Assembly (NCBI GenBank): GCA_017560085.1
Contig: JAFYPA010000027.1
Span: 1 to 64,000 of the forward strand
DNA length: 64,000 nucleotides
Reading direction: 5' to 3'
Source: Clostridia bacterium
GTDB taxonomy: Bacteria; Bacillota; Clostridia; Oscillospirales; CAG-382
A model generated the notes under the pieces. That model was not told the origin of the DNA, ran no database searches, and saw only the letters and a program-made list of their open reading frames with translations. Made by a program: the position numbers and the translations under genes. This document shows positions 1-64,000 of this stretch, in pieces (position 1 is the first letter of the stretch; the number at the start of each line of letters is the position of its first letter).

Positions 1-200
1 CTCCCTCAGTCGCCTACGGCGACAGCTCCCTCTCGGAGGGCGCCTTACAAGGGTGGAACCTTGTGATTGCCCTCTAACAATTGTGTAGATTGTAATCGTT
101 GTGATTCCCGCCGTCCCTCTCCGTCACGGCGTTGCCGTGCCACATCTCCCAATGGGCGAGGCAAGTCAGCGAATGCCAACAACAAAGCGATAAATTCCAA
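1..200. repeat. Remnants of two short palindromic (MITE-like) intergenic elements
   Basis: No gene is visible in the first 336 bases. Two GC-rich palindromic fragments stand out from the AT-rich surroundings. One has a perfect hairpin GTCGCC-tac-GGCGAC at 9-23 inside CTCCCTC/GAGGGCG flanks. The other has CACGGC-gtt-GCCGTG at 125-139 inside a CCCTCTCC...CTCCC context. Similar CTCCCTCAGTC and CCCTCTCCGTCACGG palindromes are, from memory, frequent non-coding mobile remnants in gut Clostridia. No transposase or clear target duplication is seen. A weak relative of the second fragment (CCCTCTCCGTG) lies near 59030. The element at 1-50 is probably cut by the window edge. Confidence 0.5.
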
Positions 201-220
201 TTTGAATTTAATAAAATGAA

Positions 221-272
221 GATTCCGAAGGAATCAACTATCCCTGTCCCCTGTCCACTGTCCACTGTCCAC
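221..272 (+). repeat. Hairpin plus heptamer array TGTCCAC
   Basis: A perfect hairpin GATTCC-gaa-GGAATC (221-235) is followed by AAC and four 7-nt units, TGTCCCC then TGTCCAC three times (245-272). It lies in the intergenic space beyond the 3' end of the ROK gene. Its layout matches the other heptamer loci in this window. Confidence 0.8.
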
Positions 273-336
273 TAAATCCCAATTTTACATTAAAAAAGGG
301 ACCCCAAAAAAGGAATCCCAAAAACCAATCATAAAT

Positions 337-1428
337 TCAACTCAAAAAATCATAAACTCCCATAGCACAGGGAACAAGAATTGCGGACTTCACCGTGCCG
401 CCGATTACACGGAAATCCTTCTTCAGAATCATCTTCTCCCTCGTCTTGCTTTCCACAAGAGTAGTAAAGAACTGCGAGTTCTCCGATATGTCTCCGCACA
501 GCACGGCACGCTCAAGGTCGAAAATGTTGTTTACAGTCACGATTGCAGAGGAAAGATACTCCGCCTCCCTTGACATTATCTCCCCGTCCTTCGCGTTTAC
601 GCATTCGCTCCAGCTTTTATAGGGCGAGCCCTTGAGGATGTTCGGTACGGAGGCGTATTTTTCAAGGCATCCGCTGTTACCGCATTCGCACTTTTCTCCG
701 TCGAATTTCACCGTGATGTGTCCTATCTCGCAGGAGCCCTTGAAAAGCTTATCTCCCAGCATTATGCCCGAGCCGATGCCCTCGTCAACAAGAAGTGCGA
801 CGAAGCCTCCGTCCTTTTCCGCAGAGCCGAAGTACCTTTCGGAAACCGCGGTTGCCGTGGATACGTTGGAAAGCATAACGGGAATTCCGAGACTGCCCGA
901 GAGTCGCTCCGTAACATTTACTCCGTGCCACGACCTGAAATTCGGAGGATTCAGTATTACTCCCCGCTCGCTGTCAACGGGACCCGGAGTCACTACGGAA
1001 ATTTTGTATATCTTATCCTCGGAAAGACCGAGATTTTTTGTCATCGATCGGATAACCTCCGCTATTCTCACAAGAGATTCAACCGGCAAATCTATACCGA
1101 ATTTTTCCTCTGAAAGAACCTCACCGCACAGATTGCATATGCCGACGTATATGCCCGTTCTTTTTATATTAACACCGACAAAATAAAGAGCATCTCCGCA
1201 CAGCTTCAGAAGTATGGGCGTTCTGCCGACACGGATAGCCTCCTCCGACTTTTCCTCGCGGATTATTCCTCTGGAAAGAAGGTCCTCGGTGATTATTGTT
1301 ACCGCTGCCTTGGTAAGTCCCGTTCTCTTGGCGATGTCCGCTCGGGATATGGGGGCTTTGTTTATCAGCGACAGTATTGTCTTTTCGTTCTTAAGCCTCA
1401 TAAGAGACGAATTTGTGGCAGAGGGCAT
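337..1428 (-). CDS. ROK-family transcriptional regulator (NagC/XylR type)
   Basis: This 363-residue protein begins with a winged helix-turn-helix (about residues 10-60, SRADIAKRTGLTKAAVT) followed by a ROK sugar-kinase-like domain. The ROK zinc site is visible as GHITVKFDGEKCECGNSGCLE (His, then CxCGxxGC), so the fold is intact. The HTH shows it acts as a DNA-binding repressor responding to a sugar or sugar phosphate rather than as a kinase. It is the last gene of a minus-strand run after ksgA and the ZIP transporter, 31 bp behind the ZIP stop codon, with an AGGAG ribosome site. That junction carries a TAATAAATATTA palindrome overlapping the ZIP stop. The effector and targets are unknown; the sugar genes starting at 3.4 kb are a reasonable guess. 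Confidence 0.88.
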   Translation of the reverse strand: MPSATNSSLMRLKNEKTILSLINKAPISRADIAKRTGLTKAAVTIITEDLLSRGIIREEKSEEAIRVGRTPILLKLCGDALYFVGVNIKRTGIYVGICNLCGEVLSEEKFGIDLPVESLVRIAEVIRSMTKNLGLSEDKIYKISVVTPGPVDSERGVILNPPNFRSWHGVNVTERLSGSLGIPVMLSNVSTATAVSERYFGSAEKDGGFVALLVDEGIGSGIMLGDKLFKGSCEIGHITVKFDGEKCECGNSGCLEKYASVPNILKGSPYKSWSECVNAKDGEIMSREAEYLSSAIVTVNNIFDLERAVLCGDISENSQFFTTLVESKTREKMILKKDFRVIGGTVKSAILVPCAMGVYDFLS

Positions 1429-1459
1429 CCGATTCTCCTTTTGTTTTACTTAATAAATA

Positions 1460-2221
1460 TTAGCCAAGAAGCACATCAAATACAAGCATCAGACAGAAGC
1501 CGACAAGCAGTGCATAGGTCGCACCGCGCTCGCTTCCGTGGGCGTGGGTTTCGGGAATCATTTCGTCGCTGATTACATAAAGCATCGTACCGCCCGCAAA
1601 GGCAAGTGCGAAGGGAAGAATCGCCGTCGAAACGCTTACCGCAAAGTAGCCGATGAACGTGCCGACAACCTCGACAAGTCCCGTAATCATAGCACATATA
1701 AAGGTTCTCGCAGGGGAAATTCCCGCCGCAAGCATAGGGCCTATAATGACCATACCCTCGGGGATATTCTGAAGTGCAATACCTGCGGCAATGGTGAATG
1801 CCTGCGAAATATCACCTGAGCCGAAGCCGACACCTGCGGCAATACCCTCGGGAAGATTGTGTATCGCAATTGCGGTTACAAAAAGAATTACCTTACTGAT
1901 GTTGGATTCCATAGCCTTATTGCCGTCATCCACCGAAACGCCCGCAAGCTTATGAAGATGCGGCACAAGCTTATCAATCGCATTAAGTGCAAGCGCACCT
2001 GTAAAAATACCCGCAATTGTCATAAGTATTCCGTATTTCCCGCCGTATTCAAGGGACGGAAGCACAAGTCCGAGCACCGCCGCCGCAAGCATTACGCCCG
2101 CCGCAAAGGACAGCACGATATCGCTGAACTTATGCGAGATGTTTTTGAAGAAGAAGCCCACAACTGCACCGAAGATGGTTGCACCTCCGACACCGAGGGC
2201 GGTTAAAAGTACCATTGTCAT
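1460..2221 (-). CDS. ZIP-family divalent metal transporter
   Basis: A 253-residue polytopic membrane protein with about eight hydrophobic segments. The ZIP signatures of helices 4 and 5 are present: HNLPEG (AIAIHNLPEGIAAGVG) and QNIPEG (ALQNIPEGMVII), whose polar residues line the metal site. The length is typical of bacterial ZupT/GufA-type ZIP proteins, which import Zn2+ and sometimes Fe2+ or Mn2+. The start is supported by a GGAG motif that is continuous with a CTAATATATATTAG palindrome. It lies between ksgA and the ROK regulator on the same strand. Which metal it carries cannot be told from sequence. Confidence 0.9.
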   Translation of the reverse strand: MTMVLLTALGVGGATIFGAVVGFFFKNISHKFSDIVLSFAAGVMLAAAVLGLVLPSLEYGGKYGILMTIAGIFTGALALNAIDKLVPHLHKLAGVSVDDGNKAMESNISKVILFVTAIAIHNLPEGIAAGVGFGSGDISQAFTIAAGIALQNIPEGMVIIGPMLAAGISPARTFICAMITGLVEVVGTFIGYFAVSVSTAILPFALAFAGGTMLYVISDEMIPETHAHGSERGATYALLVGFCLMLVFDVLLG

Positions 2222-2233
2222 AGCGTTTTACTC

Positions 2234-2247
2234 CTAATATATATTAG
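2234..2247 (-). promoter_or_regulatory. Palindrome CTAATATATATTAG fused to the ZIP ribosome site
   Basis: A perfect 14-bp palindrome whose last bases run into the GGAG of the ZIP gene. Exact copies occur at 8957-8970 and 13881-13894, and variants at 1451-1462, 3186-3199, 4373-4386, 7889-7902, 13007-13018 and 31582-31589. Its role is unknown; it could be an RNA-level or DNA-level regulatory motif. Confidence 0.55.
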
Positions 2248-2304
2248 CAATATAAGTATTCGCCTTTACTATATTATGCATATAAAGGTAAATCTGTCAC
2301 AGAA

Positions 2305-3177
2305 TCAGAACAGCGCCCTTGCAAGAGTCACAAACTGATCTGCGGTAAGCTTTTCACCTCTGACATCGCCCGGAACACCGAGGGTCTGCGAGATGATTTC
2401 CGCAAGCTCGTTCTTGTCGGTTGTTTTGATTTTGCCCGCAAGTCCCGAAAGGGCATTGACCAGAGTTTTTCTTCTCTGACCGAAGGCTGCCTTTATGAGA
2501 ATGCTTGCGTTTCTTGCATCTGCCTTCGGGTATTTTTCCGGCTGCTCGAGCTTGATTCTGACAACAGCGGAGTCAACCTTGGGTCTTGGATTGAAGCATC
2601 CCGCGGGAACATCAAAGAGCTTGACCGCACCACCGTAAAGACCTATTTCTGCCGTGATTGAGCCGTAATCAGCGGATTCGGGCTTTGCACAGAGTCTTCT
2701 TGCGACCTCCTTCTGCACCATAACCGTGATGTAACCGAAGCCGCAGCATTCCTCGATGAGCTTCATAATTACGGGTGTTGTGATGTAGTACGGAAGATTA
2801 GCGCACACGGAAACGGGATATTTGCCGTCCTCGGTTATCTCCTTTACGAATTCGGGAAGGTCGACCTGCATAATGTCCTTGTTGGTGACCGTGACATTAT
2901 CGAAATCGGCAAGGGATTCTGCGAGGATGGGAATGAGATTTTCGTCTATTTCAACTGCGGAAACACGATGGAATCTCTTTGCAAGCTCCTTGGTGAGAAT
3001 GCCCGCACCCGGTCCTATTTCCACGATGACCTCCTGCTTTTTGCCGTCCTCGGGGAACTCGCTCTCGGTACAGTTTTCAGCTATTTTTGCGGGAATTTTG
3101 GGGTCATACAGAAAATTCTGTCCGTATTTCTTCTGGAATTTGAAATTATGCTTTTGAAGTAAATCCTTATCGCTCAT
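2305..3177 (-). CDS. ksgA: 16S rRNA dimethyladenosine transferase (RsmA/KsgA)
   Basis: This 290-residue Rossmann-fold methyltransferase dimethylates two adjacent adenines in the loop of helix 45 of 16S rRNA, using S-adenosylmethionine, late in 30S assembly. The N-terminal KKYGQNFLYD motif, motif I (VEIGPGAGILT) and the catalytic motif IV NLPYY are all present, and a C-terminal helical domain follows (FGQRRKTLVNAL). The length is usual for the family. The start has a GGAGAAAAA spacing and follows a CTAATGAATATTAG palindrome. A strong promoter lies at 3269-3297. The gene leads a minus-strand unit with the ZIP transporter and ROK regulator. Confidence 0.97.
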   Translation of the reverse strand: MSDKDLLQKHNFKFQKKYGQNFLYDPKIPAKIAENCTESEFPEDGKKQEVIVEIGPGAGILTKELAKRFHRVSAVEIDENLIPILAESLADFDNVTVTNKDIMQVDLPEFVKEITEDGKYPVSVCANLPYYITTPVIMKLIEECCGFGYITVMVQKEVARRLCAKPESADYGSITAEIGLYGGAVKLFDVPAGCFNPRPKVDSAVVRIKLEQPEKYPKADARNASILIKAAFGQRRKTLVNALSGLAGKIKTTDKNELAEIISQTLGVPGDVRGEKLTADQFVTLARALF

Positions 3178-3268
3178 TTTTTCTCCTAATGAATATTAGT
3201 TATTGTGAGATTGTCCTCTTGATATGCACCGAATCAAAACGGCACCAATGAGGACATTATTATTTGTA

Positions 3269-3297
3269 ATTATACTATAAATGAAGGGAAATGTCAA
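3269..3297 (-). promoter_or_regulatory. Sigma-A promoter of the ksgA unit
   Basis: TTGACA (3292-3297) and TATAAT (3269-3274) on the minus strand are separated by exactly 17 bp. The leader (3178-3262) can pair GTCCTC with GAGGAC around a GC-rich loop. I do not recognise it as a known riboswitch. Confidence 0.85.
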
Positions 3298-3351
3298 TAG
3301 ATTTGAAAAAGATGAGCGGATGTCATTCTTTGCTTTTTTTATTCAAACCCC

Positions 3352-3380
3352 TTGCAAAATTCCAAAACCTATGTTATAAT
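3352..3380 (+). promoter_or_regulatory. Sigma-A promoter of the GH43-like gene
   Basis: TTGCAA (3352-3357) and TATAAT (3375-3380), 17-bp spacer. The -35 TTG is in frame with the gene downstream and could be mistaken for its start codon, but it belongs to the promoter. Confidence 0.85.
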
Positions 3381-3411
3381 CATCAAAAAGTCATCCGAAA
3401 AGGAGCAAATT

Positions 3412-4371
3412 ATGACATCATACAAAAACGGCACCCCCTGGCTTGACACGGACGGCAACTCCATTCAGGCGCACGGCGGATATATCATAAATCACGACGG
3501 CTACTACTACTGGTACGGCGAAAACAGAACGGACAAAAATTACGTTTCCTGCTACCGCTCGAAGGATCTTATGAACTGGGAATTCAGAAACAACATTCTC
3601 ACGCAGGATTCAAAAACCGAGGAATACCGAGTAAGAACCAAGCTTTACCTCACGAACGAGAAGGGCGGAAAGGTCAACATTGAGCGTCCCAAGGTGCTTT
3701 ACAATGAAAAAACGAAGAAATTCGTTATGTGGGCACACTTTGAAAACGGTATCGACTACCACTGTGCCGCAGTCTGCGTTGCAAGCTGTGATACGCCGGA
3801 CGGCGATTTTGTATACCACGGCACCTTCAAGCCCTACGGTGAGGACTCAAGAGACTGCACTCTTTTCCTTGACGACGACGGCAGAGCCTACTTTATTTCC
3901 GCTTCCCGTGACAATGCCGACACCCACGTTTACAGACTCAGCTCCGACTTTATGAATCTCGACAAGTTCTGCGGCAATTTCTGGCAGGGTGAGTACAGAG
4001 AAGCTCCGGCGGTATTTAAGAGAAACGGAGAATACTATATGCTCAACTCCTGGTGCTCGGGATGGGCGCCCAATCAGGGCAAGTATTCGCGCTCCTTTGA
4101 GATTGCGGACAACTGGCGCGACCTTGAAAAATTCGGCAACGAGGACACCTTTGTTTCTCAGCCCGCCTTTGTTCTTCCCGTGGAGAAGGACGGCAAGACC
4201 GAGTACCTCTATTTCGGCGACAGATGGTGCTACAAGAGCCTTGCGCTCGGCGTTTCCGTAAATGACGACACTATTGATTACTATACAAAATCAAGCTATG
4301 TTGTTCTTAAAATTCAGTTTGACAAGGATGAGAATCCTTATATTGAATGGAACGACGAATTCACTATATAG
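3412..4371 (+). CDS. Glycoside hydrolase family 43-like protein (galactanase type)
   Basis: A 319-residue five-bladed beta-propeller protein with no signal peptide, so cytoplasmic. Motifs fit the GH43 galactan beta-1,3-galactosidase-like branch: IQAHGG near the N-terminus, YYYWYGE, ERPKVLYN, SRDCTLFLDDDG and REAPAVFK (Glu a likely catalytic acid). These enzymes release sugars from arabinogalactan or xylan side chains. Translation should start at the ATG at 3412 with AAAGGAG upstream; the in-frame TTG further upstream is the promoter -35. It ends in TAG, the only clear TAG terminator among the intact genes of this window. A 14-bp palindrome and a strong AGGAGG lead into the next gene, so the two are cotranscribed. 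The exact substrate is not determined. Confidence 0.8.
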   Translation: MTSYKNGTPWLDTDGNSIQAHGGYIINHDGYYYWYGENRTDKNYVSCYRSKDLMNWEFRNNILTQDSKTEEYRVRTKLYLTNEKGGKVNIERPKVLYNEKTKKFVMWAHFENGIDYHCAAVCVASCDTPDGDFVYHGTFKPYGEDSRDCTLFLDDDGRAYFISASRDNADTHVYRLSSDFMNLDKFCGNFWQGEYREAPAVFKRNGEYYMLNSWCSGWAPNQGKYSRSFEIADNWRDLEKFGNEDTFVSQPAFVLPVEKDGKTEYLYFGDRWCYKSLALGVSVNDDTIDYYTKSSYVVLKIQFDKDENPYIEWNDEFTI

Positions 4372-4372
4372 A

Positions 4373-4386
4373 CTAATATAAATTAG
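4373..4386 (+). promoter_or_regulatory. Junction palindrome CTAATATAAATTAG
   Basis: It starts one base after the TAG stop of the GH43-like gene and runs directly into AGGAGG, the ribosome site of the Dabb gene. This stop-palindrome-ribosome site order recurs in this region. Confidence 0.5.
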
Positions 4387-4399
4387 GAGGATTGCAAAA

Positions 4400-4690
4400 A
4401 TGATTAAACACGTAGTATGCTTCAAGCTCAAGGACGTAAGCGCAGAAAACTGCAAGAAGGCAGCCGAGGTTCTTCTCTCCATGAAGGACAACATCGACTA
4501 CATCAAGGAAATCGAGGTAGGCACAGATTTCCTCCACTCTCCCCGCTCCTTCGACGTATACCTTTCCGTTGTACTTGAAAACGAGGAAATGCTGGACGTA
4601 TACCAGAACGACGCTTACCACTGCGACGTAGTAAAGGCTCATATGCACGCCGTAGCAGAAAAGAGCGTTTGCATAGACTTCAACCTCTGA
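4400..4690 (+). CDS. Dabb-family (stress-responsive A/B barrel) protein
   Basis: A 96-residue protein beginning MIKHVVCFKLKD, the typical first strand of the Dabb ferredoxin-like fold, with a middle EVGTDFLHSPRSFDVYLSVVLE segment and a final HMHAVAEKSV helix. Dabb proteins form dimeric alpha-beta barrels. Most have no assigned reaction, and in Clostridia they often accompany sugar-catabolic genes, as here. It has a very strong AGGAGG ribosome site and is probably translated from the same message as the GH43-like gene. A strong terminator follows at 4784-4830. Function unknown. Confidence 0.85.
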   Translation: MIKHVVCFKLKDVSAENCKKAAEVLLSMKDNIDYIKEIEVGTDFLHSPRSFDVYLSVVLENEEMLDVYQNDAYHCDVVKAHMHAVAEKSVCIDFNL

Positions 4691-4722
4691 TTCCGCATCA
4701 TCAATAAATTAAATCAATCGAA

Positions 4723-4770
4723 GAAAACCACAGGTTTTCAACCTCGATTATGCATTATGCATTATGCATT
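4723..4770 (+). repeat. Hairpin plus heptamer array ATGCATT
   Basis: Hairpin GAAAACC-aca-GGTTTTC (4723-4739), then AACCTCGATT, then ATGCATT three times in exact 7-nt phase (4750-4770). The link AACCTCGATT is identical to that at 28456-28465. Confidence 0.85.
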
Positions 4771-4783
4771 TCAAAAAAATTTG

Positions 4784-4830
4784 CCGACAGCACCGGATTT
4801 TTATGCTGTCGGTATTTCTTTTGCTTTTTT
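4784..4830. terminator. Bidirectional intrinsic terminator
   Basis: Stem CCGACAGCA (4784-4792) / TGCTGTCGG (4804-4812) with T-rich tracts on both sides. It serves the Dabb gene on the plus strand and the AraC gene on the minus strand. Confidence 0.85.
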
Positions 4831-4841
4831 GTTCGGCTGAT

Positions 4842-5714
4842 TTACAGTATACTCTTCTTATATTCCGTAGGCGAAAATCCCGTGGATTTCTTGAAGGCTC
4901 TTGAGAAGTTGTGTATCCCCGAATATCCGAGTGCATCGGTTATCTGACTGACGGAAAGGTTGTCCTCACGAAGAAGCTTTTTCGCCTCGGTGATTTTAAG
5001 GTCGGCGTAGTACTGCATGGGACTCCTGCCCGTCTTTTCACGGAACATTGCGCTCAGCTGTGATTTGCCTATAAAGAAGTGGTTGCAAAGGCACTCCAGC
5101 GAGAGATTTCTGTCAAGGCTCGCCTGCATATAGTCGCAGATAAGCTCGACAATGGAGTTTTTGGCAATTGTTCTGCTCTCCGCATTGGATGAAATTTTGC
5201 CCGCAAGCTCGGTGCCGCTTCGGATGAGCTTTATAAGAAGCTCTGTAAAATGGGACTCCATAAGCTGGGAAGCGCCGAATTCCTCGTGGGAGAAGTCAAG
5301 CGGTCGTCTGTCGGTGTATTCGCTCGGGATTTTCCCCATGGCAGCCTTTGCCTCGTCTGTAAAGAGGGACAGCAGAGTTTTGGCGGTTTTATCGAGAGTA
5401 AAGGTTTTCTTGCGGAAGAATTCCATGGCCTCGCTGTGGCAGGTAAAGGTGATGACAAGCATATTGTTTGCCACCTCGTTATCGGAAATATGAGCGTGAA
5501 TCTCGCCCGGCTCGTGAAAGATTGCCTGCCCCTGCAAGAGAGGACAGCCCACGCCGTCGGTTACCGCTATTATGTTTCCTTTATCGACATAAACCATTTC
5601 CCAGCTGTCGTGCCTTTCCGGCGGATGGCTGAACTGCTTACCGAATTCGAAATAGTATACCGTATGGAATCCGTCTATTTTAAGTGAGGTATTGGGTTTT
5701 ATAAGGGACTTCAC
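4842..5714 (-). CDS. AraC-family transcriptional regulator
   Basis: A 290-residue regulator with an N-terminal cupin-like sensor (about 15-110; HPPERHDSWEMVYVDKG, FHEPGEIHAH) and a C-terminal double helix-turn-helix (about 190-290; LECLCNHFFIGKSQLSAMF and ISQITDALGYSGIHNFSRAF-type helices). These proteins bind a sugar or related effector and usually activate neighbouring catabolic genes. The start is a GTG at 5714 with AAGGAG seven bases upstream. It is divergent from the LmbE-like deacetylase gene, which with the following genes is the likely target. Promoter at 5825-5853. Confidence 0.9.
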   Translation of the reverse strand: MKSLIKPNTSLKIDGFHTVYYFEFGKQFSHPPERHDSWEMVYVDKGNIIAVTDGVGCPLLQGQAIFHEPGEIHAHISDNEVANNMLVITFTCHSEAMEFFRKKTFTLDKTAKTLLSLFTDEAKAAMGKIPSEYTDRRPLDFSHEEFGASQLMESHFTELLIKLIRSGTELAGKISSNAESRTIAKNSIVELICDYMQASLDRNLSLECLCNHFFIGKSQLSAMFREKTGRSPMQYYADLKITEAKKLLREDNLSVSQITDALGYSGIHNFSRAFKKSTGFSPTEYKKSIL

Positions 5715-5824
5715 AAAAAGCTCTCCTTTGCTGAATTTTACATCCGTAAAACAGGATTTTTTCGTTTCATCGGAAGAAATGATAAATCTATCGGGAATAT
5801 TGATAAAGACATTTTTCTTTATAT

Positions 5825-5853
5825 ATTTTATAATATAATTGTGTGAATGTCAA
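5825..5853 (-). promoter_or_regulatory. Promoter of the AraC gene
   Basis: TTGACA (5848-5853) and TAAAAT (5825-5830) on the minus strand, 17-bp spacer. It lies in the 218-bp divergent region between the AraC gene and the deacetylase gene. Confidence 0.65.
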
Positions 5854-5932
5854 TGATTTTCTGAAAAGTTACGGCATATTCGCACAAAAAATGATAAATG
5901 ATTTTATATTATAACGAAAGGAAACCCCCACC

Positions 5933-6787
5933 ATGAAAATTCTCATGATCGGCGCTCATCAGGACGACAACGAATTCAGATGCGGAGCGATTGCTCACAA
6001 GTATGTAAAGCTCGGACACGAGGTAAAGTTCCTGAGTATGTGTAACGGCAACGGCGGTCACCACAAGATGACTCCCGAGGAAACAAGCAAGAGAAGATAC
6101 GGCGAATCCAAGGCTGTTGAAAAGCTTCTCGGTATCACATACGACGTATGGGACATTGACGACTGCACACTTATGGCAGACCTCGAAACCCGCTTTAAGC
6201 TCGTAAGATACATAAGAGAGTTCGCACCCGATATCGTAATAGCACACAGACCCAATGACTACCACGCAGACCACAGAGCATCGGGACAGCTTGTTCAGGA
6301 TGCATCCTACCTTCTCATCGTACCTCACACCTGCCCCGAGGTTCCCGCAATGAAGGAGATGCCCGTTATCCTCTACAACGAGGACAGCTTCAAGAATCCC
6401 GCCTTCAGCGGTGACATCGTAATTGATGCCGACGACGAAATCGACACCAAGCTCACAATTGCAGACCTCAATGTATCCCAGGTATACGAATGGCTTCCCT
6501 ACACCCACGGTGAAGAGGATCAGGTACCCGAAAACCCCAAGGAGCGCTTCGAATGGCTCAAGGGCATGAACATCACATCCGAAACCACAGACGAAGAAAT
6601 CATGGCATCCAAGAGCAAGGGCTACGCCGTAAGATTTGCAAAAACCGCCGCACGCTTCAGAAAAGAGCTTATCGAAAAATACGGTGAGGAACGCGGCAGC
6701 AAGATAAGATACGCAGAGGCGTTCGAGGTTTGCGAATACGGCACACAGCTTACGGAGGAGATGAAGAAGGAGTATTTTCCGTTCTAA
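5933..6787 (+). CDS. PIG-L/LmbE-family deacetylase
   Basis: A 284-residue Rossmann-like zinc hydrolase. The zinc-binding AHQDDNEF near residue 7 is a variant of the family (P/A)H(P/Q)DDE motif, and HRPNDYHADHRA (about residues 104-115) supplies the other histidines. Family members remove acetyl groups from N-acetylglucosamine conjugates (MshB, BshB, PIG-L) and several act on free or linked amino sugars. No signal peptide. It has a GAAAGGAAA ribosome site and is followed, after a heptamer repeat region, by DUF4432 and NagB-like genes, a context that suits amino sugar or glycoside processing. Substrate unknown. Confidence 0.88.
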   Translation: MKILMIGAHQDDNEFRCGAIAHKYVKLGHEVKFLSMCNGNGGHHKMTPEETSKRRYGESKAVEKLLGITYDVWDIDDCTLMADLETRFKLVRYIREFAPDIVIAHRPNDYHADHRASGQLVQDASYLLIVPHTCPEVPAMKEMPVILYNEDSFKNPAFSGDIVIDADDEIDTKLTIADLNVSQVYEWLPYTHGEEDQVPENPKERFEWLKGMNITSETTDEEIMASKSKGYAVRFAKTAARFRKELIEKYGEERGSKIRYAEAFEVCEYGTQLTEEMKKEYFPF

Positions 6788-6789
6788 AA

Positions 6790-6937
6790 GTGAATAGTGA
6801 AAAGTGAAGTCAGACCGCCCACGGTCTTAGTGAATAGTTAATGTTGAAAACCTGCGGTTTTCTTCAATTTAATTGTAACGAAAATTTGCGAAGCAAATTA
6901 ACCTCAACTATTCACTATTCACTATTCATTCTTCACT
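6790..6937 (+). repeat. Intergenic element with heptamer arms GTGAATA / ATTCACT
   Basis: The left arm has GTGAATA-type units in 7-nt phase (6790-6810). The right arm has ACTATTC units (6907-6927), which are the reverse complement of the left. Between them are hairpins AGACC/GGTCT, GAAAACC-tgc-GGTTTTC and AATTTGC-gaa-GCAAATT, the last followed by AACCTC. The element starts just after the deacetylase stop codon and ends before the next ribosome site. Confidence 0.85.
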
Positions 6938-6952
6938 AAACAAAGGAGTTAT

Positions 6953-7882
6953 ATGACAAAACAAGACATTCTAAAGTGCGTCGGCTCCATCTCCCAGCTC
7001 GGCGGTGTACGCGATTTTACCTTTAACGACGGTAAGATGAAGGGCGTGCGTGCCATTGAGATATGTACCGGCAAATTGAGATTTACCGTGCTTCCCGACA
7101 GATGTATGGATATCGCAAATGCGGAGTTTATGTGTACTCCGATTGCGTGGATTTCCAAGACGGGAATCACTGCGCCGACCTATTATGAAAAGGACGGCAA
7201 GAACTGGCTTCACGGCTTCTTCGGTGGGCTTCTCACAACCTGCGGACTTCGCAATATAGGCGGTCCCGTGGGTGAGTACGGGCTTCACGGAAGAATTGCC
7301 AACACACCTGCCGAAAAGGTTTCCGTTTTTGCGGACTTCGTGGGCGACGAATATGTTATGAAGGTCTCGGGCGAGATGCGTGAGTCCTGCGTTTTCGGTG
7401 ACAATTTTGTTCTGAAGAGAACAATCACCGCAAAGCTTTTCGAGGATTCCATCACCGTTGAGGACACCCTTATAAACGAGGGCTTCAACACGGAGGATAT
7501 CACCCTTTGCTATCACTGCAACTTCGGATATCCCATGGTTTCCGAAACCACAAGGCTTGTGAATATTCCCGAGGAGCACTGCGAAATGTCCGCTCCCATC
7601 CACGGCAAGGAGGAGGAATGCATCAGCGTTGACTACGACAGCGAAGTTGTAACTGTCGGTATGGAAAACAACGGCATCGGTGCATACATCACCTACAAAA
7701 AAGACACCCTCCCCGACTTCGTAATGTGGAAGATGCTCGGCGAGAGTGAATACGTAATCGGTCTTGAGCCGAGAACAACAAGATACGGCGGAGCGAATAT
7801 CGGCAAGAATAATGCTTATGTTAAGCTTGAGCCGTTTAAGGAGTATAAGACAAGCGTCAGATTCGATTTTAAAAATCTTTAA
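6953..7882 (+). CDS. DUF4432 aldose-epimerase-like protein
   Basis: A 309-residue protein of the galactose-mutarotase-like fold. Recognisable family features are RFTVLPDRCMDIANAEF near residue 40, a GGLLTTCGLRNIGGP segment and YGLHGRIANTPAE with a conserved His. DUF4432 proteins are predicted to handle sugar anomers or related sugar acids; a defined reaction is not established for most. AAAGGAG lies just before the ATG. It sits between the LmbE-like deacetylase and the NagB-like isomerase and is likely part of the same catabolic unit. Confidence 0.85.
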   Translation: MTKQDILKCVGSISQLGGVRDFTFNDGKMKGVRAIEICTGKLRFTVLPDRCMDIANAEFMCTPIAWISKTGITAPTYYEKDGKNWLHGFFGGLLTTCGLRNIGGPVGEYGLHGRIANTPAEKVSVFADFVGDEYVMKVSGEMRESCVFGDNFVLKRTITAKLFEDSITVEDTLINEGFNTEDITLCYHCNFGYPMVSETTRLVNIPEEHCEMSAPIHGKEEECISVDYDSEVVTVGMENNGIGAYITYKKDTLPDFVMWKMLGESEYVIGLEPRTTRYGGANIGKNNAYVKLEPFKEYKTSVRFDFKNL

Positions 7883-7969
7883 TTCAAACTAATAAAAATT
7901 AAATAAAGTTTTCGTCATCAGAGATTTCAGCATTCTGATAAATTCACCACGGAAACAAAGCGCAATTCC

Positions 7970-8004
7970 GCATTTTGCATTTTACACTTTGCATTTTGCA
8001 TTTG
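7970..8004 (+). repeat. Heptamer array GCATTTT
   Basis: Five units in exact 7-nt phase: GCATTTT, GCATTTT, ACACTTT, GCATTTT, GCATTTG. It ends 17 bases before the ATG of the NagB-like gene, so it lies in that gene's translated leader. No hairpin with an AACCTC link is visible at this locus. Confidence 0.75.
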
Positions 8005-8021
8005 CGACGAAAGGAGCAACA

Positions 8022-8960
8022 ATGAACTTTTTATCAACCGTAGAAGGAAGCCTTCTCGAAAACTTCTATCCCAAGGGATGGGACCTTGCAAAAATCGATG
8101 CCTGCTGTGATAAGGGCGTTGCCCGTGAGGACTTCTGGCACAAGGATTTTAATCCCGTAGAATGCGAAAACATCTATGAATTCGATACTCTTATGGGCCA
8201 CGAAATCGCAAACGAAATCAAGAAGGCAAAGGAGGACGGCAAGAAAATTGCGCTTATCCTTCCCGTAGGTCCTATGGGTATGTACAAGTGGGCTGTTTAC
8301 TTCCTCAACGCTTGGAACGTAAAGTGCGACCATGTTTACACCTTCAATATGGACGAATGGTCTGATGCCGACGGCAACACACTTGACAACACAAATCCCG
8401 CCTCCTTCGAATACAGCATGAAGCAGGCTTTCTTTGACAAGCTCGGCGAAAATACCGTTCCCCCCGCACAGAGAAACTTCGCTACAAAGACAAATCTTCC
8501 CACATATCCCGAAAAGATTGCCGCTCTTAAAGCTGAGGGCGCAAAGCTCGTTCTTGTATTCGGTATCGGAAGAATGTGCCACATCGCATTCTGGGAGCCT
8601 CAGTTTGCAGACGAGTTCGCAAGCGTTGAGGAATGGAAGGCACAGAACTACAGAATAGGCGCAAAGCTTCATCCCCTCACAATCGAGCAGAACGCACTCA
8701 CAAGCTTCAAGAGCCGTACAACTCTCGTTCCTTGCCGTGCAAACACAATCGGCCCCGGCCTCTTCCTCAAGGCTGACTACATCATCGGCGGATGCGACGG
8801 TACTCTCGGCAGAGGTATGCAGTGGCAGGGTATGAGCTTCCTCACAACTCTTCACTACGGCCCCGATATGAATATCACTTCCACATTTATGCCCACTATG
8901 CCCGGTAAGCTCTTCTATCTTTCCGAGCTTGCAGGTCCGCTTGTGGCTGAGTGTAACTAA
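8022..8960 (+). CDS. NagB-family sugar-phosphate isomerase/deaminase-like protein
   Basis: A 312-residue protein resembling glucosamine-6-phosphate deaminase/isomerase. The Rossmann-like [15 protein letters not shown] and [11 protein letters not shown] segments match the NagB substrate loop and Asp-Glu region. [14 protein letters not shown] occupies the phosphate-binding end. It is longer than classical NagB (about 240-266 residues) and diverged, so it may act on a different sugar phosphate. The ATG at 8022 has AAAGGAG eight bases upstream; an earlier in-frame ATG at 7989 lies inside the heptamer array and has no ribosome site. The stop codon is part of a perfect CTAATATATATTAG palindrome, and a terminator follows at 8987. 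Confidence 0.78.
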
Positions 8961-8970
8961 TATATATTAG
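8957..8970 (+). promoter_or_regulatory. Palindrome CTAATATATATTAG overlapping a stop codon
   Basis: An exact copy of the 14-bp palindrome; the TAA stop of the NagB-like gene is its bases 2-4. Here it is not followed by a ribosome site but by a terminator. Confidence 0.5.
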
Positions 8971-8986
8971 CAAGATATAAAATTTT

Positions 8987-9023
8987 AACGTGTATCCTTG
9001 GTTTGGGGTACACGTTATTTTTT
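8987..9023 (+). terminator. Intrinsic terminator
   Basis: Stem AACGTGTA (8987-8994) / TACACGTT (9009-9016) followed by ATTTTTTG. It closes the deacetylase, DUF4432 and NagB-like unit and faces the convergent isomerase gene. Confidence 0.85.
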
Positions 9024-9058
9024 GCGTTTATTTAATAGTAGCGGACAGTCCGCAGAAA

Positions 9059-10486
9059 TCAGATTCTTTCGTATTCTATTCCCGCAATTTTTGCGAACTG
9101 CTCAAGCTCATCCATATAGTCGCCCTTGCAGATTGCATAATGCTGAGTTACACCGAATTTCGCAAGTCTTGTGAAAAGCTCCTCGTGGGAAAGATACGGG
9201 TGTCGCATATTGGCGTGGGAATAGCTTGCGAGATGATGCTTTGTGGGCAGACACTCCATTGTGGTGAAAATCATCTTTAATTTGCCGTTACACTCGGACA
9301 TATGCACCATAGTTTTAAGTCCCGCGGGATATACATACCACGCAAAGGGTGCACCCGCATATTTATATCCGCTCTTTGCAAATCTTGTGTCCTTGCCGAT
9401 TATGACATTTTCGGGGCATTCGGTGAAATCGCAGGGCCCCGCGTGACCGCAGGAAACGGAGTTGTTCTTTTTGTCTATATAGAACGGCTCGATGAAGTTG
9501 ACGTGATTTCCCGAAACAAGGTGCAGAATATAGGTTGCAAGTCCCGCACCGATATCGCCCTCGGGGACACAGCAGAGCTCGATGCTGTCCCTTGTGGGGT
9601 AAAAGCCGGGGCGGAGTCCCACCTTTTCAAAGAGCACTCTGTCAACGTCGTTAAGGACAAGAAGGTCGGTGTCCTTTGATTTTGCAAGCTCCTCCATGGC
9701 AAAGCTTGCTCTTACGGATGCCTTGAATTTTTCGTAGTCGAGGTCATCGTCGTGTCTGTATTTTTCAAGGAAGCTTCTGCAGATTTCCTCCATCTCTCCG
9801 TCGTCCGCCTTGTCTATACAGTCCACAAGCTCTGCTATAGAGAGAAAATGAAGCGTTGCTCCGAAGGTTTTGAATATGTTATACGGATCGACATAGGTTG
9901 ACCACATAACCTCGTTATAGCAAGAAAGAAGGCTCACCGTGGAATTGCGGAGCATTGCCTTCGCTCTTGATGCTCTTGCAAAGCTGCGGATTTTTTCCGC
10001 ACATTCACAAAGCGAGCCAAGGAAAATATTGCCCTTGTCGCCGTAATATCTCTTAAGGTCGCCCGAGCCCTCAAGGAAGCCCACCATCGAGCCGCAGGAA
10101 AGGAAGTCTACAAAATCGCTTTCGTCAAAGCTTGTTTCGTAGGGGATTTCCTCACGGACTATGGAGAAATACAACAGAGGCAAGTCCCCGATATCCTGCA
10201 GAAAGTTTATCCACGGAGCATCCTCCGCCCAGGAAAGAAAGGTTGCCGCGGCACAGTCAACGCCCTTTTCGCGAAAGATTTTGACCGTTCTTCTTGCGGA
10301 CTCCGCATCGTATACAACCTCGTCAAAAATAATCTCGCATTCATCGCCTATCTCCGCCTTGATTCTGTCCGCCTCGATAAGCTTTCTGTCTGCGTATTTG
10401 CCGTCCCTTGTTCCGTCACCGAGGCTTTTGAATCTCGGCGAGCCTATAAGTAAAAGTCCGATTTTCGGTTTTCTTATGCTTTTCAT
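9059..10486 (-). CDS. L-fucose/L-arabinose isomerase-superfamily protein
   Basis: A 475-residue protein with the FucI/AraA-like architecture: an N-terminal Rossmann-like part (IGLLLIGSPRFKSLGDGT, VVYDAESARRTVKIFREKGVDC), a central part and a C-terminal barrel (GHAGPCDFTECPENVIIG, MVHMSECNGKLKMIFTTME). Characterised members interconvert aldoses and ketoses with Mn2+; many remain unassigned. The ATG at 10486 has GGAGAG upstream; an in-frame TTG four codons earlier overlaps that ribosome site and is rejected. It fits the sugar-catabolism neighbourhood, but which sugar it uses is not known. A weak promoter (TTCCAA, 17 bp, TATAAT) lies at 10524-10552. Confidence 0.75.
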   Translation of the reverse strand: MKSIRKPKIGLLLIGSPRFKSLGDGTRDGKYADRKLIEADRIKAEIGDECEIIFDEVVYDAESARRTVKIFREKGVDCAAATFLSWAEDAPWINFLQDIGDLPLLYFSIVREEIPYETSFDESDFVDFLSCGSMVGFLEGSGDLKRYYGDKGNIFLGSLCECAEKIRSFARASRAKAMLRNSTVSLLSCYNEVMWSTYVDPYNIFKTFGATLHFLSIAELVDCIDKADDGEMEEICRSFLEKYRHDDDLDYEKFKASVRASFAMEELAKSKDTDLLVLNDVDRVLFEKVGLRPGFYPTRDSIELCCVPEGDIGAGLATYILHLVSGNHVNFIEPFYIDKKNNSVSCGHAGPCDFTECPENVIIGKDTRFAKSGYKYAGAPFAWYVYPAGLKTMVHMSECNGKLKMIFTTMECLPTKHHLASYSHANMRHPYLSHEELFTRLAKFGVTQHYAICKGDYMDELEQFAKIAGIEYERI

Positions 10487-10590
10487 AATACTCTCCAATC
10501 CTGATACCGATTTATCAAGTTATATTATATCATCCTTTTATGCCTGTTGGAAGCCACTAAATCGTGGTATTTATGCAACTTTATTGACTT

Positions 10591-11364
10591 TCAGATTTCT
10601 ATGCTGTCCCCCGCACCGAGATAGTAAAGTCCCGGCATTTTCTCCGAAAGGAAACGGAATTGCTCCTCGCCCGTACAGTGGCAGGTATAAAAATCCGTGT
10701 CGAACCTTGATAGGAAATCCGCATACTCCGAAAGAGTATCTTCATCCGTGATTTTTGAAAAATGGAAGCCTCCGACAAGAATATCCGGACGGAAGGAAGC
10801 CATAATATTGGTTATTCCTCTGTGGGAGCAGCCGCTGAAAAGGATTTTTCTGCCCCTTTCGGTGATTTCAAGGTACTGCTCGTGGCGGAAATCCTCCGGG
10901 AGGAATTCTCCGTTTTCAAGCACCGTAAGACCCGCACTTGAAAATTTGTCGGTAATGTTTTCCGCGGCGGGATAAAGCCTTATCCCTTTGCATATACTAA
11001 CTTCCGAATGAGTGAAAATCAGCCTGCCGTTTTGCGAAAGGGACGTATCAAGACCAATATATTTCTCCGTGCCGTTGTAGTGTGGCATAAAGGCGTCACG
11101 GCTTAAATAGACCTTGGCTTTTTGATTTATCCGAAGAAACTCAGTAAGTCCTCCGCCGTGGTCGTAGTGTCCGTGGGAAAGAATGGCAAAATCTGCGCTT
11201 GCAAGGTCAATTCCCAGATTCCTTGCGTTTTCCGAGAAGAGATTCGTCTGTCCCATATCGAAAAGGATGCTTGCTTCTTCCGTCTCTATAAAAAGGGAAA
11301 GTCCGTGCTCGCATCCGATGCTTTCCCTCTTGCTTGTGTTTTCCGCAAGTACGGTGATTTTCAT
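10591..11364 (-). CDS. MBL-fold metallo-hydrolase
   Basis: A 257-residue metallo-beta-lactamase-fold protein with the metal motif SHGHYDHGGG (His-x-His-x-Asp-His), a later GCSHRGITN histidine and a final TCHCTGEEQFR histidine, giving a complete dinuclear site. LFIETEEASILFDMGQT is the usual early strand. It resembles the clostridial group annotated as 7,8-dihydropterin-6-methyl-like MBL proteins; the actual substrate is unknown. Its promoter at 11400-11429 contains an inverted ACGGTGCGTTCCGT that could bind a regulator. It is transcribed away from the CDP-alcohol phosphatidyltransferase gene. Confidence 0.87.
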   Translation of the reverse strand: MKITVLAENTSKRESIGCEHGLSLFIETEEASILFDMGQTNLFSENARNLGIDLASADFAILSHGHYDHGGGLTEFLRINQKAKVYLSRDAFMPHYNGTEKYIGLDTSLSQNGRLIFTHSEVSICKGIRLYPAAENITDKFSSAGLTVLENGEFLPEDFRHEQYLEITERGRKILFSGCSHRGITNIMASFRPDILVGGFHFSKITDEDTLSEYADFLSRFDTDFYTCHCTGEEQFRFLSEKMPGLYYLGAGDSIEI

Positions 11365-11399
11365 ATAATCTCCCCCAAAAATTCTTCTGTACTTCTGTT

Positions 11400-11429
11400 A
11401 TTTTACTACGGAACGCACCGTAAAGTCAA
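11400..11429 (-). promoter_or_regulatory. Putative promoter of the MBL-fold gene
   Basis: TTGACT (11424-11429) and TAAAAT (11400-11405) on the minus strand, 18-bp spacer, with the inverted repeat ACGG...CCGT filling the spacer. Confidence 0.55.
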
Positions 11430-11464
11430 TGCTTTTTTAAAAATAAAGCGAAGGAGGCACAATT

Positions 11465-11992
11465 TTGAAGTCAATCCCAAATTACATTACCGCCGTGCGA
11501 ATAATAGGTGCACTGTGCCTCTTTTTTACGCCACCGCTCTCATCTGTGTTCTTCGTTGTGTACACGCTATCGGGAATTTCCGACGTGCTTGACGGCTTTA
11601 TGGCAAGAAAACTGGGAGCTGTCAGCGAATTCGGCTCAAGGCTTGACAGCGCATCGGACATCATATTTTACTCCGCTATGATAACAAGGCTGTTCCCGAT
11701 TCTCTGGGCAAGGCTTCCGATTTTTATATGGATTTCCGTGGGAATTTATGCGGCTTTGAGGCTCGCGGCGTATCTCGTTGCGGCGTTGAAATTCGGGCGT
11801 TTTGCATCGCTTCATACTCTCCTGAACAAGGCATCAACGCTCGCCGTTTTCTTTGTGCCTTACCTTATAAACGGAAGCTTCCTCACCCCCTACTGTGCCG
11901 CCTTATGCACACTCGGAATTGCATCATCCCTTGAGGAGCTGGTAATACACCTGAAAAGCGACAGCTACAACGCAGGGGAGAAAAACAAATAA
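11465..11992 (+). CDS. CDP-alcohol phosphatidyltransferase family protein
   Basis: A 175-residue integral membrane enzyme. The family motif Dx2DGx2ARx8Gx3Dx3D is clear: SDVLDGFMARKLGAVSEFG and then SRLDSASDI. Members transfer a phosphoalcohol head group from CDP-alcohol onto an alcohol, typically in phosphatidylglycerolphosphate or related lipid synthesis. About five hydrophobic segments are present. The start codon is TTG with AAGGAGG upstream. It stands alone on the plus strand and ends at a shared terminator at 11994. Head group and acceptor are not determinable. Confidence 0.88.
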   Translation: MKSIPNYITAVRIIGALCLFFTPPLSSVFFVVYTLSGISDVLDGFMARKLGAVSEFGSRLDSASDIIFYSAMITRLFPILWARLPIFIWISVGIYAALRLAAYLVAALKFGRFASLHTLLNKASTLAVFFVPYLINGSFLTPYCAALCTLGIASSLEELVIHLKSDSYNAGEKNK

Positions 11993-11993
11993 G

Positions 11994-12022
11994 ACGTGTA
12001 TTTTCCGTACACGCCTTTTTCT
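11994..12022. terminator. Intrinsic terminator between convergent genes
   Basis: Stem CGTGTA (11995-12000) / TACACG (12008-12013) with CTTTTTC after it on the plus strand. It closes the phosphatidyltransferase gene and faces the Gfo/Idh/MocA genes. Confidence 0.75.
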
Positions 12023-12026
12023 GTAT

Positions 12027-12995
12027 TTATTCCGCTTTTTTCTGAATCTCAAGGCAGGTCTCGGTTGACCTCAGAACGCTGTCCGTGAAGGCTCTGTCGC
12101 CGCTTCGTATTTCAGCTATGAAGTCATCAAGGTAGGTTGATTTGCTTGTCTCGCCCTTGATTTTCAGAACATTTCCGTCGGTATCGTATACCGTAACCGA
12201 GTCATCATTCCATGAGAAGGTCATCATTCCCCTTTCAAGCCAGCATCTGAACTGCCAGTATGTGGGAAGTGCGCTCTGATTTGCGGGAGCACTGTAGGAC
12301 ACATCCGCCATAACCTTCGCTCCGCCCTCGAGAGTGCAGACAAACATTGCACAGTCCTTGAAATCGGGGGTCTTGTATGCGTACTTATTCCTTACCTCGG
12401 CAAAGTCGGTTTTGATAAATTCAAGACCGAAAATGTGCCGTACAAGGTCAACACCGTGGATTCCGAGGTCGTTCACCGTTCCGCCGTGCATACCCTCTTC
12501 AAAATACCACGCCGGGCGGTTGGCGTAGTCAATGCAGTGCTGACCGTCGAAGGAAATATTGCAGAGCTCACCGTATTTTCCGCTCTCGTATATCCTTTTT
12601 GCCGTAATTGCCGTCGGCATATAGCGAAGGTCGAGCATACAGCCAACCTTGAGGTTTTTCTCTTCGGAAAGCTCTCGTATTTTCGAAAGCTCGCAAAGGG
12701 ATGTGCATATGGGCTTATCCGCAATAATGTGCTTTCCGCTCTCAAGGGATTTTATGACGGCACTTCCCCTTTCGCCGTATTTTGTGCCTATGGCAACCGC
12801 ATCAATCGGGAGTGTGGCAAGAGCATCCTCGAATGTCTTATCGCAGAACTCGATTCCAAGCTTTTCAAAGGCGGTTTTTCTTGCATTCTCGTCATCCTCT
12901 ATGCAGTATATTTTTTCTATGTCGGCGCAGGACTTCGCCATTTTGTAAAGTCCTTCGATGTGACCGTGGCGGAAGCCGTAGAAGAGTATATTCAT
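12027..12995 (-). CDS. Gfo/Idh/MocA-family oxidoreductase (1 of 3)
   Basis: A 322-residue NAD(P)-dependent dehydrogenase with an N-terminal Rossmann domain and the C-terminal Gfo/Idh/MocA alpha/beta domain. The usual EKP catalytic lysine motif appears as DKP (HIIADKPIC), and the substrate-binding Asp/His are in GGTVNDLGIHGVDL. Members oxidise or reduce sugars, inositols and sugar acids. It is the last of three consecutive paralogues on the minus strand, joined to the preceding one by a TAATAATTATTA palindrome and GAGG ribosome site. Substrate unknown. Confidence 0.88.
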   Translation of the reverse strand: MNILFYGFRHGHIEGLYKMAKSCADIEKIYCIEDDENARKTAFEKLGIEFCDKTFEDALATLPIDAVAIGTKYGERGSAVIKSLESGKHIIADKPICTSLCELSKIRELSEEKNLKVGCMLDLRYMPTAITAKRIYESGKYGELCNISFDGQHCIDYANRPAWYFEEGMHGGTVNDLGIHGVDLVRHIFGLEFIKTDFAEVRNKYAYKTPDFKDCAMFVCTLEGGAKVMADVSYSAPANQSALPTYWQFRCWLERGMMTFSWNDDSVTVYDTDGNVLKIKGETSKSTYLDDFIAEIRSGDRAFTDSVLRSTETCLEIQKKAE

Positions 12996-13006
12996 TGTCG
13001 TCCTCT

Positions 13007-13018
13007 TAATAATTATTA
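13007..13018 (-). promoter_or_regulatory. Junction palindrome TAATAATTATTA
   Basis: A perfect 12-bp palindrome in the 24-bp gap between two Gfo/Idh/MocA genes, immediately before AGAGG. It is a variant of the CTAATATATATTAG family. Confidence 0.45.
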
Positions 13019-13019
13019 G

Positions 13020-13865
13020 TTATATTGTTTCCCATTTACCGCTCTCATACGAGCGCATAACAGCATTGATAAGGTACACGGGCTTTATGAAAAGATTGTA
13101 ATCATCACCATCGTCCACACCTCGGAGAATATCGTAAAATCTTTTTGCAAAGCTTTTGCCGGAATAGTCAAGTACCCTTACACAGCTTCCGTTTTTAGCG
13201 AAAACAGCAGCGTTATAGGTTTTGTATCCGCCCTCAGCAAAAATAGCGGTAACATCAAAGTCGGGATATTTTACGATAGCGGAAACGCCGTTTTCTCTTT
13301 TTACGGCATACACGGAAATCGGATTGTAGCCGAATATTTTCAGCATTGATTCCGCAAGATGCTGGCTGTAGAAGTAAAAGTCGCCGTAGTTGTTCACAAG
13401 CGAAACGGGACAGCATATATTGCCACCGAGAACATCTCCGAGTGTCTTGTTTTCCACAACATCGGAAAGCTCACCCGTCGCTTCAGCAAGGGGAACAATC
13501 GAGCCTCCGCACACCTTTACGCCGTTTTCACAAAGCTCCGCCATAAAGTCCTCGGCATCCTTCTCGTTGCAGGTAATGGGCTTGTCAATCATCATGGGAA
13601 TGCCGTATTTTATGTAGGGCTTTGCATATTTATAATGGTTATCTCCGTGTCTTGCGGTAATAATAACGCCGTCAACGGTTCCCGCAAGACTGTCGTAGTC
13701 CTCCATTACCGAAACCCCAAACCTTTCGGAAAGCTCCTTTACAGCCTGCTCTTCACAGCTGTATATTCCGACAACCTCTATACCGTAAGGGTTACCCTCT
13801 TTATATTCTTCAAGAAACGTTACCGCGTGGGAGTTTTCCACACCGAGTATTGCAACCTTGTACAT
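13020..13865 (-). CDS. Gfo/Idh/MocA-family oxidoreductase (2 of 3)
   Basis: A 281-residue protein, short for the family (usually 330-390). The N-terminus (MYKVAILGVENSHAVTFLE) replaces the classical GxGxxG with GVENSH, and the lysine motif is DKP (MMIDKPITC). The C-terminal domain is reduced. The altered nucleotide loop suggests weakened or changed NAD binding, so it may be a non-classical member. It lies between the two other paralogues, preceded by a perfect CTAATATATATTAG palindrome and AAGGAG. Substrate unknown. Confidence 0.8.
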   Translation of the reverse strand: MYKVAILGVENSHAVTFLEEYKEGNPYGIEVVGIYSCEEQAVKELSERFGVSVMEDYDSLAGTVDGVIITARHGDNHYKYAKPYIKYGIPMMIDKPITCNEKDAEDFMAELCENGVKVCGGSIVPLAEATGELSDVVENKTLGDVLGGNICCPVSLVNNYGDFYFYSQHLAESMLKIFGYNPISVYAVKRENGVSAIVKYPDFDVTAIFAEGGYKTYNAAVFAKNGSCVRVLDYSGKSFAKRFYDILRGVDDGDDYNLFIKPVYLINAVMRSYESGKWETI

Positions 13866-13880
13866 TTCAATCTCCTTTTT

Positions 13881-13894
13881 CTAATATATATTAG
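13881..13894 (-). promoter_or_regulatory. Junction palindrome CTAATATATATTAG
   Basis: An exact 14-bp palindrome that includes the TAA stop codon of Gfo/Idh/MocA gene 3 and precedes AAGGAG of gene 2. Confidence 0.5.
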
Positions 13895-14985
13895 TTTGGA
13901 TATTCAACGGTATCATCAAACCTTACGCAAAGAGGATTATCCGCATGGCACTTTTCGATAATACCTACAACCTTGGTTGCCATTTCGGGCGTGATTTCAA
14001 GAGGCTTTCCCTCTGCAAGAGTGCCGTAGAGCATTGTGTAGAACTTATCCACCGCACTGTCGAAGGAGCTTCCCGTAAAGCTTCCGCTTTCCTCTGTGAT
14101 ATCAAGCTTTTCACCGCAGTACATGGGATTGCCCTCCGCATCTGAGAGCGGACATCTGTCAAGAGGCACGGGAGCGACCTTGTCCGTATCGAGGTACTTT
14201 ACAAAGTATTCCGAGCCCTGAATTTTGATGCTTCCCTTTGTACCGATGATTTTGAATCTGTAGCCGTCGGCAAATCCGTCGGTGCTTGTCATTTCGATAT
14301 CGGCAAATGCACCGTTCGGAGTTGAGATGATAATTTTGGAATAGTCCTCCGCATCTCCGCTTGTAATTGCGGTAGAGAGCGAGCTGAACACAACCCTTGC
14401 ATTATCGTCCCAGCCGAGAAGCGAAAGTGCCTGACCGATGGGGTGAGGACCCGTATTGTAGACAGTACCCGCACAGAAGCTCTGAAGAGTCTGCCAGTCC
14501 CATCTTCTTGCAAAGCTCTGATATCTTATGCATATCTCCAGCACCTTGCCGATTTTACCCGACGCAATAAGCTCCTTGACCTTTGTGAAGTCGGGGGCAT
14601 AAAGTGACTGCTGGAATGCGGTAACGGTAACTCCGTTTGCTTTGGCGGTATTTATAAGGTCCATACCCTCGTACACAGTTCTTCCGAATGGCTTCTCGCA
14701 AAGCACGTTGAACCCGTGGGAGAGCAAATCCTTTGTTATTGCGTAATGCATCTGTGAGAATGAGGCATTCACCACAAGGTCGATGTCCTTCTTGTCGTAA
14801 AGCTCGGACACATCGGAAAGCACGGTACAGCCGAATTCCTTCTGTGCCTTGGCTCTTCTCGATTCGGATTTTTCAACGATATACGCAACCTCGTATTTTT
14901 CGTTCATTTCGGACTTGAAATATGCACCGTGGATGTCACGACCGCTTCTGCCTTGTCCAATTATAGCTACTCTTAGTTTTTTCAT
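13891..14985 (-). CDS. Gfo/Idh/MocA-family oxidoreductase (3 of 3)
   Basis: A 364-residue dehydrogenase of standard length with a proper dinucleotide loop (VAIIGQGRSGRDIHG), the catalytic EKP motif (NVLCEKPFGR) and the C-terminal substrate domain (AGTVYNTGPHPIGQAL with the family His). It is first in the three-gene dehydrogenase unit and divergent from an AraC-type gene at 15340. The start has AAAGGAG upstream. Three paralogues in a row suggest successive redox or epimerisation steps on one sugar or cyclitol. Confidence 0.9.
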   Translation of the reverse strand: MKKLRVAIIGQGRSGRDIHGAYFKSEMNEKYEVAYIVEKSESRRAKAQKEFGCTVLSDVSELYDKKDIDLVVNASFSQMHYAITKDLLSHGFNVLCEKPFGRTVYEGMDLINTAKANGVTVTAFQQSLYAPDFTKVKELIASGKIGKVLEICIRYQSFARRWDWQTLQSFCAGTVYNTGPHPIGQALSLLGWDDNARVVFSSLSTAITSGDAEDYSKIIISTPNGAFADIEMTSTDGFADGYRFKIIGTKGSIKIQGSEYFVKYLDTDKVAPVPLDRCPLSDAEGNPMYCGEKLDITEESGSFTGSSFDSAVDKFYTMLYGTLAEGKPLEITPEMATKVVGIIEKCHADNPLCVRFDDTVEYPN

Positions 14986-15023
14986 AAAAGAATCTCCTTT
15001 TTGAAATTTCCTGCATTGATTTC

Positions 15024-15044
15024 ATTATAGAATCAGTGACTGAT
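15024..15044 (-). promoter_or_regulatory. -10 box with ATCAGTGACTGAT operator-like palindrome
   Basis: On the minus strand TATAAT (15024-15029) is preceded by a poor -35 region. A perfect 6-1-6 palindrome, ATCAGT-g-ACTGAT (15032-15044), fills the space directly upstream. A weak -35 with a palindrome there fits control by a DNA-binding protein, possibly the divergent AraC product. Confidence 0.45.
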
Positions 15045-15064
15045 CCAGATGCTCACCATTTTTT

Positions 15065-15245
15065 ATGAATTGACAACTCCGTTGTCATGAATTGGCTAAA
15101 GCCATGAATTCTCGCTTCGCTCCATGAATTGAATTGCCTTTTAATGTGCGTTAGCACAATTCATGAGCCATAGTGCTCAATTCATGAAATAGTAGATTTC
15201 AATTCACGCCGAAGGCAATTCATTGAGTTTGCTCTACAAACTCAT
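15065..15245. repeat. Hairpin array spaced by the heptamer ATGAATT
   Basis: This fills most of the 354-bp gap between the third dehydrogenase and the AraC gene. ATGAATT alternates with short hairpins that differ in sequence: GACAAC-tcc-GTTGTC, GGCT-aa-AGCC, GTGC-gtta-GCAC, CGCC-gaa-GGCG and GAGTTTG...CAAACTC. In the right half the spacer appears as its complement AATTCAT. No open reading frame is credible in it. Confidence 0.8.
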
Positions 15246-15293
15246 TATATCACAACAAATTTTAATATACAATACAAATTTTTACCGTATATA

Positions 15294-15322
15294 TTGCATT
15301 TTCTACTATTTTATGCTATAAT
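15294..15322 (+). promoter_or_regulatory. Sigma-A promoter of the second AraC gene
   Basis: TTGCAT (15294-15299) and TATAAT (15317-15322), 17-bp spacer. The -10 box lies just upstream of the GGAGGTGA ribosome site, so the mRNA leader is very short. Confidence 0.75.
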
Positions 15323-15339
15323 CTCCCGGAGGTGATAAA

Positions 15340-16131
15340 ATGTTCAAGGAAAGCATAAAAAACGGCTTTTATGAGATTTCCCATAAGCTTGCGGAATGTC
15401 CCGACGGCAGTAACTATAACAACCATACCCACACATACTGCGAAATACTTCTTTTCATCTCCGGCACTGCGGATTTTAATATAGACGGCACACTCTACAG
15501 CCCGCATCCATATGATTTACTCCTTATTCCCGATACAAAATATCATTATCTCATTCCAAAAAGCGGAAGCCCTTACGAAAACTACGTCATCGGTTTTGAC
15601 AGAGCGATCATCTCCGAGAGCATATATAACAGAATTTTCTCCGAGCCGCATATTATAAATATTCGTGACAACTCCGAGCTTTGCGGTTTCTTCACAAGGC
15701 TGGATTTCTACCACGAAAATTACTCGAACGATGACTTTAAAAAATGCGCCTCGCTTCTTATTCAGGAGCTTCTTGTTTATATAAGCTACCTCCCCAGAAA
15801 AACAACCGATTCCGCACCTTTTCGCCACAAGCAGGTCGATGATATTATTGATATTATAAACGAAAATATCACGGAACTACTAAACGCCGAATATATTGCA
15901 AAAAGGCTGTTTCTTTCAAAATCATATGTCCAGAATGTATTTTCAAACGTAATGCACATCGGACTTCGCAAATATATTACACAGCGGAAAATATTCTGCG
16001 CAAACAAGGATATTTCAGAAGGAATGCCACCGGGCAGAGCCGCCGAAAAATACGGCTTTACAGATTACTCATCCTTTTACAGAGCCTACAAAGAAACCTT
16101 CGGCTGTTCTCCGCGGGCAAAAAAGAATTAA
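15340..16131 (+). CDS. AraC-family transcriptional regulator
   Basis: A 263-residue regulator: an N-terminal cupin (HTHTYCEILLFISGTADFNIDG with the HxH...E-type pattern) and a C-terminal pair of helix-turn-helix motifs (LNAEYIAKRLFLSKSYVQNVF; GRAAEKYGFTDYSSFYRAYKE). The ribosome site GGAGGTGA is nearly full consensus. It is divergent from the three Gfo/Idh/MocA genes and is the obvious candidate for their regulator. Terminator at 16140. Confidence 0.9.
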   Translation: MFKESIKNGFYEISHKLAECPDGSNYNNHTHTYCEILLFISGTADFNIDGTLYSPHPYDLLLIPDTKYHYLIPKSGSPYENYVIGFDRAIISESIYNRIFSEPHIINIRDNSELCGFFTRLDFYHENYSNDDFKKCASLLIQELLVYISYLPRKTTDSAPFRHKQVDDIIDIINENITELLNAEYIAKRLFLSKSYVQNVFSNVMHIGLRKYITQRKIFCANKDISEGMPPGRAAEKYGFTDYSSFYRAYKETFGCSPRAKKN

Positions 16132-16139
16132 AAGCAAAA

Positions 16140-16184
16140 ACGGTGTGTTCTCGCATAATCCGACACACCGTAATTTTATTTTTT
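16140..16184 (+). terminator. Intrinsic terminator
   Basis: Stem ACGGTGTG / CACACCGT (16140-16171) followed by AATTTTATTTTTT, which overlaps the end of the convergent helicase gene. Confidence 0.8.
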
Positions 16185-18284
16185 CAAGGATATAAACCCC
16201 GAAGAAACCGCCGTTGACAGCGAAAAGCTTTTCTCGGTACCATCACCGAAGGAAACAGTGCATTTATCTCTCGTAATTTCCTTTATAACGCCCTCTCCGT
16301 ATCTTCTATGAATTACGGATTTTCCTGCCGAAAGCTGCGATATATCCGTTTTTTTACCCTTTCCGAAGAAGGATGCCCCTTTTTCCGTATCCTTCCGTGA
16401 TGACTCAAAGAGACTTGCATCATATCGCATAAGCTCGGAAACAAAGGTGGAGCGGGGACTTGTTCTGCTGTTGAAGTCGGAGGCGTAGGCGGTTATTCTG
16501 ACACTTTTTCTCGCTCTTGTCACGGCGACGTAAAAGAGCCTTCGCTCCTCCTCAAGGGTTGCGATTTCGTTCTTCTGTGCTCTTGCGGGGTTTACAACGG
16601 AGGGGAATTCTCCGTCGCGGACGTCGATTATTATTACATTGTCGTACTCAAGTCCCTTGCTGGAATGCACCGTGGAAAGTATTATCGCATTTCCCTCGGG
16701 GCTTCTGCCCTTTCTTGTTACCTCACGCAGGAATTCAAGCTTTTTGTCAAAGGCAGACTTGCCACCGCAATCGGAGGCAAGCACCGTAAGAATTCCGATT
16801 TTGATGTCAATATCGGGGAAGCGCAAGTCAAGAAATCTTGCAAAGCTTGTGTTTCTGCAAAGCATATAAATGCCGTCCGAAACCCTTGTCCTTGACGCGC
16901 GCTCCATAGCACCCGAAAGCTCGTACACCCTTCTGTAGCGCTCGTCGCTCTGAGATATACACTCACGCATGGCAAAGGAAATGCTTTTGCCCTCGCTCCT
17001 TGCGTATTCCGTTATTTTGGTAATATCCGAATCGGTAAAGCCACAGCCGAGCCTTTTGGCTACCGTTGCAAAGCTCTCCTTGCTTCCACCGTATACCGCA
17101 TCAAGAAGCATCAGTATGTCCGAAACTCCTCTGTGCTCAAAGAAGGGACAGTCCGCCTCTCGGTAGCGATAGGGGATTTTCTGCTTTTCAAGGTTATCTA
17201 TAATGATAAGTGCGGAGTCGTTGTTACGGAAAAGCACCGCTGTGGTTTCGGTGTCCTTTACAACATCTTTGGCAATATTGCAAATCCAGCCGTACTGGTC
17301 GGCTCTTGTGGGGAAGCCCACCGTTTCTATGTCCTTGCCGTCAGGTCTTTCGGTATACATATGCTTTTCACGGCGTTCTCGGTTGTTTGATATAAGTCGG
17401 GAGGCGCGCTTTATAATATAGCCCGTGCTTCGGAAATTCTGCTCCATAAAGAGGATTTTCGCATTGTCATAGGCCTTCTCAAATGAAAGCAGAGCCTCGG
17501 GATACGCCGCACGGAAGCCGTAGATGCTCTGATCCTCGTCACCTACCACAAAGAGGTTACCGCTTGAGAGAAGTCTTATTATTTCGTGCTGAATTTTTGA
17601 TGTATCCTGCGCTTCGTCAACATTTATGTATGGGTATCTTCGTCTGAAGGAGTCAAGGATTTCGGGGTGAAGCTTCAGTATTTTAAGTGCAAACTCAAGC
17701 TGGTCGTCGTAGTCCATAAGCCTTCTTTTGCGCTTTTCGGCAAAATATGCACGGGCTACCGCCACAACATCGCATTTTATGTCGGTGTGTGAGGAAATTT
17801 CACTTATGTCAAGCATCATATTGCGAACATAGGTCATTGCGGTCATAATTTCGGATATATCTCCCGTTTCGGGGAATTTGCCCGTGACGGCTCTGAAGCA
17901 CTCGGAAAGAAGCTCGCTCTCGCCGCATTCGCCGTCGAAAAGCTCAAAGGCGGTCGTGCCCTTTATTCTTTCGTATTCTTTTATGATTATTGCGCAAATG
18001 CCGTGAATTGTCCTGAACTGAGGAACACCTTCGTCACCGAAATACGAGATATATCTCTCCCTCATATCACGGCAGGCGGCAACACTGTAGGTAAGAGTGA
18101 GTATTGACGAATACGGCACACCGAGGCACTTTATCATATAGCCGAGCCTTGACACTATAACCGTTGTCTTTCCGCTTCCGGGCACGGCAAGAAGAAGCGT
18201 GTTGCCCTCTGTACGAAGGACCGCTTCACTCTGGCTGTCGTTAAGTCTTATTCCGTATTTTTCCTTATATTCGGGAAATGTCAT
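16176..18284 (-). CDS. UvrD/Rep-type (superfamily 1) DNA helicase
   Basis: A 702-residue ATP-dependent 3'-5' helicase. Motifs in order: Walker A AVPGSGKTT (33-41), QNFRST, Walker B INVDEAQDTS, motif III VVGDEDQSIYGFRAA, the TVHSSKGLEYDNVIIID block and VAVTRARKSVRITA (motif VI). The C-terminal part ends in a small domain (VIHRRYGEGVIKEITRDKC) resembling the tail of PcrA/UvrD that binds RNA polymerase. Probably acts in repair or replication restart. It is short relative to PcrA (about 740). It follows the beta-helix gene on the same strand across a hairpin at 18302-18327 that may partly terminate transcription. Confidence 0.93.
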   Translation of the reverse strand: MTFPEYKEKYGIRLNDSQSEAVLRTEGNTLLLAVPGSGKTTVIVSRLGYMIKCLGVPYSSILTLTYSVAACRDMRERYISYFGDEGVPQFRTIHGICAIIIKEYERIKGTTAFELFDGECGESELLSECFRAVTGKFPETGDISEIMTAMTYVRNMMLDISEISSHTDIKCDVVAVARAYFAEKRKRRLMDYDDQLEFALKILKLHPEILDSFRRRYPYINVDEAQDTSKIQHEIIRLLSSGNLFVVGDEDQSIYGFRAAYPEALLSFEKAYDNAKILFMEQNFRSTGYIIKRASRLISNNRERREKHMYTERPDGKDIETVGFPTRADQYGWICNIAKDVVKDTETTAVLFRNNDSALIIIDNLEKQKIPYRYREADCPFFEHRGVSDILMLLDAVYGGSKESFATVAKRLGCGFTDSDITKITEYARSEGKSISFAMRECISQSDERYRRVYELSGAMERASRTRVSDGIYMLCRNTSFARFLDLRFPDIDIKIGILTVLASDCGGKSAFDKKLEFLREVTRKGRSPEGNAIILSTVHSSKGLEYDNVIIIDVRDGEFPSVVNPARAQKNEIATLEEERRLFYVAVTRARKSVRITAYASDFNSRTSPRSTFVSELMRYDASLFESSRKDTEKGASFFGKGKKTDISQLSAGKSVIHRRYGEGVIKEITRDKCTVSFGDGTEKSFSLSTAVSSGFISLKK

Positions 18285-18301
18285 ACTCTCTCCAAAATTA
18301 T

Positions 18302-18327
18302 GGGGTAGTACCTTTCGGTATTACCCC
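18302..18327. terminator. Hairpin between the beta-helix and helicase genes
   Basis: GGGGTAGTACC / GGTATTACCCC (18302-18312, 18317-18327). The following T-run is good on the plus strand (CTTTTCTTT) but weak on the minus strand, where the genes are, so it may attenuate rather than stop. Confidence 0.5.
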
Positions 18328-18338
18328 TTTTCTTTATG

Positions 18339-20459
18339 TTATATATTTTCTTTAAGATTGAACTGCTTTGCGGACTCAAGATTGGGGAACGCCGCCCACG
18401 CCGCAATGTCGTAGTATACGTCGGGATTTATCGGCTTTCCGTCCTTATCGAAGAAGTCCTCGCCCGTAACCGTACCGCAGTAGTAAAGATGAATCTGTGC
18501 AAAGCTTGCGGACTCGTCGGAGGCTACCGCTCTGATTACGGCTTCCGTCCACCTTCCGTCATCCGTAACGAAATTTATCGAGGTGCCCGAGCCGCCTCCG
18601 CTGTTCGTGCCGTATATGTCCTTCATGGAATAAAGCCTTGCCGCAGGCTCGGTTACCGTGTTGGAGCGCATAAGCACCTTGAAGTAAACCTTGGCGTCCG
18701 TAAGCGGTGCTTCGGGAAGGCTCATACAGTCAAGGAGCATATATGAGGGATGCTTTTCGGGAGTTATATGAATGTACTTCATGCCGTTTTCCTCGCATTT
18801 TTCCACTCTTTCGCAAGGGCGGTATGCGGCACAGATATCGCCCGCGTTTACGCTTCTTATATAGAAGGGCGGGAAAACCTCACGGCTTTCGGGAGCCTCG
18901 TCCTTGCGGGGCTTGAGCCTTTCGACATAGTCCTCGTCCGTTACCTCTGCGGTTTTGTTGCAGAAGCACTTGTATTCGTAATAGGGAATATTTTCCGTAA
19001 AGTAAACCTCGCCACTCTTGTCGCCCATAATATTTCTTACAACATCCTCGGTGTTTTCATCCGTCATATATGAGGTCGCACCGAATACGCCGAAGCGGTT
19101 GCCCACGCCCTGAATGTAGGTGTTACCCTCCATTTTGGGGTGATGCTTTTCATCGGGACAGTTGAGCTGAACGTTGTCGTATACGCTTCTGTCGAATATG
19201 CAATTCTTTATTCTGTAGTTGGTGAAGGGATTGTTTGATACACCCGTGGTTCCCGAGCGGATATTTTCCTGATTGTGTCCGTCGGGTCTGTCAGAGCCGA
19301 AGCCGAAGCCCGCTCTTCTGCAGATTGTGTTCTCGAAAAGAATGTCGTCTCCGCATCTTTCGAATTCGGGATTTGTTGAGAGGAAGTATTCAATGTTATA
19401 TACGTTATCAACAAGCACACAGTTTGTGTATCTTATATGCTCCATACGGCAATTGCTTCTTGAATGGAAGCTGTACTGATGGGTTACGCCCGCATCGTAG
19501 CACTGATAGATATAACAGTTGTCAATCACATAATTATCGCATCCGCCGTAAACCTCAACGCCGTTGCCGAAGCGAGTTGCGTGGTTACCCTTGGAGGCAT
19601 TGGCGTTATAGCCCTGAATTGAGCCGCCAATCCAGCCGATTTCGCAGTTTTTAACGATAAGATTTCTGACAGTACCCGCGGAAATACCGTGTGCTCCCGC
19701 GTGCTTTATGCAAAGGTTGTCGATTGTGATATCGTTACCTCCGATTCTTATGCCGTGGGTCTTTACATTGAACTCGATGGAATCAAACACCTTACCGGGG
19801 TTACCGTTATCGCATCTGAGGTAAAGAGGACCGGTTGCGACCTGAGCGTTTATCTCTTTTCCCGTAACAATGGAGTTTGCCGCGTGGAAATACTTGAAGT
19901 TGGCATCGAGTGCCTCGCGGTAGTCGTATATTTTTGTTTTGTCATATCTGCAAACGAAGGTCTTTCCGTCGCAGGAGGGAAGCTCCTTCTTTGCGTAGCA
20001 CTCACCGCCGTTGAAGAATATCGCACCGATGTCTGTAAGACCGGTATCGTAGTACTGCCATATAAGTGCGCCCGTTTCCTTGTTCTCGTAAACGAGGAAC
20101 CACTTTTCGGGGTCTGCACCGTTCTCGGGAGAGCCGCAGATTATCGGCTTTGCACCCTTGCCGTAGGCGGAATATGTAACTCCCGATCTTGCCGTAAAGG
20201 GAGTTCTCCACATATCGCCCCTGCGAAGAAGGATACCGTCCCCGTCCTTAGCCTTAACCGTAGCCGCTCTTATACTCTTAAGAGGAGCATTCTCCGAAAG
20301 ACCGTCATTGGCATCATCGCCGTCTGCGGAAACATAATAAAGTGTCCCCGTAACGCCCGAATAATCACTCTCTGTACCGCGGATTTCCGCAATTCTCTTT
20401 TCCTCAATAACATCAAGCTCGGCAATTTTTACTTTAGCCTTCTCAAAATCAAATACCAT
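18339..20459 (-). CDS. Parallel beta-helix protein without signal peptide or SLH domains
   Basis: A 706-residue protein. After a short acidic N-terminal linker (KIAELDVIEEKRIAEIRG) come the DUF1565-like opening YYVSADGDDANDG, a long right-handed beta-helix (about 40-500; the repeats include YIYQCYDAGVTHQYS) and a C-terminal jelly-roll-like domain (about 540-700) ending WAAFPNLESAKQFNL. The same linker, helix and C-terminal domain occur in the 1428-residue protein at 59.5-63.8 kb. The 921-residue neighbour shares the linker and helix only. Unlike both, this one has no export signal, so it is predicted to be cytoplasmic, or is a truncated derivative. Start ATG at 20459 with AGGGGTG upstream. 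Likely a polysaccharide lyase or hydrolase; no catalytic residues identified. Confidence 0.75.
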   Translation of the reverse strand: MVFDFEKAKVKIAELDVIEEKRIAEIRGTESDYSGVTGTLYYVSADGDDANDGLSENAPLKSIRAATVKAKDGDGILLRRGDMWRTPFTARSGVTYSAYGKGAKPIICGSPENGADPEKWFLVYENKETGALIWQYYDTGLTDIGAIFFNGGECYAKKELPSCDGKTFVCRYDKTKIYDYREALDANFKYFHAANSIVTGKEINAQVATGPLYLRCDNGNPGKVFDSIEFNVKTHGIRIGGNDITIDNLCIKHAGAHGISAGTVRNLIVKNCEIGWIGGSIQGYNANASKGNHATRFGNGVEVYGGCDNYVIDNCYIYQCYDAGVTHQYSFHSRSNCRMEHIRYTNCVLVDNVYNIEYFLSTNPEFERCGDDILFENTICRRAGFGFGSDRPDGHNQENIRSGTTGVSNNPFTNYRIKNCIFDRSVYDNVQLNCPDEKHHPKMEGNTYIQGVGNRFGVFGATSYMTDENTEDVVRNIMGDKSGEVYFTENIPYYEYKCFCNKTAEVTDEDYVERLKPRKDEAPESREVFPPFYIRSVNAGDICAAYRPCERVEKCEENGMKYIHITPEKHPSYMLLDCMSLPEAPLTDAKVYFKVLMRSNTVTEPAARLYSMKDIYGTNSGGGSGTSINFVTDDGRWTEAVIRAVASDESASFAQIHLYYCGTVTGEDFFDKDGKPINPDVYYDIAAWAAFPNLESAKQFNLKENI

Positions 20460-20498
20460 AACCAACACCCCTATGTGTATAATTTAAATTCAAATGAA

Positions 20499-20590
20499 GA
20501 TTGCGAAGCAATCAACCTCAATTCCGAATTCCCAGACCGCGAAGACCGTAAATGGTCTTGGAGGTCTTTATTCCGAATTCCGAATTTCAA
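20499..20590 (+). repeat. Hairpin plus heptamer arrays AATTCCG
   Basis: Hairpin GATTGC-gaa-GCAATC (20499-20513), the AACCTC link, then AATTCCG units (20520-20533). After an AGACC...GGTCT hairpin there are further units ATTCCGA, ATTCCGA, ATTTCAA (20570-20590). It fills the gap between two paralogous beta-helix genes. Confidence 0.8.
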
Positions 20591-20592
20591 AT

Positions 20593-23358
20593 TTACTTCC
20601 TGTCACTATCCGTAACGGGATACTTCTTCATCTCGGGATACTCATAAACATAGTAAGGAATATATTCCACGAAATAAATCTCTGCCGTCTTGTCCTTCAG
20701 TATGTTCTTTGCAAGCTCGGGAGCATCAAGCTTCATATTTGCCGAGCCGAAGTACGCAAAGGAATAGAAGCCGTTGCCGACGCCCTGAATGTAGGTATTG
20801 CCGGAAAGCTCGGGTGTCCATTCGGCTCTGTCCGTGATTGCACCGATAAGCTGGTATACGGAGCGGTCAAAAATATTGTTTACTATTCTGTAGTTGTTGA
20901 AGGGATTGTTTCTGTCGCTGGAGCGGATGTGTCTCTGGTTGTGTCCGTCGGGACGGAATGAGCCGAAGCCGAAGCCCGCTCTTCTCATAAGGTTGGAGTC
21001 AAAGAGGATGTTGTTGCCCTCACGGGTGTATATTTCCTCGTCGTCCGTACTCAAAAAGTACTCTATGCTGTATACGCACTCGGTAATTACGTTGTTGGAG
21101 TAGGTTACGTCGTTCATTATGCATTCGCCCTTGGAGAGCTGAGAATACTGATGTGTAACGCCCGCATCATAGCACTGGTAAATGTAGCAATTGTCTATGA
21201 TATAGGTCTGGCATCCGCCGTAAACCTCGATACCGTTACCGAGTCTTGTTGCGGTACGCTTTGTGTTGCCATTGGCGGTATAGCCCTGAATGGAGCCGCC
21301 TATCCAGCCTACCTCGCAGTTTGTAACCACAAGATTCTTGATTGTACCTGCGGAAATTCCGTGTACGCCCGTGTACATAAGGCAGAGGTTATCAATGGTT
21401 ACATTATCCCTCGCGGCAATGCAGGAGCCTCTTGTGTTAAGCTCGATGGAGGAGAATACCTTACCGGGGTTACCGCTGTCGCATCTGAGATAAAGAGGTC
21501 CTACGGATTTTGTAATATCAATATAGTCGCCGATAGTGGAGTTCTTTGTAACAACCGAATTTGCCGCGTGGAAGAATTCGAGGTCCTTGTCAAGCTGAAC
21601 CTTGTAGTCGTAGGGTGTACGCTGGTCAACGGGAAGATTTTCCTGACCTCTTACATAGAAATCACCACCAACGCAAGAAGGTACCTCCTTCATCGCAAAG
21701 CCCTCGCCGTCGTTGAATACAAGCGTACCGACATCAAGAAGGTCTTCACGGTAGAATTTCCAGATGAGTGCGCCCGTTTCCTTGTCCTCGTAGTCAAGCA
21801 CCCACTTGTTCTGGTATGCGGCGTTTTCGGGAGAGCCGTAAATCTTGGGCTTATTGCCGTAGCCGTATGCGGTATATGTAACGCCCGAAACCGCAGTAAA
21901 TCTCTCACGCCAGAGACCGCCTCGCTCGAGAAGAAGCACATCGCCGCTCTTTACCATACTGTTACCCTTTGTGATGGTACGCACGGGATAATCCTCAGAG
22001 CCGTCGTTGGAGTCGTCGCCTCTTTCGGAAACATATATTTTCTTGCCCTTGATTCCGGATATATCCATACTCTGAGTCAGTCTTATATCGTTTATTCTCT
22101 GCTCTTCAAGCACATCAAGCTCAAGTACCTTCGCATCGCCCGCCTCTGTGTCGTAAAGGAAGCCCTCGCCGAGCTTTTCTATAAGCATATCAATGGGATT
22201 CTGGCAGGCAAAGGTCCACTTGCCCGAATCGTCCGATGCATGGTCGAAGGATGCCTCGGCAATTTCCGCAAAATAGGGGCTTGTTCTTTCAACATCAAGA
22301 TAAAGAATGAAAATATCACCCGGAATATCATCCTCATCAACAAGCGCACCGCGAAGCTGATTGAGTATCATTGCGGCATCTATTCTTGTAAGCTCGTCCG
22401 TATCCTTTGCGGGGAAAACGGTACCGTTATCCGGATTGAATGCACCGTCCAGATTAGCGACGATACCCGTATTTATTATAAGCTTTGCAAATTCCGAGCG
22501 GTTTACCGTCTTATCGGGGTAAAGCTTGTCTCCGAAGAAGTCGAGATAGCCTCTTTCCTGAAGGAAGCCTACGTATTTTGCAAACCATTCGTCGCCCTTT
22601 ACGTCATCAAAATCGGGAGTTCCCGAAATGCTGTCCTCACCTGCCATGCAGGATGCAACCATCTTGCAGATTTCCGCTCTTGTTACGACCTTACCGGGCT
22701 TGAAGGTGCCGTCCTCGTAGCCGTCAAGGAATGCGTTTCTGTAGTTGAGTGTGGGCTTTTCCGCAAAGAAGATTATCTTGCTTACGTAAAATCTGTCGTC
22801 TGCGGAAAGCACGGAAAGTCTCGATGTTGTGCCGAAGGGACGGAAATGCATCTGCTTAAGGTTGTAGTTTGTCGCCTCGGGATTCAGATATTTCTCTACC
22901 TCCGTAAAATCAAAAAGCATAATATCCCACTGATTTGCCTTGAGTATTCGGGGAGCCGTGCCGTAGATTCTCTTTGTAACCACATTTCCGTTTGTGAGAA
23001 TATCCGCTTCCATACGGACCCTCATCGGATTTTTCGACTTGTAGTAATACTCATATGCGACATAGTGGTATTTACGAAGGTCTATTCCCGCGGATGAGTA
23101 GGAAAAGCCGTCAACGGAAATATACTTCGCACCCGTTCCCGAAGGATTCGGAGTAATCTCAACAACACGTCTGCCGTCGAGGGTTGTCTTTTGGAGAGAA
23201 GCGGAATTTGTGCCGTTTACTATGCCGTTGGCGTAGTCGGGGAAGTCAAGCGTGATTATGCTTCTGTCGTCCGTTTCCTCCTCTGCGGCAAGGGCAAAAA
23301 GACCTGTGGTGAGCATCATTGTAAGCATCAGAATAAGTATACGGCTTAATTTTTTCAT
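20593..23358 (-). CDS. SLH-anchored surface protein with parallel beta-helix
   Basis: A 921-residue exported protein. A signal peptide (MKKLSRILILML...LFALAAEEE, cleavage near residue 25) precedes an N-terminal beta-sandwich-like domain (about 35-205), three S-layer homology repeats (about 207-385; NAFLDGYEDGTFKPGKVVTRAE, DDVKGDEWFAKY), an acidic linker, the DUF1565-like strand KIYVSERGDDSNDG and a right-handed beta-helix to the C-terminus. SLH domains bind pyruvylated secondary wall polymer, placing the helix on the cell surface; such helices commonly bind or cleave pectin-like glycans. It lacks the C-terminal domain of its paralogues. Promoter at 23425-23453. Confidence 0.85.
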   Translation of the reverse strand: MKKLSRILILMLTMMLTTGLFALAAEEETDDRSIITLDFPDYANGIVNGTNSASLQKTTLDGRRVVEITPNPSGTGAKYISVDGFSYSSAGIDLRKYHYVAYEYYYKSKNPMRVRMEADILTNGNVVTKRIYGTAPRILKANQWDIMLFDFTEVEKYLNPEATNYNLKQMHFRPFGTTSRLSVLSADDRFYVSKIIFFAEKPTLNYRNAFLDGYEDGTFKPGKVVTRAEICKMVASCMAGEDSISGTPDFDDVKGDEWFAKYVGFLQERGYLDFFGDKLYPDKTVNRSEFAKLIINTGIVANLDGAFNPDNGTVFPAKDTDELTRIDAAMILNQLRGALVDEDDIPGDIFILYLDVERTSPYFAEIAEASFDHASDDSGKWTFACQNPIDMLIEKLGEGFLYDTEAGDAKVLELDVLEEQRINDIRLTQSMDISGIKGKKIYVSERGDDSNDGSEDYPVRTITKGNSMVKSGDVLLLERGGLWRERFTAVSGVTYTAYGYGNKPKIYGSPENAAYQNKWVLDYEDKETGALIWKFYREDLLDVGTLVFNDGEGFAMKEVPSCVGGDFYVRGQENLPVDQRTPYDYKVQLDKDLEFFHAANSVVTKNSTIGDYIDITKSVGPLYLRCDSGNPGKVFSSIELNTRGSCIAARDNVTIDNLCLMYTGVHGISAGTIKNLVVTNCEVGWIGGSIQGYTANGNTKRTATRLGNGIEVYGGCQTYIIDNCYIYQCYDAGVTHQYSQLSKGECIMNDVTYSNNVITECVYSIEYFLSTDDEEIYTREGNNILFDSNLMRRAGFGFGSFRPDGHNQRHIRSSDRNNPFNNYRIVNNIFDRSVYQLIGAITDRAEWTPELSGNTYIQGVGNGFYSFAYFGSANMKLDAPELAKNILKDKTAEIYFVEYIPYYVYEYPEMKKYPVTDSDRK

Positions 23359-23424
23359 GTAAAAATCCTCTCATTGGTATAAAATTATATAAAAAGAAAA
23401 ATTCGCAGATATATATACATTATA

Positions 23425-23453
23425 ATTATGCACTATTTTTACCGTAAAGTCAA
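23425..23453 (-). promoter_or_regulatory. Promoter of the SLH/beta-helix gene
   Basis: TTGACT (23448-23453) and CATAAT (23425-23430) on the minus strand, 17-bp spacer. Confidence 0.65.
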
Positions 23454-23533
23454 TAGCAAAATAAGATAATATATATCATATTTTACTAAATATCCGATGA
23501 ATTTTCCTTGTTTTTCCCACGGGGGACATAATA

Positions 23534-23562
23534 TTGACAGAAAGAGCCTTTTGTAGTATAAT
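23534..23562 (+). promoter_or_regulatory. Sigma-A promoter of the GNAT gene
   Basis: TTGACA (23534-23539) and TATAAT (23557-23562), 17-bp spacer: full consensus hexamers. Confidence 0.9.
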
Positions 23563-23592
23563 ATCCCCAAACAAACCGAAAGGTAAAAAGCT

Positions 23593-24372
23593 ATGACATA
23601 CAGACAGATACTTGACATCGCAATGGAACAGTCCGCCATAGACAGCGGATGCGACAAGGCCGACTTTGAAAGCGGTAAAAACAAGGTCGTAAAATCAAAA
23701 AAGGACGAAAGAGCGAGAAAATATCTCTCCCTGCCCTTTATCCTTGACATAACAACATACGGAAACGGCGTTGTTGCAAGTGCCTCAGAGGAGCTTTGCG
23801 ATATTGCCGATAAATATATCAACAGCTACACACCCTATCATCTTTTCGAAACGCCGAATATTCACGTTCTTTCGGATGCTCTTCGCAAAAGAGGTGCGGA
23901 TGTCTGCTTTATGGCGGAGTACTGGCTTCCGACATCGGAAAATCTGCCCGTATTCCAATGCGATTACACCCTTAAGGTGCTCACTCCCGACGATTTTTCA
24001 GATTTGTATACGCCCGAATGGAGCAACGCACTCTGCCGCGAGAGAAGTCATCTTGACAAAATTGCCGTCGGTGCATACGACAACGGAAAGCTTATAGCTC
24101 TTGCAGGTGCTTCCGCAGACTGTGAGGATATGTGGCAGATCGGCATTGATGTTCTTCCCGAATACAGACGAAGAGGTCTTGCCTGCACACTGACAACCTC
24201 GCTTGCAAGAGAGATTTTCGCTCTCGGAAAGGTGCCCTTTTACTGCTGTGCGTGGTCAAACATAGCCTCCGCAAGAAATGCCGTCAAGAGCGGATTTTCT
24301 CCCGCGTGGGCTGAAATTACAGCAAAAAAACTTGAATTCATAGACGAAATCAACGGCAACCGCACTCTGTAA
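23593..24372 (+). CDS. GNAT-family N-acetyltransferase
   Basis: A 259-residue protein with a C-terminal GNAT domain. The acetyl-CoA loop is IGIDVLPEYRRRGLACTLT (pattern V-x-x-x-x-R-x-x-G-x-A), followed by the usual NIASARNAVKSGF segment. The N-terminal 110 residues are an extra region seen in some clostridial GNAT proteins. It acetylates an amine with acetyl-CoA; the acceptor is unknown. A consensus promoter precedes it and the CLC gene follows from its own promoter. Confidence 0.87.
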   Translation: MTYRQILDIAMEQSAIDSGCDKADFESGKNKVVKSKKDERARKYLSLPFILDITTYGNGVVASASEELCDIADKYINSYTPYHLFETPNIHVLSDALRKRGADVCFMAEYWLPTSENLPVFQCDYTLKVLTPDDFSDLYTPEWSNALCRERSHLDKIAVGAYDNGKLIALAGASADCEDMWQIGIDVLPEYRRRGLACTLTTSLAREIFALGKVPFYCCAWSNIASARNAVKSGFSPAWAEITAKKLEFIDEINGNRTL

Positions 24373-24409
24373 AGACGGCATAAAAAACAAGCAGTTCCCA
24401 TCTTTGCGG

Positions 24410-24438
24410 TTGACAAATTGCATTTTCGGGTTTATAAT
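24410..24438 (+). promoter_or_regulatory. Sigma-A promoter of the CLC gene
   Basis: TTGACA (24410-24415) and TATAAT (24433-24438), 17-bp spacer, full consensus. This places the real translation start downstream of it. Confidence 0.9.
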
Positions 24439-24472
24439 ATCTTTCGCAAAAAACAAAAGAAGGTTTACTATA

Positions 24473-26056
24473 TTGAAAAAATACGACTATATCGACTATT
24501 TGTCAGGCTCCCTGCCCTGCATCCTGATTTGTGCTCTGTGCGGATGCGTTACGGGGGCTGTGATTTTTCTTTTCAGATACGCCTCTAGATATATTGAGGA
24601 TGTTTCGCAGTATCTTTATTCCGTGTCAAAATCTTCGGCTCTGCGGGTTATCGCCGTGTTTGCAGTTGCCGTTCTGCTTGCGCTCACAATGGCTTATCTC
24701 CATAAGAAACTCCCCGAGGTCAAGGGTGGCGGTATTCCACGAAGCGAGGGCATTATGCGAGGACTTCTCCCCTTCCGTGCACTGAGCACGCTTATCGGTA
24801 CGGTTATCGGAAGCTTCATCAGCTTTTTCTGCGGTGTCCCCGTGGGAAGTGAAGGTCCTGCGGTGCTTATAGGCACCTGTCTCGGAGGGATATGCACAAA
24901 AAAGACAAAAAACAGACTCGCCATTGACAGATATGTTATGTCCGGCGGTGCGGGTGCGGGCTTTGCCGTGGCTACGGGTGCTCCCCTTTCTGCGATGCTC
25001 TTTACTCTCGAGGAGATTCACAGAAGATTTACGCCTATGCTTGTTATGGCTGTTTCCGCATCAATTGTCTGCTCGACGGTTGTCAACAGAGCACTTTGCA
25101 CTCTTGCGGGAATAAGTCCGAGTCTTTTCGGCTTTTCCATAAAGTCCGACTTCGAGCTTTCCCACGTGGGATATCTTATACTCGGCGGAATAATCATTGC
25201 CGTTGCGGTTGGAATTTTCGACAAGTCCCTTGCCCTTTTCAAGAGATTCTCGAGATTCGCAAGCGGAGTTGTTTCTCCCACAGCAAAGCTTATAATCATT
25301 TTCGTAATCGTTGCCGCAATGGGGCTCTTCTTCAACGAGGGCATTTACAGCGGTCATCACATAATAGAGGAAATCATCCACGAGGACAAGACTCTTCTGT
25401 TTCTACTCGCAATCTTTGCACTCCGACTTGCCATGATGCTTCTTGTAACGGACTGCGGAGCGACGGGCGGTATCTTTATTCCGACCCTTGCAATAGGCGT
25501 TCTTGCGGGCGCTGTTGCAACTGAGCTTATGATTTATCTCGGCTTCCCGAGTGAATATGCCTCCGCAACGATACTTCTCGGAATGTGTGCCTTCCTCGGC
25601 GGTACTCTGCGAGCTCCCTTCACCGCCTGCGTGCTGTTTGCCGAGCTTACGGGAAGCTTTACCGACTTTTTCTACGTTTCCATTGCCGTATTTACGGTAA
25701 ACATCATAACGGAAATCCTCGCTCAGGAGTCCTTCTACGACACGGTGCTTGAGCACACGGTGAGAAAGCAGAACAGAAATCTCTGCTTCGAGACGGAATA
25801 CTACACAATGACGGTCAGCCGTAAAAGCTTTGTCTGCGGTAAAACCGTCCGCGATGTAATGTGGCCATACTTCTGCGTTGTTCTTTCCGTGGAGCACAAG
25901 ACCGACTACAGAGATGCCTGCTTTAACGACGGCGAAAAGCGGCTTCACGAGGGCGACATCATAAAGGTGAGAGTCCGCTACACAGACAAAAAAGCGGTGC
26001 TTGACAGACTTTCCGCTCTTGTGGGAAACAGCGATTTTATTCGTGAAGAGCAATAA
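24473..26056 (+). CDS. CLC-family chloride channel or Cl-/H+ antiporter with C-terminal RCK_C-like domain
   Basis: A 527-residue membrane protein. The three CLC selectivity segments are present: GGGIP (85-89), GSEGP (125-129, Glu127 being the gating glutamate) and GGIFIP. LFTLEEIHRRF around residues 177-186 provides a glutamate at the position used for proton transfer in CLC antiporters, favouring Cl-/H+ exchange over a channel. The last 80 residues resemble the TrkA-C/RCK_C ligand-binding domain (GKTVRDVMWPYFCVVLSV). The TTG start at 24473 is chosen because the longer frame runs into the promoter and AGAAGG lies upstream. Function: probably acid resistance or anion homeostasis. Confidence 0.9.
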   Translation: MKKYDYIDYLSGSLPCILICALCGCVTGAVIFLFRYASRYIEDVSQYLYSVSKSSALRVIAVFAVAVLLALTMAYLHKKLPEVKGGGIPRSEGIMRGLLPFRALSTLIGTVIGSFISFFCGVPVGSEGPAVLIGTCLGGICTKKTKNRLAIDRYVMSGGAGAGFAVATGAPLSAMLFTLEEIHRRFTPMLVMAVSASIVCSTVVNRALCTLAGISPSLFGFSIKSDFELSHVGYLILGGIIIAVAVGIFDKSLALFKRFSRFASGVVSPTAKLIIIFVIVAAMGLFFNEGIYSGHHIIEEIIHEDKTLLFLLAIFALRLAMMLLVTDCGATGGIFIPTLAIGVLAGAVATELMIYLGFPSEYASATILLGMCAFLGGTLRAPFTACVLFAELTGSFTDFFYVSIAVFTVNIITEILAQESFYDTVLEHTVRKQNRNLCFETEYYTMTVSRKSFVCGKTVRDVMWPYFCVVLSVEHKTDYRDACFNDGEKRLHEGDIIKVRVRYTDKKAVLDRLSALVGNSDFIREEQ

Positions 26057-26061
26057 AAAAC

Positions 26062-26100
26062 AAAGCCTTGACTTTTGGGAAACCGAAGTCAAGGCTTTAA
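26062..26100. terminator. Intrinsic terminator between convergent genes
   Basis: Stem AAAGCCTTGACTT (26062-26074) / AAGTCAAGGCTTT (26086-26098). It serves the CLC gene and the end of the manA operon. Confidence 0.85.
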
Positions 26101-26126
26101 TTATGCAATTTTTACTTACACGGAAA

Positions 26127-27143
26127 TCAATAGCATTCCGCTATTTCCACATTTCCCGTAACGGCAAACTTACCCATAAGGCAAAGAGGCATAAAGAAGT
26201 AATCGCCCTTCCTGATATCCTTTTCATAGCCGTCACCGACAATCTTACCGTTTCCTTCGGTAACGATATAAACGCCGTAGCTGTCCTTTACGCAAAGGGT
26301 GTGCTTTCCGCCGTTTACGGTGATTCTGTTTATAACGAAGCAATCGGTATGCTTTTCATAAATGAGCTTCTCAAGCTTTACGCCGTCCTTTTCGGAAACC
26401 ACCTCGGGAATAAGCTTTGTATCGGGTGCCTTTTCGAAATTGAAGCAGGAAACCGCCTGGTCCTTTGTAAGACCGATGTACATTTCCTTATCCGAAAGCT
26501 TATATTCACCGCACCAGCGCTCGGGCTGGATTGTGAAGTCGGTAGGCTCCTGCACCTCAAGGATGAGACAGCCCGCTCCTATTGCGTGCACCGTCTTTGC
26601 GGGAACGAAGTACACATCGCCCACCTTCGGCTCAACATATTCCATAAGGCGCTCCATTGCGTCCTGATCCGTTTCGCTGTCCTCGATTGCCTTTCTGAAG
26701 GATTCCTCGGTAACGCCGTCCTTAAAGCCGAAGTAGATTCGTGCGCCCGGTCTTGTTGCGAGGATGAGCCAGCTTTCCGTTTTGCCGTAGTCGGAGTTGA
26801 AGTATTCTCTCGAAAACGCCTTGTCGGGATGAGCCTGCGCAGGGAGTCTTATTGCGCTGTCGAGGTATTTTACAAGTATTCTGAAAACACCGTCCTTACC
26901 GAGGCATTCATCGTGGTACTTCTCCAGAAGCTCGTCAAAGAACATATCGCTTCCGAGAATCTGCGAAACGCCTTCTCTGGGGCTTCTCATAACCTTATTG
27001 TTGGCAACAACCGCAGAGGCAACCCATTCCTCCGGAAGGTATCCGTCCACCGGCTCGTCACCGAGGAAGTCACCGAAGAGCTTACCGCCCGTATATACTC
27101 TGCCTACTCTGTTTCTTTCAAAAAATATCGGCTGATTTATCAT
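26127..27143 (-). CDS. manA: Class I mannose-6-phosphate isomerase
   Basis: A 338-residue cupin-type zinc enzyme interconverting mannose-6-phosphate and fructose-6-phosphate. Zinc ligands and family motifs are visible: LPAQAHPDKAFS, PKVGDVYFVPAKTVHAIGAGCLILEVQEPTD, then the C-terminal cupin (KGDYFFMPLCLMG). The length suits the short bacterial type. It is the last gene of the minus-strand operon that begins with the glycyl radical activase, 27 bp behind the FGGY kinase, so it probably processes a product of that pathway. Ribosome site AAAGGG. Confidence 0.9.
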   Translation of the reverse strand: MINQPIFFERNRVGRVYTGGKLFGDFLGDEPVDGYLPEEWVASAVVANNKVMRSPREGVSQILGSDMFFDELLEKYHDECLGKDGVFRILVKYLDSAIRLPAQAHPDKAFSREYFNSDYGKTESWLILATRPGARIYFGFKDGVTEESFRKAIEDSETDQDAMERLMEYVEPKVGDVYFVPAKTVHAIGAGCLILEVQEPTDFTIQPERWCGEYKLSDKEMYIGLTKDQAVSCFNFEKAPDTKLIPEVVSEKDGVKLEKLIYEKHTDCFVINRITVNGGKHTLCVKDSYGVYIVTEGNGKIVGDGYEKDIRKGDYFFMPLCLMGKFAVTGNVEIAECY

Positions 27144-27170
27144 AATTTTACCCTTTCGTGTTTTACAGTT

Positions 27171-28409
27171 TTATAATCTCGCCTTTGCCTCAAGAGCAAA
27201 CATAGCCGCACCGACAGCCGCCTCCTCAAGATGCTCGGGAATTGTCATCCTCATACCGAATTTTTCCTCGGCGATTTTTACAAGTGCGGGATTCTTGCGT
27301 ATACCGTTACCCGAGCCGACAAGACCGCTGAAGCTTATTCCCGCGGGAGCGAACATATTGTAAAGCTCGTCCACCATACCGCAGAGCACCGCTTTTGTAA
27401 GTGCGGACGGGTTGAAGTTTTCCGTTGTGATGCCCGAAAGGCTTCCCGTGATACTGCTGTCCGCTCTTGTGCCTGCGAATCTTGTATCGGCAACAATGGG
27501 CGTTGTGGTTTCCTTCTCAAGCATTTTATCCATTATGCCATAGACCGTCTTTTCGTCGAATTCTCCGACATATCCGAGGATTTCACCATAGAAGCTTTTG
27601 AGCATGGAGTAAGCCCTTCCGCCACAGAGAGCCGCACCTACAAGCAGATATTTATCCCCAACGAAGGGACGTGTCTCGATATTTTCGCCCTTGATGATTC
27701 TGTCTGTGATAGCGGAAATCTGGCTTCCCGTACCGAAGTTGAGAAGCAGGTCGCCCTCACCCGCACAGGAGTAAACGCTCGCCTGATTATCGCCTATCGC
27801 AACACTGACGGGGATTCCCTTATATTCGCCCGCAATCTTAAAATCCCTTGTGACACAAAGCTCAAGTCCGTTTGTAAACTCGCACTTCTCAATGTCAAAG
27901 CATCCGAAGCTTGCGGCGTCGCTTGCGTGGACAATGGGCTTGTTCAGTCCGCAGAGCTTCATAACGAAATAGTCGTGAATAGTACAGAAGCCGACAGCAT
28001 TTTCGGGGCGGATTCCGTTTTCTCTGTTATAAAGGTCGGTAACACATCCGAATCCCGTAGACCCGCCGAGGTATTTCGCATAGGTAGTTCCCTTATAAGG
28101 AAAATTCCCTCTGCCGTCCTGCCAGGTATAAAGCGGACTCACCGCATTTCCGTCAGCATCCACATAAACAATTCCATGCATCTGCCCCGTAACTCCGATA
28201 ACCGCAGTATCACCGTCAACAAACTCCTCGGCAATACCCGTGGCAATATCAATTATCTTATCAACCGACTGTATCTTCTCCCACTCGGGAGTCCCATCTA
28301 TAAATGCCTCGCTGTTTTTTGTAACGGATTTCAAAACCTTCCCGCTCTCCGCATCAACAACCACCCCGCAAACGCTGGTTGTACCAAGATCTATCCCTAT
28401 AGCCTTCAT
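27171..28409 (-). CDS. FGGY-family carbohydrate kinase (sedoheptulokinase-like)
   Basis: A 412-residue ATP-dependent sugar kinase of the actin-like fold. MKAIGIDLGTTSVCG forms the first phosphate loop, GVTGQMHGIVYVD is the substrate strand typical of xylulokinase and sedoheptulokinase, and LNFGTGSQISA plus the C-terminal GLVGSGNGIRKNP form the ATP site. The QMHG pattern and short length resemble sedoheptulokinase-type members, but the sugar is not proven. The ATG at 28409 follows AGAAGGGAAAG; the frame extends 16 codons further upstream without ribosome site support. It lies between the glycyl radical enzyme and manA. Confidence 0.87.
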   Translation of the reverse strand: MKAIGIDLGTTSVCGVVVDAESGKVLKSVTKNSEAFIDGTPEWEKIQSVDKIIDIATGIAEEFVDGDTAVIGVTGQMHGIVYVDADGNAVSPLYTWQDGRGNFPYKGTTYAKYLGGSTGFGCVTDLYNRENGIRPENAVGFCTIHDYFVMKLCGLNKPIVHASDAASFGCFDIEKCEFTNGLELCVTRDFKIAGEYKGIPVSVAIGDNQASVYSCAGEGDLLLNFGTGSQISAITDRIIKGENIETRPFVGDKYLLVGAALCGGRAYSMLKSFYGEILGYVGEFDEKTVYGIMDKMLEKETTTPIVADTRFAGTRADSSITGSLSGITTENFNPSALTKAVLCGMVDELYNMFAPAGISFSGLVGSGNGIRKNPALVKIAEEKFGMRMTIPEHLEEAAVGAAMFALEAKARL

Positions 28410-28440
28410 ATCATCTTTCCCTTCTCTCAAATCAATTGAA

Positions 28441-28493
28441 GGAAGCGAAGCTTCCAACCTCGATTATGCATTATGCATTATGAATTATGAATT
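28441..28493 (+). repeat. Hairpin plus heptamer array ATGCATT/ATGAATT
   Basis: Hairpin GGAAGC-gaa-GCTTCC (28441-28455), AACCTCGATT, then ATGCATT twice and ATGAATT twice in exact 7-nt phase (28466-28493). It lies inside the operon, between the glycyl radical enzyme and the kinase. Confidence 0.85.
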
Positions 28494-28511
28494 CTATTTC
28501 CCTCTCCCAAG

Positions 28512-30845
28512 TCAGCACATACAAGTAGACTTCAAATCCAATCTCGTTATAATGTCCTGCTGAATTTCCGGTGAAAGGTCAAGGAAGTTAACAAACGTTC
28601 CGTGGATTCTCATAATATATACACCGCTCGGAGCGTACTTCTTCGGGTTTTCAAGCACCTTGCGAAGAGTTTCGGGAGTTGTTACGTTTACATAGAGGTA
28701 GAAGGGAGATACACCCTCGCAAAGAGGATTGAAGAACAGCGGATTTATAACATTGTCCTTGAACTGTACGCCCTTTTCCGAAAGGTCATCGCTTGTGAAA
28801 TATTTCGGGTCGATACCGAGGTGAGATGCATAGCCTCCGCAGAACTTTTCGAAGGGAAGCTTCATATTGGAAAGCATTCTGAAGCCGAGACCGTTGGATG
28901 CCTCGCCGTAAAGCGGGTCAACGCCGTAGCCGAGCATATCGCGGCTCTTTCTGCCGTCGGGAGTTGCGCCTACCCAGTAGCCGTAGGTAAGGTGTGTCGA
29001 GGGCGTTGAGAAGTCGGGACGGAAGGGATTTCCGAGATAGTTCTTCTTTTCTCTTATCATATCGGAAACTCTGTTTGCAATAATCCTTGCCTCATTGTCA
29101 ACCTCCTCGATGTTGTTGCCGAACTTCGGGCAGGAAAGGAGGAATTCTCTTATATCGTCGTATCTTTCAAAGTTATTCTTGAGTGCCTTGATAAGTGTTT
29201 CTTCACTGTCGGGATACTTCTCAAGGTATTTGTCAATGGCAATAAAGGAATCGGCAAGCACGGAAAGACCGTGGATAAGGCATCCGCTTCCGTTGTATTT
29301 TGTGCCCTGCTTTTCCGTGTCACGCATATCCGCTCCGTATTCCATACCGCCCATAAAGCAGCTGAGGAAGGGTACCTTAAGCTCGGAAAGTGCTGTGGAG
29401 CAGCCGTTCGCCGCCTCTACCATCTTGTCAAGCACCTTGTCCAGCTTTTCATAGAAGGCTTCTCTTATATTGGCAAGGGTGTACTCTGTTTTTTCCGTGA
29501 GAACATCGCCCGTAATTGCGGACTTGCCGTCCATAAGTATTGTCTCAAGCACCTTGGGAAGTGAAAGCCAGCTGTTTGTGGTGTTGCCGTTGTCCTTACC
29601 CATAATAAGAGGCTCCTGACAGCCAGCAACCGAATAGTCGGGGATATCCGCCTCGTCTATGCCGTGATTTTTAAGCACCTCAAAGAGAGCATCGTCGTTG
29701 AAGAGAGAGGGTGTAAGAACACCGGGCGAGAAGAAGAATCTGCCCATTTCCTCATAAAGCTTTGCGGGTGTGTTTTTGTGGAGCTTCACGGAAAGAATCG
29801 GCTGAGGAAGATTCATATCATAGTAGGCATCCAGAATTGCGTAGGACATTGTGCTTGTAAGGTCGTTGCCCTCCGTGTCCTTACCGCCCACAAGTACATT
29901 CTGTGAAATAGCCCAGCTTCTGTCGCCAACATTGTAAAATACAAGGAAATGCTTGAAGAGCTCCGCCGCCTCTTCCCTTGTAAGGTCGCCTCTGTAGGGC
30001 TCGAATATTCTGTCTGCGTTACCTACGGAGAATGCATAGGGGTTGGGAGCCTGCTCTATGCACATTACCTCCCAGAGAAGAAGGTAAAGCTGAATTGCCT
30101 CGTAAAGGGTTTCCGCACCCTTGGAGGAAATTTTTGTAAGGGTCTTTTCAAGAAGCTCAAGCTGTGCAAGTCTTTCCTCGCTTGCGGTCTTTTTCTTTTC
30201 GCAGATAAGCTCGATATATCTTCTGCAGAGGATTCTTACGCCGTCAAGAGCGATAATAAAGGCGTTGTTGTAGGGGTCCTTCCATCCGCCGTCGGCACGA
30301 AGCTTATCCGTAAGTGCGTCAAGACCGTACTTGAGTGCAGGTCTGAAATCGGGGATAACGTGTCCCGTTACCTGCTCAACGAAGAAGAGAACTTCTTTTG
30401 TATAATTCTCCGCCTCGCCGTAGGTCTTGTTGAGCATACCCACCATAGGAGATTTCGCCGTATACTGACGCACTCTGTCTATTCTTTCGGCGGTGAATTC
30501 CTCATTGGGCTCGATGTCGTTGTATATCGCCATAGGGTCGCAGTAGCCCGAGAAGCCCTCAACCGTGAAGGACGGATTTATAAGAGCATAGCTCTTGGCG
30601 AAGGCATCTCTCTGTGTGCCTACGAAAATCGCATTGTCGGAAAGGGACAGCGGAAGCGCACGGAGCACCTCGTTTGTAAGATACGCCTTTCTGATTTCGG
30701 GGTGAAGGTCCTTGTACTTGTCAGCACAAAGCATCTCCGTTTCCTTGGCTATAAACCAGCCGTCAAGTCTTTTTATTTCTCTTTCTTCTCTGTAAAGTGC
30801 CTTTGCCATTTCGGTAATCTGACCGTTTTTGTAAATGCCGAGCAT
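28512..30845 (-). CDS. Glycyl radical enzyme (PFL/dehydratase superfamily), substrate unknown
   Basis: A 777-residue glycyl radical enzyme. The active-site thiyl cysteine is in DYSVAGCQEP (Cys409) with Glu411 in the GCxE pattern of the dehydratase/lyase branches rather than the CC of pyruvate formate-lyase. The glycyl loop near the C-terminus reads MRIHGTFVNFLDLS: Gly749 and Arg746 are present, but the aromatic residue that normally follows the glycine is Thr. It lies directly downstream of its radical SAM activase and upstream of a sugar kinase and manA, which suggests a sugar-derived or polyol substrate. There are no microcompartment genes. I cannot assign it to glycerol, propanediol, choline, hydroxyproline or isethionate enzymes. 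Confidence 0.87.
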   Translation of the reverse strand: MLGIYKNGQITEMAKALYREEREIKRLDGWFIAKETEMLCADKYKDLHPEIRKAYLTNEVLRALPLSLSDNAIFVGTQRDAFAKSYALINPSFTVEGFSGYCDPMAIYNDIEPNEEFTAERIDRVRQYTAKSPMVGMLNKTYGEAENYTKEVLFFVEQVTGHVIPDFRPALKYGLDALTDKLRADGGWKDPYNNAFIIALDGVRILCRRYIELICEKKKTASEERLAQLELLEKTLTKISSKGAETLYEAIQLYLLLWEVMCIEQAPNPYAFSVGNADRIFEPYRGDLTREEAAELFKHFLVFYNVGDRSWAISQNVLVGGKDTEGNDLTSTMSYAILDAYYDMNLPQPILSVKLHKNTPAKLYEEMGRFFFSPGVLTPSLFNDDALFEVLKNHGIDEADIPDYSVAGCQEPLIMGKDNGNTTNSWLSLPKVLETILMDGKSAITGDVLTEKTEYTLANIREAFYEKLDKVLDKMVEAANGCSTALSELKVPFLSCFMGGMEYGADMRDTEKQGTKYNGSGCLIHGLSVLADSFIAIDKYLEKYPDSEETLIKALKNNFERYDDIREFLLSCPKFGNNIEEVDNEARIIANRVSDMIREKKNYLGNPFRPDFSTPSTHLTYGYWVGATPDGRKSRDMLGYGVDPLYGEASNGLGFRMLSNMKLPFEKFCGGYASHLGIDPKYFTSDDLSEKGVQFKDNVINPLFFNPLCEGVSPFYLYVNVTTPETLRKVLENPKKYAPSGVYIMRIHGTFVNFLDLSPEIQQDIITRLDLKSTCMC

Positions 30846-30865
30846 AATCTTGCCTCCCGATAAAT

Positions 30866-31567
30866 TTATGTTGTTATGATTTTAAGTCCGTAATTTTCAA
30901 ATACTTCAACGAATTTTTTGACCGTTTCCTTCGGCACAAAGCCGTTTTGCACCTTGTATTCGGTTTTCCACTTTTCTTTGCCGTATTCGTGGTAGGTGAG
31001 AAATTCGAACACGGTGTTTTCCGTATCGTGCTGTGCAAAATACTGTGCAAAGCCCTCGGGGTTATCCGTGTTTATGCCGTTAACCAGCGGAATCCTTATG
31101 TGCTGTTGCCGACCCGAACGGCAGTTTTTTTCGTAATTTTCCCGTATTACCTTGTTGCCGACACCTGTATATTTCCGCAGAGCATCGCTGTCGTAGTGCT
31201 TGAAGTCCATAATGAGATAGTCCACATATGGCAGAATTTCGGACAGCCGTTTTGAGGTGCCGTTTGTCTCGATTGCCGTGTGGATTCCGTCCTCCGAAAG
31301 AGCCCTGAGAAGCTCGCAAAGCTCGTCAATCTGCATTGTAGCCTCACCGCCCGTGAAGGTGACTCCTCCACCTGAGAAAAACATTGCCTTGCTTCGTCTG
31401 CACTCGTCCAGAAGAACGGAAATCGGGATATCCTTGCCTGCGCACATATCCATTCCCTCGGGATTCGAGCACCAAATACAGCGCATATTGCACCCTTGCA
31501 GATGGTACACAAGTCTGTTTCCCGGTCCGTCCTGACGGAAGTTGAAGCCTTTGTTGAATATTTTCAT
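30866..31567 (-). CDS. Glycyl radical enzyme activating protein (radical SAM)
   Basis: A 233-residue activase. GCNMRCIWCSNPEG carries the CX3CX2C cluster ligands (Cys26, Cys30, Cys33), and SGGGVTFTGGEATMQ is the SAM-binding GGE region. It uses a 4Fe-4S cluster and S-adenosylmethionine to abstract hydrogen from the glycine of its partner. No extra ferredoxin-like insert is present, as in the compact PflA-type. It is first in the operon, 20 bp before the glycyl radical enzyme, with a consensus promoter at 31611-31639. Confidence 0.93.
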   Translation of the reverse strand: MKIFNKGFNFRQDGPGNRLVYHLQGCNMRCIWCSNPEGMDMCAGKDIPISVLLDECRRSKAMFFSGGGVTFTGGEATMQIDELCELLRALSEDGIHTAIETNGTSKRLSEILPYVDYLIMDFKHYDSDALRKYTGVGNKVIRENYEKNCRSGRQQHIRIPLVNGINTDNPEGFAQYFAQHDTENTVFEFLTYHEYGKEKWKTEYKVQNGFVPKETVKKFVEVFENYGLKIITT

Positions 31568-31589
31568 CTGTTCTGATACCTCTAATTAG

Positions 31590-31639
31590 TTAAATGCTTT
31601 AACTATGTGTATTATACCACATAATCACCGTTTTGTCAA
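31590..31639 (-). promoter_or_regulatory. Promoter and possible operator of the glycyl radical operon
   Basis: TTGACA (31634-31639) and TATAAT (31611-31616) on the minus strand, 17-bp spacer. Directly downstream is the inverted repeat GTTAAA-tgc-TTTAAC, and closer to the start a CTAATTAG palindrome (31582-31589). Either could be an operator. Confidence 0.8.
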
Positions 31640-31679
31640 TGATTTTTACGATATTTCAAAAATTTCGGCAATTCGACAA

Positions 31680-31720
31680 AAGGAAATCCCGATGCAACGC
31701 CGTAAAGCAATTGCATCGGG
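31680..31720 (-). terminator. Intrinsic terminator of the feo operon
   Basis: Stem CCCGATGCAA (31688-31697) / TTGCATCGGG (31711-31720); on the minus strand it is followed by ATTTCCTTTTG. Confidence 0.8.
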
Positions 31721-31729
31721 AGCTTATGG

Positions 31730-31901
31730 TTATTTGTTGTCCTTTTTTTCGTCGGAGCAATTCTTCTGCTGTCCGCAGCCGCTGCATCCGCCGCAGCCAC
31801 AGCCGCATCCTCCGCCGTTCTTTCTCTTCTTTATTTCGGAATAAACCACCGCCGCAAAAAGCACGGCGATAACCGTAACACCGATTATTGTAGGTAACAT
31901 A
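31730..31901 (-). pseudogene. FeoB-associated cysteine-rich membrane protein, frameshifted
   Basis: Too short for routine ORF finding. An ATG at 31901 with GGAGG upstream opens MLPTIIGVTVIAVLF, a single membrane helix. In the next frame the sequence continues AAVVYSEIKKRKN and a cysteine-rich tail (GGGCGCGCGGCSGCG) to a TAA at 31730. The two frames meet in a run of six A on the plus strand (31856-31861; T6 in the gene); five would give one intact 56-residue protein. This layout, a helix plus a Cys-rich tail directly behind feoB, is that of FeoB-associated Cys-rich membrane proteins thought to aid Fe2+ uptake. The extra base may be a homopolymer sequencing error, a real mutation or a slippage site. 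Confidence 0.75.
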
Positions 31902-31920
31902 TCATATACCTCCGAATTCT

Positions 31921-34107
31921 TTATTTTTTCTTTGCATCATAGGGGCGCACAGCCATATACACAAGGAACGCAAGCACCGCAAGTGCAAGCACCGTCCATA
32001 TGCCGAAGGGATGTCCCGCAAAGATTCCGCCTATGTTGTAGATGATAAGGGACATAGCATAAGCAAATCCGCACATATATCCGATTGCCGCAAATGTCCA
32101 TTTTGCGCTGTTCATCTCACGCTTGATTGCGCCCATAGCCGCAAAGCAGGGTGCGCAGAGAAGGTTGAATATCATAAAGGAGAAACCCGCAAGAGCACTG
32201 CCGTTCATAAATTCGGTAATTGCACCCTCTGCCCCCACGGGAGTGGGAAGCATTTCACCGAGTGAGCCGAATACGCCGACAACCTCTTCCTTTGCAACAA
32301 GTCCGAGAATGGTTGCAACAGCGGACTGCCAGTTTCCGAAGCCCAGCGGAACAAAGAGCCACGCAATAACTGAGCCTATATTTTCAAGAATGGAAACTCC
32401 GCCGTTTTCCTCCGTGATATAGTGGAAGCCACCTGTGAAGGAAAGGCTGTTGAGTGTCCAGATAACAACGGATGCCGCAAAGATTACCGTGCCTGCACGC
32501 TTAATGAAGTCCCAGCCTCTTTCCCACGTGGTTCTTGCAACATTACTTGCAACGGGAAGGTGGTATGAGGGAAGCTCCATAACAAAGGGTGCGGACTCGC
32601 CTCTGAAGGGCTTTGTCTTTTTGAGGATAATACCCGAAACTATTACCGATGCGATACCGATAAAGTAAGCACTTACCGCAACGAATGCGCTTCCGCCGAA
32701 GAGTGCGCCCGCAATAAGTCCGATAATGGGCATCTTCGCACCGCAGGGAACAAAGCAGGTTGTCATAATGGTCATTCTTCTGTCTCTTTCCGACTCAATG
32801 GTACGGGAAGCCATAACACCGGGCACGCCGCATCCGGATGCAACAAGAAGCGGAATGAAGGACTTACCCGAAAGACCGAATTTTCTGAAGACTCTGTCCA
32901 TAATAAATGCAATTCTCGACATATAACCGCAATCCTCAAGAAGTGAAAGCATAAGGAAGAGAATAATCATCTGCGGAACAAATCCGAGCACCGCGCCGAC
33001 ACCGCCTACAATGCCCTCCATAATAAGGCTGTAGAGCCACTGCGCAACAACGGGAGTACCGTCGGAAGCGAGAAGCACCTTGTCAAGAAGCTCGGGAATG
33101 CTTATCCAGCCCGACATAAATGCGGGAAGGTCGCCTGCCGCCGCTGTTTCCTTGAAGGAGCCGAAAAGACCGTCGTTCATAAACGTTACGGTGAAGTTAC
33201 CCACAGAGCCGATTGCGATTGTATATACAAGCCACATAAGGCAGATAAACAGCGGAATTGCGAGAATTCTGTTGGTTACGATTCTGTCTATCTTATCCGA
33301 AACAGAGGCGTGACCTGCGCTTTTCTTTGTGTAGCACTTGGAGAGCACTCTGCCTATGTATTCGTAGCGCTCGTTGGCGATAATGCTTTCAGCGTCGTCG
33401 TCAAGCTCTGCCTCGGCGTTTCTGATATCCTTTTCAATATGGGAGACAACCACGGGGGAAATCCTCAGCTGCTCCATTACCATCTTGTCTCTTTCGAAAA
33501 TCTTTACGGCGTACCATCTCTGTCTGTCGTCGGGCATATCGTGGATTGCCGCTTCCTCGATGTGAGCAATTGCGTGCTCAACGGCACCGGAAAAGCTGTG
33601 TATCGGCACAACCTTGTGAGACTTTGCCGCCTCTATAGCAACACTTGCCGCCTCCTCTATGCCCTCATTTCTGAGAGCGGAGATTTCAACGATTCTGCAT
33701 CCGATTGCCTTCGAAAGAGCCTCGATGTCAATCTTGTCGCCGTTCTTTCTGACGATATCCATCATATTTATTGCTATAACAACGGGAATGCCGAGCTCTG
33801 TAAGCTGGGTTGTGAGATAGAGGTTTCTCTCTATATTCGTGCCGTCCACGATATTGAGAATCGCATCGGGTCTTTCGCCCACAAGGTAGTTTCTTGCCAC
33901 TACCTCCTCGGGAGTATAGGGAGAAAGCGAGTATATACCGGGAAGGTCGGTTACGATGACGTCCTTGTCTGTCTTAAGCTGTCCTTCCTTCTTCTCTACC
34001 GTAACGCCCGGCCAGTTGCCTACGTACTGGTTTGAGCCTGTAAGCGCATTGAAAAGCGTTGTCTTACCCGAATTCGGGTTTCCTGCAAGTGCTATTTTGA
34101 TTGGCAT
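31921..34107 (-). CDS. feoB: Ferrous iron transporter FeoB
   Basis: A 728-residue Fe2+ transporter with an N-terminal GTPase domain: G1 GNPNSGKTT (9-17), G2 region VGNWPGVTVEKKEG, G3 DLPGIYSL and G4 NMMD. A helical spacer and two Gate regions in the membrane part follow (GVPGVMASRTIES, PCGAKMPIIG, LLCAPCFAAMGA). The length is standard. It follows feoA and precedes the Cys-rich protein. An operator-like palindrome lies in the feoA-feoB gap at 34145-34164. It moves ferrous iron into the cell under anoxic conditions. Confidence 0.97.
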   Translation of the reverse strand: MPIKIALAGNPNSGKTTLFNALTGSNQYVGNWPGVTVEKKEGQLKTDKDVIVTDLPGIYSLSPYTPEEVVARNYLVGERPDAILNIVDGTNIERNLYLTTQLTELGIPVVIAINMMDIVRKNGDKIDIEALSKAIGCRIVEISALRNEGIEEAASVAIEAAKSHKVVPIHSFSGAVEHAIAHIEEAAIHDMPDDRQRWYAVKIFERDKMVMEQLRISPVVVSHIEKDIRNAEAELDDDAESIIANERYEYIGRVLSKCYTKKSAGHASVSDKIDRIVTNRILAIPLFICLMWLVYTIAIGSVGNFTVTFMNDGLFGSFKETAAAGDLPAFMSGWISIPELLDKVLLASDGTPVVAQWLYSLIMEGIVGGVGAVLGFVPQMIILFLMLSLLEDCGYMSRIAFIMDRVFRKFGLSGKSFIPLLVASGCGVPGVMASRTIESERDRRMTIMTTCFVPCGAKMPIIGLIAGALFGGSAFVAVSAYFIGIASVIVSGIILKKTKPFRGESAPFVMELPSYHLPVASNVARTTWERGWDFIKRAGTVIFAASVVIWTLNSLSFTGGFHYITEENGGVSILENIGSVIAWLFVPLGFGNWQSAVATILGLVAKEEVVGVFGSLGEMLPTPVGAEGAITEFMNGSALAGFSFMIFNLLCAPCFAAMGAIKREMNSAKWTFAAIGYMCGFAYAMSLIIYNIGGIFAGHPFGIWTVLALAVLAFLVYMAVRPYDAKKK

Positions 34108-34144
34108 TTGTGTTTTTATCCTTTCGGAAATATTATTTTGTTTC

Positions 34145-34164
34145 GAGTTAGTCTCGCCTAACTC
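34145..34164 (-). promoter_or_regulatory. Operator-like palindrome between feoA and feoB
   Basis: GAGTTAG-tctcgc-CTAACTC. It has the same half sites as the operator before feoA (34452-34471), so feoB may have its own point of iron control. Confidence 0.6.
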
Positions 34165-34193
34165 ATCTGCGTAAAATTAAAGGTCGGAGAATA

Positions 34194-34412
34194 TCATTCA
34201 ACCACGACCATGCTCGCATCCGCCTTGCGAAGAGAAAGCTCATAGCCTCGGAGATTCAGCTCCATGGGGTCACCCAGCGGTGCAACCTTGCGGACGTAGA
34301 TTTCTATGCCCTTGGTTATACCCATATCCATAATACGGCGCTTTACCGCACCCTCGCCCGTAAGCTTCACTACTCTTACGGTTGCTCCTACCTTTACCTT
34401 GTCAAGTGTCAT
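34194..34412 (-). CDS. feoA: Ferrous iron transport accessory protein FeoA
   Basis: A 72-residue SH3-like protein. The FeoA fold is recognisable from RRIMDMGITKGIEIYVRKVAPLGDP and the final strand MELNLRGYELSLRKADASMVVVE. It interacts with FeoB and is needed for efficient Fe2+ uptake. It is the first gene of the feo operon; its ribosome site is AAAGGAG. The promoter and two operator-like palindromes lie upstream. Confidence 0.95.
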   Translation of the reverse strand: MTLDKVKVGATVRVVKLTGEGAVKRRIMDMGITKGIEIYVRKVAPLGDPMELNLRGYELSLRKADASMVVVE

Positions 34413-34451
34413 TGACGGTCTCCTTTTATTGTTTTTGCCCGATTTGCGTAT

Positions 34452-34515
34452 GAGTTAGTCTTGACTAACTCGTTTTTACTGCAGTTAGTTTATCATAACT
34501 CCCCCGATTTGTCAA
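34452..34515 (-). promoter_or_regulatory. feo promoter with two overlapping metal-regulator operators
   Basis: TTGACA (34510-34515) and TAAACT (34487-34492) on the minus strand, 17-bp spacer. The imperfect palindrome AGTTAGTTTATCATAACT (34483-34500) covers the -10 box. A second palindrome with perfect 9-bp arms, GAGTTAGTC-tt-GACTAACTC (34452-34471), lies just downstream of the start site. Both are placed for repression, most likely by the DtxR/MntR-type protein encoded at 34688. Confidence 0.75.
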
Positions 34516-34622
34516 TAGCTTTGAATAAAAAAATTTCATTTTGTGGAAAATTTGGGAAAGTGTGGGAGAAGTGACCGCTTATTTGTATATTTTTAGGCAA
34601 AATTCCGCCGAAAATTCCGCAT

Positions 34623-34651
34623 TTGACAAATGCGAAAACATATGATATAAT
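34623..34651 (+). promoter_or_regulatory. Sigma-A promoter of the metalloregulator gene
   Basis: TTGACA (34623-34628) and TATAAT (34646-34651), 17-bp spacer, full consensus. No GTTAG-type operator overlaps it, so expression is probably constitutive. Confidence 0.85.
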
Positions 34652-34687
34652 ACAAATACAGCATCAAAAACGAAAGGCAGAAGCGCA

Positions 34688-35062
34688 ATGATTATAAAGG
34701 AATCCGCCGAGAATTATCTTGAAACGATATATATGCTCAACAAACAGCGCGGCTTTGCAAGAAGCATTGACATCTCCAACGAGCTCGGCGTTTCAAAGCC
34801 CAGCGTATCGGTGGCGATGAAGAACTTCCGCGAGGCGGGCTATATAGAAACAGACCCCGACGGCAAGATTACCCTCACAAAAAAGGGTCTTGAGGTTGCC
34901 GAAAGAGTATACGAAAGACATCAGGTTGTGGCAAAGGCACTTATCGCCCTCGGTGTTGACGAGGAAACCGCCTTTGAGGACAGCTGTAAAATCGAGCACG
35001 ACATAAGCCAGAAAACCTTCGAGAAAATCAAGGACTTCCTTCTGAGAAACGGAAAGCTCTGA
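34688..35062 (+). CDS. DtxR/MntR-family metal-dependent transcriptional regulator
   Basis: A 124-residue regulator: a winged helix (RSIDISNELGVSKPSVSVAMKNF, about 23-45) and the metal-binding dimerisation domain (KGLEVAERVYERHQVVAKALIALG, SCKIEHDIS). The E-R-H...C-x-x-E-H-x-x-S arrangement supplies the metal ligands; there is no C-terminal SH3 domain, as in MntR and short IdeR-like proteins. It is divergent from feoA-feoB, which carry matching palindromic operators. It most likely represses iron uptake when Fe2+ is plentiful. Terminator at 35092. Confidence 0.92.
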   Translation: MIIKESAENYLETIYMLNKQRGFARSIDISNELGVSKPSVSVAMKNFREAGYIETDPDGKITLTKKGLEVAERVYERHQVVAKALIALGVDEETAFEDSCKIEHDISQKTFEKIKDFLLRNGKL

Positions 35063-35091
35063 TTTATCCGTAAATTAAAATACACAGCAGA

Positions 35092-35136
35092 AGCCCCGAC
35101 GGATTTTTCCTGTTTCCGTCGGGGCTATAATATTTT
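35092..35136 (+). terminator. Intrinsic terminator
   Basis: Stem AGCCCCGACGGA (35092-35103) / TCCGTCGGGGCT (35115-35126) followed by ATAATATTTT. The rest of the 259-bp gap holds only AT-rich sequence and the next promoter. Confidence 0.8.
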
Positions 35137-35240
35137 GCAAAAGAGAAAGCAACGGTGAGAAAATTCACGAAAGCGCCCCCAAAATCCGCAAAAATCGCCA
35201 AAATATATTCAAATTTGCCATTTTTCGCCTATTTTAACTG

Positions 35241-35269
35241 TTGCAATTTGTGAAAATATGTGTTATAAT
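35241..35269 (+). promoter_or_regulatory. Sigma-A promoter of the MATE gene
   Basis: TTGCAA (35241-35246) and TATAAT (35264-35269), 17-bp spacer. Confidence 0.85.
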
Positions 35270-35321
35270 ATTCCCGTAAAGATATATATTATATAATTTT
35301 ATTTAGGTTTCTAAGGCACCA

Positions 35322-36659
35322 ATGAGAAAAAACGACTTTTCAAGGGGCTCGGTCTATCGGCATATCATAGCCCAGGCGATTCCGCTGACAATGGCTCAGC
35401 TTGTGCATCTTTTATACAATGTCGTTGACAGAGTATACATAGGAAGACTCGGTGACGGCAGCGGTATTGCTCTCACGGGAATAGGTCTTGCGTTTCCCGT
35501 CATAACACTTATAATGGCATTCACGGCACTTTTCGGTAACGGCGGACTTCCGCTCTTCTCCATAGAGCGAGGTGCGGGCAACGACGACAGAGCGGGCAGA
35601 ATTCTCGGAAATTCGGCATTTCTGCTTGTTTCCTCGGCTGTTATTCTGACAGCGCTCGGCTATATCTTCTCAACGCCGATTCTGTATGCCTTCGGTGCAA
35701 GCGACAGCTCTATAATATATGCGAGCGAATATCTGAGAATTTATCTTGCGGGCACGATTTTTTCAATGCTCACAACGGGGCTCAACGGCTACATCAACGC
35801 TCAGGGCTTCCCGAAAATCGGTATGCTTTCCATTATCATAGGTGCGGTGATAAACATCGTACTCGACCCGATTTTCATCTTTGCTCTTGATATGGGTGTA
35901 TCGGGTGCGGCTCTTGCGACTGTGATAAGTCAGGCGGTTTCCGCATTCTGGGTTGTAAGCTTTCTTGCGGGCAAGCGGGCAATTATTCCTCTTGTGATAA
36001 AAAACATCAGGGCTGACCTTGAGATAACAAAATCCATTCTCCGACTCGGCACGGCTAATTTCATTATGCAGGGCACCAACTTCCTTGTTCAGGTTTCCTG
36101 CAACACCACGCTTCAGCATTTCGGAGGAGATGTTTACGTCGGAATAATGACGGTACTCAACTCTGTACGAGAGATGCTCATGCTCCCCGTAAACGGAATT
36201 GTAAGCGGCTCTCAGCCCGTTATCAGCTACAACTACGGCGCAAGGGAAAACAAGCGTGTCAAGGAGGGCATCACCTTCAACACGGTTGTGGGTGCGGTTT
36301 ACACTCTTATTGCGTGGGGTCTGGTTTTCTTCTTCCCGACCTTCTGGTTCAGAATATTCTCGGACGACCTTACAATGGTTACGCAGGGCGTTGAGATGCT
36401 GAAAATTTACTTCTTCGGATTTGTGTTTATGGCGCTTCAGTTTGCGGGTCAGTCCACATTTCAGGCTCTGGGCGACGCAAAGCACGCAATCACATTCTCA
36501 CTTCTTCGCAAGGTCGTGATTGTTGTTCCGCTGACACTTCTTCTGCCCTATATGGGACTTGGTGTTCACGGAGTATTTCTTGCGGAGCCTATCTCAAATG
36601 TCATTGGCGGTATTTGCTGTTACATGACTATGAGATTTACCGTTTACAGGAAGCTTTGA
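35322..36659 (+). CDS. MATE-family efflux transporter
   Basis: A 445-residue protein with about 12 membrane helices in two homologous halves. The N-terminus (IIAQAIPLTMAQLVHLLYNVVDRVYIGRLGD) is the typical start of the clostridial DinF/NorM-like group. MATE transporters export drugs or metabolites driven by Na+ or H+. The ATG lacks a strong ribosome site (AAGG further upstream), so expression may be modest. Substrate unknown. Confidence 0.92.
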   Translation: MRKNDFSRGSVYRHIIAQAIPLTMAQLVHLLYNVVDRVYIGRLGDGSGIALTGIGLAFPVITLIMAFTALFGNGGLPLFSIERGAGNDDRAGRILGNSAFLLVSSAVILTALGYIFSTPILYAFGASDSSIIYASEYLRIYLAGTIFSMLTTGLNGYINAQGFPKIGMLSIIIGAVINIVLDPIFIFALDMGVSGAALATVISQAVSAFWVVSFLAGKRAIIPLVIKNIRADLEITKSILRLGTANFIMQGTNFLVQVSCNTTLQHFGGDVYVGIMTVLNSVREMLMLPVNGIVSGSQPVISYNYGARENKRVKEGITFNTVVGAVYTLIAWGLVFFFPTFWFRIFSDDLTMVTQGVEMLKIYFFGFVFMALQFAGQSTFQALGDAKHAITFSLLRKVVIVVPLTLLLPYMGLGVHGVFLAEPISNVIGGICCYMTMRFTVYRKL

Positions 36660-36671
36660 TTAAGTAAAAAA

Positions 36672-36693
36672 TATACGGCATTTCAGCCGTATA
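36672..36693. other. Hairpin between the MATE and SPFH genes
   Basis: TATACGGC-atttca-GCCGTATA. There is no T-run after it on the plus strand, so it is a weak terminator or a leader hairpin of the SPFH gene. Confidence 0.45.
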
Positions 36694-36734
36694 CCAAAAT
36701 AAAAAAGTATTAAATAAACGAAAGGAGTTTCATT

Positions 36735-38162
36735 ATGGGACTTATAAAAGCAATAGGCGGTGCACTCGGAGGCACACTTGCAGATCAGTGGAAGGAGTTC
36801 TTCTACTGCGACTCAATTGACAACAGCTACCTTATGGTAAAGGGACAGAAGCGTACAAGCGGACGCTCCTCCAACACAAAGGGCGAAGACAACATCATCT
36901 CCAACGGCTCCGTAATCGCGGTTGCCGACGGTCAGGCTATGATGATTGTCGAGCAGGGCAAGGTTGTTGAATTCTGCGCAGAGCCCGGTGAATTCAGATA
37001 CGATACATCCACAGAGCCCTCCATCTTCGCAGGCTCTCTCGGTCAGAGCATTCTCGATACCTTCAAGACAGTCGGTAAGCGTTTCACCTTCGGCGGTGAT
37101 ACTGCAAAGGATCAGAGAGTTTACTACTTCAACACAAAGGAAATTATGGGCAACAAGTACGGAACGGCAACGCCCATTCCCTTCAGAGTTGTTGTTAACG
37201 AGCAGATGGGCTTCAAGCTTTCTGTTGATATCAGATGTAACGGTGAATATACATACAAGCTTGTAAATCCCCTTCTCTTCTATACAAACATCGCAGGTAA
37301 TGTTTCCGACAGCTACGATAAGACAGAGTGGGAGGACATTCTCAGAAGCTCCCTTCTTGATGCTCTTCAGCCCGCTCTTTCAAGCGTTGCGGCAAAGAAG
37401 ATTGAATACTACGAGCTTCCCGGTCACACGGTTGAAATCAGAAACGCTCTTACAGAGGTTCTTCGTCCCGACTGGACAGAGACAAGAGGTATCGAACTTG
37501 TAAAGCTCACCATCAATTCTCTCTCCATCCCCGAGGATCAGAGAAAGAAGATTACCGAATGGGAAGAAAACGCAATGTCCACCAATGCAAACGTTGCAGG
37601 TGCAAGACTTGTCGGTGCTCAGGCTGATGCAATGCGTACTGCTGCGGGAAATCAGAACGGCGCAATGCAGGGCTTCATGGGTATGGGCATGGCTATGAAC
37701 GCAGGCGGTATGAATGCACAGAATCTCTTCTCTATGGGTCAGCCTATGCCGACGGCTCCCGCTCCCGCACCTGCTCCTGCTCCCGCTCCCGCGGCTGACG
37801 GATGGAAGTGTGCTTGCGGTGCTACGGCAACCGGTAAGTTCTGTCCCGAATGCGGAGCAAAGAAGCCCGAGCCGAAGCCTGTCGATGGCTGGAAGTGTAC
37901 TTGCGGAGCTACCGCAACAGGCAAGTTCTGTCCCGAGTGCGGAGCAAAGAAGCCCGAGGAAGCACCCGCCGATGAAGGCTGGAAGTGCTCCTGCGGTGCT
38001 GTAAACAAGGGCAAGTTCTGTCCCGAATGCGGAGGAAAGAAGCCCGCTGATGCACCTCTCTATCAGTGTGACAAATGCGGATGGAAGCCCGCCGATCCCA
38101 AGAATCCTCCCAAGTTCTGTCCCGAATGCGGAGATGTGTTCGATGAGAACGACGCTCAGTAA
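36735..38162 (+). CDS. SPFH-domain protein with four C-terminal zinc ribbons
   Basis: A 475-residue protein: an SPFH/band-7-like domain (about 1-290, the type annotated as virion-core-like in Bacillota), a Gly/Met-rich stretch, a Pro-Ala linker (APAPAPAPAPAPA) and zinc ribbons. Three near-identical units share the pattern GWKC-x-CGA...GKFCPECG and a fourth reads YQCDKCGW...FCPECG. The near identity of the first three points to recent tandem duplication. SPFH proteins oligomerise at membranes. It is followed by a zinc-ribbon membrane protein and a small membrane protein on the same strand, an arrangement seen repeatedly in Clostridia (with a TPM-domain gene); the shared function is unknown. 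Confidence 0.85.
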   Translation: MGLIKAIGGALGGTLADQWKEFFYCDSIDNSYLMVKGQKRTSGRSSNTKGEDNIISNGSVIAVADGQAMMIVEQGKVVEFCAEPGEFRYDTSTEPSIFAGSLGQSILDTFKTVGKRFTFGGDTAKDQRVYYFNTKEIMGNKYGTATPIPFRVVVNEQMGFKLSVDIRCNGEYTYKLVNPLLFYTNIAGNVSDSYDKTEWEDILRSSLLDALQPALSSVAAKKIEYYELPGHTVEIRNALTEVLRPDWTETRGIELVKLTINSLSIPEDQRKKITEWEENAMSTNANVAGARLVGAQADAMRTAAGNQNGAMQGFMGMGMAMNAGGMNAQNLFSMGQPMPTAPAPAPAPAPAPAADGWKCACGATATGKFCPECGAKKPEPKPVDGWKCTCGATATGKFCPECGAKKPEEAPADEGWKCSCGAVNKGKFCPECGGKKPADAPLYQCDKCGWKPADPKNPPKFCPECGDVFDENDAQ

Positions 38163-38252
38163 TAGCGGGAATCCGTAAAATAATACGATAACTCAATTGC
38201 GGGCATCCGTTTATTCGGTTGTCCGCAAGTCGGAATATAAGGAGAAATGCAA

Positions 38253-39332
38253 GTGGCAGTACTTCAGGAATACAAGTGTCCCTGCTGTGACGGTGCGATA
38301 GCCTTTGACAGCAAGACACAGAAAATGAAATGTCCGTTCTGCGGTACGGAATTTGAAATCGAAACGCTGGAGCAATACAGCGGAATCCTCGACAATGACG
38401 GCGAGGACAATCTCGAATGGGAAAAGGAAGCGGGCACCGAATGGTCTGAGGGCGAAGCGGAGAATCTCAACGTATATGCCTGCAATTCCTGCGGTGGTGA
38501 AATCGTAGGCGACGAAACCACGGCGGCGACCTCCTGCCCCTATTGCGGAAATCCCGTGGTTATGCTCGGAAAGCTTTCGGGAAGCCTTAAGCCCGACCTT
38601 GTAATCCCATTCAAGCTTGACAAGAAGGCGGCAAAGGAAATTCTGAAGAATCACTACAAGGGCAAGGTTCTTCTTCCAAAGGTTTTCAAGACGGAAAACA
38701 AAATAGAGGAAATCAAGGGGCTTTATGTTCCCTTCTGGCTCTTTGATGCGGACGCCAATGCCCACATAAGATACAAGGCAACAAGAGTCCGCTACTGGAG
38801 CGACAGCAGATACAACTACACGGAAACCAAGTACTACTCCGTCATAAGAGGCGGTGACATCGGCTTTGACAACATTCCCGTGGACGGCTCGACAAAAATG
38901 GCGGACGACCTGATGGAGTCCCTTGAGCCCTTCAATCTTGCAGATGCGGTTGACTTCAACACCGCCTACCTTGCGGGCTACTTCGCCGACAAATACGACG
39001 TTTCGGCTGATGACAGCATTGAAAGAGCAAACTACAGAATCAAGAACAGCACCGCGGCGGAATTCAGAAAGACGGTCAACGGCTACACCACGGTAAGCAC
39101 CGAGGCATCCACCATAAACCTCACAAGAGGAAGCACAAGATACGCACTTCTTCCCGTGTGGATTCTGAATACAAGCTGGAAGGATCAGAAATTCACCTTT
39201 GCCATAAACGGTCAGACCGGCAAAATTGCGGGAAGGCTTCCTATGGACAAGGGTGCGTTTGCAAGCTGGTTCTTCGGAGTTGCGTCGGCGGCAAGTGTGA
39301 TTTCCTTCGTGCTTATGTGGCTGTTTCGATAA
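38253..39332 (+). CDS. Zinc-ribbon membrane protein (TFIIB-type zinc ribbon annotation)
   Basis: About 359 residues. Two zinc ribbons lie near the N-terminus (YKCPCCDGAIAF...MKCPFCGTEFE and YACNSCGGEIVG...SCPYCGNPVVM). A beta-rich middle domain follows (GLYVPFWLFDADANAHIRY, NAAYLAGYF-like segments), and one C-terminal membrane helix (WFFGVASAASVISFVLMWLF). It resembles clostridial proteins labelled TFIIB-type zinc ribbon or PriA-like; the label reflects only the zinc finger. I prefer the GTG at 38253, eight bases after AAGGAG; an ATG at 38247 is too close to it. It probably works with the SPFH protein at the membrane. Confidence 0.8.
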   Translation: MAVLQEYKCPCCDGAIAFDSKTQKMKCPFCGTEFEIETLEQYSGILDNDGEDNLEWEKEAGTEWSEGEAENLNVYACNSCGGEIVGDETTAATSCPYCGNPVVMLGKLSGSLKPDLVIPFKLDKKAAKEILKNHYKGKVLLPKVFKTENKIEEIKGLYVPFWLFDADANAHIRYKATRVRYWSDSRYNYTETKYYSVIRGGDIGFDNIPVDGSTKMADDLMESLEPFNLADAVDFNTAYLAGYFADKYDVSADDSIERANYRIKNSTAAEFRKTVNGYTTVSTEASTINLTRGSTRYALLPVWILNTSWKDQKFTFAINGQTGKIAGRLPMDKGAFASWFFGVASAASVISFVLMWLFR

Positions 39333-39347
39333 GGGGGTATAAGGCTT

Positions 39348-39782
39348 ATGAAAAAGATAATTTCCGTTATGCTTGCACTTATACTTGTGCTTGCCCTATC
39401 CCTTCCCTGCGCTCTTTCGGTATGTGCCACGGGCTACTATGACGACTACGACTATTACGACAGCTACGACTATTACGACGACTACGATTACTACGACGAC
39501 TACGATTACTACGAGGATTACGAGGACGATTACGATTCCTCCGAGGATTACAGCAAGCCGTTCAACTTCGGCAAGAGCCTTCTGACGGCGGTTGTGATAG
39601 GTCTTGTAATCGCTCTGATTGTAACGCTTGTGCTGAGGTCTCAGCTTAACAATGTGCACAAGCAGGAGAGCGCGAATACCTATATTCGTGCGGGAAGTAT
39701 GAATGTTACGGAATCAAAGGATTTGTATCTGTACAGAAACGTTATTCGTACGGAGAGGCCGAAGAATAACAGCAAGAGGTAA
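39348..39782 (+). CDS. Small membrane protein with Tyr/Asp repeat, a TPM protein lacking the TPM domain
   Basis: A 144-residue protein: a signal peptide (MKKIISVMLALILVLALS...CALSVCATG), a low-complexity region built of DYDYYDDY-type units (about 28-68), one membrane helix (LLTAVVIGLVIALIVTLVL) and a tail with YIRAGSMNVTESKDLYLYRNV. The tail and helix match, from memory, the C-terminal end of clostridial TPM-domain proteins that follow SPFH and zinc-ribbon genes. The TPM domain itself is absent and the acidic Tyr repeat stands in its place. It starts 13 bp after the previous stop codon, so it is in the same operon. Terminator at 39834. Confidence 0.7.
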   Translation: MKKIISVMLALILVLALSLPCALSVCATGYYDDYDYYDSYDYYDDYDYYDDYDYYEDYEDDYDSSEDYSKPFNFGKSLLTAVVIGLVIALIVTLVLRSQLNNVHKQESANTYIRAGSMNVTESKDLYLYRNVIRTERPKNNSKR

Positions 39783-39833
39783 TCGGGCTCGGGTATGGGT
39801 TTTGTTGGAATTTAATTCTGCCGAGAATAAGAG

Positions 39834-39877
39834 AAGCACCGCTTCTGACTTTTTGGGGTCAGGAGCGGTGCTTTTTG
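39834..39877 (+). terminator. Intrinsic terminator
   Basis: Long stem 39834-39849 / 39858-39873 (AAGCACCGCT...AGCGGTGCTT, one mismatch) followed by TTTTTG. It closes the three-gene SPFH operon. Confidence 0.88.
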
Positions 39878-39931
39878 TAGTTATAATTGTAAATTATGCT
39901 TCATACAAATATGTCTTTGGCTTACTCACTA

Positions 39932-40399
39932 TTATGCAAATGATACTATTACAATCAATGCCGTAATACACAAGCATACGGCGAGCGCAGTTATTACAGC
40001 ATAAGAATAAGACATTCGAAATTTCTTCTTTTTCCGCGACCTTGACGAATCACGGGATTGCGCCAACTGCTTTTTCAACACAGCGATAGGGTCGGTTTGA
40101 TTTAATATTCTTTCTCTGAAATTCCGAACAAAGTCTATATCCTCTTGTGTGCAAATTTCAACAGACATTGAATTTCGGGAATGTGCCAGTTCATTTCGCA
40201 TATTTCTTGCTGATTTTAACCGCCTGTAATCGAATGCCCACCCTGAAACCTTAACTGCTCCCAGGTGTGTTTTTTGTTCCATATCTTCAAGATACAGCGT
40301 GACACCGAGCTTGTTGTCTGATGTTTTACCATATATGTCTCTGCATAAATTGTCAAGCGCTTTGAACTCATCAAAGAACTCATAATTCAAATAGTCCAT
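39932..40399 (-). CDS. HEPN-like protein with C-terminal membrane anchor
   Basis: A 155-residue protein with no firm family assignment. Residues 1-110 are helical and contain RNMRNELAHSRN, which matches the HEPN signature R-N-x-x-x-H (RNELAH). A basic stretch (SRSRKKKKF) precedes one C-terminal membrane helix (YAVITALAVCLCITALIVIVSF), so the HEPN-like part would face the cytoplasm. HEPN domains are often RNases in toxin-antitoxin and abortive-infection systems but also occur as non-catalytic modules. No partner antitoxin gene is adjacent. Ribosome site AAAGGAG; promoter at 40504-40532. Confidence 0.6.
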   Translation of the reverse strand: MDYLNYEFFDEFKALDNLCRDIYGKTSDNKLGVTLYLEDMEQKTHLGAVKVSGWAFDYRRLKSARNMRNELAHSRNSMSVEICTQEDIDFVRNFRERILNQTDPIAVLKKQLAQSRDSSRSRKKKKFRMSYSYAVITALAVCLCITALIVIVSFA

Positions 40400-40503
40400 A
40401 TATATCTCCTTTAAAAATTTCGCGAATTGAAATTTTGCCCTTCACAACCTAATCACAAAACAAACTCAGTGATTTTATGGCGATATAAGGGTTGTGCGGT
40501 TTT

Positions 40504-40532
40504 ATTATAGCATAGAATTGTCGGAATTTCAA
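40504..40532 (-). promoter_or_regulatory. Promoter of the HEPN-like gene
   Basis: TTGAAA (40527-40532) and TATAAT (40504-40509) on the minus strand, 17-bp spacer; the leader is about 100 nt. Confidence 0.75.
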
Positions 40533-40549
40533 TATAAAATATTTTATCC

Positions 40550-40738
40550 ACAGAAGTGAAATATTCGGCTGCGCCGAATGTGAAATAATTCACTTCGTGA
40601 ATTATGAAATGTTGCGTCCTTCGTCCGCAACGTGAAATGAAATAAATCCCCCTCACGCCCGAAGGGCATTTCACACGCCGAAGGCGTATTTCACGCCCGA
40701 AGTGCATTTCACAAATCCCGCAAGGGATTTATTTCGTT
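40550..40738. repeat. Hairpin array spaced by the heptamer GTGAAAT / ATTTCAC
   Basis: This fills the gap between the HEPN-like gene promoter and the tRNA terminator. GTGAAAT in the left part and ATTTCAC in the right part separate hairpins of different sequence: ATTCGGC-tgc-GCCGAAT, AATTCAC-ttc-GTGAATT, GTTGCG...CGCAAC, GCCC-gaa-GGGC, CGCC-gaa-GGCG and AAATCCC-gcaa-GGGATTT. Its design is the same as at 15065-15245 with another spacer. Confidence 0.8.
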
Positions 40739-40771
40739 GAAAAAAGCACTTGCTTTCGCAAGTGCTTTTTT
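40737..40771 (-). terminator. Intrinsic terminator of tRNA-Ser
   Basis: GCACTTGC-tttc-GCAAGTGC with A/T tracts on both sides (40741-40771), immediately downstream of the tRNA 3' end. Confidence 0.9.
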
Positions 40772-40772
40772 C

Positions 40773-40861
40773 TGGCGGAGTGGGTGGGATTCGAACCCAC
40801 GTCCCTCAGGGGGCATCATGATTTCGAGTCATGTCCGTTATGACCACTTCGATACCACTCC
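40773..40861 (-). tRNA. tRNA-Ser (anticodon CGA)
   Basis: An 89-nt class II tRNA with CCA encoded. Acceptor GGAGTGG/CCACTCC, anticodon arm CATGA-CTCGAAA-TCATG giving anticodon CGA (reads UCG), a long variable arm (CCCC-tga-GGG) as expected for serine, and T arm GTGGG-TTCGAAT-CCCAC. Confidence 0.97.
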
Positions 40862-40892
40862 GTATGTTGGCGTAAGAAATTCTTACCCGAGT

Positions 40893-40921
40893 ATTATACC
40901 AAACATTTTCCCTTTTGTCAA
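40893..40921 (-). promoter_or_regulatory. Sigma-A promoter of tRNA-Ser
   Basis: TTGACA (40916-40921) and TATAAT (40893-40898) on the minus strand, 17-bp spacer; full consensus, as expected of a stable RNA gene. Confidence 0.9.
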
Positions 40922-41026
40922 TGCTTTTTTTGAATTTACTTGCCATTACTTTGCTTTGTCGGAATTTTCCACAAACATATCCCGAAATTACGGCAAAATA
41001 TATGCGGTACAACAGACAAAAATTAC

Positions 41027-41055
41027 TTGACACGGAATATACTGTGTGATATAAT
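41027..41055 (+). promoter_or_regulatory. Sigma-A promoter of fhs
   Basis: TTGACA (41027-41032) and TATAAT (41050-41055), 17-bp spacer. The leader has a small CGGGA...TCCCG hairpin but no ZTP-type motif. Confidence 0.9.
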
Positions 41056-41129
41056 TAACAAGTAAAGATGTATTCGGGAGCTTTTCCCGGTTTCTTTTAA
41101 ATAAAAAGAAATAAAAAGGAGTATTCAAA

Positions 41130-42803
41130 ATGGCATATCTTTCCGACATTGAAATCGCTCAGAACGCCAAAATGCAGCCTATTACCGAAATCGCAAGGGC
41201 GGCAGGCGTTGATGACAAGTATATCGAGCAGTACGGTAAGTACAAGGCTAAAATCGACCTTTCTTACCTTAACGAATGCACAAATGAAAACGGTAAGCTC
41301 ATCCTTGTTACCGCTATCACTCCCACTCCCGCGGGCGAAGGTAAGACTACTACCACCATCGGTCTTGCGGACGGTCTTAAGAAAATAGGCAAGAATGTTG
41401 CCGTTGCTCTCCGCGAGCCCTCTCTCGGTCCGGTATTCGGTATCAAGGGCGGTGCGGCAGGCGGTGGCTATGCACAGGTTGTTCCCATGGAGGACATCAA
41501 CCTTCACTTCACAGGTGACTTCCACGCAATCGGTGCGGCTAACAATCTTCTTGCGGCTATGCTTGACAACCACATTCAGCAGGGCAATACCCTCGGAATT
41601 GATGTGAGAAAAATCACATGGAAGCGTTGTGTCGATATGAACGACAGACAGCTCCGTAACATTATAGACGGTCTTGGCGGAAAGCCCAACGGTACTCCCA
41701 GAGAGGACGGCTTCGATATCACCGTTGCCTCCGAAATTATGGCTGTACTCTGCCTTTCCAATTCCATTTCCGACCTCAAGGACAGACTTTCCAGAATCAT
41801 CGTAGGCTACACCTACGACGACAAGCCCGTAACCTGTGGTGACCTCAAGGCTCAGGGTGCTATGACAGCTCTTCTCAAGGATGCTCTCAAGCCTAACCTT
41901 GTACAGACTCTCGAGGGTACTCCCGCGTTCGTACACGGCGGTCCCTTTGCGAATATTGCTCACGGCTGTAACTCCGTTATCGCTACAAAGACAGCTATGA
42001 AGGTTGCTGACTACGCTATCACAGAGGCAGGCTTCGGTGCAGACCTCGGTGCAGAAAAGTTCCTTGACATCAAGTGCAGATATGCAGGTCTTACTCCCTC
42101 TGCGGTTGTTATCGTTGCAACGGTAAGAGCACTCAAGATGCACGGTGGCGTTCCCAAGACAGAGCTCGGAAGCGAAAACCTCGAGGCTCTCGAAAAGGGT
42201 ATTCCCAATCTTCTCCGTCACGTTTCCAACATCAAGAACGTATACAAGCTTCCTTCCGTTGTTGCGGTTAACAAGTTCCCCACAGACACGGATGCCGAGG
42301 TTGAGCTTATCATCAAGAAGTGCCGTGAGCTCGGCGTTAACGTTGTTCTTTCCGACGTATGGGCAAAGGGCGGCGAAGGCGGTATTGAAATGGCAGAAGA
42401 GGTTGTACGCCTTTGCGAACAGCCGGGTGACTTCACATATTCCTACGGTCTTGAAGGCTCTATCGAGGACAAGATTGAAGCAATCGTAAAGAAGATTTAC
42501 GGTGGCGACGGTATAACAGTTCTTCCCTCTGCGAAGAAGCAGATTGCACAGCTCACAGAGCTCGGATTTGCAAACCTTCCCATCTGCGTTGCAAAGACAC
42601 AGTACAGCTTCTCCGACGACCAGACAAAGCTCGGTGCGCCCGAAGGCTTCAAGGTTACAATCAAGAACGTAAAGGTTTCCGCAGGTGCCGGCTTCATTGT
42701 TGTTCTCACGGGAGACATTATGACAATGCCCGGACTTCCCAAGGTTCCCGCAGCTGAAAAGATTGACGTAGACGAAAACGGCAAGATTACAGGTCTTTTC
42801 TGA
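41130..42803 (+). CDS. fhs: Formate--tetrahydrofolate ligase
   Basis: A 557-residue homotetrameric enzyme making 10-formyl-tetrahydrofolate from formate, THF and ATP. The P-loop is [13 protein letters not shown] (64-76); [23 protein letters not shown] and [15 protein letters not shown] are the folate/formyl-phosphate regions. The length is exactly standard. AAAAGGAG precedes the ATG. It is monocistronic with a terminator at 42827. Its product feeds PurN and the AICAR transformylase of the purine operon in the same window. It could also serve acetogenesis or glycine metabolism, which this window does not resolve. Confidence 0.98.
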
Positions 42804-42826
42804 TATTCCAATCAAAGATAAATTTA

Positions 42827-42863
42827 ACCGACAGAGGCAAAACACTTCTGTCGGTATTTTTTA
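42827..42863 (+). terminator. Intrinsic terminator of fhs
   Basis: Stem ACCGACAGA (42827-42835) / TCTGTCGGT (42847-42855) followed by ATTTTTTATA. Confidence 0.88.
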
Positions 42864-42874
42864 TATATTCGGTT

Positions 42875-43426
42875 TTATTCGGTGGGAATCTTTTCCTGCT
42901 TTTCTTTCCTTTTTATTTTTACAATAAAAACAATCTGCAAAATGAACAAAGCAATATGCGCAAGCGCAAAAAGCAGTGAAGCAAAATACGCTATATACGC
43001 CAGAAAATTACTGTGTACAAGTCCGAAAAAGAAGTACATTTCGCCGACATTTCCGCCGTCGGGAAGGAAAATGTAGGGAAGTATATATGTAATAATATAA
43101 AGTATATTTGTTTTTACCAGCCTCGGTAATTTCTCTGCATACATTGAAAAAATGATGTTTGATACAATATAAATGATGCCGTGAATTACGGGAATAAGCG
43201 AAAGAGTCATTGCAAATCTTATCAATCCGAAATTTAAAAACCACGAAGCAATAACGATAACAACTGATATCGCAGTCAGAATTCCGACACGTTTTGTGTA
43301 TGACCGCTTGGCTTTTATCAGAGATGCAATCGCCCAGATTATAAGCCCGACAACAGCCGCTCCGAAAATACATAAGCCTGCAATAATAAATAACAAAAAA
43401 ATTTCACCCGGGATATCGTTTAACAT
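42875..43426 (-). CDS. Hypothetical polytopic membrane protein
   Basis: A 183-residue protein of about five hydrophobic segments (LLFIIAGLCIFGAAVVGLII, ILTAISVVIVIASWFL, FAMTLSLIPVIHGIIYIV and others) ending in a lysine-rich tail (KIKRKEKQEKIPTE). I do not recognise the family. The ATG has a good AAGGAGG ribosome site. It stands alone, convergent with fhs, and its codon use looks like that of its neighbours apart from more AT-rich third positions. Confidence 0.75.
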   Translation of the reverse strand: MLNDIPGEIFLLFIIAGLCIFGAAVVGLIIWAIASLIKAKRSYTKRVGILTAISVVIVIASWFLNFGLIRFAMTLSLIPVIHGIIYIVSNIIFSMYAEKLPRLVKTNILYIITYILPYIFLPDGGNVGEMYFFFGLVHSNFLAYIAYFASLLFALAHIALFILQIVFIVKIKRKEKQEKIPTE

Positions 43427-43673
43427 AAAAATACCTCCTTTTTCGGATAGACATACTATATCCCGTCCACATTATAGCATAGGATTTTAATTTTTGCAAG
43501 CATAAATCCAGGACAGACACCGCTCCCCTACAGATTTCTGCACCCAAAGACCGTTTCCGTCCGCTTTGAGCGCCCATAAAAACAAAAAATATACATCCGA
43601 TTGTGCAATTGACACAATTTTACACCTTGTTTTTTGTGCAAACAACAAAAATTTTAAATCTCGCAAAAACTGA

Positions 43674-43702
43674 TTGATTTTATAACAAATTAGTGATATA
43701 AT
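43674..43702 (+). promoter_or_regulatory. Promoter of the substrate-binding lipoprotein gene
   Basis: TTGATT (43674-43679) and TATAAT (43697-43702), 17-bp spacer. Confidence 0.8.
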
Positions 43703-43770
43703 AGACAATAGTATATTGTGGGTAGTAGTGTGCCCACAGTGCTTTTTCAAAGATTCAGGAGGAAAACAGA

Positions 43771-45507
43771 ATGAAACTCAAGAGATTTTTAGCATTACTT
43801 CTTTCCGCAGTTATGGTTACTTCCATGCTTGCATCCTGCAGCAAGGACGGCGAGGAAGTTGAGGAAGAAGAGGAAGAAGAGGACAAGGGTGCCATCATTG
43901 ATATGTACTTCGGTGCAAAGCCCGATGACCTCGACCCCACAGTTTTCACAACCAATTCCGATAAGTACAGACTCACCTCTCTCCTTTTCGAGGGTCTTAC
44001 AACCATCGACGAAAAGGGCAAGGTTCAGAAGCTCGGTGCATCTGAATGGAAATACGAAATAGACGAACGTGAAGATGAGCTCAAGCTTACAATCAAGCTC
44101 GCAGGCAAGAAGTGGTCCGACGGTATCGCAGTTCGTGCAGACGACTATGTTTACGCTTGGAGAAAGATTCTCGCTCCTTCAAACGACAACCCTGCAGCCG
44201 CTCTTCTCTACCCCATCAAGAACGCAAGAAAGGTAAAGACAGGTGAGGTTACAGCTGATATCGGTGTTTCCGCTATCAACGACTCCACAATCGAAATCTT
44301 CTTCGAGGACAGAGACGCAGACGTTGAATACTTCCTCAGATGTCTTGCAAGCCCCATGCTTGTACCGCTCCGTGAGGACAAGGCAGAAAAGGAAGACTGG
44401 ACAAACCAGCTCAACTACTTCGTAACAAACGGTCCCTTCGCAGTTAAGTCCATGTCCGAGGACAGATACATGATTGAGCGTTCCGTGCACTATAACTCTC
44501 TCCGTGCAGGTCAGGACCTTGACACATATGTTAAGCCCTACAGAATCATCGCTCACTTTGTAGACGAAGCAACCGCTATCGAAATGTACAACAGCGACAA
44601 CATCGCAGAAAAGTACTTCTTCGTAAACGAGTTCACAAAGGAAACCTTCGAAGCAAACAAGAAGAATATCGATACATACAGCGACCTTACAACATACACC
44701 TACTACTTCAACACAAGAAACGACATCCTCGCTTCCGCTGACACAAGAAAGGCTCTCTCCGCAGCTCTTGACAGAAACGAAATCGCAAAGATCAGAGGCG
44801 TAGGTGCTGAAGCCGCTACAGGTCTTGTTCCTACAGGCATCAAGAACTCCGGCACAAATGATGACTTCAGAAAGAAGGCAGGCAACGTAATCACTTACAC
44901 AGACGCAAAGGTTGCAAAGAAGGGCAGCATCACTCTTACATACAACCAGGACAGACCCTACGAAAAGGAAATCGCAGAATACGCAAAGTCCAAGTGGGAT
45001 GCACTCGGTGTTAAGGTTGTTCTCAAGGGCGTTGCAGGCAACGAAATCGACGACCTCATCAAGAACGAGGATTACGATGTAATCGGTGCTGATATCGTAG
45101 CTCTTACAGACGACGCATTCGGATTTGTTGTTCCCTTCGCACTCAAGTCCTCCGGTACATTCGTTGACGTAACAACAGAGGTTTACAACAACCCCCACTT
45201 CACAGGCTATGAAAACGAAGCTGTAAACGAAATCATCGAAACAGCTCTCAACCTCACAGACAAGAAGTCCAAGGACAGAGCAAAGCTCCTTATGGAAGCT
45301 GAAAAGCTCATTATGGCTGACGCTCCCGTGGCTCCTCTCTTCTTCGAAAAGACAAACATTATGGCAGCTAAGGGTCTTTCCAAGTTCACGGTTGACTACA
45401 GAGGCAACGCAGTATTCACAGAAGCAAAGCTCAAGGATTACCTCGAAATCAACGAAGCAAAGATCGCCGCTGAGGAAGCTGAAGAGGCTACAGGTACTGC
45501 AAAGTAA
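43771..45507 (+). CDS. Oligopeptide-type ABC transporter substrate-binding lipoprotein
   Basis: A 578-residue exported lipoprotein of the SBP_bac_5 (OppA/DppA) family. The lipobox is MLASC with Cys23 as the lipidated residue, followed by an acidic stretch (EEVEEEEEEED). Family motifs include LDPTVFTTNSDKYRLTSLLFEGL and KWSDGIAVRADDYVYAWRKIL. It captures peptides outside the cell for an Opp-type permease. No permease or ATPase gene is adjacent, so the binding protein is an orphan in this window and must share a transporter encoded elsewhere. AGGAGG ribosome site; terminator at 45549. Confidence 0.93.
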   Translation: MKLKRFLALLLSAVMVTSMLASCSKDGEEVEEEEEEEDKGAIIDMYFGAKPDDLDPTVFTTNSDKYRLTSLLFEGLTTIDEKGKVQKLGASEWKYEIDEREDELKLTIKLAGKKWSDGIAVRADDYVYAWRKILAPSNDNPAAALLYPIKNARKVKTGEVTADIGVSAINDSTIEIFFEDRDADVEYFLRCLASPMLVPLREDKAEKEDWTNQLNYFVTNGPFAVKSMSEDRYMIERSVHYNSLRAGQDLDTYVKPYRIIAHFVDEATAIEMYNSDNIAEKYFFVNEFTKETFEANKKNIDTYSDLTTYTYYFNTRNDILASADTRKALSAALDRNEIAKIRGVGAEAATGLVPTGIKNSGTNDDFRKKAGNVITYTDAKVAKKGSITLTYNQDRPYEKEIAEYAKSKWDALGVKVVLKGVAGNEIDDLIKNEDYDVIGADIVALTDDAFGFVVPFALKSSGTFVDVTTEVYNNPHFTGYENEAVNEIIETALNLTDKKSKDRAKLLMEAEKLIMADAPVAPLFFEKTNIMAAKGLSKFTVDYRGNAVFTEAKLKDYLEINEAKIAAEEAEEATGTAK

Positions 45508-45548
45508 TCAAAGGCTCCGAATAATCGGAATTCACATCAGAGTAAAAC

Positions 45549-45579
45549 GGGCGTGTATCGTAAGGTACACGTCCTTTTT
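45549..45579 (+). terminator. Intrinsic terminator
   Basis: Stem GGGCGTGTA (45549-45557) / TACACGTCC (45566-45574) followed by TTTTTA. Confidence 0.85.
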
Positions 45580-45690
45580 ATTGCAAATTCTAAATTGTTG
45601 CGAAAAATTCAGCCTACCGTAACAAATAACGGGCGGTACGGATATATAATTATACTGTGAATGTCGACAAATGCGGAAGGAGCACTTAAT

Positions 45691-46197
45691 ATGACGAAAG
45701 AGCCGTTATCCCATTATATCAAGTCAAAAAAAGAAGCTACGTCATTGCTCAACAGAGCCTTGAGCCTGAGCGAATGCTCCGAAAACAAGGAGTTCGTTGT
45801 TTTCAATTCCTGCATGAGTGCGCGCTTTGAGACATCCGATATTCCCGCGGAGCTTACCGCTGTTGTTGACACACCGAAGGCTTCCGTCCGTGAGGTGTGC
45901 GACGGTATATACGGGCTTTACGCAAGGCTTATTTCCGAGGGCTACGACAGTGCCCACAAGGAGCTTCCCGCTATCTGTGACGGTACGGACAGCTTTACAC
46001 GGGCAGAGGGTCTGCTTTGTATTCTTTGCGGGCTTGGTGCTCTGTACAACATGTTTATGGACACTATGGAATCATATGTTAAGGATGCGGGCGAAAAGCC
46101 GTGCGAGATTTGTACCGCGTACGATGAAAGTATGTACGGTATGTACTCGCAGGTGGGAATGAAGCTTGTAAATGAGTTTATCGAAATTGCTTATTAA
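45691..46197 (+). CDS. Hypothetical cytoplasmic protein
   Basis: A 168-residue, mostly helical soluble protein with no signal peptide and several cysteines in the second half (ICDGTD, LLCILCGLGALY, CEICTAYDES). I do not recognise it. An ATG lies 30 bases further upstream, but GGAAGGAG sits eight bases before the ATG at 45691, which decides the start. It lies between the peptide-binding lipoprotein and the end of the purine operon, ending at a bidirectional terminator. Confidence 0.7.
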   Translation: MTKEPLSHYIKSKKEATSLLNRALSLSECSENKEFVVFNSCMSARFETSDIPAELTAVVDTPKASVREVCDGIYGLYARLISEGYDSAHKELPAICDGTDSFTRAEGLLCILCGLGALYNMFMDTMESYVKDAGEKPCEICTAYDESMYGMYSQVGMKLVNEFIEIAY

Positions 46198-46208
46198 GGA
46201 TAAAAAAG

Positions 46209-46277
46209 AGGCTGTGCTCCTGTTTGCACAGCCTTAAAAATTATACCGGAGACCTTACCTGGTCCCCGGTATTTTTA
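46209..46277. terminator. Double terminator of the purine operon
   Basis: Two hairpins in a row: AGGCTGTGC / GCACAGCCT (46209-46234) and ATACCGG-a-GACC / GGTC-c-CCGGTAT (46243-46272). On the minus strand the second in order is followed by CTTTTTTATCC; on the plus strand the ATTTTTATTT tract serves the hypothetical gene. Confidence 0.88.
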
Positions 46278-46282
46278 TTTAT

Positions 46283-48106
46283 TTACTTTGTGAAATACTC
46301 AACAGCAGACTTGAACATCTTGATATCGTATTCACCGGGAACATTCTTGTAAAGTCCCGCGCCAACTCTTTCAGAGTGACCCATCTTACCGATTACTCTG
46401 CCGTCGGGAGATGTGATACCCTCGATAGCGAGTGTGGAGCCGTTGGGGTTGAAGTGGATATCGTATGTGGGCTTGCCGTCCATATCAACGTACTGTGTTG
46501 CAATCTGGCCATTCTTTGCAAGCTCCTTAATAAGAGCATCGGATGCAAGGAACTTACCTTCACCGTGGGAAATCGGCACTGTGTAGATTTCACCAACCTC
46601 GGTGTTACGGAGCCAGGGAGACATATTGGAAGCGATTCTTGTTCTTACAAGTCTTGACTGGTGGCGTGCGATTGTGTTGAATGTAAGAGTGGGGCAAGTA
46701 TCGTCGGCATCGATAATCTTACCGAAGGGTACAAGACCGAGCTTGATAAGAGCCTGGAAGCCGTTACAGATACCGCACATAAGACCGTCTCTCGCACCAA
46801 GGAGGCTTTCAATGCCTTCCTTGATAGCCGCATTTCTCATAAACGCGGTAATGAACTTACCCGAACCGTCGGGCTCGTCACCACCGGAGAAGCCACCGGG
46901 AACGAATACCGCCTGAGACTCGGAGAGAAGCTTTGCGAAGCTTTCAACGGAGCGTGCGATGCCGTCCTTTGTGAGGTTGTTTATAACAAAGATGTTAGCC
47001 TTTGCACCTGCATATTCAACAGCCTTTGCACTGTCGTATTCGCAGTTTGTACCGGGGAATACGGGGATGAGGAACTGAGGCTGTGCTGTCTTTACAGCGG
47101 GAGATGCGTACTTGCTTGCCTTGAATTCGAATGCGGGAATTTCTTCCTTGCTTGTTTCGATGTTGCAGGAGAATACGCTCTCAAGCTTGTTTTCGTATGT
47201 TTCGAGAAGGTTGTAGGAGCAAATCTTTTCCTCGCCTCTCTTGATTGCGCAGCTCTTTGTAACCTTACCGAGTCTTGTGCCGACAGCCTTGTCGCACTTC
47301 CCTGAAAGCTCAAGAACGAATGCACCGTAGCTGTATCCGAAGATTTCCTCGTTAGTTACCTTTTCGTCGTATTCGAAGCCGAAGCCGTTACCGAAGCACA
47401 TCTTCATTACAGCCTCTGCAACACCGCCGTATGTGGGTGTGTATGCCGCAACAACGTCACCGCTCTTTATAAGGGCGTTAACCTTTGCGAAGAGGTCGAT
47501 GAGGGATTCTGCCTTGGGAAGTCCGTTTTCGTCGTATTCGGGCTTGAGGATTACTACTTCGTTGTCAGCTTCCTTGAATTCATTGGAGATGATGCTGTCA
47601 ATGTGGTCTGTTGTAACAGCGAAGGAAACGAGTGTCGGAGGAACGTCGATGTTCTCGAAGGAGCCACTCATGGAGTCCTTACCGCCGATAGAGCCGATTC
47701 CGAGCTCCATCTGTGCCTTGAACGCACCGAGGAGAGCCGCCATGGGCTTGCCCCAACGCTTACCGCACTTCTTGGGCTTTTCGAAGTATTCCTGGAATGT
47801 GAGGTATGTGTCCTCGAAGGAAGCACCTGTACAGATAAGCTTACATACGGATTCAACAACTGCGAGATAAGAACCGTGGTAGGGGCTCTTTTCTGTGATG
47901 TAGGGGTTATAGCCGTAAGCCATAACGGAAACTGTGGAGGTATCTCTCTTTTCGCCTGAAACCTTGTTTACCATAGCCTGAATAGGTGTAAGCTGCTTCT
48001 TGCCGCCGAAGGGCATAAGAACTGTACCTCTGCCGATGGTGGAGTCGAATCTTTCGGAAAGACCGCGCTTTGAGCACACATTGAGGTCGGATGCAAGTGC
48101 CTGCAT
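46283..48106 (-). CDS. purL: PurL, C-terminal half (after an in-frame TAG)
   Basis: This is the second half of phosphoribosylformylglycinamidine synthase. It carries the second AIRS-like half (GIGSIGGKDSMSGSFENIDVP) and the glutaminase domain (FPGTNCEYDSAKAVEYAG; catalytic cysteine in GLMCGICNGFQAL; catalytic His region ISHGEGKFLA). The frame is open from 48151, directly after the TAG at 48152-48154, and the 15 codons before this ATG (PESYEKEIPASFTEG) continue the homology. The ATG at 48106 has only AGAGGG one base away, a poor ribosome site, so independent translation is doubtful. The half depends on readthrough or reinitiation to be made. If read through, the product is 1232 residues, normal for the fused PurL of Clostridia and Bacteroidota. 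Confidence 0.85.
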   Translation of the reverse strand: MQALASDLNVCSKRGLSERFDSTIGRGTVLMPFGGKKQLTPIQAMVNKVSGEKRDTSTVSVMAYGYNPYITEKSPYHGSYLAVVESVCKLICTGASFEDTYLTFQEYFEKPKKCGKRWGKPMAALLGAFKAQMELGIGSIGGKDSMSGSFENIDVPPTLVSFAVTTDHIDSIISNEFKEADNEVVILKPEYDENGLPKAESLIDLFAKVNALIKSGDVVAAYTPTYGGVAEAVMKMCFGNGFGFEYDEKVTNEEIFGYSYGAFVLELSGKCDKAVGTRLGKVTKSCAIKRGEEKICSYNLLETYENKLESVFSCNIETSKEEIPAFEFKASKYASPAVKTAQPQFLIPVFPGTNCEYDSAKAVEYAGAKANIFVINNLTKDGIARSVESFAKLLSESQAVFVPGGFSGGDEPDGSGKFITAFMRNAAIKEGIESLLGARDGLMCGICNGFQALIKLGLVPFGKIIDADDTCPTLTFNTIARHQSRLVRTRIASNMSPWLRNTEVGEIYTVPISHGEGKFLASDALIKELAKNGQIATQYVDMDGKPTYDIHFNPNGSTLAIEGITSPDGRVIGKMGHSERVGAGLYKNVPGEYDIKMFKSAVEYFTK

Positions 48107-48151
48107 TCCCTCTGTGAAGCTTGCGGGGATTTCCTTTTCGTAGCTTTCGGG

Positions 48152-49981
48152 CTAGGAAAGGGTTATGTCTATATGCTTTTCTGCACCGTTGGAGTTAAGG
48201 AACTCACGGGAGATATTAACTATTGCCTTGCCACGGTGCTTGAGAACAAGTCTGGGTTCCTCTGTAACTGTTGCAACAACGGTGGACTCAAGGTTTTCGC
48301 TGTCAGCAAGAGCGCAGAACTTTTCAGCATCCTCTGCAGCAACAACTACAGCCATTCTTTCCTGAGATTCACTGATTGCAAGCTCTGTGCCGTCAAGACC
48401 CTCGTACTTCTTGGGTACCTTGTCGAGCTCAACGAGAAGTCCGTCTGCAAGCTCACCGATAGCAACGGATACACCGCCTGCGCCGAAGTCGTTACATCTC
48501 TTTATAAGCTTTGAAGCCTCGGGGTTTCTGAAGAGTCTCTGAAGCTTTCTTTCCTCGGGAGCGTTACCCTTCTGAACCTCTGCACCGCAGGATTCAAGAG
48601 AGGAAAGGCTGTGGGACTTGGAGGAGCCTGTAGCACCGCCGCAGCCGTCACGACCTGTTCTGCCGCCGAGAAGAATTACGATATCACCGGGCTCGGGTCT
48701 TTCGCGTCTTACGTTTTCTGCGGGAGCCGCTGCGATAACAGCACCGATTTCCATTCTCTTTGCAACGTAGCCGTCGTGGTAGATTTCGTCTACAAGACCT
48801 GTTGCAAGACCAATCTGGTTACCGTAGGAGGAATAACCGGATGCCGCTGTGGTAACAATCTTTCTCTGGGGAAGCTTACCCTCAAGAGTTTCGGAAAGGG
48901 GCTTTGTGGGGTCGGCAGCACCCGTTACACGCATAGCCGCATAAACATATGAACGACCTGAAAGCGGGTCACGGATAGCACCGCCGATACAGGTTGCCGC
49001 GCCACCGAAGGGCTCAATTTCCGTAGGATGGTTGTGTGTTTCGTTCTTGAAGAGGAGAAGCCAGTCTTCAAGCTTGCCGTCTGTTTCAACCTGAATCTTT
49101 ACGGTACAAGCATTGATTTCCTCGGACTCATCGAGCTTGGGAAGCTTGCCCGCCTTCTTAAGGTGACGAACGGCGATTGTCGCAATATCCATAAGGCAAA
49201 CAGGCTTTGTTCTGCCGAGAGCCTTTCTTGTTGCGATGTATTCGTTGTATGCATCCTCAAGGAGCTTGTCCTCGAAGGTTACATTGTCGATATTTGTAAG
49301 GAATGTGGTGTGACGGCAGTGGTCGGACCAGTATGTATCAATCATCTTGATTTCGGTAAATGTGGGGTCACGCTTTTCCGAAATGAAGTACTGCTGACAG
49401 AACTTGAGGTCGTCGATGTCCATTGCAAGACCGAGCTTGTCAAGGAATTCGCCGAGAGCCTTCTCGTCCATTTCGCAGAAGCCGTCGAGTGTCTTTACAT
49501 CCTCGGGATATGCGTACTTTGTTTCGAGGGTATCGTACTTATCAAGAGTTGCAATTCTCGCTTCAACGGGGTTTACAACATACTTCTTGATAGCTTCAAC
49601 CTCTGCCTCTGTGAGCTCACCCTCGAGCATATAAACCTTTGCGCTCTTAACGGTAGGTCTGTCGCCCTGGGAAATAAGGCTGATACACTGTGCGGCACTG
49701 TCCGCTCTCTGGTCGAACTGACCGGGAAGGAATTCAACTGCAAATACATTGTAGCCCTTTGTGTCGATTTCCTTGTAGGTAATATCCGTCTGAGGCTCGG
49801 AGAATACGGTATTTACCGCTGTTTCGAAGAGCTCCTCCGTGATATTTTCCGCATCGTATCTGTTGATAAGACGAACGGACTTGAGATTCTTGATGCCGAG
49901 AAGCTCAACGATTTCATTCTTAATGCCTCTTGCTTCGTTGTCAAGACCCTTTTGCTTTTCTACGTAAATTCTGTAAACCAT
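48152..49981 (-). CDS. purL: PurL, N-terminal half (ends at an in-frame TAG)
   Basis: This 609-residue half of FGAM synthase (FGAR + Gln + ATP to FGAM) contains the N-terminal PurS-like domain, the linker and the first AIRS-like ATP-binding half (YWSDHCRHTTF, LLFKNETHNHPTEIEPFGGA, GGRTGRDGCGGATGSS, FGAGGVSVAIGELADG). It stops at TAG in ...HIDITLS* and the homologous protein continues in the same frame without a gap. No frameshift is involved. The start has GAAGGAAG upstream. It is the last gene of the purine operon, 43 bp behind purD. Without the C-terminal half the enzyme would lack its glutaminase and half its active site. Confidence 0.9.
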   Translation of the reverse strand: MVYRIYVEKQKGLDNEARGIKNEIVELLGIKNLKSVRLINRYDAENITEELFETAVNTVFSEPQTDITYKEIDTKGYNVFAVEFLPGQFDQRADSAAQCISLISQGDRPTVKSAKVYMLEGELTEAEVEAIKKYVVNPVEARIATLDKYDTLETKYAYPEDVKTLDGFCEMDEKALGEFLDKLGLAMDIDDLKFCQQYFISEKRDPTFTEIKMIDTYWSDHCRHTTFLTNIDNVTFEDKLLEDAYNEYIATRKALGRTKPVCLMDIATIAVRHLKKAGKLPKLDESEEINACTVKIQVETDGKLEDWLLLFKNETHNHPTEIEPFGGAATCIGGAIRDPLSGRSYVYAAMRVTGAADPTKPLSETLEGKLPQRKIVTTAASGYSSYGNQIGLATGLVDEIYHDGYVAKRMEIGAVIAAAPAENVRRERPEPGDIVILLGGRTGRDGCGGATGSSKSHSLSSLESCGAEVQKGNAPEERKLQRLFRNPEASKLIKRCNDFGAGGVSVAIGELADGLLVELDKVPKKYEGLDGTELAISESQERMAVVVAAEDAEKFCALADSENLESTVVATVTEEPRLVLKHRGKAIVNISREFLNSNGAEKHIDITLS

Positions 49982-50023
49982 ATTTTTACTTCCTTCTATA
50001 TTAAAAGTGTATAATATCCGTAA

Positions 50024-51292
50024 TTATTTTCCTGCCGCAAGAGCCTTCTGTCCGATATCACTTCTGAAGTAAGCATTTTCAAACTTAACTTCCTTAGCAA
50101 CACCGTAAGCAATCTCGATTGCCTTTTCAAGGGTTTCTGCCTTGCCGACAGCACCGAGAACTCGGCCGCCTGCGTTTACGAGTTTGCCGTCTGTTATCTT
50201 TGCGCCCGCAACATAGATGTCTGTGCTGCCGCCGACTGCGGGAAGTGTCATTTCAAAGCCTGTGTCGTACTTCTGGGGATAGCCGTTTGAAGCAACGACT
50301 ACACAGCAAGCCGCACCGTCCATAAACTTAACCTCGGTTTCCGCAAGGTTGCCGTCACGGCAGGCTCTCATAACCGTATAAAGGTCGGATTCGAGAAGGG
50401 GAAGAACAACCTGTGTTTCGGGGTCACCGAAGCGGCAGTTGTACTCGATTACCTTAACGCCGTTCTTTGTAATCATAAGACCGAAGTAGAGACAGCCCTT
50501 GAAGGTTCTTCCTTCCTTGTTCATTGCGTCTATTGTGGGAAGGAAAATTGTCTTCATACATTCGTCTGCGATTTCCTTTGTGTAGTAAGGATTGGGAGCA
50601 ACCGTACCCATACCGCCCGTGTTAAGTCCCTTGTCACCGTCAAGCGCACGCTTGTGGTCCATAGAGGAAACCATAGGCTTTACTACCTTACCGTCGGTAA
50701 ATGCAAGCACGGAAACCTCGGGGCCTTCAAGAAATTCCTCGATAACGACTCTTGAGCCGCTCTCGCCGAAAACCTTGTCCGCCATCATGGACTTTACCGC
50801 ATCAATTGCTTCTTCTCTTGTCATAGCAATGATAACGCCCTTACCCAGTGCAAGACCGTCAGCCTTTACAACCGTGGGGATGGGAGCTGTTTCGAGGTAC
50901 TTAAGAGCCTCGTTCATATCCTCAAACACTTCGTATGTAGCTGTGGGGATGTTGTACTTCTTCATAAGGTTCTTGGAGAATACCTTACTGCCCTCGATTA
51001 TAGCCGCATTGGCTCTCGGACCAAAGCAGGGAACGCCTGCCTCCTCAAGAGCATCAACAACGCCGAGAACAAGCGGGTCATCGGGAGCTACAACCGCAAA
51101 GTCAATCTTGTTGTCAAGTGCGAACTTCACGATGGCTTCCTTATCCTTTGCGCCGATGTTAACACATTCGGCATCTGCCGCAATACCGCCGTTTCCGGGG
51201 AGTGCGTAGATTTTTTCTATGTCCTTGTTTTCGAGAAGCTTCTTTATAATGGCGTGTTCTCTGCCGCCTGAGCCGATTACCATCAGTTTCAT
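50024..51292 (-). CDS. purD: Phosphoribosylamine--glycine ligase
   Basis: A 422-residue ATP-grasp enzyme joining glycine to phosphoribosylamine (step 2). MKLMVIGSGGREHAI is the N-domain opening, VVIEEFLEGPEVSVLAFTDG and DHKRALDGDKGLNTGGMG form the ATP-grasp active site, and YNCRFGDPETQVVLPLL is the conserved metal/ATP region. The length is standard. It lies between the TIM-barrel gene and purL. Confidence 0.98.
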   Translation of the reverse strand: MKLMVIGSGGREHAIIKKLLENKDIEKIYALPGNGGIAADAECVNIGAKDKEAIVKFALDNKIDFAVVAPDDPLVLGVVDALEEAGVPCFGPRANAAIIEGSKVFSKNLMKKYNIPTATYEVFEDMNEALKYLETAPIPTVVKADGLALGKGVIIAMTREEAIDAVKSMMADKVFGESGSRVVIEEFLEGPEVSVLAFTDGKVVKPMVSSMDHKRALDGDKGLNTGGMGTVAPNPYYTKEIADECMKTIFLPTIDAMNKEGRTFKGCLYFGLMITKNGVKVIEYNCRFGDPETQVVLPLLESDLYTVMRACRDGNLAETEVKFMDGAACCVVVASNGYPQKYDTGFEMTLPAVGGSTDIYVAGAKITDGKLVNAGGRVLGAVGKAETLEKAIEIAYGVAKEVKFENAYFRSDIGQKALAAGK

Positions 51293-51354
51293 ATTGTTAA
51301 GACCTCAAATAATATATTTTCAGAAATTCCGGTGTGTATTAATTCTGCGGATTA

Positions 51355-52227
51355 TCATAATCCCGCATATCCCATTACCTCGCGGGTAATATTCATAAGC
51401 AATCTTAAGGCATCCTCAAAAATCGGAAGAGAAAGACTTGTGGGTGGAATTGTTTCAAGGCTGAATACGCCCTTGTAGTCTATATCCTTAAGCGCCCTTG
51501 AAAAATCCTTCCAGTCCGCCGCACCGAAGGTCGGGAACAAATGAAGGTCACGCTCCTGCTTGTTGTCGTGCACATGGAGACATTCGATATAGCCTGCGAG
51601 CCTTCTTGTTTCCTCGCCGAGCTTCATACCGTCACATCCGAACACCTGAACGTGTCCCGTGTCAAGGCAGATTCTGAATTTTTCGTCGTTCATTTCCCGT
51701 ACGAACTCCAGAATTCTCTCGGGTGTTGCAATTGAGAACTTATGCATCGGCATATTCTCAAAGCAGATTGTAACATCGTACTCGTGCGCTGTTTTTATAA
51801 GCTCACGCATAAAAGAACAGTTAAGCTCCCACGTGGCATTCTCGTTGCCCGTGCCGATATCCTCGATACCGAAGGGCATAATCGGGTGAACCACCCATCT
51901 CTTACAGCCGAGAACGCTCGCAAGCCTTATGGACTTCTTCATTTCGAGAAGCCTTACCGCACGCCCCTCCTCGGTGGTTTCCTTCGGGGGCCATCTCCAC
52001 GGACCGTGCACCTGAGAAATCTCAATTCCTGCCTCTGCGGCAAGTGCCTTGTGATGCAAAAGAAGCTTGTCGGATTCTGCCTCGGAAAGCGTATAATACA
52101 TATTTTCCGTGTCTGCAAGTCCGTTAAAATCAACGGCATCAAAGCCGAATTCCTTCAGCTTCAGATAGACATTGTCGCCGTATATTTTCCCAAGGTCGTT
52201 ATAATTGCAGGAAATTCCTATCTTCAT
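51355..52227 (-). CDS. Xylose-isomerase-like TIM barrel (sugar phosphate isomerase/epimerase family)
   Basis: A 290-residue AP-endonuclease-2-type TIM barrel. Metal ligands can be placed in ISQVHGPWRWPP (His), VVHPIMPFG (His), ICFENMP (Glu), ICLDTGHVQVFG (Asp, His) and LHVHDNKQERDLHLFPTFG (His, Asp), with a final GVFSLETIPP (Glu). The family contains sugar isomerases and epimerases and also endonuclease IV. I prefer the ATG at 52227, which has GGAG eight bases upstream. It sits inside the purine operon between purH and purD, where no such step is needed, so its role there is unexplained. Confidence 0.82.
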   Translation of the reverse strand: MKIGISCNYNDLGKIYGDNVYLKLKEFGFDAVDFNGLADTENMYYTLSEAESDKLLLHHKALAAEAGIEISQVHGPWRWPPKETTEEGRAVRLLEMKKSIRLASVLGCKRWVVHPIMPFGIEDIGTGNENATWELNCSFMRELIKTAHEYDVTICFENMPMHKFSIATPERILEFVREMNDEKFRICLDTGHVQVFGCDGMKLGEETRRLAGYIECLHVHDNKQERDLHLFPTFGAADWKDFSRALKDIDYKGVFSLETIPPTSLSLPIFEDALRLLMNITREVMGYAGL

Positions 52228-52259
52228 TTTGTTTTCTCCGAACCGATTAAACAATTTTA

Positions 52260-53444
52260 TCAGTGGTGGAAGAGTCTCATTCCGGTAAATGCCATAGCCA
52301 TACCGTACTTATCGCAAACCTCAATTACAAGGTCGTCACGGATAGATCCGCCGGGCTCTGCGATATAGGAAACGCCGCTCTTCTTTGCTCTTTCGATGTT
52401 GTCGCCGAAGGGGAAGAATGCATCGGAGCCGAGGGAAATTCCGCTGATACCGTCGAGATATTCTCTGATTTCAGCATCTGTAAGGGGCTCGGGCTGAGTT
52501 GTGAAATATCTCTGCCATACGCCGTCTGCGCATACGTCCTCTTCGTTCTTGTTGATATAGCCGTCGATAACATTGTCTCTGTCTGCTCTTCCGAGTGTAT
52601 CAAGGAAAGGAAGTGCGAGCACCTTGTCGTGCTGTCTGAGCATCCATGTATCAGCCTTTGTACCTGCAAGTCTTGTGCAGTGGATTCTGGACTGCTGACC
52701 TGCACCTACGCCGATTGCCTGTCCGTCGTAAGCGTAGCAAACGGAGTTGGACTGTGTGTACTTAAGAGTAATAAGGGAAATGATAAGGTCACGGATAGCG
52801 GACTCGGGCATTTCCTTGTTAGCTGTTACTATATTGGAGAGGAGCTCCTTGTTGATTACGAAGTTGTTTCTGCCCTGCTCGAAGGTGACACCGAATACCT
52901 GCTTTGTTTCCTGGGGAGCGGGAACATAATCGGGGTCAATCTTAACGATGTTGTAAGCACCCTTCTTCTTTGTCTTGAGGATTTCAAGAGCCTCGTCTGT
53001 GTAACCGGGAGCGATAACGCCGTCGGAAACCTCACGCTTTAAAAGGAGAGCTGTTGTCTTGTCGCAAACATCGGAAAGTGCAACCCAGTCACCGAAGGAG
53101 CACATTCTGTCTGTACCTCTTGCTCTTGCGTAAGCGCAAGCGAGGGGAGATTCGTCAAGACCCTCGATGTCATCTGCGAAAACAGCCTTCTTGAGCTTTT
53201 CGGAAAGAGGAAGACCGATAGCCGCACCTGCGGGAGAAACATGCTTGAAGGAAGCCGCCGCAGGAATACCGAATGCGGTCTTAAGCTCTACAACAAGCTG
53301 ATATGAGTTAAAGGCATCAAGGAAGTTAATATAACCGGGTCTTCCGCAAAGAATTTCAATGGGAAGCTCGCTTCCGTCTGCCATGTAGATTTTGGAAGGC
53401 TTCTGGTTGGGGTTACAGCCGTATTTGAGTTCGAATTCTTTCAT
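52260..53444 (-). CDS. purH: AICAR transformylase (stand-alone PurH C-terminal domain)
   Basis: A 394-residue protein matching only the formyltransferase part of bifunctional PurH: it converts AICAR to FAICAR with 10-formyl-THF (step 9). The catalytic Lys-His pair is in ASFKHVSPAGAA, and LKYTQSNSVCYAYDGQAIGVGAGQQSRIHCTRLAG and DAFFPFGDNIERA are characteristic. The MGS-like IMP cyclohydrolase domain of normal PurH is absent. That activity is encoded separately upstream at 53683 (purO). Ribosome site AAAGGAG. Confidence 0.93.
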   Translation of the reverse strand: MKEFELKYGCNPNQKPSKIYMADGSELPIEILCGRPGYINFLDAFNSYQLVVELKTAFGIPAAASFKHVSPAGAAIGLPLSEKLKKAVFADDIEGLDESPLACAYARARGTDRMCSFGDWVALSDVCDKTTALLLKREVSDGVIAPGYTDEALEILKTKKKGAYNIVKIDPDYVPAPQETKQVFGVTFEQGRNNFVINKELLSNIVTANKEMPESAIRDLIISLITLKYTQSNSVCYAYDGQAIGVGAGQQSRIHCTRLAGTKADTWMLRQHDKVLALPFLDTLGRADRDNVIDGYINKNEEDVCADGVWQRYFTTQPEPLTDAEIREYLDGISGISLGSDAFFPFGDNIERAKKSGVSYIAEPGGSIRDDLVIEVCDKYGMAMAFTGMRLFHH

Positions 53445-53461
53445 TTTTATCTCCTTTTAAT

Positions 53462-53676
53462 AATGCACAATGCAGAATGCACAATGCACAATTGTTGTGA
53501 ATTCACTTCGTGAATTTCCGTTTTATTATATACCCTTCGGGCGTTATGGCAAAATAGCATAATGATTGGCTTTCAGCAACTCATTTCTGCACTTCACAAT
53601 TCAAATCAATGAAGATTCCGAAGAAATCAACATAAGACCACTTGCGGTCTTAATTGTGCATTGTGAATTGTGAATT
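53462..53676. repeat. Element with heptamer arms AATGCAC / GTGCATT-GTGAATT
   Basis: The left arm has four AATGCAC-type units (53462-53489), then AATTCAC-ttc-GTGAATT. The right arm has GTGCATT, GTGAATT, GTGAATT (53656-53676), preceded by a GATTCC-gaa-GAAATC hairpin and a GACC...GGTC hairpin. Read outward, each arm has the order hairpin, link, heptamers, so the element is two tails pointing away from each other. It occupies the purO-purH gap. Confidence 0.82.
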
Positions 53677-53682
53677 TTGCAA

Positions 53683-54402
53683 TCACTGATTCTTGTTAAT
53701 AATTCTCGTTACCGCACTACCATCCTCAAGATTGGTGTATCTTACGTAAAGCGAAATCTTATTCGCCTCGTTGAGGTTTTCCCAGATGTCCTTTGTGAAC
53801 TCGTCGATGTCGTTGGGAACGCTGATTCTTTCGGGCTCGCCCGTGAATGTGGGGATGGGGTTGCCGTCGTGGTTGTAGGTGTGGATGAAATGTCCGAGAC
53901 CGTTCTTTGCAGGGTAGTTGAAGAAGTATCTTGCGCATTCGCTGCCTTCCTCGTCTATGCTCTTGAGAATGGACATCTTATATGTGAAATCAGCACCGCC
54001 GAAGGTAATCATACCGCTGATTCTGGGTGTGAAGTTGGGTGCGTCAGGCTCGAATTCACGGCTCTCGAGGGCTTCCTCAAAGGTCTTGCCGCTCTTGAGA
54101 TATTCGTAAATTGTGTCTGTCTGGTCGCCGTTTGTAACGATAAGCTTTGATGTTGTGTCACGAACTGCGGCGTAGATGATGAGGGAAGGGTCCTCAACCT
54201 TGGATGCGTCAAAGGGCTCGGTGAAAAGGTCGGAGCCTTTCGCTGTGAAAACTCTGTTTCTGGAGTTTTCGCTTCTGCCCATAATGAAGTATGCCGCAAC
54301 CGCATTCTTGCCGTCCGCGCTCTTACCGAGAACAACGCCTCTGCCTACATAGCTGTTACCTGCGATACGCTCGCCCATTGTTTTTACTTCGTAGATGCTC
54401 AT
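53683..54402 (-). CDS. purO: IMP cyclohydrolase, PurO type
   Basis: A 239-residue protein of the archaeal-type IMP cyclohydrolase family (NTN-hydrolase-like fold), which closes the purine ring of FAICAR to give IMP (step 10). Typical regions are GNSYVGRGVVLGKSADGKNAVAAYFIMGRSENSRNRVF at the N-terminus, then FTPRISGMI and GHFIHTYNHDGNPIP. It replaces the missing cyclohydrolase domain of PurH. It sits directly before purH in the operon, with AAAAGGAGG as ribosome site and an ACACGGA/TCCGTGT hairpin just upstream. Confidence 0.88.
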   Translation of the reverse strand: MSIYEVKTMGERIAGNSYVGRGVVLGKSADGKNAVAAYFIMGRSENSRNRVFTAKGSDLFTEPFDASKVEDPSLIIYAAVRDTTSKLIVTNGDQTDTIYEYLKSGKTFEEALESREFEPDAPNFTPRISGMITFGGADFTYKMSILKSIDEEGSECARYFFNYPAKNGLGHFIHTYNHDGNPIPTFTGEPERISVPNDIDEFTKDIWENLNEANKISLYVRYTNLEDGSAVTRIINKNQ

Positions 54403-54473
54403 TTTATTTCCTCCTTTTTACACGGACCGACTCCGTGTGTGTCTCCTTTTTATTGCTTTTATTGATTTGCTTT

Positions 54474-55055
54474 TTATATCGCAATTCTTGTGCGGGATTT
54501 TCTTTCTTTTGCCTCGATAAGTCTTACGACATGCGGTCTGTTGAATCTCTGCAGAGCTATAAACTGCGCATCAAACAGCATTGCCACAGCCGAGGACACC
54601 AGAAAAATCGGGAAAGCTCCCCACAGAAGTGAGAAGAATATTGCACTCACCGATATTATTTCGTTGACCCAGTGGTCAACCTCAACCTTTGCCATCGTAT
54701 TCGCTATGTCGTCAAGCGTGTTCTTTGACATCAGAAATTCGTCCGGTCTGAATGTCAGCACCTTGTCCCGCCACAGCCGTACACGAAGAAGCGAATAGAG
54801 TCGTTTTTCGAATTTCAGTGGTCTGAAAAATGCGGATTTGTAGCTTATTTTCCATAGCTTGTTGACCTCGCCCATAAGAATTCTCATTCCGAAGTGGTAC
54901 AGAATCATAAAGGATACGATTCCCGTCCACCTGACAATTCCGCTGTCCGTGATTCCGCCGTAGTATAAAGCAAGCATCACGGCGGAAAGCAGAGTCATAA
55001 CGGCAATCGAGGTATACATAAACACCGCAGGACCGCTGAGCTTTGTATTTTTCAT
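54474..55055 (-). CDS. CrtO-like (glycosyl-diaponeurosporenoate acyltransferase family) membrane protein
   Basis: A 193-residue membrane protein with about four hydrophobic segments. The C-terminal half resembles the small Bacillota family named after CrtO acyltransferase: a hydrophilic middle (KSAFFRPLKFEKRLYSLLRVR, RLWRDKVLTF), then KVEVDHWVNEIISVSAIFF and the QRFNRPHVVRLIE ending. The His-Trp and QR-x-NR-x-(x)-R patterns are the shared part. The real substrate is unknown; no carotenoid genes are present. The start ATG lies one base after the purN stop (TAA-A-ATG), so translation is coupled. Confidence 0.6.
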   Translation of the reverse strand: MKNTKLSGPAVFMYTSIAVMTLLSAVMLALYYGGITDSGIVRWTGIVSFMILYHFGMRILMGEVNKLWKISYKSAFFRPLKFEKRLYSLLRVRLWRDKVLTFRPDEFLMSKNTLDDIANTMAKVEVDHWVNEIISVSAIFFSLLWGAFPIFLVSSAVAMLFDAQFIALQRFNRPHVVRLIEAKERKSRTRIAI

Positions 55056-55056
55056 T

Positions 55057-55665
55057 TTATTTTTTGGAAGCGATATCAAAAGCTACCTTTTCGCAAGCAA
55101 GGGGCATAATTTCCCATTCCGCCTGCTCCATAACACGCTTCTGAAGAATTTCGGGCGTGTCGCCGTCCTCTATGTAAACCGCCTTCTGCATAATAATTCT
55201 TCCGCCGTCGGGAATTTCGTTTACAAAGTGCACAGTAGCACCTGTAACCTTAACACCGTAGGAAAGAGCCGCCTCGTGAACACGGAGTCCGTAGAAGCCC
55301 GCTCCGCAGAATGAGGGGATAAGTGACGGATGGATATTGATAATTCTTTCGGGATACTTATCGGTAAACTCTTTTCCGAGAATACACATAAAGCCCGCAA
55401 GAACGATAAGCTCCGTGCCGTTTTCTTCAAGAAGCTTGAGCAATGCATTATCGAAATCCTTCTTATCGGCAAATGCCTTTCTCTCACAGACCGCAGTCTT
55501 GATTCCCGCTTTTTCGGCACGCTCAAGTGCGAAAACCCCGGGCTTTGAGGAAATCACGAGAGAAATTTTACCGCTCTTGATTATTCCGCTTTTTTCGGCA
55601 TCAATAAGTGCCTGAAGATTTGTTCCACCGCCCGAAACGAGGACGGCAATATTTGTTGGGGTCAT
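55057..55665 (-). CDS. purN: Phosphoribosylglycinamide formyltransferase
   Basis: A 202-residue folate-dependent GAR transformylase (step 3). NIAVLVSGGGTNLQALIDA is the phosphate-binding start, VLAGFMCILG and NIHPSLIPSF hold the catalytic Asn-His, and VHFVNEIPDGGRIIMQ carries the catalytic Asp (here in DGGRI instead of DTGPI). The ATG at 55665 has GAAAGGAA upstream; an in-frame start 18 codons earlier lacks support. It uses the 10-formyl-THF that Fhs can supply. Confidence 0.95.
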   Translation of the reverse strand: MTPTNIAVLVSGGGTNLQALIDAEKSGIIKSGKISLVISSKPGVFALERAEKAGIKTAVCERKAFADKKDFDNALLKLLEENGTELIVLAGFMCILGKEFTDKYPERIINIHPSLIPSFCGAGFYGLRVHEAALSYGVKVTGATVHFVNEIPDGGRIIMQKAVYIEDGDTPEILQKRVMEQAEWEIMPLACEKVAFDIASKK

Positions 55666-55730
55666 AGTTTGGTTCCTTTCGGAGCATTGTGCGAAAACCG
55701 AACGGAGAACACGAAACAAATTCGGGGCTC

Positions 55731-55751
55731 GGAATTCGGAATTCGGAATTT
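55731..55751. repeat. Heptamer array GGAATTC
   Basis: GGAATTC, GGAATTC, GGAATTT in exact 7-nt phase, six bases from the purM stop codon, in the purM-purN gap. On the minus strand the unit reads GAATTCC, close to the AATTCCG unit at 20.5 kb. Confidence 0.75.
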
Positions 55752-55757
55752 AAAAAT

Positions 55758-56798
55758 TTAGATAAGTCTGATCTTTTCGTCAGCCTTTTCAATCTCACCG
55801 ATGATATAAGCATCCTCGCCCGCAGCCTTAAGTGTAGCAAGAGCCTTGTCAGCCTCGTCCTTGCCTACAACAACGCTCATACCAACGCCCATGTTGTATG
55901 TATTGAACATATCTCTTTCGGGAATGTTGCCTGTCTTTGCGAGAAGGTCGAAGATGGGGAGAACCTTAACCGCGCTCTTTTCGATCTTTGCACCGAAGCC
56001 GTCGGGAATGGATCTCGGAATATTTTCGTAGAAGCCGCCGCCCGTGATGTGGGAAACTGCCTTAACGGTTACGTTATCAAAGAGAGAAAGCATAGGCTTT
56101 ACATAAATTCTTGTAGGTGTAAGAAGTGTTTCGCCGATGGAAGCACCGCCGAGGAATTCGCAGGGCTTTGTGATGTCGTTCTTTTCAACGTCGAATACCT
56201 TACGAACAAGAGAGAAGCCGTTGGAGTGAACACCGCTGGAGGGAAGTGCGATTACAATGTCGCCTGCCTGCATCTTCTTGTTGTCAAGAATCTTGGACTT
56301 ATCAACAACACCTACGGAGAAGCCCGCAAGGTCGTATTCGTCGATGGGATAGAAGCCGGGCATTTCTGCTGTTTCACCGCCGATAAGAGCCGCACCTGAC
56401 TGTACACAGCCTTCGGAAACGCCCTTAACGATATCGGCAATCTTTTCGGGGTAGTTCTTACCGCAAGCGATATAGTCAAGGAAGAAGAGAGGCTTTGCGC
56501 CGCAGCAGATGATGTCGTTTACACACATAGCAACGCAGTCGATACCAACTGTGTCGTGCTTGTCGAGAATGAACGCAATCTTAAGCTTTGTACCAACGCC
56601 GTCTGTACCGGAAACGAGAACGGGCTTTGTGATGCCTGTCATATCAAGCTCGAAGAGACCTCCGAAGCCGCCGATGTCATCAACGCAACCCTTTGTGATT
56701 GTCTTTGCGATGTGAGCCTTCATAAGCTCAACTGCCTTATAACCTGCTGTAATATCTACGCCTGCACTTGCGTAGCTTTCGGACTTTGAGTTAATCAT
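55758..56798 (-). CDS. purM: Phosphoribosylformylglycinamidine cyclo-ligase
   Basis: A 346-residue AIR synthase closing the imidazole ring (step 5). [20 protein letters not shown] is the N-terminal ATP region, [15 protein letters not shown] the signature loop, [22 protein letters not shown] the core, and [14 protein letters not shown] and [15 protein letters not shown] follow. Standard length. AAAGGAA precedes the ATG. It lies between purF and purN. Confidence 0.98.
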
Positions 56799-56850
56799 GG
56801 TAATAAATTCCTTTCGTTTTATGATATATTCAACCGAACTGCGCTATGGG

Positions 56851-56901
56851 AATGCATAATGCATAATGCATTGGAATAAATTTGCTCCGCAAATTTATTC
56901 C
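56851..56901. repeat. Heptamer array AATGCAT with 13-bp hairpin at the purF stop
   Basis: AATGCAT three times (56851-56871), then a perfect 13-bp stem GGAATAAATTTGC-tcc-GCAAATTTATTCC (56873-56901) whose distal arm covers the last purF codons and stop. On the coding strand the order is hairpin then ATGCATT units, as at other loci. Confidence 0.82.
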
Positions 56902-58322
56902 TTCCCGCTCCAGCAATAGGTGCAAAGCTTGCACGGCTCAATGCCGATTGCCTTTACGATGCCCTCGAGGCTCTGGAATTCGAGGGAAGCAAAGTGGAAT
57001 TTGTCGCTTATGGTTTTACGCATCTTCTGACCGCGCTCGGTTGTGGCGTCGCTGTATTCGTCAAGGTGCTTAAAGCCCTCCTCACCCTCGAGCTCCATTA
57101 TGGTGGCTCTGGTTATAAGCTCCATTTCACTTCTTGCGCTTGTGAAGTTAAGGTACTTACAGCCGTACATTATGGGAGGACACGCAGAACGCATATGAAC
57201 GGATTTTGCTCCGTGGTCGTAGAGGAATTCCACCGTTTCGCGAAGCTGTGTTCCGCGGACAATCGAGTCATCCACAAAGAGAAGATTCTTGCCCTTGATA
57301 AGCTCGTGCACGGGAATCTGCTTCATTTTTGCGATTCTGTTTCTCTCACGCTGATTTGACGGCATAAAGCTTCTGGGCCAGGTTGGAGTATACTTGATAA
57401 ACGGTCTTGCGAAATGCTTGTGGCTGCTGTTTGCATAGCCTATGGCGTGGGGTGTACCCGAATCGGGAATACCGCCGACATAGTCAACATCATCAATTGT
57501 TCCCTGCTGCATATCGAAGTCTGCCATAATAGCACCGTTTCTGTAACGCATTACCTCGACATTCACGCCTTCGTATGATGATGTGGAATATCCGTAATAG
57601 CTCCAGAGGAAGGAGCATATCTTCATCTCCTTGCCGGGCTCCTTAAGAACGGTAACGCCCTCGGGGGAAAGCTCAACTATCTCGCCGGGACCAAGCTCAC
57701 GCAAATCCTCATAACCAAGCTTCTGATAAGCAAAGGACTCAAAGGAAACGCAGTAGCCGTCGGAAAGCTCTGACTTACCGAGTGCTATCGGAAGTCTTCC
57801 GAGCTTATCTCTTGCGGCGATAAGGTTTCCGCCCTCCTTGAGGATAAGAATGGAAGCCGTACCGTCGATAACATCCTGAGCGAAGGTGATGCCCTCTGCA
57901 AAGGTGCTCTTCTGATTTATAAGCGCCGCAACGAGCTCGGTACTGTTTATCTTACCGCCTGTCATAGCGGTAAAGTGTCCGCCGCCGTCAAGATACTTTT
58001 CTATAAGCTCCTCGGAGTTGTTTATTCTGCCGATGATGCATATTGCGTACTTGCATATCCTTGAACGGATAAGAAGGGGCTGAGGGTCTGTATCGCTGAT
58101 ACAGCCGATAGCGCCGTGTCCGCTCATTTCGTCGAATACATCCTCGAATTTCGTTCTGAAGGGAGAGTTCTGGATGTTGTGAATCTCTCTCTGAAGTCCC
58201 ACCTCGTCATTGTACGCCGCAAGACCGCCCCTGCGGGTGCCGAGATGAGAGTGATAGTCCGTGCCGAAGAAAACGTCCGACATTACGTCACGCTTTGCGA
58301 CAGCACCAAAAAAACCGCCCAT
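56895..58322 (-). CDS. purF: Amidophosphoribosyltransferase-like protein lacking the N-terminal cysteine
   Basis: A 475-residue protein with a class II glutaminase-like N-domain and a PRTase C-domain. The PRPP loop LLFVDDSIVRGTQLRETVE is intact, so phosphoribosylamine formation is plausible. The N-terminus is MGGFFGAVAK, where active PurF has Met-Cys-Gly and the exposed Cys is the nucleophile; here it is Gly, so Gln hydrolysis should be lost. No alternative start yields an N-terminal Cys. From memory the same MGGFFG start occurs in some Bacteroidota and Clostridia PurF-like proteins. It may use free ammonia or have another role, but it stands at the normal purF place between purE and purM. 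Confidence 0.85.
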   Translation of the reverse strand: MGGFFGAVAKRDVMSDVFFGTDYHSHLGTRRGGLAAYNDEVGLQREIHNIQNSPFRTKFEDVFDEMSGHGAIGCISDTDPQPLLIRSRICKYAICIIGRINNSEELIEKYLDGGGHFTAMTGGKINSTELVAALINQKSTFAEGITFAQDVIDGTASILILKEGGNLIAARDKLGRLPIALGKSELSDGYCVSFESFAYQKLGYEDLRELGPGEIVELSPEGVTVLKEPGKEMKICSFLWSYYGYSTSSYEGVNVEVMRYRNGAIMADFDMQQGTIDDVDYVGGIPDSGTPHAIGYANSSHKHFARPFIKYTPTWPRSFMPSNQRERNRIAKMKQIPVHELIKGKNLLFVDDSIVRGTQLRETVEFLYDHGAKSVHMRSACPPIMYGCKYLNFTSARSEMELITRATIMELEGEEGFKHLDEYSDATTERGQKMRKTISDKFHFASLEFQSLEGIVKAIGIEPCKLCTYCWSGKE

Positions 58323-58365
58323 AAATACCTCTTTAAAATTAATTCAAGCGTTTATAAAAGCAAGA

Positions 58366-58860
58366 TTACTTGTTGTACTTTTCCTCAACAGCCGCATTCT
58401 TTGCAAGAACACCCTCGGAATTCTTTGCTCTTGCATCGTCAAGCTTCTTTGCAAGCTCGGCGTCGCTTGTAGCGATAATCTGAGCCGCAAGGTGAGCGGC
58501 ATTTGCCGCACCGTCAACGGCAACGGTTGCAACGGGAATACCCGAAGGCATCTGAACTGTGGAAAGGAGTGCATCAAGACCGCCGAATGCCGCACTCTTT
58601 ACGGGAATGCCGATAACGGGAAGTGTTGTATTAGCCGCAATCGCACCTGCGAGATGTGCCGCCATACCTGCCGCCGCAATAATCGCACCGAAGCCGTTCT
58701 TTCTTGCGTTCACGGAAAAATCACGGGCTTCAACGGGAGTTCTGTGTGCGGAATAAACGTGTACCTCATAAGGAATACCGTATTCCTCGAGAACCTTGAT
58801 TCCCTTCTCAACAACGGGAAGATCGCTGTCGCTTCCCATGATAATGCCAACCTTTAACAT
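58366..58860 (-). CDS. purE: N5-carboxyaminoimidazole ribonucleotide mutase (PurE class I)
   Basis: A 164-residue enzyme of the octameric PurE family (step 6). VGIIMGSDSDLPVVEKG (GSDSD, 9-13), VYSAHRTP (catalytic His), GFGAIIAAAGMAAHLAG and LPVIGIPV are all present. It is the first structural gene of the operon, about 400 nt downstream of the promoter and after the riboswitch terminator. AAAGGAG precedes the ATG. purK, purC and purB are not in this window. Confidence 0.97.
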   Translation of the reverse strand: MLKVGIIMGSDSDLPVVEKGIKVLEEYGIPYEVHVYSAHRTPVEARDFSVNARKNGFGAIIAAAGMAAHLAGAIAANTTLPVIGIPVKSAAFGGLDALLSTVQMPSGIPVATVAVDGAANAAHLAAQIIATSDAELAKKLDDARAKNSEGVLAKNAAVEEKYNK

Positions 58861-58895
58861 AGTGCGTCTCCTTTCAATTTAGACAGTTGAAACGA

Positions 58896-59108
58896 AATGC
58901 ATAATGCATAATGCATAATGCATAATCATTGTTAATTCACTTCGTGAATTTTCATTTTTATTTAAAAATATTTTATCGTAATTTTTACCTTGATTCGGTA
59001 AGCGAGCAGAGGTTGTAGTACAACCAATCCCTCTCCGTGTCAGCGAAAGCACCTGCCACTCGCACCGCCCCATTTCGATTATGCATTATGCATTATGCAT
59101 TATGCATT
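58896..59108. repeat. Element with 32-bp inverted heptamer arms (AATGCAT)4 / (ATGCATT)4
   Basis: The left arm has AATGCAT four times plus AATC (58896-58927). The right arm has GATT plus ATGCATT four times (59077-59108), a perfect 32-bp inverted repeat. Inside are AATTCAC-ttc-GTGAATT, a GGTTGTAGTACAACC hairpin and a CCCTCTCC-type remnant. It lies in the 608-bp gene-free stretch between purE and the next gene, within the transcribed leader, between the riboswitch terminator and purE. No open reading frame is credible here. Confidence 0.85.
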
Positions 59109-59110
59109 AT

Positions 59111-59148
59111 AAAAAAGCGCAGTTCTGCCCATAGAAAAACAGAACTGC
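59111..59148 (-). terminator. Riboswitch-controlled terminator before purE
   Basis: On the minus strand GCAGTTCTG...CAGAACTGC (arms 59119-59127 and 59140-59148) is followed by GCTTTTTT. The upstream arm overlaps the last bases of the ZTP aptamer (CTGGGCAG), so aptamer folding and terminator folding compete. Confidence 0.85.
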
Positions 59149-59250
59149 CCAGACGGTCGGCGAAACCGGTGGCTCAGCTTGTTGCAAGGCAGCACCGTTG
59201 TATGCACCCGTTCCCTCGCGGTAATCCGCATCTCCGTCAGTTGCGGGCGC
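59145..59250 (-). ncRNA. ZTP (pfl) riboswitch controlling the purine operon
   Basis: Read on the minus strand, the 5' half has CCCGCAACTGACGGA, a small hairpin GCGG-atta-CCGC, then GAGGGAACGGG, which pairs back to CCCG. After a linker the 3' half reads GCCGACCGTCTGGGCAG. These are the two conserved halves of the ZTP/ZMP riboswitch, whose 3' half is typically CCGCCUGGGCA. ZTP (and ZMP, that is AICAR) build up when 10-formyl-THF is short. Ligand binding should stabilise the 3' half, block the overlapping terminator and turn on purE to purL. The assignment rests on motif memory, not a covariance search. Confidence 0.85.
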
Positions 59251-59276
59251 ATTTATTCAATATTACTACAAATATT

Positions 59277-59305
59277 ATTATACCATAATCCTTAATTTAT
59301 GTCAA
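59277..59305 (-). promoter_or_regulatory. Sigma-A promoter of the purine operon
   Basis: TTGACA (59300-59305) and TATAAT (59277-59282) on the minus strand, 17-bp spacer. Transcription would start near 59270, about 20 nt before the aptamer. Confidence 0.9.
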
Positions 59306-59397
59306 GGGGATTTTTGGAATTTGACCTTTTCAAAATGTAGAAAATAACGCCGTTTTTCCGCTACTCCTCGGCGTAATGCACATCAGAACGGAAAACA

Positions 59398-59436
59398 AAA
59401 GGAATTCCCTCCGAATCCGTGAGAATCCGAAGGGAA
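59398..59436 (-). terminator. Intrinsic terminator of the large SLH/beta-helix gene
   Basis: On the minus strand TTCCCTTCGGATTC pairs imperfectly with GGATTCGGAGGGAA, followed by TTCCTTTTGTTTT. Confidence 0.75.
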
Positions 59437-59468
59437 AGCCTTATTTTATACGATGATATTTTGCCGTA

Positions 59469-62400
59469 TTACTTGCTCGCCGCCTTAAGGTCAAACGCCT
59501 TTGCGGAGGCAAGATTCGGGAACGCTGCCCATGCCGCAACGTCGATGTAGAGATTGTCTACAATTGTCTTTCCGTCCTTGAAGAGGTTTTCACCCTTGCA
59601 AGCACCGAAGAGGAAGAGATGAATCTGCGTTGAGTTAACTGCGCCCTCCGGGAAGCCCGTCGCCTTTATGATAACCTCTTCCCATTCACCGTCTGCCTTG
59701 TAGCCCTCAACGGACTTTGTTGCAACGCCGTTGCCTACCTTTGTGCCGTCCTTATCAGTCATATTGTATACGTTGATATAGGGCTTTGCGGAATAGTTTG
59801 TACGGAGAAGCACCTTGAAGTATACCGACTGTGATTCAATTGAATACTTGGGAAGACCGTGACAGTCAAAGAGTACGGAGTTGCTTGTGTTGTTGAAGGT
59901 AATGTGTGTATAAGCCATACCCGTTGCTTCGTCCACCTTTGCTTCGGCGTTCATGGAAGCACGAAGGTCTGCGTAAAGCTTCGCCTTTTCGTCCTTCTGT
60001 GTGCGGAGAATGAGAGGCGCAACTATTTCCGTGCTTTCGCCTGCGTCTGCGGTTACCTTATCGGATGAGGCGGGTGCTGCGGGAGTAGCGGGTGCTGTTG
60101 TAGCCGTGCCTGCGGAAATATTGCCTGCCCAGTCCTTCTTATCGTCGTCCGCTACAGCTACCGTCTTGGGTGCCTTGTAGTCGTACTGCCAATAGGGAAT
60201 TGTATCTACGTAGTAAAGCTTACCCGTTGTATCGCCCATAACCTTTGTCATGGAGTTATATGCCGCAAGATTCATATCCGCTGTCTTGCCGTTACCGTAG
60301 TGGAAGAACTTGTTTCCGATACCCTGAATGTAGGTATTGCCCTCCATCTTGGGTGCTGTTGCATCAAAGTCGGAGTGAGGATGGATAAGAACGTGAACGG
60401 ATCTGTCGAAGATGTTGTTTCTGATAACGTAGTTTTCAAATTCGTTTCTTGTGCCCGCACCTGTTCTTATGTGAGACTGTACATTACCGTCGGGTCTTGA
60501 TGAACCGAAGCCGTAGCCTGCACGACGGAGAAGATTACCCTCGAAGAGGTGGTTCTTGCCCTTTCTCACGTATGTAACGCCGTTTTCCGTGTGGCTGAGG
60601 AAGTATTCGATGGAGTAAACGGTATCTGTGATTACGTTGTTGGAGTAAACGATGTTATCCATTTCACAGTTGCCGGTGCTTCTGTTGGAGTACTGATGTG
60701 TTACGCCTGCGTCGTAGTTCTGCCAGATGTAGCAGTTGTCAATCTTGTAGCCGTCGCATCCGCCGTAGATTTCAACGCCGTTACCGAATCTTGTAGCGGA
60801 GCCGTTTGTGTTGCCGTTTGCGTTATAGCTCTGGATTGAGCCGCCTATCCAGCCAAGCTCACAGTTTGTGACGGTAAGCTTCTGCGTTGTGCCCGAGCCT
60901 ATACCGTGTGAGCCCATATGCATAATGCAGATGTTGTCAATGTGAATATTGGGTCCGCCGATGGAAATACCGTTACCCTTCGTGTTGAATTCGATGGAAT
61001 CAAATACCTTACCGGGGTTACCGTTATCGCATCTGAAGTAGAGAGGACCTCTTGCATCACTCGCGTTGGGAACCTCACCGCTGTATGCGGAGTCCGCAAG
61101 GTGAACGAATTCGAAGTTTCTGTCAAGCTCGGTCTTCCAGTCGTACGCCTTACCTGTGTTGCCTCTTACAACGAACTTCTTGTTTACAACCGTGGGAAGC
61201 TCCTTGAGAGCATAGCCCTCGTTGTTGAGTACGATTGTACCGACATCGGGCATACTCATATCGTTCTTGTATCTCCAGATGAGTGCGCCGGTAGCCTTGT
61301 CCTCGTGTACGAGAGCCCAGTTATCGGGATTTGCACCGTTTTCGGGAGAGCCTGAGAGAATCGGCTTTGCGCCTTCGCCGTATGCTGTGTAGATTACACC
61401 TGTCTTTGCTGTGATTCTTTCACGCCAGATATCACCGCGCTTAAGAAGAAGTGCACCGCCGTTTGATACCTTGGAATTACCTGTTGCAAGTGTCTTTACC
61501 GCTGTTTCGGGTGTAAAACCGTCGTTCTTGTCGTCACCCGCAGAGGATGAAACGTAAATCTTCTTGCCCGTGATTGCGGAAAGGTCCATATTGGGTGTAC
61601 TTCTGATTTCGGCAATTCTCTTTGCTTCAAGTGCATCAAGCTCCGCAACCTTTGCATTACCCTCGTCTGTCTTGTAGATTGCATTAAGGTCGAGCTTGTC
61701 GCCAAGCGCAACAATGGGGTCCTTTACGGCGTAGAGCCAGTTGCCTTCCCATTCAACGTGGGGAACGGTTGCTTCTGCGATGTTTGCAAATGCCCAATGT
61801 GTTGTATCAACGTCAAGAGCTACAAGGAGGATATCGTTTGTAAGATTATCAATCTTCATATCTCTGCCTCTTGCACGGTTGATGATTGTAACAACCTCTG
61901 CTCTTGTGATTGTGTTGTCAGGCTTAAAGCTGAAGGTACCGTTGCCGTTGTCATAGCCGTTGATAAGTCCTGCGGAGGCGGCGGCTACGATTGCGGCGTG
62001 CTTTGCGTGTCCTCCGTCAAGGTCGGCAAAATTTACTGCCTTATCTGTAGCCTTTGCAAGACCTGTGAGGTATATAAGCTCTGCGAAATCCGCTCTTGTT
62101 ATGGGTCTGTCGGGATAGAAGTTACCGCTGTAGGAATTGAGAAGTCCCTTGCTCTGACAGTAGCCGATATACTTTGCATACCACGCATCCTGTGGAACGT
62201 CCGTGAAGTTAGCCGTACCTGCGATATTTTCTTCCTTTTCAAGAAGTCTTGCAACAACGGTACAAGCCTCTGCTCTTGTCATTGTGCCGTTGGGAAGGAA
62301 TGTGCCGTCGGTATAGCCGTTCATATAAGCTGTATGTGTCTGGAAATCGGGCTTTTCCTTGAAGAACATAATTCTTGAGATATAAACTCTGTCGTCAACG

Positions 62401-63755
62401 GAAAGCTCCTGAAGAACATAGTCACCGAGGGGACGAAGATGCATCTGGCGCATAACGTGGTCGTCCGTGGCATCGTTGTACTGTGCTTCGATTCCCGCCG
62501 AGAAGTCAAAGAGTGCGATTACCCAGTTGCCCGCAACGATTTCGTTATCGGAATATGCGCTTACGGAATTCTTGAGTACGTTGCCGTTCTTCATAATTGC
62601 GGCATACATCTTTGTATTCTGAATGGGATTCTTGGAGTCGTAGTAATATTCAACGGCGAAATACTTGTAGTAGTCAAGGTCAATGTTTGCCGCCTTGTAG
62701 GAATAGCCGTCAACGGTAAGTCTCTGACCGCCCTCAAAGGTGGGGTTGGGCTGAATTGCAACAACATTTCTGTCGTCACGCTCAACGTGTTCAACTATAC
62801 CTGCCGCCGTGTGGTTTACAATGCCGTCCTCGTATTCGGTAAAGTCAAGGGAAATAAAGTCGGGAAGCACCTTTTCAACCTTCCACGCCGCAACGTATGT
62901 CTTGCCGATGCCCTCGCATACGAATTCCGTGCCTGCGGGGATGATTGTTTCATCGGAGGTTGACTTCCAGCCGAGGAAGGTTGCGTTGGGATATGTAAAG
63001 GTCGCTACGGGAAGCGTATACTTTTCGCCGTCCTTGACCTCGATATTTTCCATAAGACCTGCCGCCTCGGGAGTACCCTTATCGAACTTAATGGAGCAGG
63101 TTGCGTTGGGGTCGGGATTCTTCTTGTAGAAGGTGTACTTTGCAACGTAGAATCTGTCGTTTTCGGGAACAAGAGCCGCACTTGTTGAGTTGAAGGGTCT
63201 GAAGTGGCACTGGTTAATCCAGTTTTTGGGGTTGCCGTTATCGTCCTTCACAACGGTGCTTGCAAGCTTCATCTGCTCGCTGAAGTCGAAGATTGCCTCT
63301 GTCCACTTGTTTGCCACAAGAGGCTCCTCGCTCATTGCGGTAAGGCTTGTTGTTGCCTTTGTGTTTCCGGGGAGGATGTTCATATAAAGAAGCTCCGAAT
63401 AGAAGGGAGCGTCCGACTTATAATAGTAGGTAACGCCTACGTACTTGTAGTCGGGAACGGTAATTTTAGCCGTATAATTTCCAAGCTTGTAGCAGTCAAG
63501 GGTGAAGTTACCCTTTACGCCCTCTGCATGGGGTGTGGGAGTGAACTCAACGGCGCTTACACCGTCAATCACAACATTTTTGGCAACTGTGGCATTGGGT
63601 ACGTTATTAACGATACCGCCGGTTACCTCATTGAAGTCAAAGGATATGTAGTTATCCCCTACCTCGGGCTGATAGCTTGTCTGTGCGTTTGCCGTAAATA
63701 CAAGCATTGAAGCAAGCATTGCAAGGCACAGAACGGATGAAAGAATCTTTTTCAT
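59469..63755 (-). CDS. Large SLH-anchored parallel beta-helix surface protein
   Basis: A 1428-residue exported protein. Signal peptide MKKILSSVLCLAML...FTANAQ (cleavage near 24); domain A, a beta-sandwich (about 30-220); a Listeria-Bacteroides-type repeat (about 225-305; ENIEVKDGEKYTLPVATFTY, FLGWKSTS); a second copy of domain A (about 305-480); three SLH repeats (about 485-670; AYMNGYTDGTFLPNGTMTRAE); an acidic linker; KIYVSSSAGDDKNDG and a long beta-helix (about 720-1230); a Pro/Thr/Ala linker; and a C-terminal jelly-roll-like domain ending WAAFPNLASAKAFDLKAASK. It shares these modules with the proteins at 18.3 and 20.6 kb. The ATG at 63755 has AAGGAAG; the 32 codons upstream are not translated. 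Probable cell-wall-bound glycan-active enzyme. Confidence 0.87.
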   Translation of the reverse strand: MKKILSSVLCLAMLASMLVFTANAQTSYQPEVGDNYISFDFNEVTGGIVNNVPNATVAKNVVIDGVSAVEFTPTPHAEGVKGNFTLDCYKLGNYTAKITVPDYKYVGVTYYYKSDAPFYSELLYMNILPGNTKATTSLTAMSEEPLVANKWTEAIFDFSEQMKLASTVVKDDNGNPKNWINQCHFRPFNSTSAALVPENDRFYVAKYTFYKKNPDPNATCSIKFDKGTPEAAGLMENIEVKDGEKYTLPVATFTYPNATFLGWKSTSDETIIPAGTEFVCEGIGKTYVAAWKVEKVLPDFISLDFTEYEDGIVNHTAAGIVEHVERDDRNVVAIQPNPTFEGGQRLTVDGYSYKAANIDLDYYKYFAVEYYYDSKNPIQNTKMYAAIMKNGNVLKNSVSAYSDNEIVAGNWVIALFDFSAGIEAQYNDATDDHVMRQMHLRPLGDYVLQELSVDDRVYISRIMFFKEKPDFQTHTAYMNGYTDGTFLPNGTMTRAEACTVVARLLEKEENIAGTANFTDVPQDAWYAKYIGYCQSKGLLNSYSGNFYPDRPITRADFAELIYLTGLAKATDKAVNFADLDGGHAKHAAIVAAASAGLINGYDNGNGTFSFKPDNTITRAEVVTIINRARGRDMKIDNLTNDILLVALDVDTTHWAFANIAEATVPHVEWEGNWLYAVKDPIVALGDKLDLNAIYKTDEGNAKVAELDALEAKRIAEIRSTPNMDLSAITGKKIYVSSSAGDDKNDGFTPETAVKTLATGNSKVSNGGALLLKRGDIWRERITAKTGVIYTAYGEGAKPILSGSPENGANPDNWALVHEDKATGALIWRYKNDMSMPDVGTIVLNNEGYALKELPTVVNKKFVVRGNTGKAYDWKTELDRNFEFVHLADSAYSGEVPNASDARGPLYFRCDNGNPGKVFDSIEFNTKGNGISIGGPNIHIDNICIMHMGSHGIGSGTTQKLTVTNCELGWIGGSIQSYNANGNTNGSATRFGNGVEIYGGCDGYKIDNCYIWQNYDAGVTHQYSNRSTGNCEMDNIVYSNNVITDTVYSIEYFLSHTENGVTYVRKGKNHLFEGNLLRRAGYGFGSSRPDGNVQSHIRTGAGTRNEFENYVIRNNIFDRSVHVLIHPHSDFDATAPKMEGNTYIQGIGNKFFHYGNGKTADMNLAAYNSMTKVMGDTTGKLYYVDTIPYWQYDYKAPKTVAVADDDKKDWAGNISAGTATTAPATPAAPASSDKVTADAGESTEIVAPLILRTQKDEKAKLYADLRASMNAEAKVDEATGMAYTHITFNNTSNSVLFDCHGLPKYSIESQSVYFKVLLRTNYSAKPYINVYNMTDKDGTKVGNGVATKSVEGYKADGEWEEVIIKATGFPEGAVNSTQIHLFLFGACKGENLFKDGKTIVDNLYIDVAAWAAFPNLASAKAFDLKAASK

Positions 63756-63810
63756 CGTTGTCTTCCTTTCAAAAAAGAATTTTGCCTCGGGTTTCCCCGC
63801 TAACGATTTT

Positions 63811-63839
63811 ATTATAAAGCATTTTGCGGAAAATAGCAA
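63811..63839 (-). promoter_or_regulatory. Promoter of the large SLH gene
   Basis: TTGCTA (63834-63839) and TATAAT (63811-63816) on the minus strand, 17-bp spacer. Confidence 0.75.
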
Positions 63840-63974
63840 TAGCAAAAGCAATATTTTTCGTTAAAAATCCAATATTTTTTATTCATTATGCAATATACAG
63901 TCCCCAAAGCGGAGATGCAATATGTTATTTTGCACAATTTATTCTGCTGTCTTTTGTGCAGTATATCAACGCAA

Positions 63975-64000
63975 AAGGACGGCACAGATTCGCACCGTCC
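63975..64000 (-). terminator. Terminator of a gene beyond the right edge
   Basis: GGACGG...CCGTCC (63977-64000), followed on the minus strand by TTTTGCG. The gene it closes is outside the window. The rest of 63840-63974 shows no gene. Confidence 0.65.

Follow-up and report, generated by a model that had tools for sequence, protein, structure and literature searches.

What does a glycyl radical enzyme (GRE), an oxygen-sensitive catalyst, do when its glycyl loop departs from the published pattern and its gene lies among sugar genes? The question is raised by a locus of a gut-dwelling Clostridia bacterium (CAG-382; assembly GCA_017560085.1, contig JAFYPA010000027.1), which we analysed as a 64,000-nt stretch of DNA, hereafter the window. 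A first-pass annotation of this DNA had described a GRE with an RIHGTF loop and a GCQEP motif, accompanied by an activase, an FGGY sugar kinase and a mannose-6-phosphate isomerase (MPI), and had proposed it as a candidate for a new reaction on a sugar or polyol. The coordinates of the gene, its length and both motifs were as that annotation gave them, and all of the partners were found on the minus strand, in the order activase, GRE, FGGY kinase and MPI-like gene:

31611..31639, minus strand: promoter-like site (TTGACA-N17-TATAAT, extended TG), ending about 44 bases ahead of the activase, with 12/12 consensus matches
30866..31567, minus strand: GRE activase, a radical SAM protein of 233 aa (PF04055, 8e-17; cluster motif CNMRCIWC)
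28512..30845, minus strand: GRE of 777 aa (PF02901, E 1.2e-96), with an ATG start after a GGGAGG ribosome-binding site
27171..28409, minus strand: FGGY carbohydrate kinase (PF00370, 4e-14; motifs QMHG and GDNQAS)
26127..27143, minus strand: MPI-like two-cupin isomerase, related to class I mannose-6-phosphate isomerase (PDB 1qwr, 64 bits)

A plausible ribosome-binding site was seen by eye before every gene of the operon, and the promoter-like site is the only perfect match among the 8 sites found in 25900-32100, a number of sites no higher than in shuffled sequences (8 vs 7.1). The activase is of the short form, which lacks the ferredoxin-like insert, and its TIGR02494 score (162 bits) is under the cut-off of 174. 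For the kinase, the start is an ATG that is conserved in its relatives, the ORF list beginning at an upstream TTG (28457); its best NCBIfam match is to the xylulokinase model TIGR01312, at 81 bits and below the cut-off of 380.25, and it presumably resembles animal sedoheptulokinase. The MPI-like protein falls short of the TIGR00218 cut-off (76.9 vs 116.2 bits). Next to the operon, the stretch 31921-35062 holds a FeoB iron transporter gene (Pfam) and, divergent from it, the gene of a 124-aa regulator that resembles DtxR/MntR (34688-35062, by eye).

The GRE possesses the PFL-like barrel domain, recognised both by PF02901 and by its fold. Structural alignment gave 1r8w as the top match (Z 37.6, rmsd 3.4, 664 residues), with Z scores of 37.6/37.5 for glycerol and propanediol dehydratases, 36.0 for HypD and 35.6 for CutC. 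The AlphaFold2 model of the protein has a mean pLDDT of 75.6, the C-terminal third lying largely below 50 (614-660, 670-678 and 708-777 nearly throughout), as do 85-91, 95-101 and 308-313; the residue correspondences given here are taken from profile alignments. These place the mid-chain catalytic Cys as follows:

29610..29624, minus strand: Cys loop G408-C409-Q410-E411-P412, which holds the CXE motif and in which C409 is aligned with the Cys of GCVEP of glycerol dehydratase

The GCQEP sequence is kept in 42/42 aligned family members, a count in which loci L010 and L011 are copies of a single gene. The CXE motif (C409-Q410-E411) places the window GRE with the known GRE eliminases and, considering the unusual loop and the activase and sugar-handling genes that adjoin it, the enzyme probably removes a hydroxyl from a sugar or sugar alcohol. 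The reading that we favour, with our confidence evenly balanced, is that it would be a CXE eliminase of an unphosphorylated sugar or sugar alcohol, belonging to an uncharacterised family. Homology, conservation and gene partnership carry this reading, and from them we infer radical formation, substrate, product and the order of steps.

Sequence comparison assigns the window GRE to a separate GRE family. It is roughly 20-28% identical to the other GREs compared, and it reaches the cut-off of no NCBIfam GRE equivalog or subfamily model, 12 of these models matching, all by a wide margin under their cut-offs, and the best being TIGR01774 (240.7 vs 678.2 bits). By sequence, glycerol dehydratase, propanediol dehydratase and Archaeoglobus pyruvate formate-lyase 2 come closest among the proteins of solved structure, and the solved relatives are at most 24% identical in structural alignments. 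The 15 family members included in a quick tree of 45 rows group as a single clade (SH-aLRT 100), whose branch measures 1.92 changes per site, and the rows outside it are 20.6-26.3% identical to the window protein over long alignments; we claim no sister group, since the tree has SH-aLRT support only and long branches elsewhere. The best plasmid match among the 15 listed of 140 is 28.1% identical over 82% of the query. The first-pass annotation, which could not match the protein to a characterised subclass, is borne out by these values, and the PDB sequences and NCBIfam models held no characterised GRE of high identity with the same loop, which was the result that it had named as refuting its proposal. 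Among the papers listed by searches of the open PMC literature, which mostly leaves out subscription papers, none dealt with the family.

At E<=1e-90, family members occur in 9/394 genomes sampled from the order, 14/391 from the class and 1/398 from the phylum (the window's own, which is counted in each sample), the best one or two candidates per genome having been scored; the matches either span the whole protein (1294-1538 bits) or are fragments lying at contig ends. Within the taxonomic family, 2/63 genomes match at E<=1e-60, both from the genus of the window. With members in so few of the genomes sampled from order, class and phylum, the spread of the family is patchy. The majority of the 40 loci first collected come from uncultured Clostridia, many of ruminant-gut origin, and the named members are Muricomes intestini and Claveliimonas bilis, both Lachnospiraceae, and Clostridium sp. 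C105KSO13, which is filed under Clostridiaceae.

Among known GREs, YbiW and PflD (8id7, 8id0, 8yjo) act on sugar-type substrates; according to PDB titles and PMC12441222, they cleave C-O bonds of sugar-type phosphates. As this cleavage is already in print, the window GRE may carry out known chemistry on a new substrate. It is unlikely, in our judgement, to be a 1,5-anhydrohexitol-6-phosphate lyase distantly related to them, which would open a phosphorylated anhydro sugar ring to 1-deoxyfructose-6-phosphate. Such a lyase would agree with His618 of the window GRE, which two PflD proteins share (SAHVPLG in 8yjo, SAHIPLG in 8id0), with a fructose-6-phosphate aldolase gene (TIGR00875, 297 bits, cut-off 246) that separates GRE from kinase in one family operon (L043), another such gene standing beside a GRE of V. 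europaeus, and with the plasmid matches, the top ones among those listed being PflD-type proteins of E. coli, Salmonella and Vibrio (25-28% identity). However, identity is 21-22% to the solved YbiW and PflD proteins and 25% to a PflD-type protein; the family is monophyletic (support 100) and lies outside the fork that holds the PflD-type protein in the quick tree; the fold Z scores to PflD and YbiW (27-29) are below those of the other eliminases; the Asp of the PflD LHD is replaced by Thr423; and the PflD loop is RVAGY. The operon in the window has a kinase and no PTS, and two PflD-type genes adjoin a fructose PTS.

The neighbourhoods of the relatives bear on the favoured reading, an eliminase of a free sugar or sugar alcohol. 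The 80 loci of the family fall into 58 groups at 99% identity (possibly 57 genes, since L114 and L098 belong to the same genome and probably represent two fragments of a single gene), and their annotation draws on profiles of genes that recur, on four family scans and on inspection by eye, an approach that may miss rare partners. The radical SAM activase lies directly upstream, on the same strand, in 54/54 groups with at least 700 bases upstream. Of the 54 groups that have 1500 or more bases of downstream sequence, 51 carry an FGGY kinase within 9 kb and on the same strand (46 of the type seen in the window and 5 of a xylulokinase type), and the remaining three carry none there (L018, L039, L042). 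An MPI-like gene is near the GRE in 32/58 groups, on the same strand in 30, and is absent from 26/58, some for lack of sequence; a divergent AraC-type regulator occurs in 20/58. The sugar or polyol context first noticed in the window is therefore common to most of the 58 groups. Together with the CXE motif and the eliminase fold matches, the activase, the kinase and the MPI-like gene count for the eliminase reading, and the groups that lack a kinase or an MPI-like gene count against a sugar eliminase.

The same counts can be set against the idea that the sugar genes are passengers and that the substrate of the GRE is unrelated to sugars. Their order and content do vary among loci, and the other GREs of the host genome occur in many contexts, as this idea would have it, but the kinase stays on the same strand in 51/54 groups, down to 54-59% GRE identity and with two kinase types in the role, and we consider passengers an unlikely explanation too.

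Some of the rarer partners are informative about the substrate. In L113, a D-lyxose isomerase gene (PF07385, 3e-101) stands directly after the FGGY kinase, in place of the MPI-like gene, along with an aldose epimerase and a PfkB kinase. The xylulokinase-type kinase occurs in five loci (L037, L038, L040, L041 and L048), whose hosts are the named Lachnospiraceae, a Lachnospiraceae MAG, a Dorea MAG and the Clostridium; the L037 kinase, which is the one checked against the curated model, exceeds the xylulokinase cut-off (468.5 vs 380.25 bits). The locus of the Dorea MAG (L048) has its GRE split into two ORFs and its kinase some 3.5 kb downstream. An Rbs-type ABC transporter is encoded in L040, L041 and L048 (3/58 groups) and a zinc dehydrogenase of polyol type in L040 and L048 (2/58 groups), in each case on the same strand and within 9 kb. 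The L048 dehydrogenase groups with ketose reductase and with sorbitol, L-arabinitol and xylitol dehydrogenases, and the binding protein of the L040 transporter has the solved relatives 4rs3, 5hko and 4rsm, which we take to be polyol complexes but give no weight as evidence on the ligand. The earlier statement that the operon has no dehydrogenase or transporter thus stands for the window and does not extend to every relative.

Glycosidases are also present, GH38 on the same strand in 6/58 groups and on the opposite strand in one more, and GH32 in 4/58; in L033 the kinase is followed by an arabinofuranosidase, a protein similar to which was recognised by eye in L046, and in L106 a DUF2961 protein and a GDSL esterase stand between GRE and kinase. 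A sugar substrate is favoured by GH38 and GH32, by the lyxose isomerase of L113, the aldolase of L043, the xylulokinase of L037 and the dehydrogenase of L048. Against it counts that the nearby glycosidases vary (GH38, GH32, GH51, DUF2961, GH127), are limited to a minority of the groups and indicate no single sugar. The candidate substrates are mannose-like sugars (GH38, the MPI-like protein, lyxose isomerase), fructose-like sugars (GH32) and polyols (the dehydrogenase, in two loci), among which the evidence does not choose.

Residue 206 of the MPI-like partner is a Gln, as in 24/24 aligned relatives, and is an Arg in B. subtilis ManA (1qwr) and in two other MPI-like proteins of the host genome; a further MPI-like match, on contig C81 of that genome, lies outside this comparison. 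Taken with the replacement of the partner by a D-lyxose isomerase in L113, Gln206 suggests that the partner would isomerise a free aldose rather than mannose-6-phosphate. That the substrate of the GRE would itself be unphosphorylated has as its sole basis the kinase and the lyxose isomerase of one locus.

One segment of the barrel is specific to the family:

29271..29288, minus strand: SGCLIH (S520-H525), replacing SGPQGV / SGVQGI at the aligned barrel position

S520, G521, C522, L523 and H525 are invariant in the family (30/30), and the five solved GREs aligned have P, I or V at the position of Cys522 and V, F or I at that of His525. This Cys-His pair would suit a radical isomerase or epimerase, in which the thiyl would take a hydrogen, Cys522 would return one, and the GRE would stand in for a sugar isomerase that is missing before the FGGY kinase; the xylulokinase-type loci, 5/5 of which have no MPI-like gene within 9 kb, would suit it as well. 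Such an activity is nevertheless improbable, for the CXE motif of the eliminases is intact, a separate MPI-like gene is kept in 32/58 groups, and we know of no GRE that acts as a radical isomerase or epimerase.

It is also improbable that the protein is a small-diol dehydratase, acting on glycerol or propanediol as its closest solved relatives do. Glycerol dehydratase (Clostridium butyricum, 1r8w/1r9d) gives the best profile score for the window GRE (266 bits) and, with propanediol dehydratase, the best fold matches; it shares with the window GRE the fold and a GCxEP with the CXE motif, and its His164 corresponds to His162 in the window, while the 1,2-propanediol dehydratases (5i2a, 9rco) share fold and CXE motif. 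However, identity is 24% to the former and 22-24% to the latter, the RVAGY loop of glycerol dehydratase differs from RIHGT, and the operon in the window has no microcompartment or diol gene, unlike that of the Rahnella propanediol dehydratase, which is a microcompartment operon. His281, Ser282 and Asp447 of glycerol dehydratase, which we take to be substrate-binding residues, correspond in the profile alignment to Tyr270, Ala271 and Thr423 of the window GRE, so the binding mode and the hydrogen taken cannot be read from the relatives; the three changes count against a sugar eliminase too.

The loop by which the protein first drew attention lies near the C-terminus:

28593..28610, minus strand: glycyl loop R746-I-H-G749-T750-F751, in which G749 falls opposite the loop Gly of glycerol dehydratase

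The radical is expected to reside on Gly749. The published GRE fingerprint is RVXG[FWY] (PMC11528403), and RIHGT departs from it by an Ile for Val and a Thr for the aromatic residue, with the Gly itself retained. The first-pass annotation had pointed to the Thr, and the oddity proved stronger than it had put it, given the Ile and the behaviour of the Gly_radical model PF01228, which has no match at E<=5 in the window GRE or in its Muricomes relative L038 (HMMER filters drop most weak matches) and is above its cut-off in 8/8 other GREs scanned. A three-residue insertion precedes the loop in the profile alignment, the C-terminal region having been aligned by whole-GRE profiles and GrcA models.

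RIHGTF is present in 77/80 related loci, and in the other three the frame is broken or cut (in L048, the second ORF of the split gene has RIHGT; L095 and L098 run off the contig end). RIHGTFVNFL is found in 41/42 aligned members, the remaining one being gapped there. Between the window GRE and L011 the dN/dS is 0.07 (dS 1.5), and dS is saturated in the comparison with L012. The 77/80 loci, the low dN/dS and the activase upstream in 54/54 groups indicate that the loop is not a sequencing error, and they also make a degenerate or radical-free relative very improbable, despite a fingerprint broken at two positions and unmatched by PF01228. Since the barrel domain, the mid-chain catalytic Cys and the partner activase of the GRE superfamily are all in place, we file the protein as a variant GRE rather than a canonical one. 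Altered fingerprints are also found in the aminoacyl radical enzymes, GRE relatives mostly from gut metagenomes in which, according to PMC11528403, the Gly is replaced by Ala, Ser or Thr; the window GRE does not belong with them, as it keeps the radical glycine (G749) and has its Thr one place later.

The host genome (3.10 Mb) holds 26 GRE genes (28 PF02901 match rows in 26 ORFs), the window being its contig C12. The residue after the loop Gly is Y, F or W in 24 of these, T in the window GRE and V in one other (L063:12052-14241, contig C45); the latter, whose loop (RLWGVS) is likewise non-aromatic at this place, is matched by Pfam Gly_radical, unlike the window protein. By pattern, the Cys-loop motifs are very different (GCVEP, GCYET, GCNEM, GCHWM, GCWGV and others). 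There are 8 activase genes at a threshold of at least 100 bits vs 26 GREs, and an activase-like ORF lies near the GRE in 4/22 stretches (the window, L052, L053 and L060), some stretches ending at contig ends. In L062 (contig C50, 3-4772), a GRE with an RVTGF loop and GCHWM is followed by cupin-like, Arg-keeping MPI-like and sugar epimerase-like proteins (the first and last by eye), and a relative of this GRE lies upstream of the family operon in L014. The genomes G513, G486, G048, G679, G492, G491 and G182, from other Clostridia, have 16 to 37 unconfirmed first-look GRE candidates each, the same first look giving 40 candidates for the 26 GREs of the host genome, so its richness in GREs may not be unique.

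For an eliminase of a free sugar or sugar alcohol, the reaction might proceed as follows. The dedicated activase would put the radical on Gly749, from which it would move to Cys409. To judge from the CXE motif, the Cys409 thiyl would then take hydrogen from a C-OH carbon of the unphosphorylated substrate, and Glu411 would take the hydroxyl proton as the C-O bond next to it is broken. A deoxy-ketose is the probable product, which the FGGY kinase would phosphorylate for entry into central metabolism. The MPI-like or lyxose-isomerase partner, beside which some relatives have mannosidase or fructosidase genes, would link mannose- or lyxose-shaped aldoses to the ketose pool, a part that a polyol dehydrogenase may take in two other relatives. 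Against this reading counts that a 1-deoxy-ketose would be of no obvious use to an isomerase.

The novelty of such a reaction has to be judged separately from that of the protein. Of the proposal that the GRE is a candidate for a new reaction on a sugar or polyol, the context and the separateness of the family have held; the reaction itself may be of a known kind, as the CXE motif and the YbiW/PflD precedent fit known chemistry. What is new here is the separate family, the changed glycyl loop and the kinase-linked context, and what was already known is the cleavage by GREs of C-O bonds of sugar-type phosphates. We propose only tentatively, leaning somewhat against it, a new GRE reaction class in gut Clostridia, in which a free sugar or alditol would lose a hydroxyl by a radical route, or be rearranged, by an enzyme that has a remodelled loop (HGT for xG-aromatic) and, in its barrel, a second invariant pair, of Cys and His.

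The family indicates that the fingerprint by which GREs are recognised and the Pfam Gly_radical model can both miss a conserved group of these enzymes, which catalyse some of the most demanding chemistry of the anaerobic gut. The presence of relatives in named Lachnospiraceae (Muricomes intestini, Claveliimonas bilis) makes the question testable. If the reading is true, a free sugar or alditol substrate would represent an added route for dehydrating carbohydrates.
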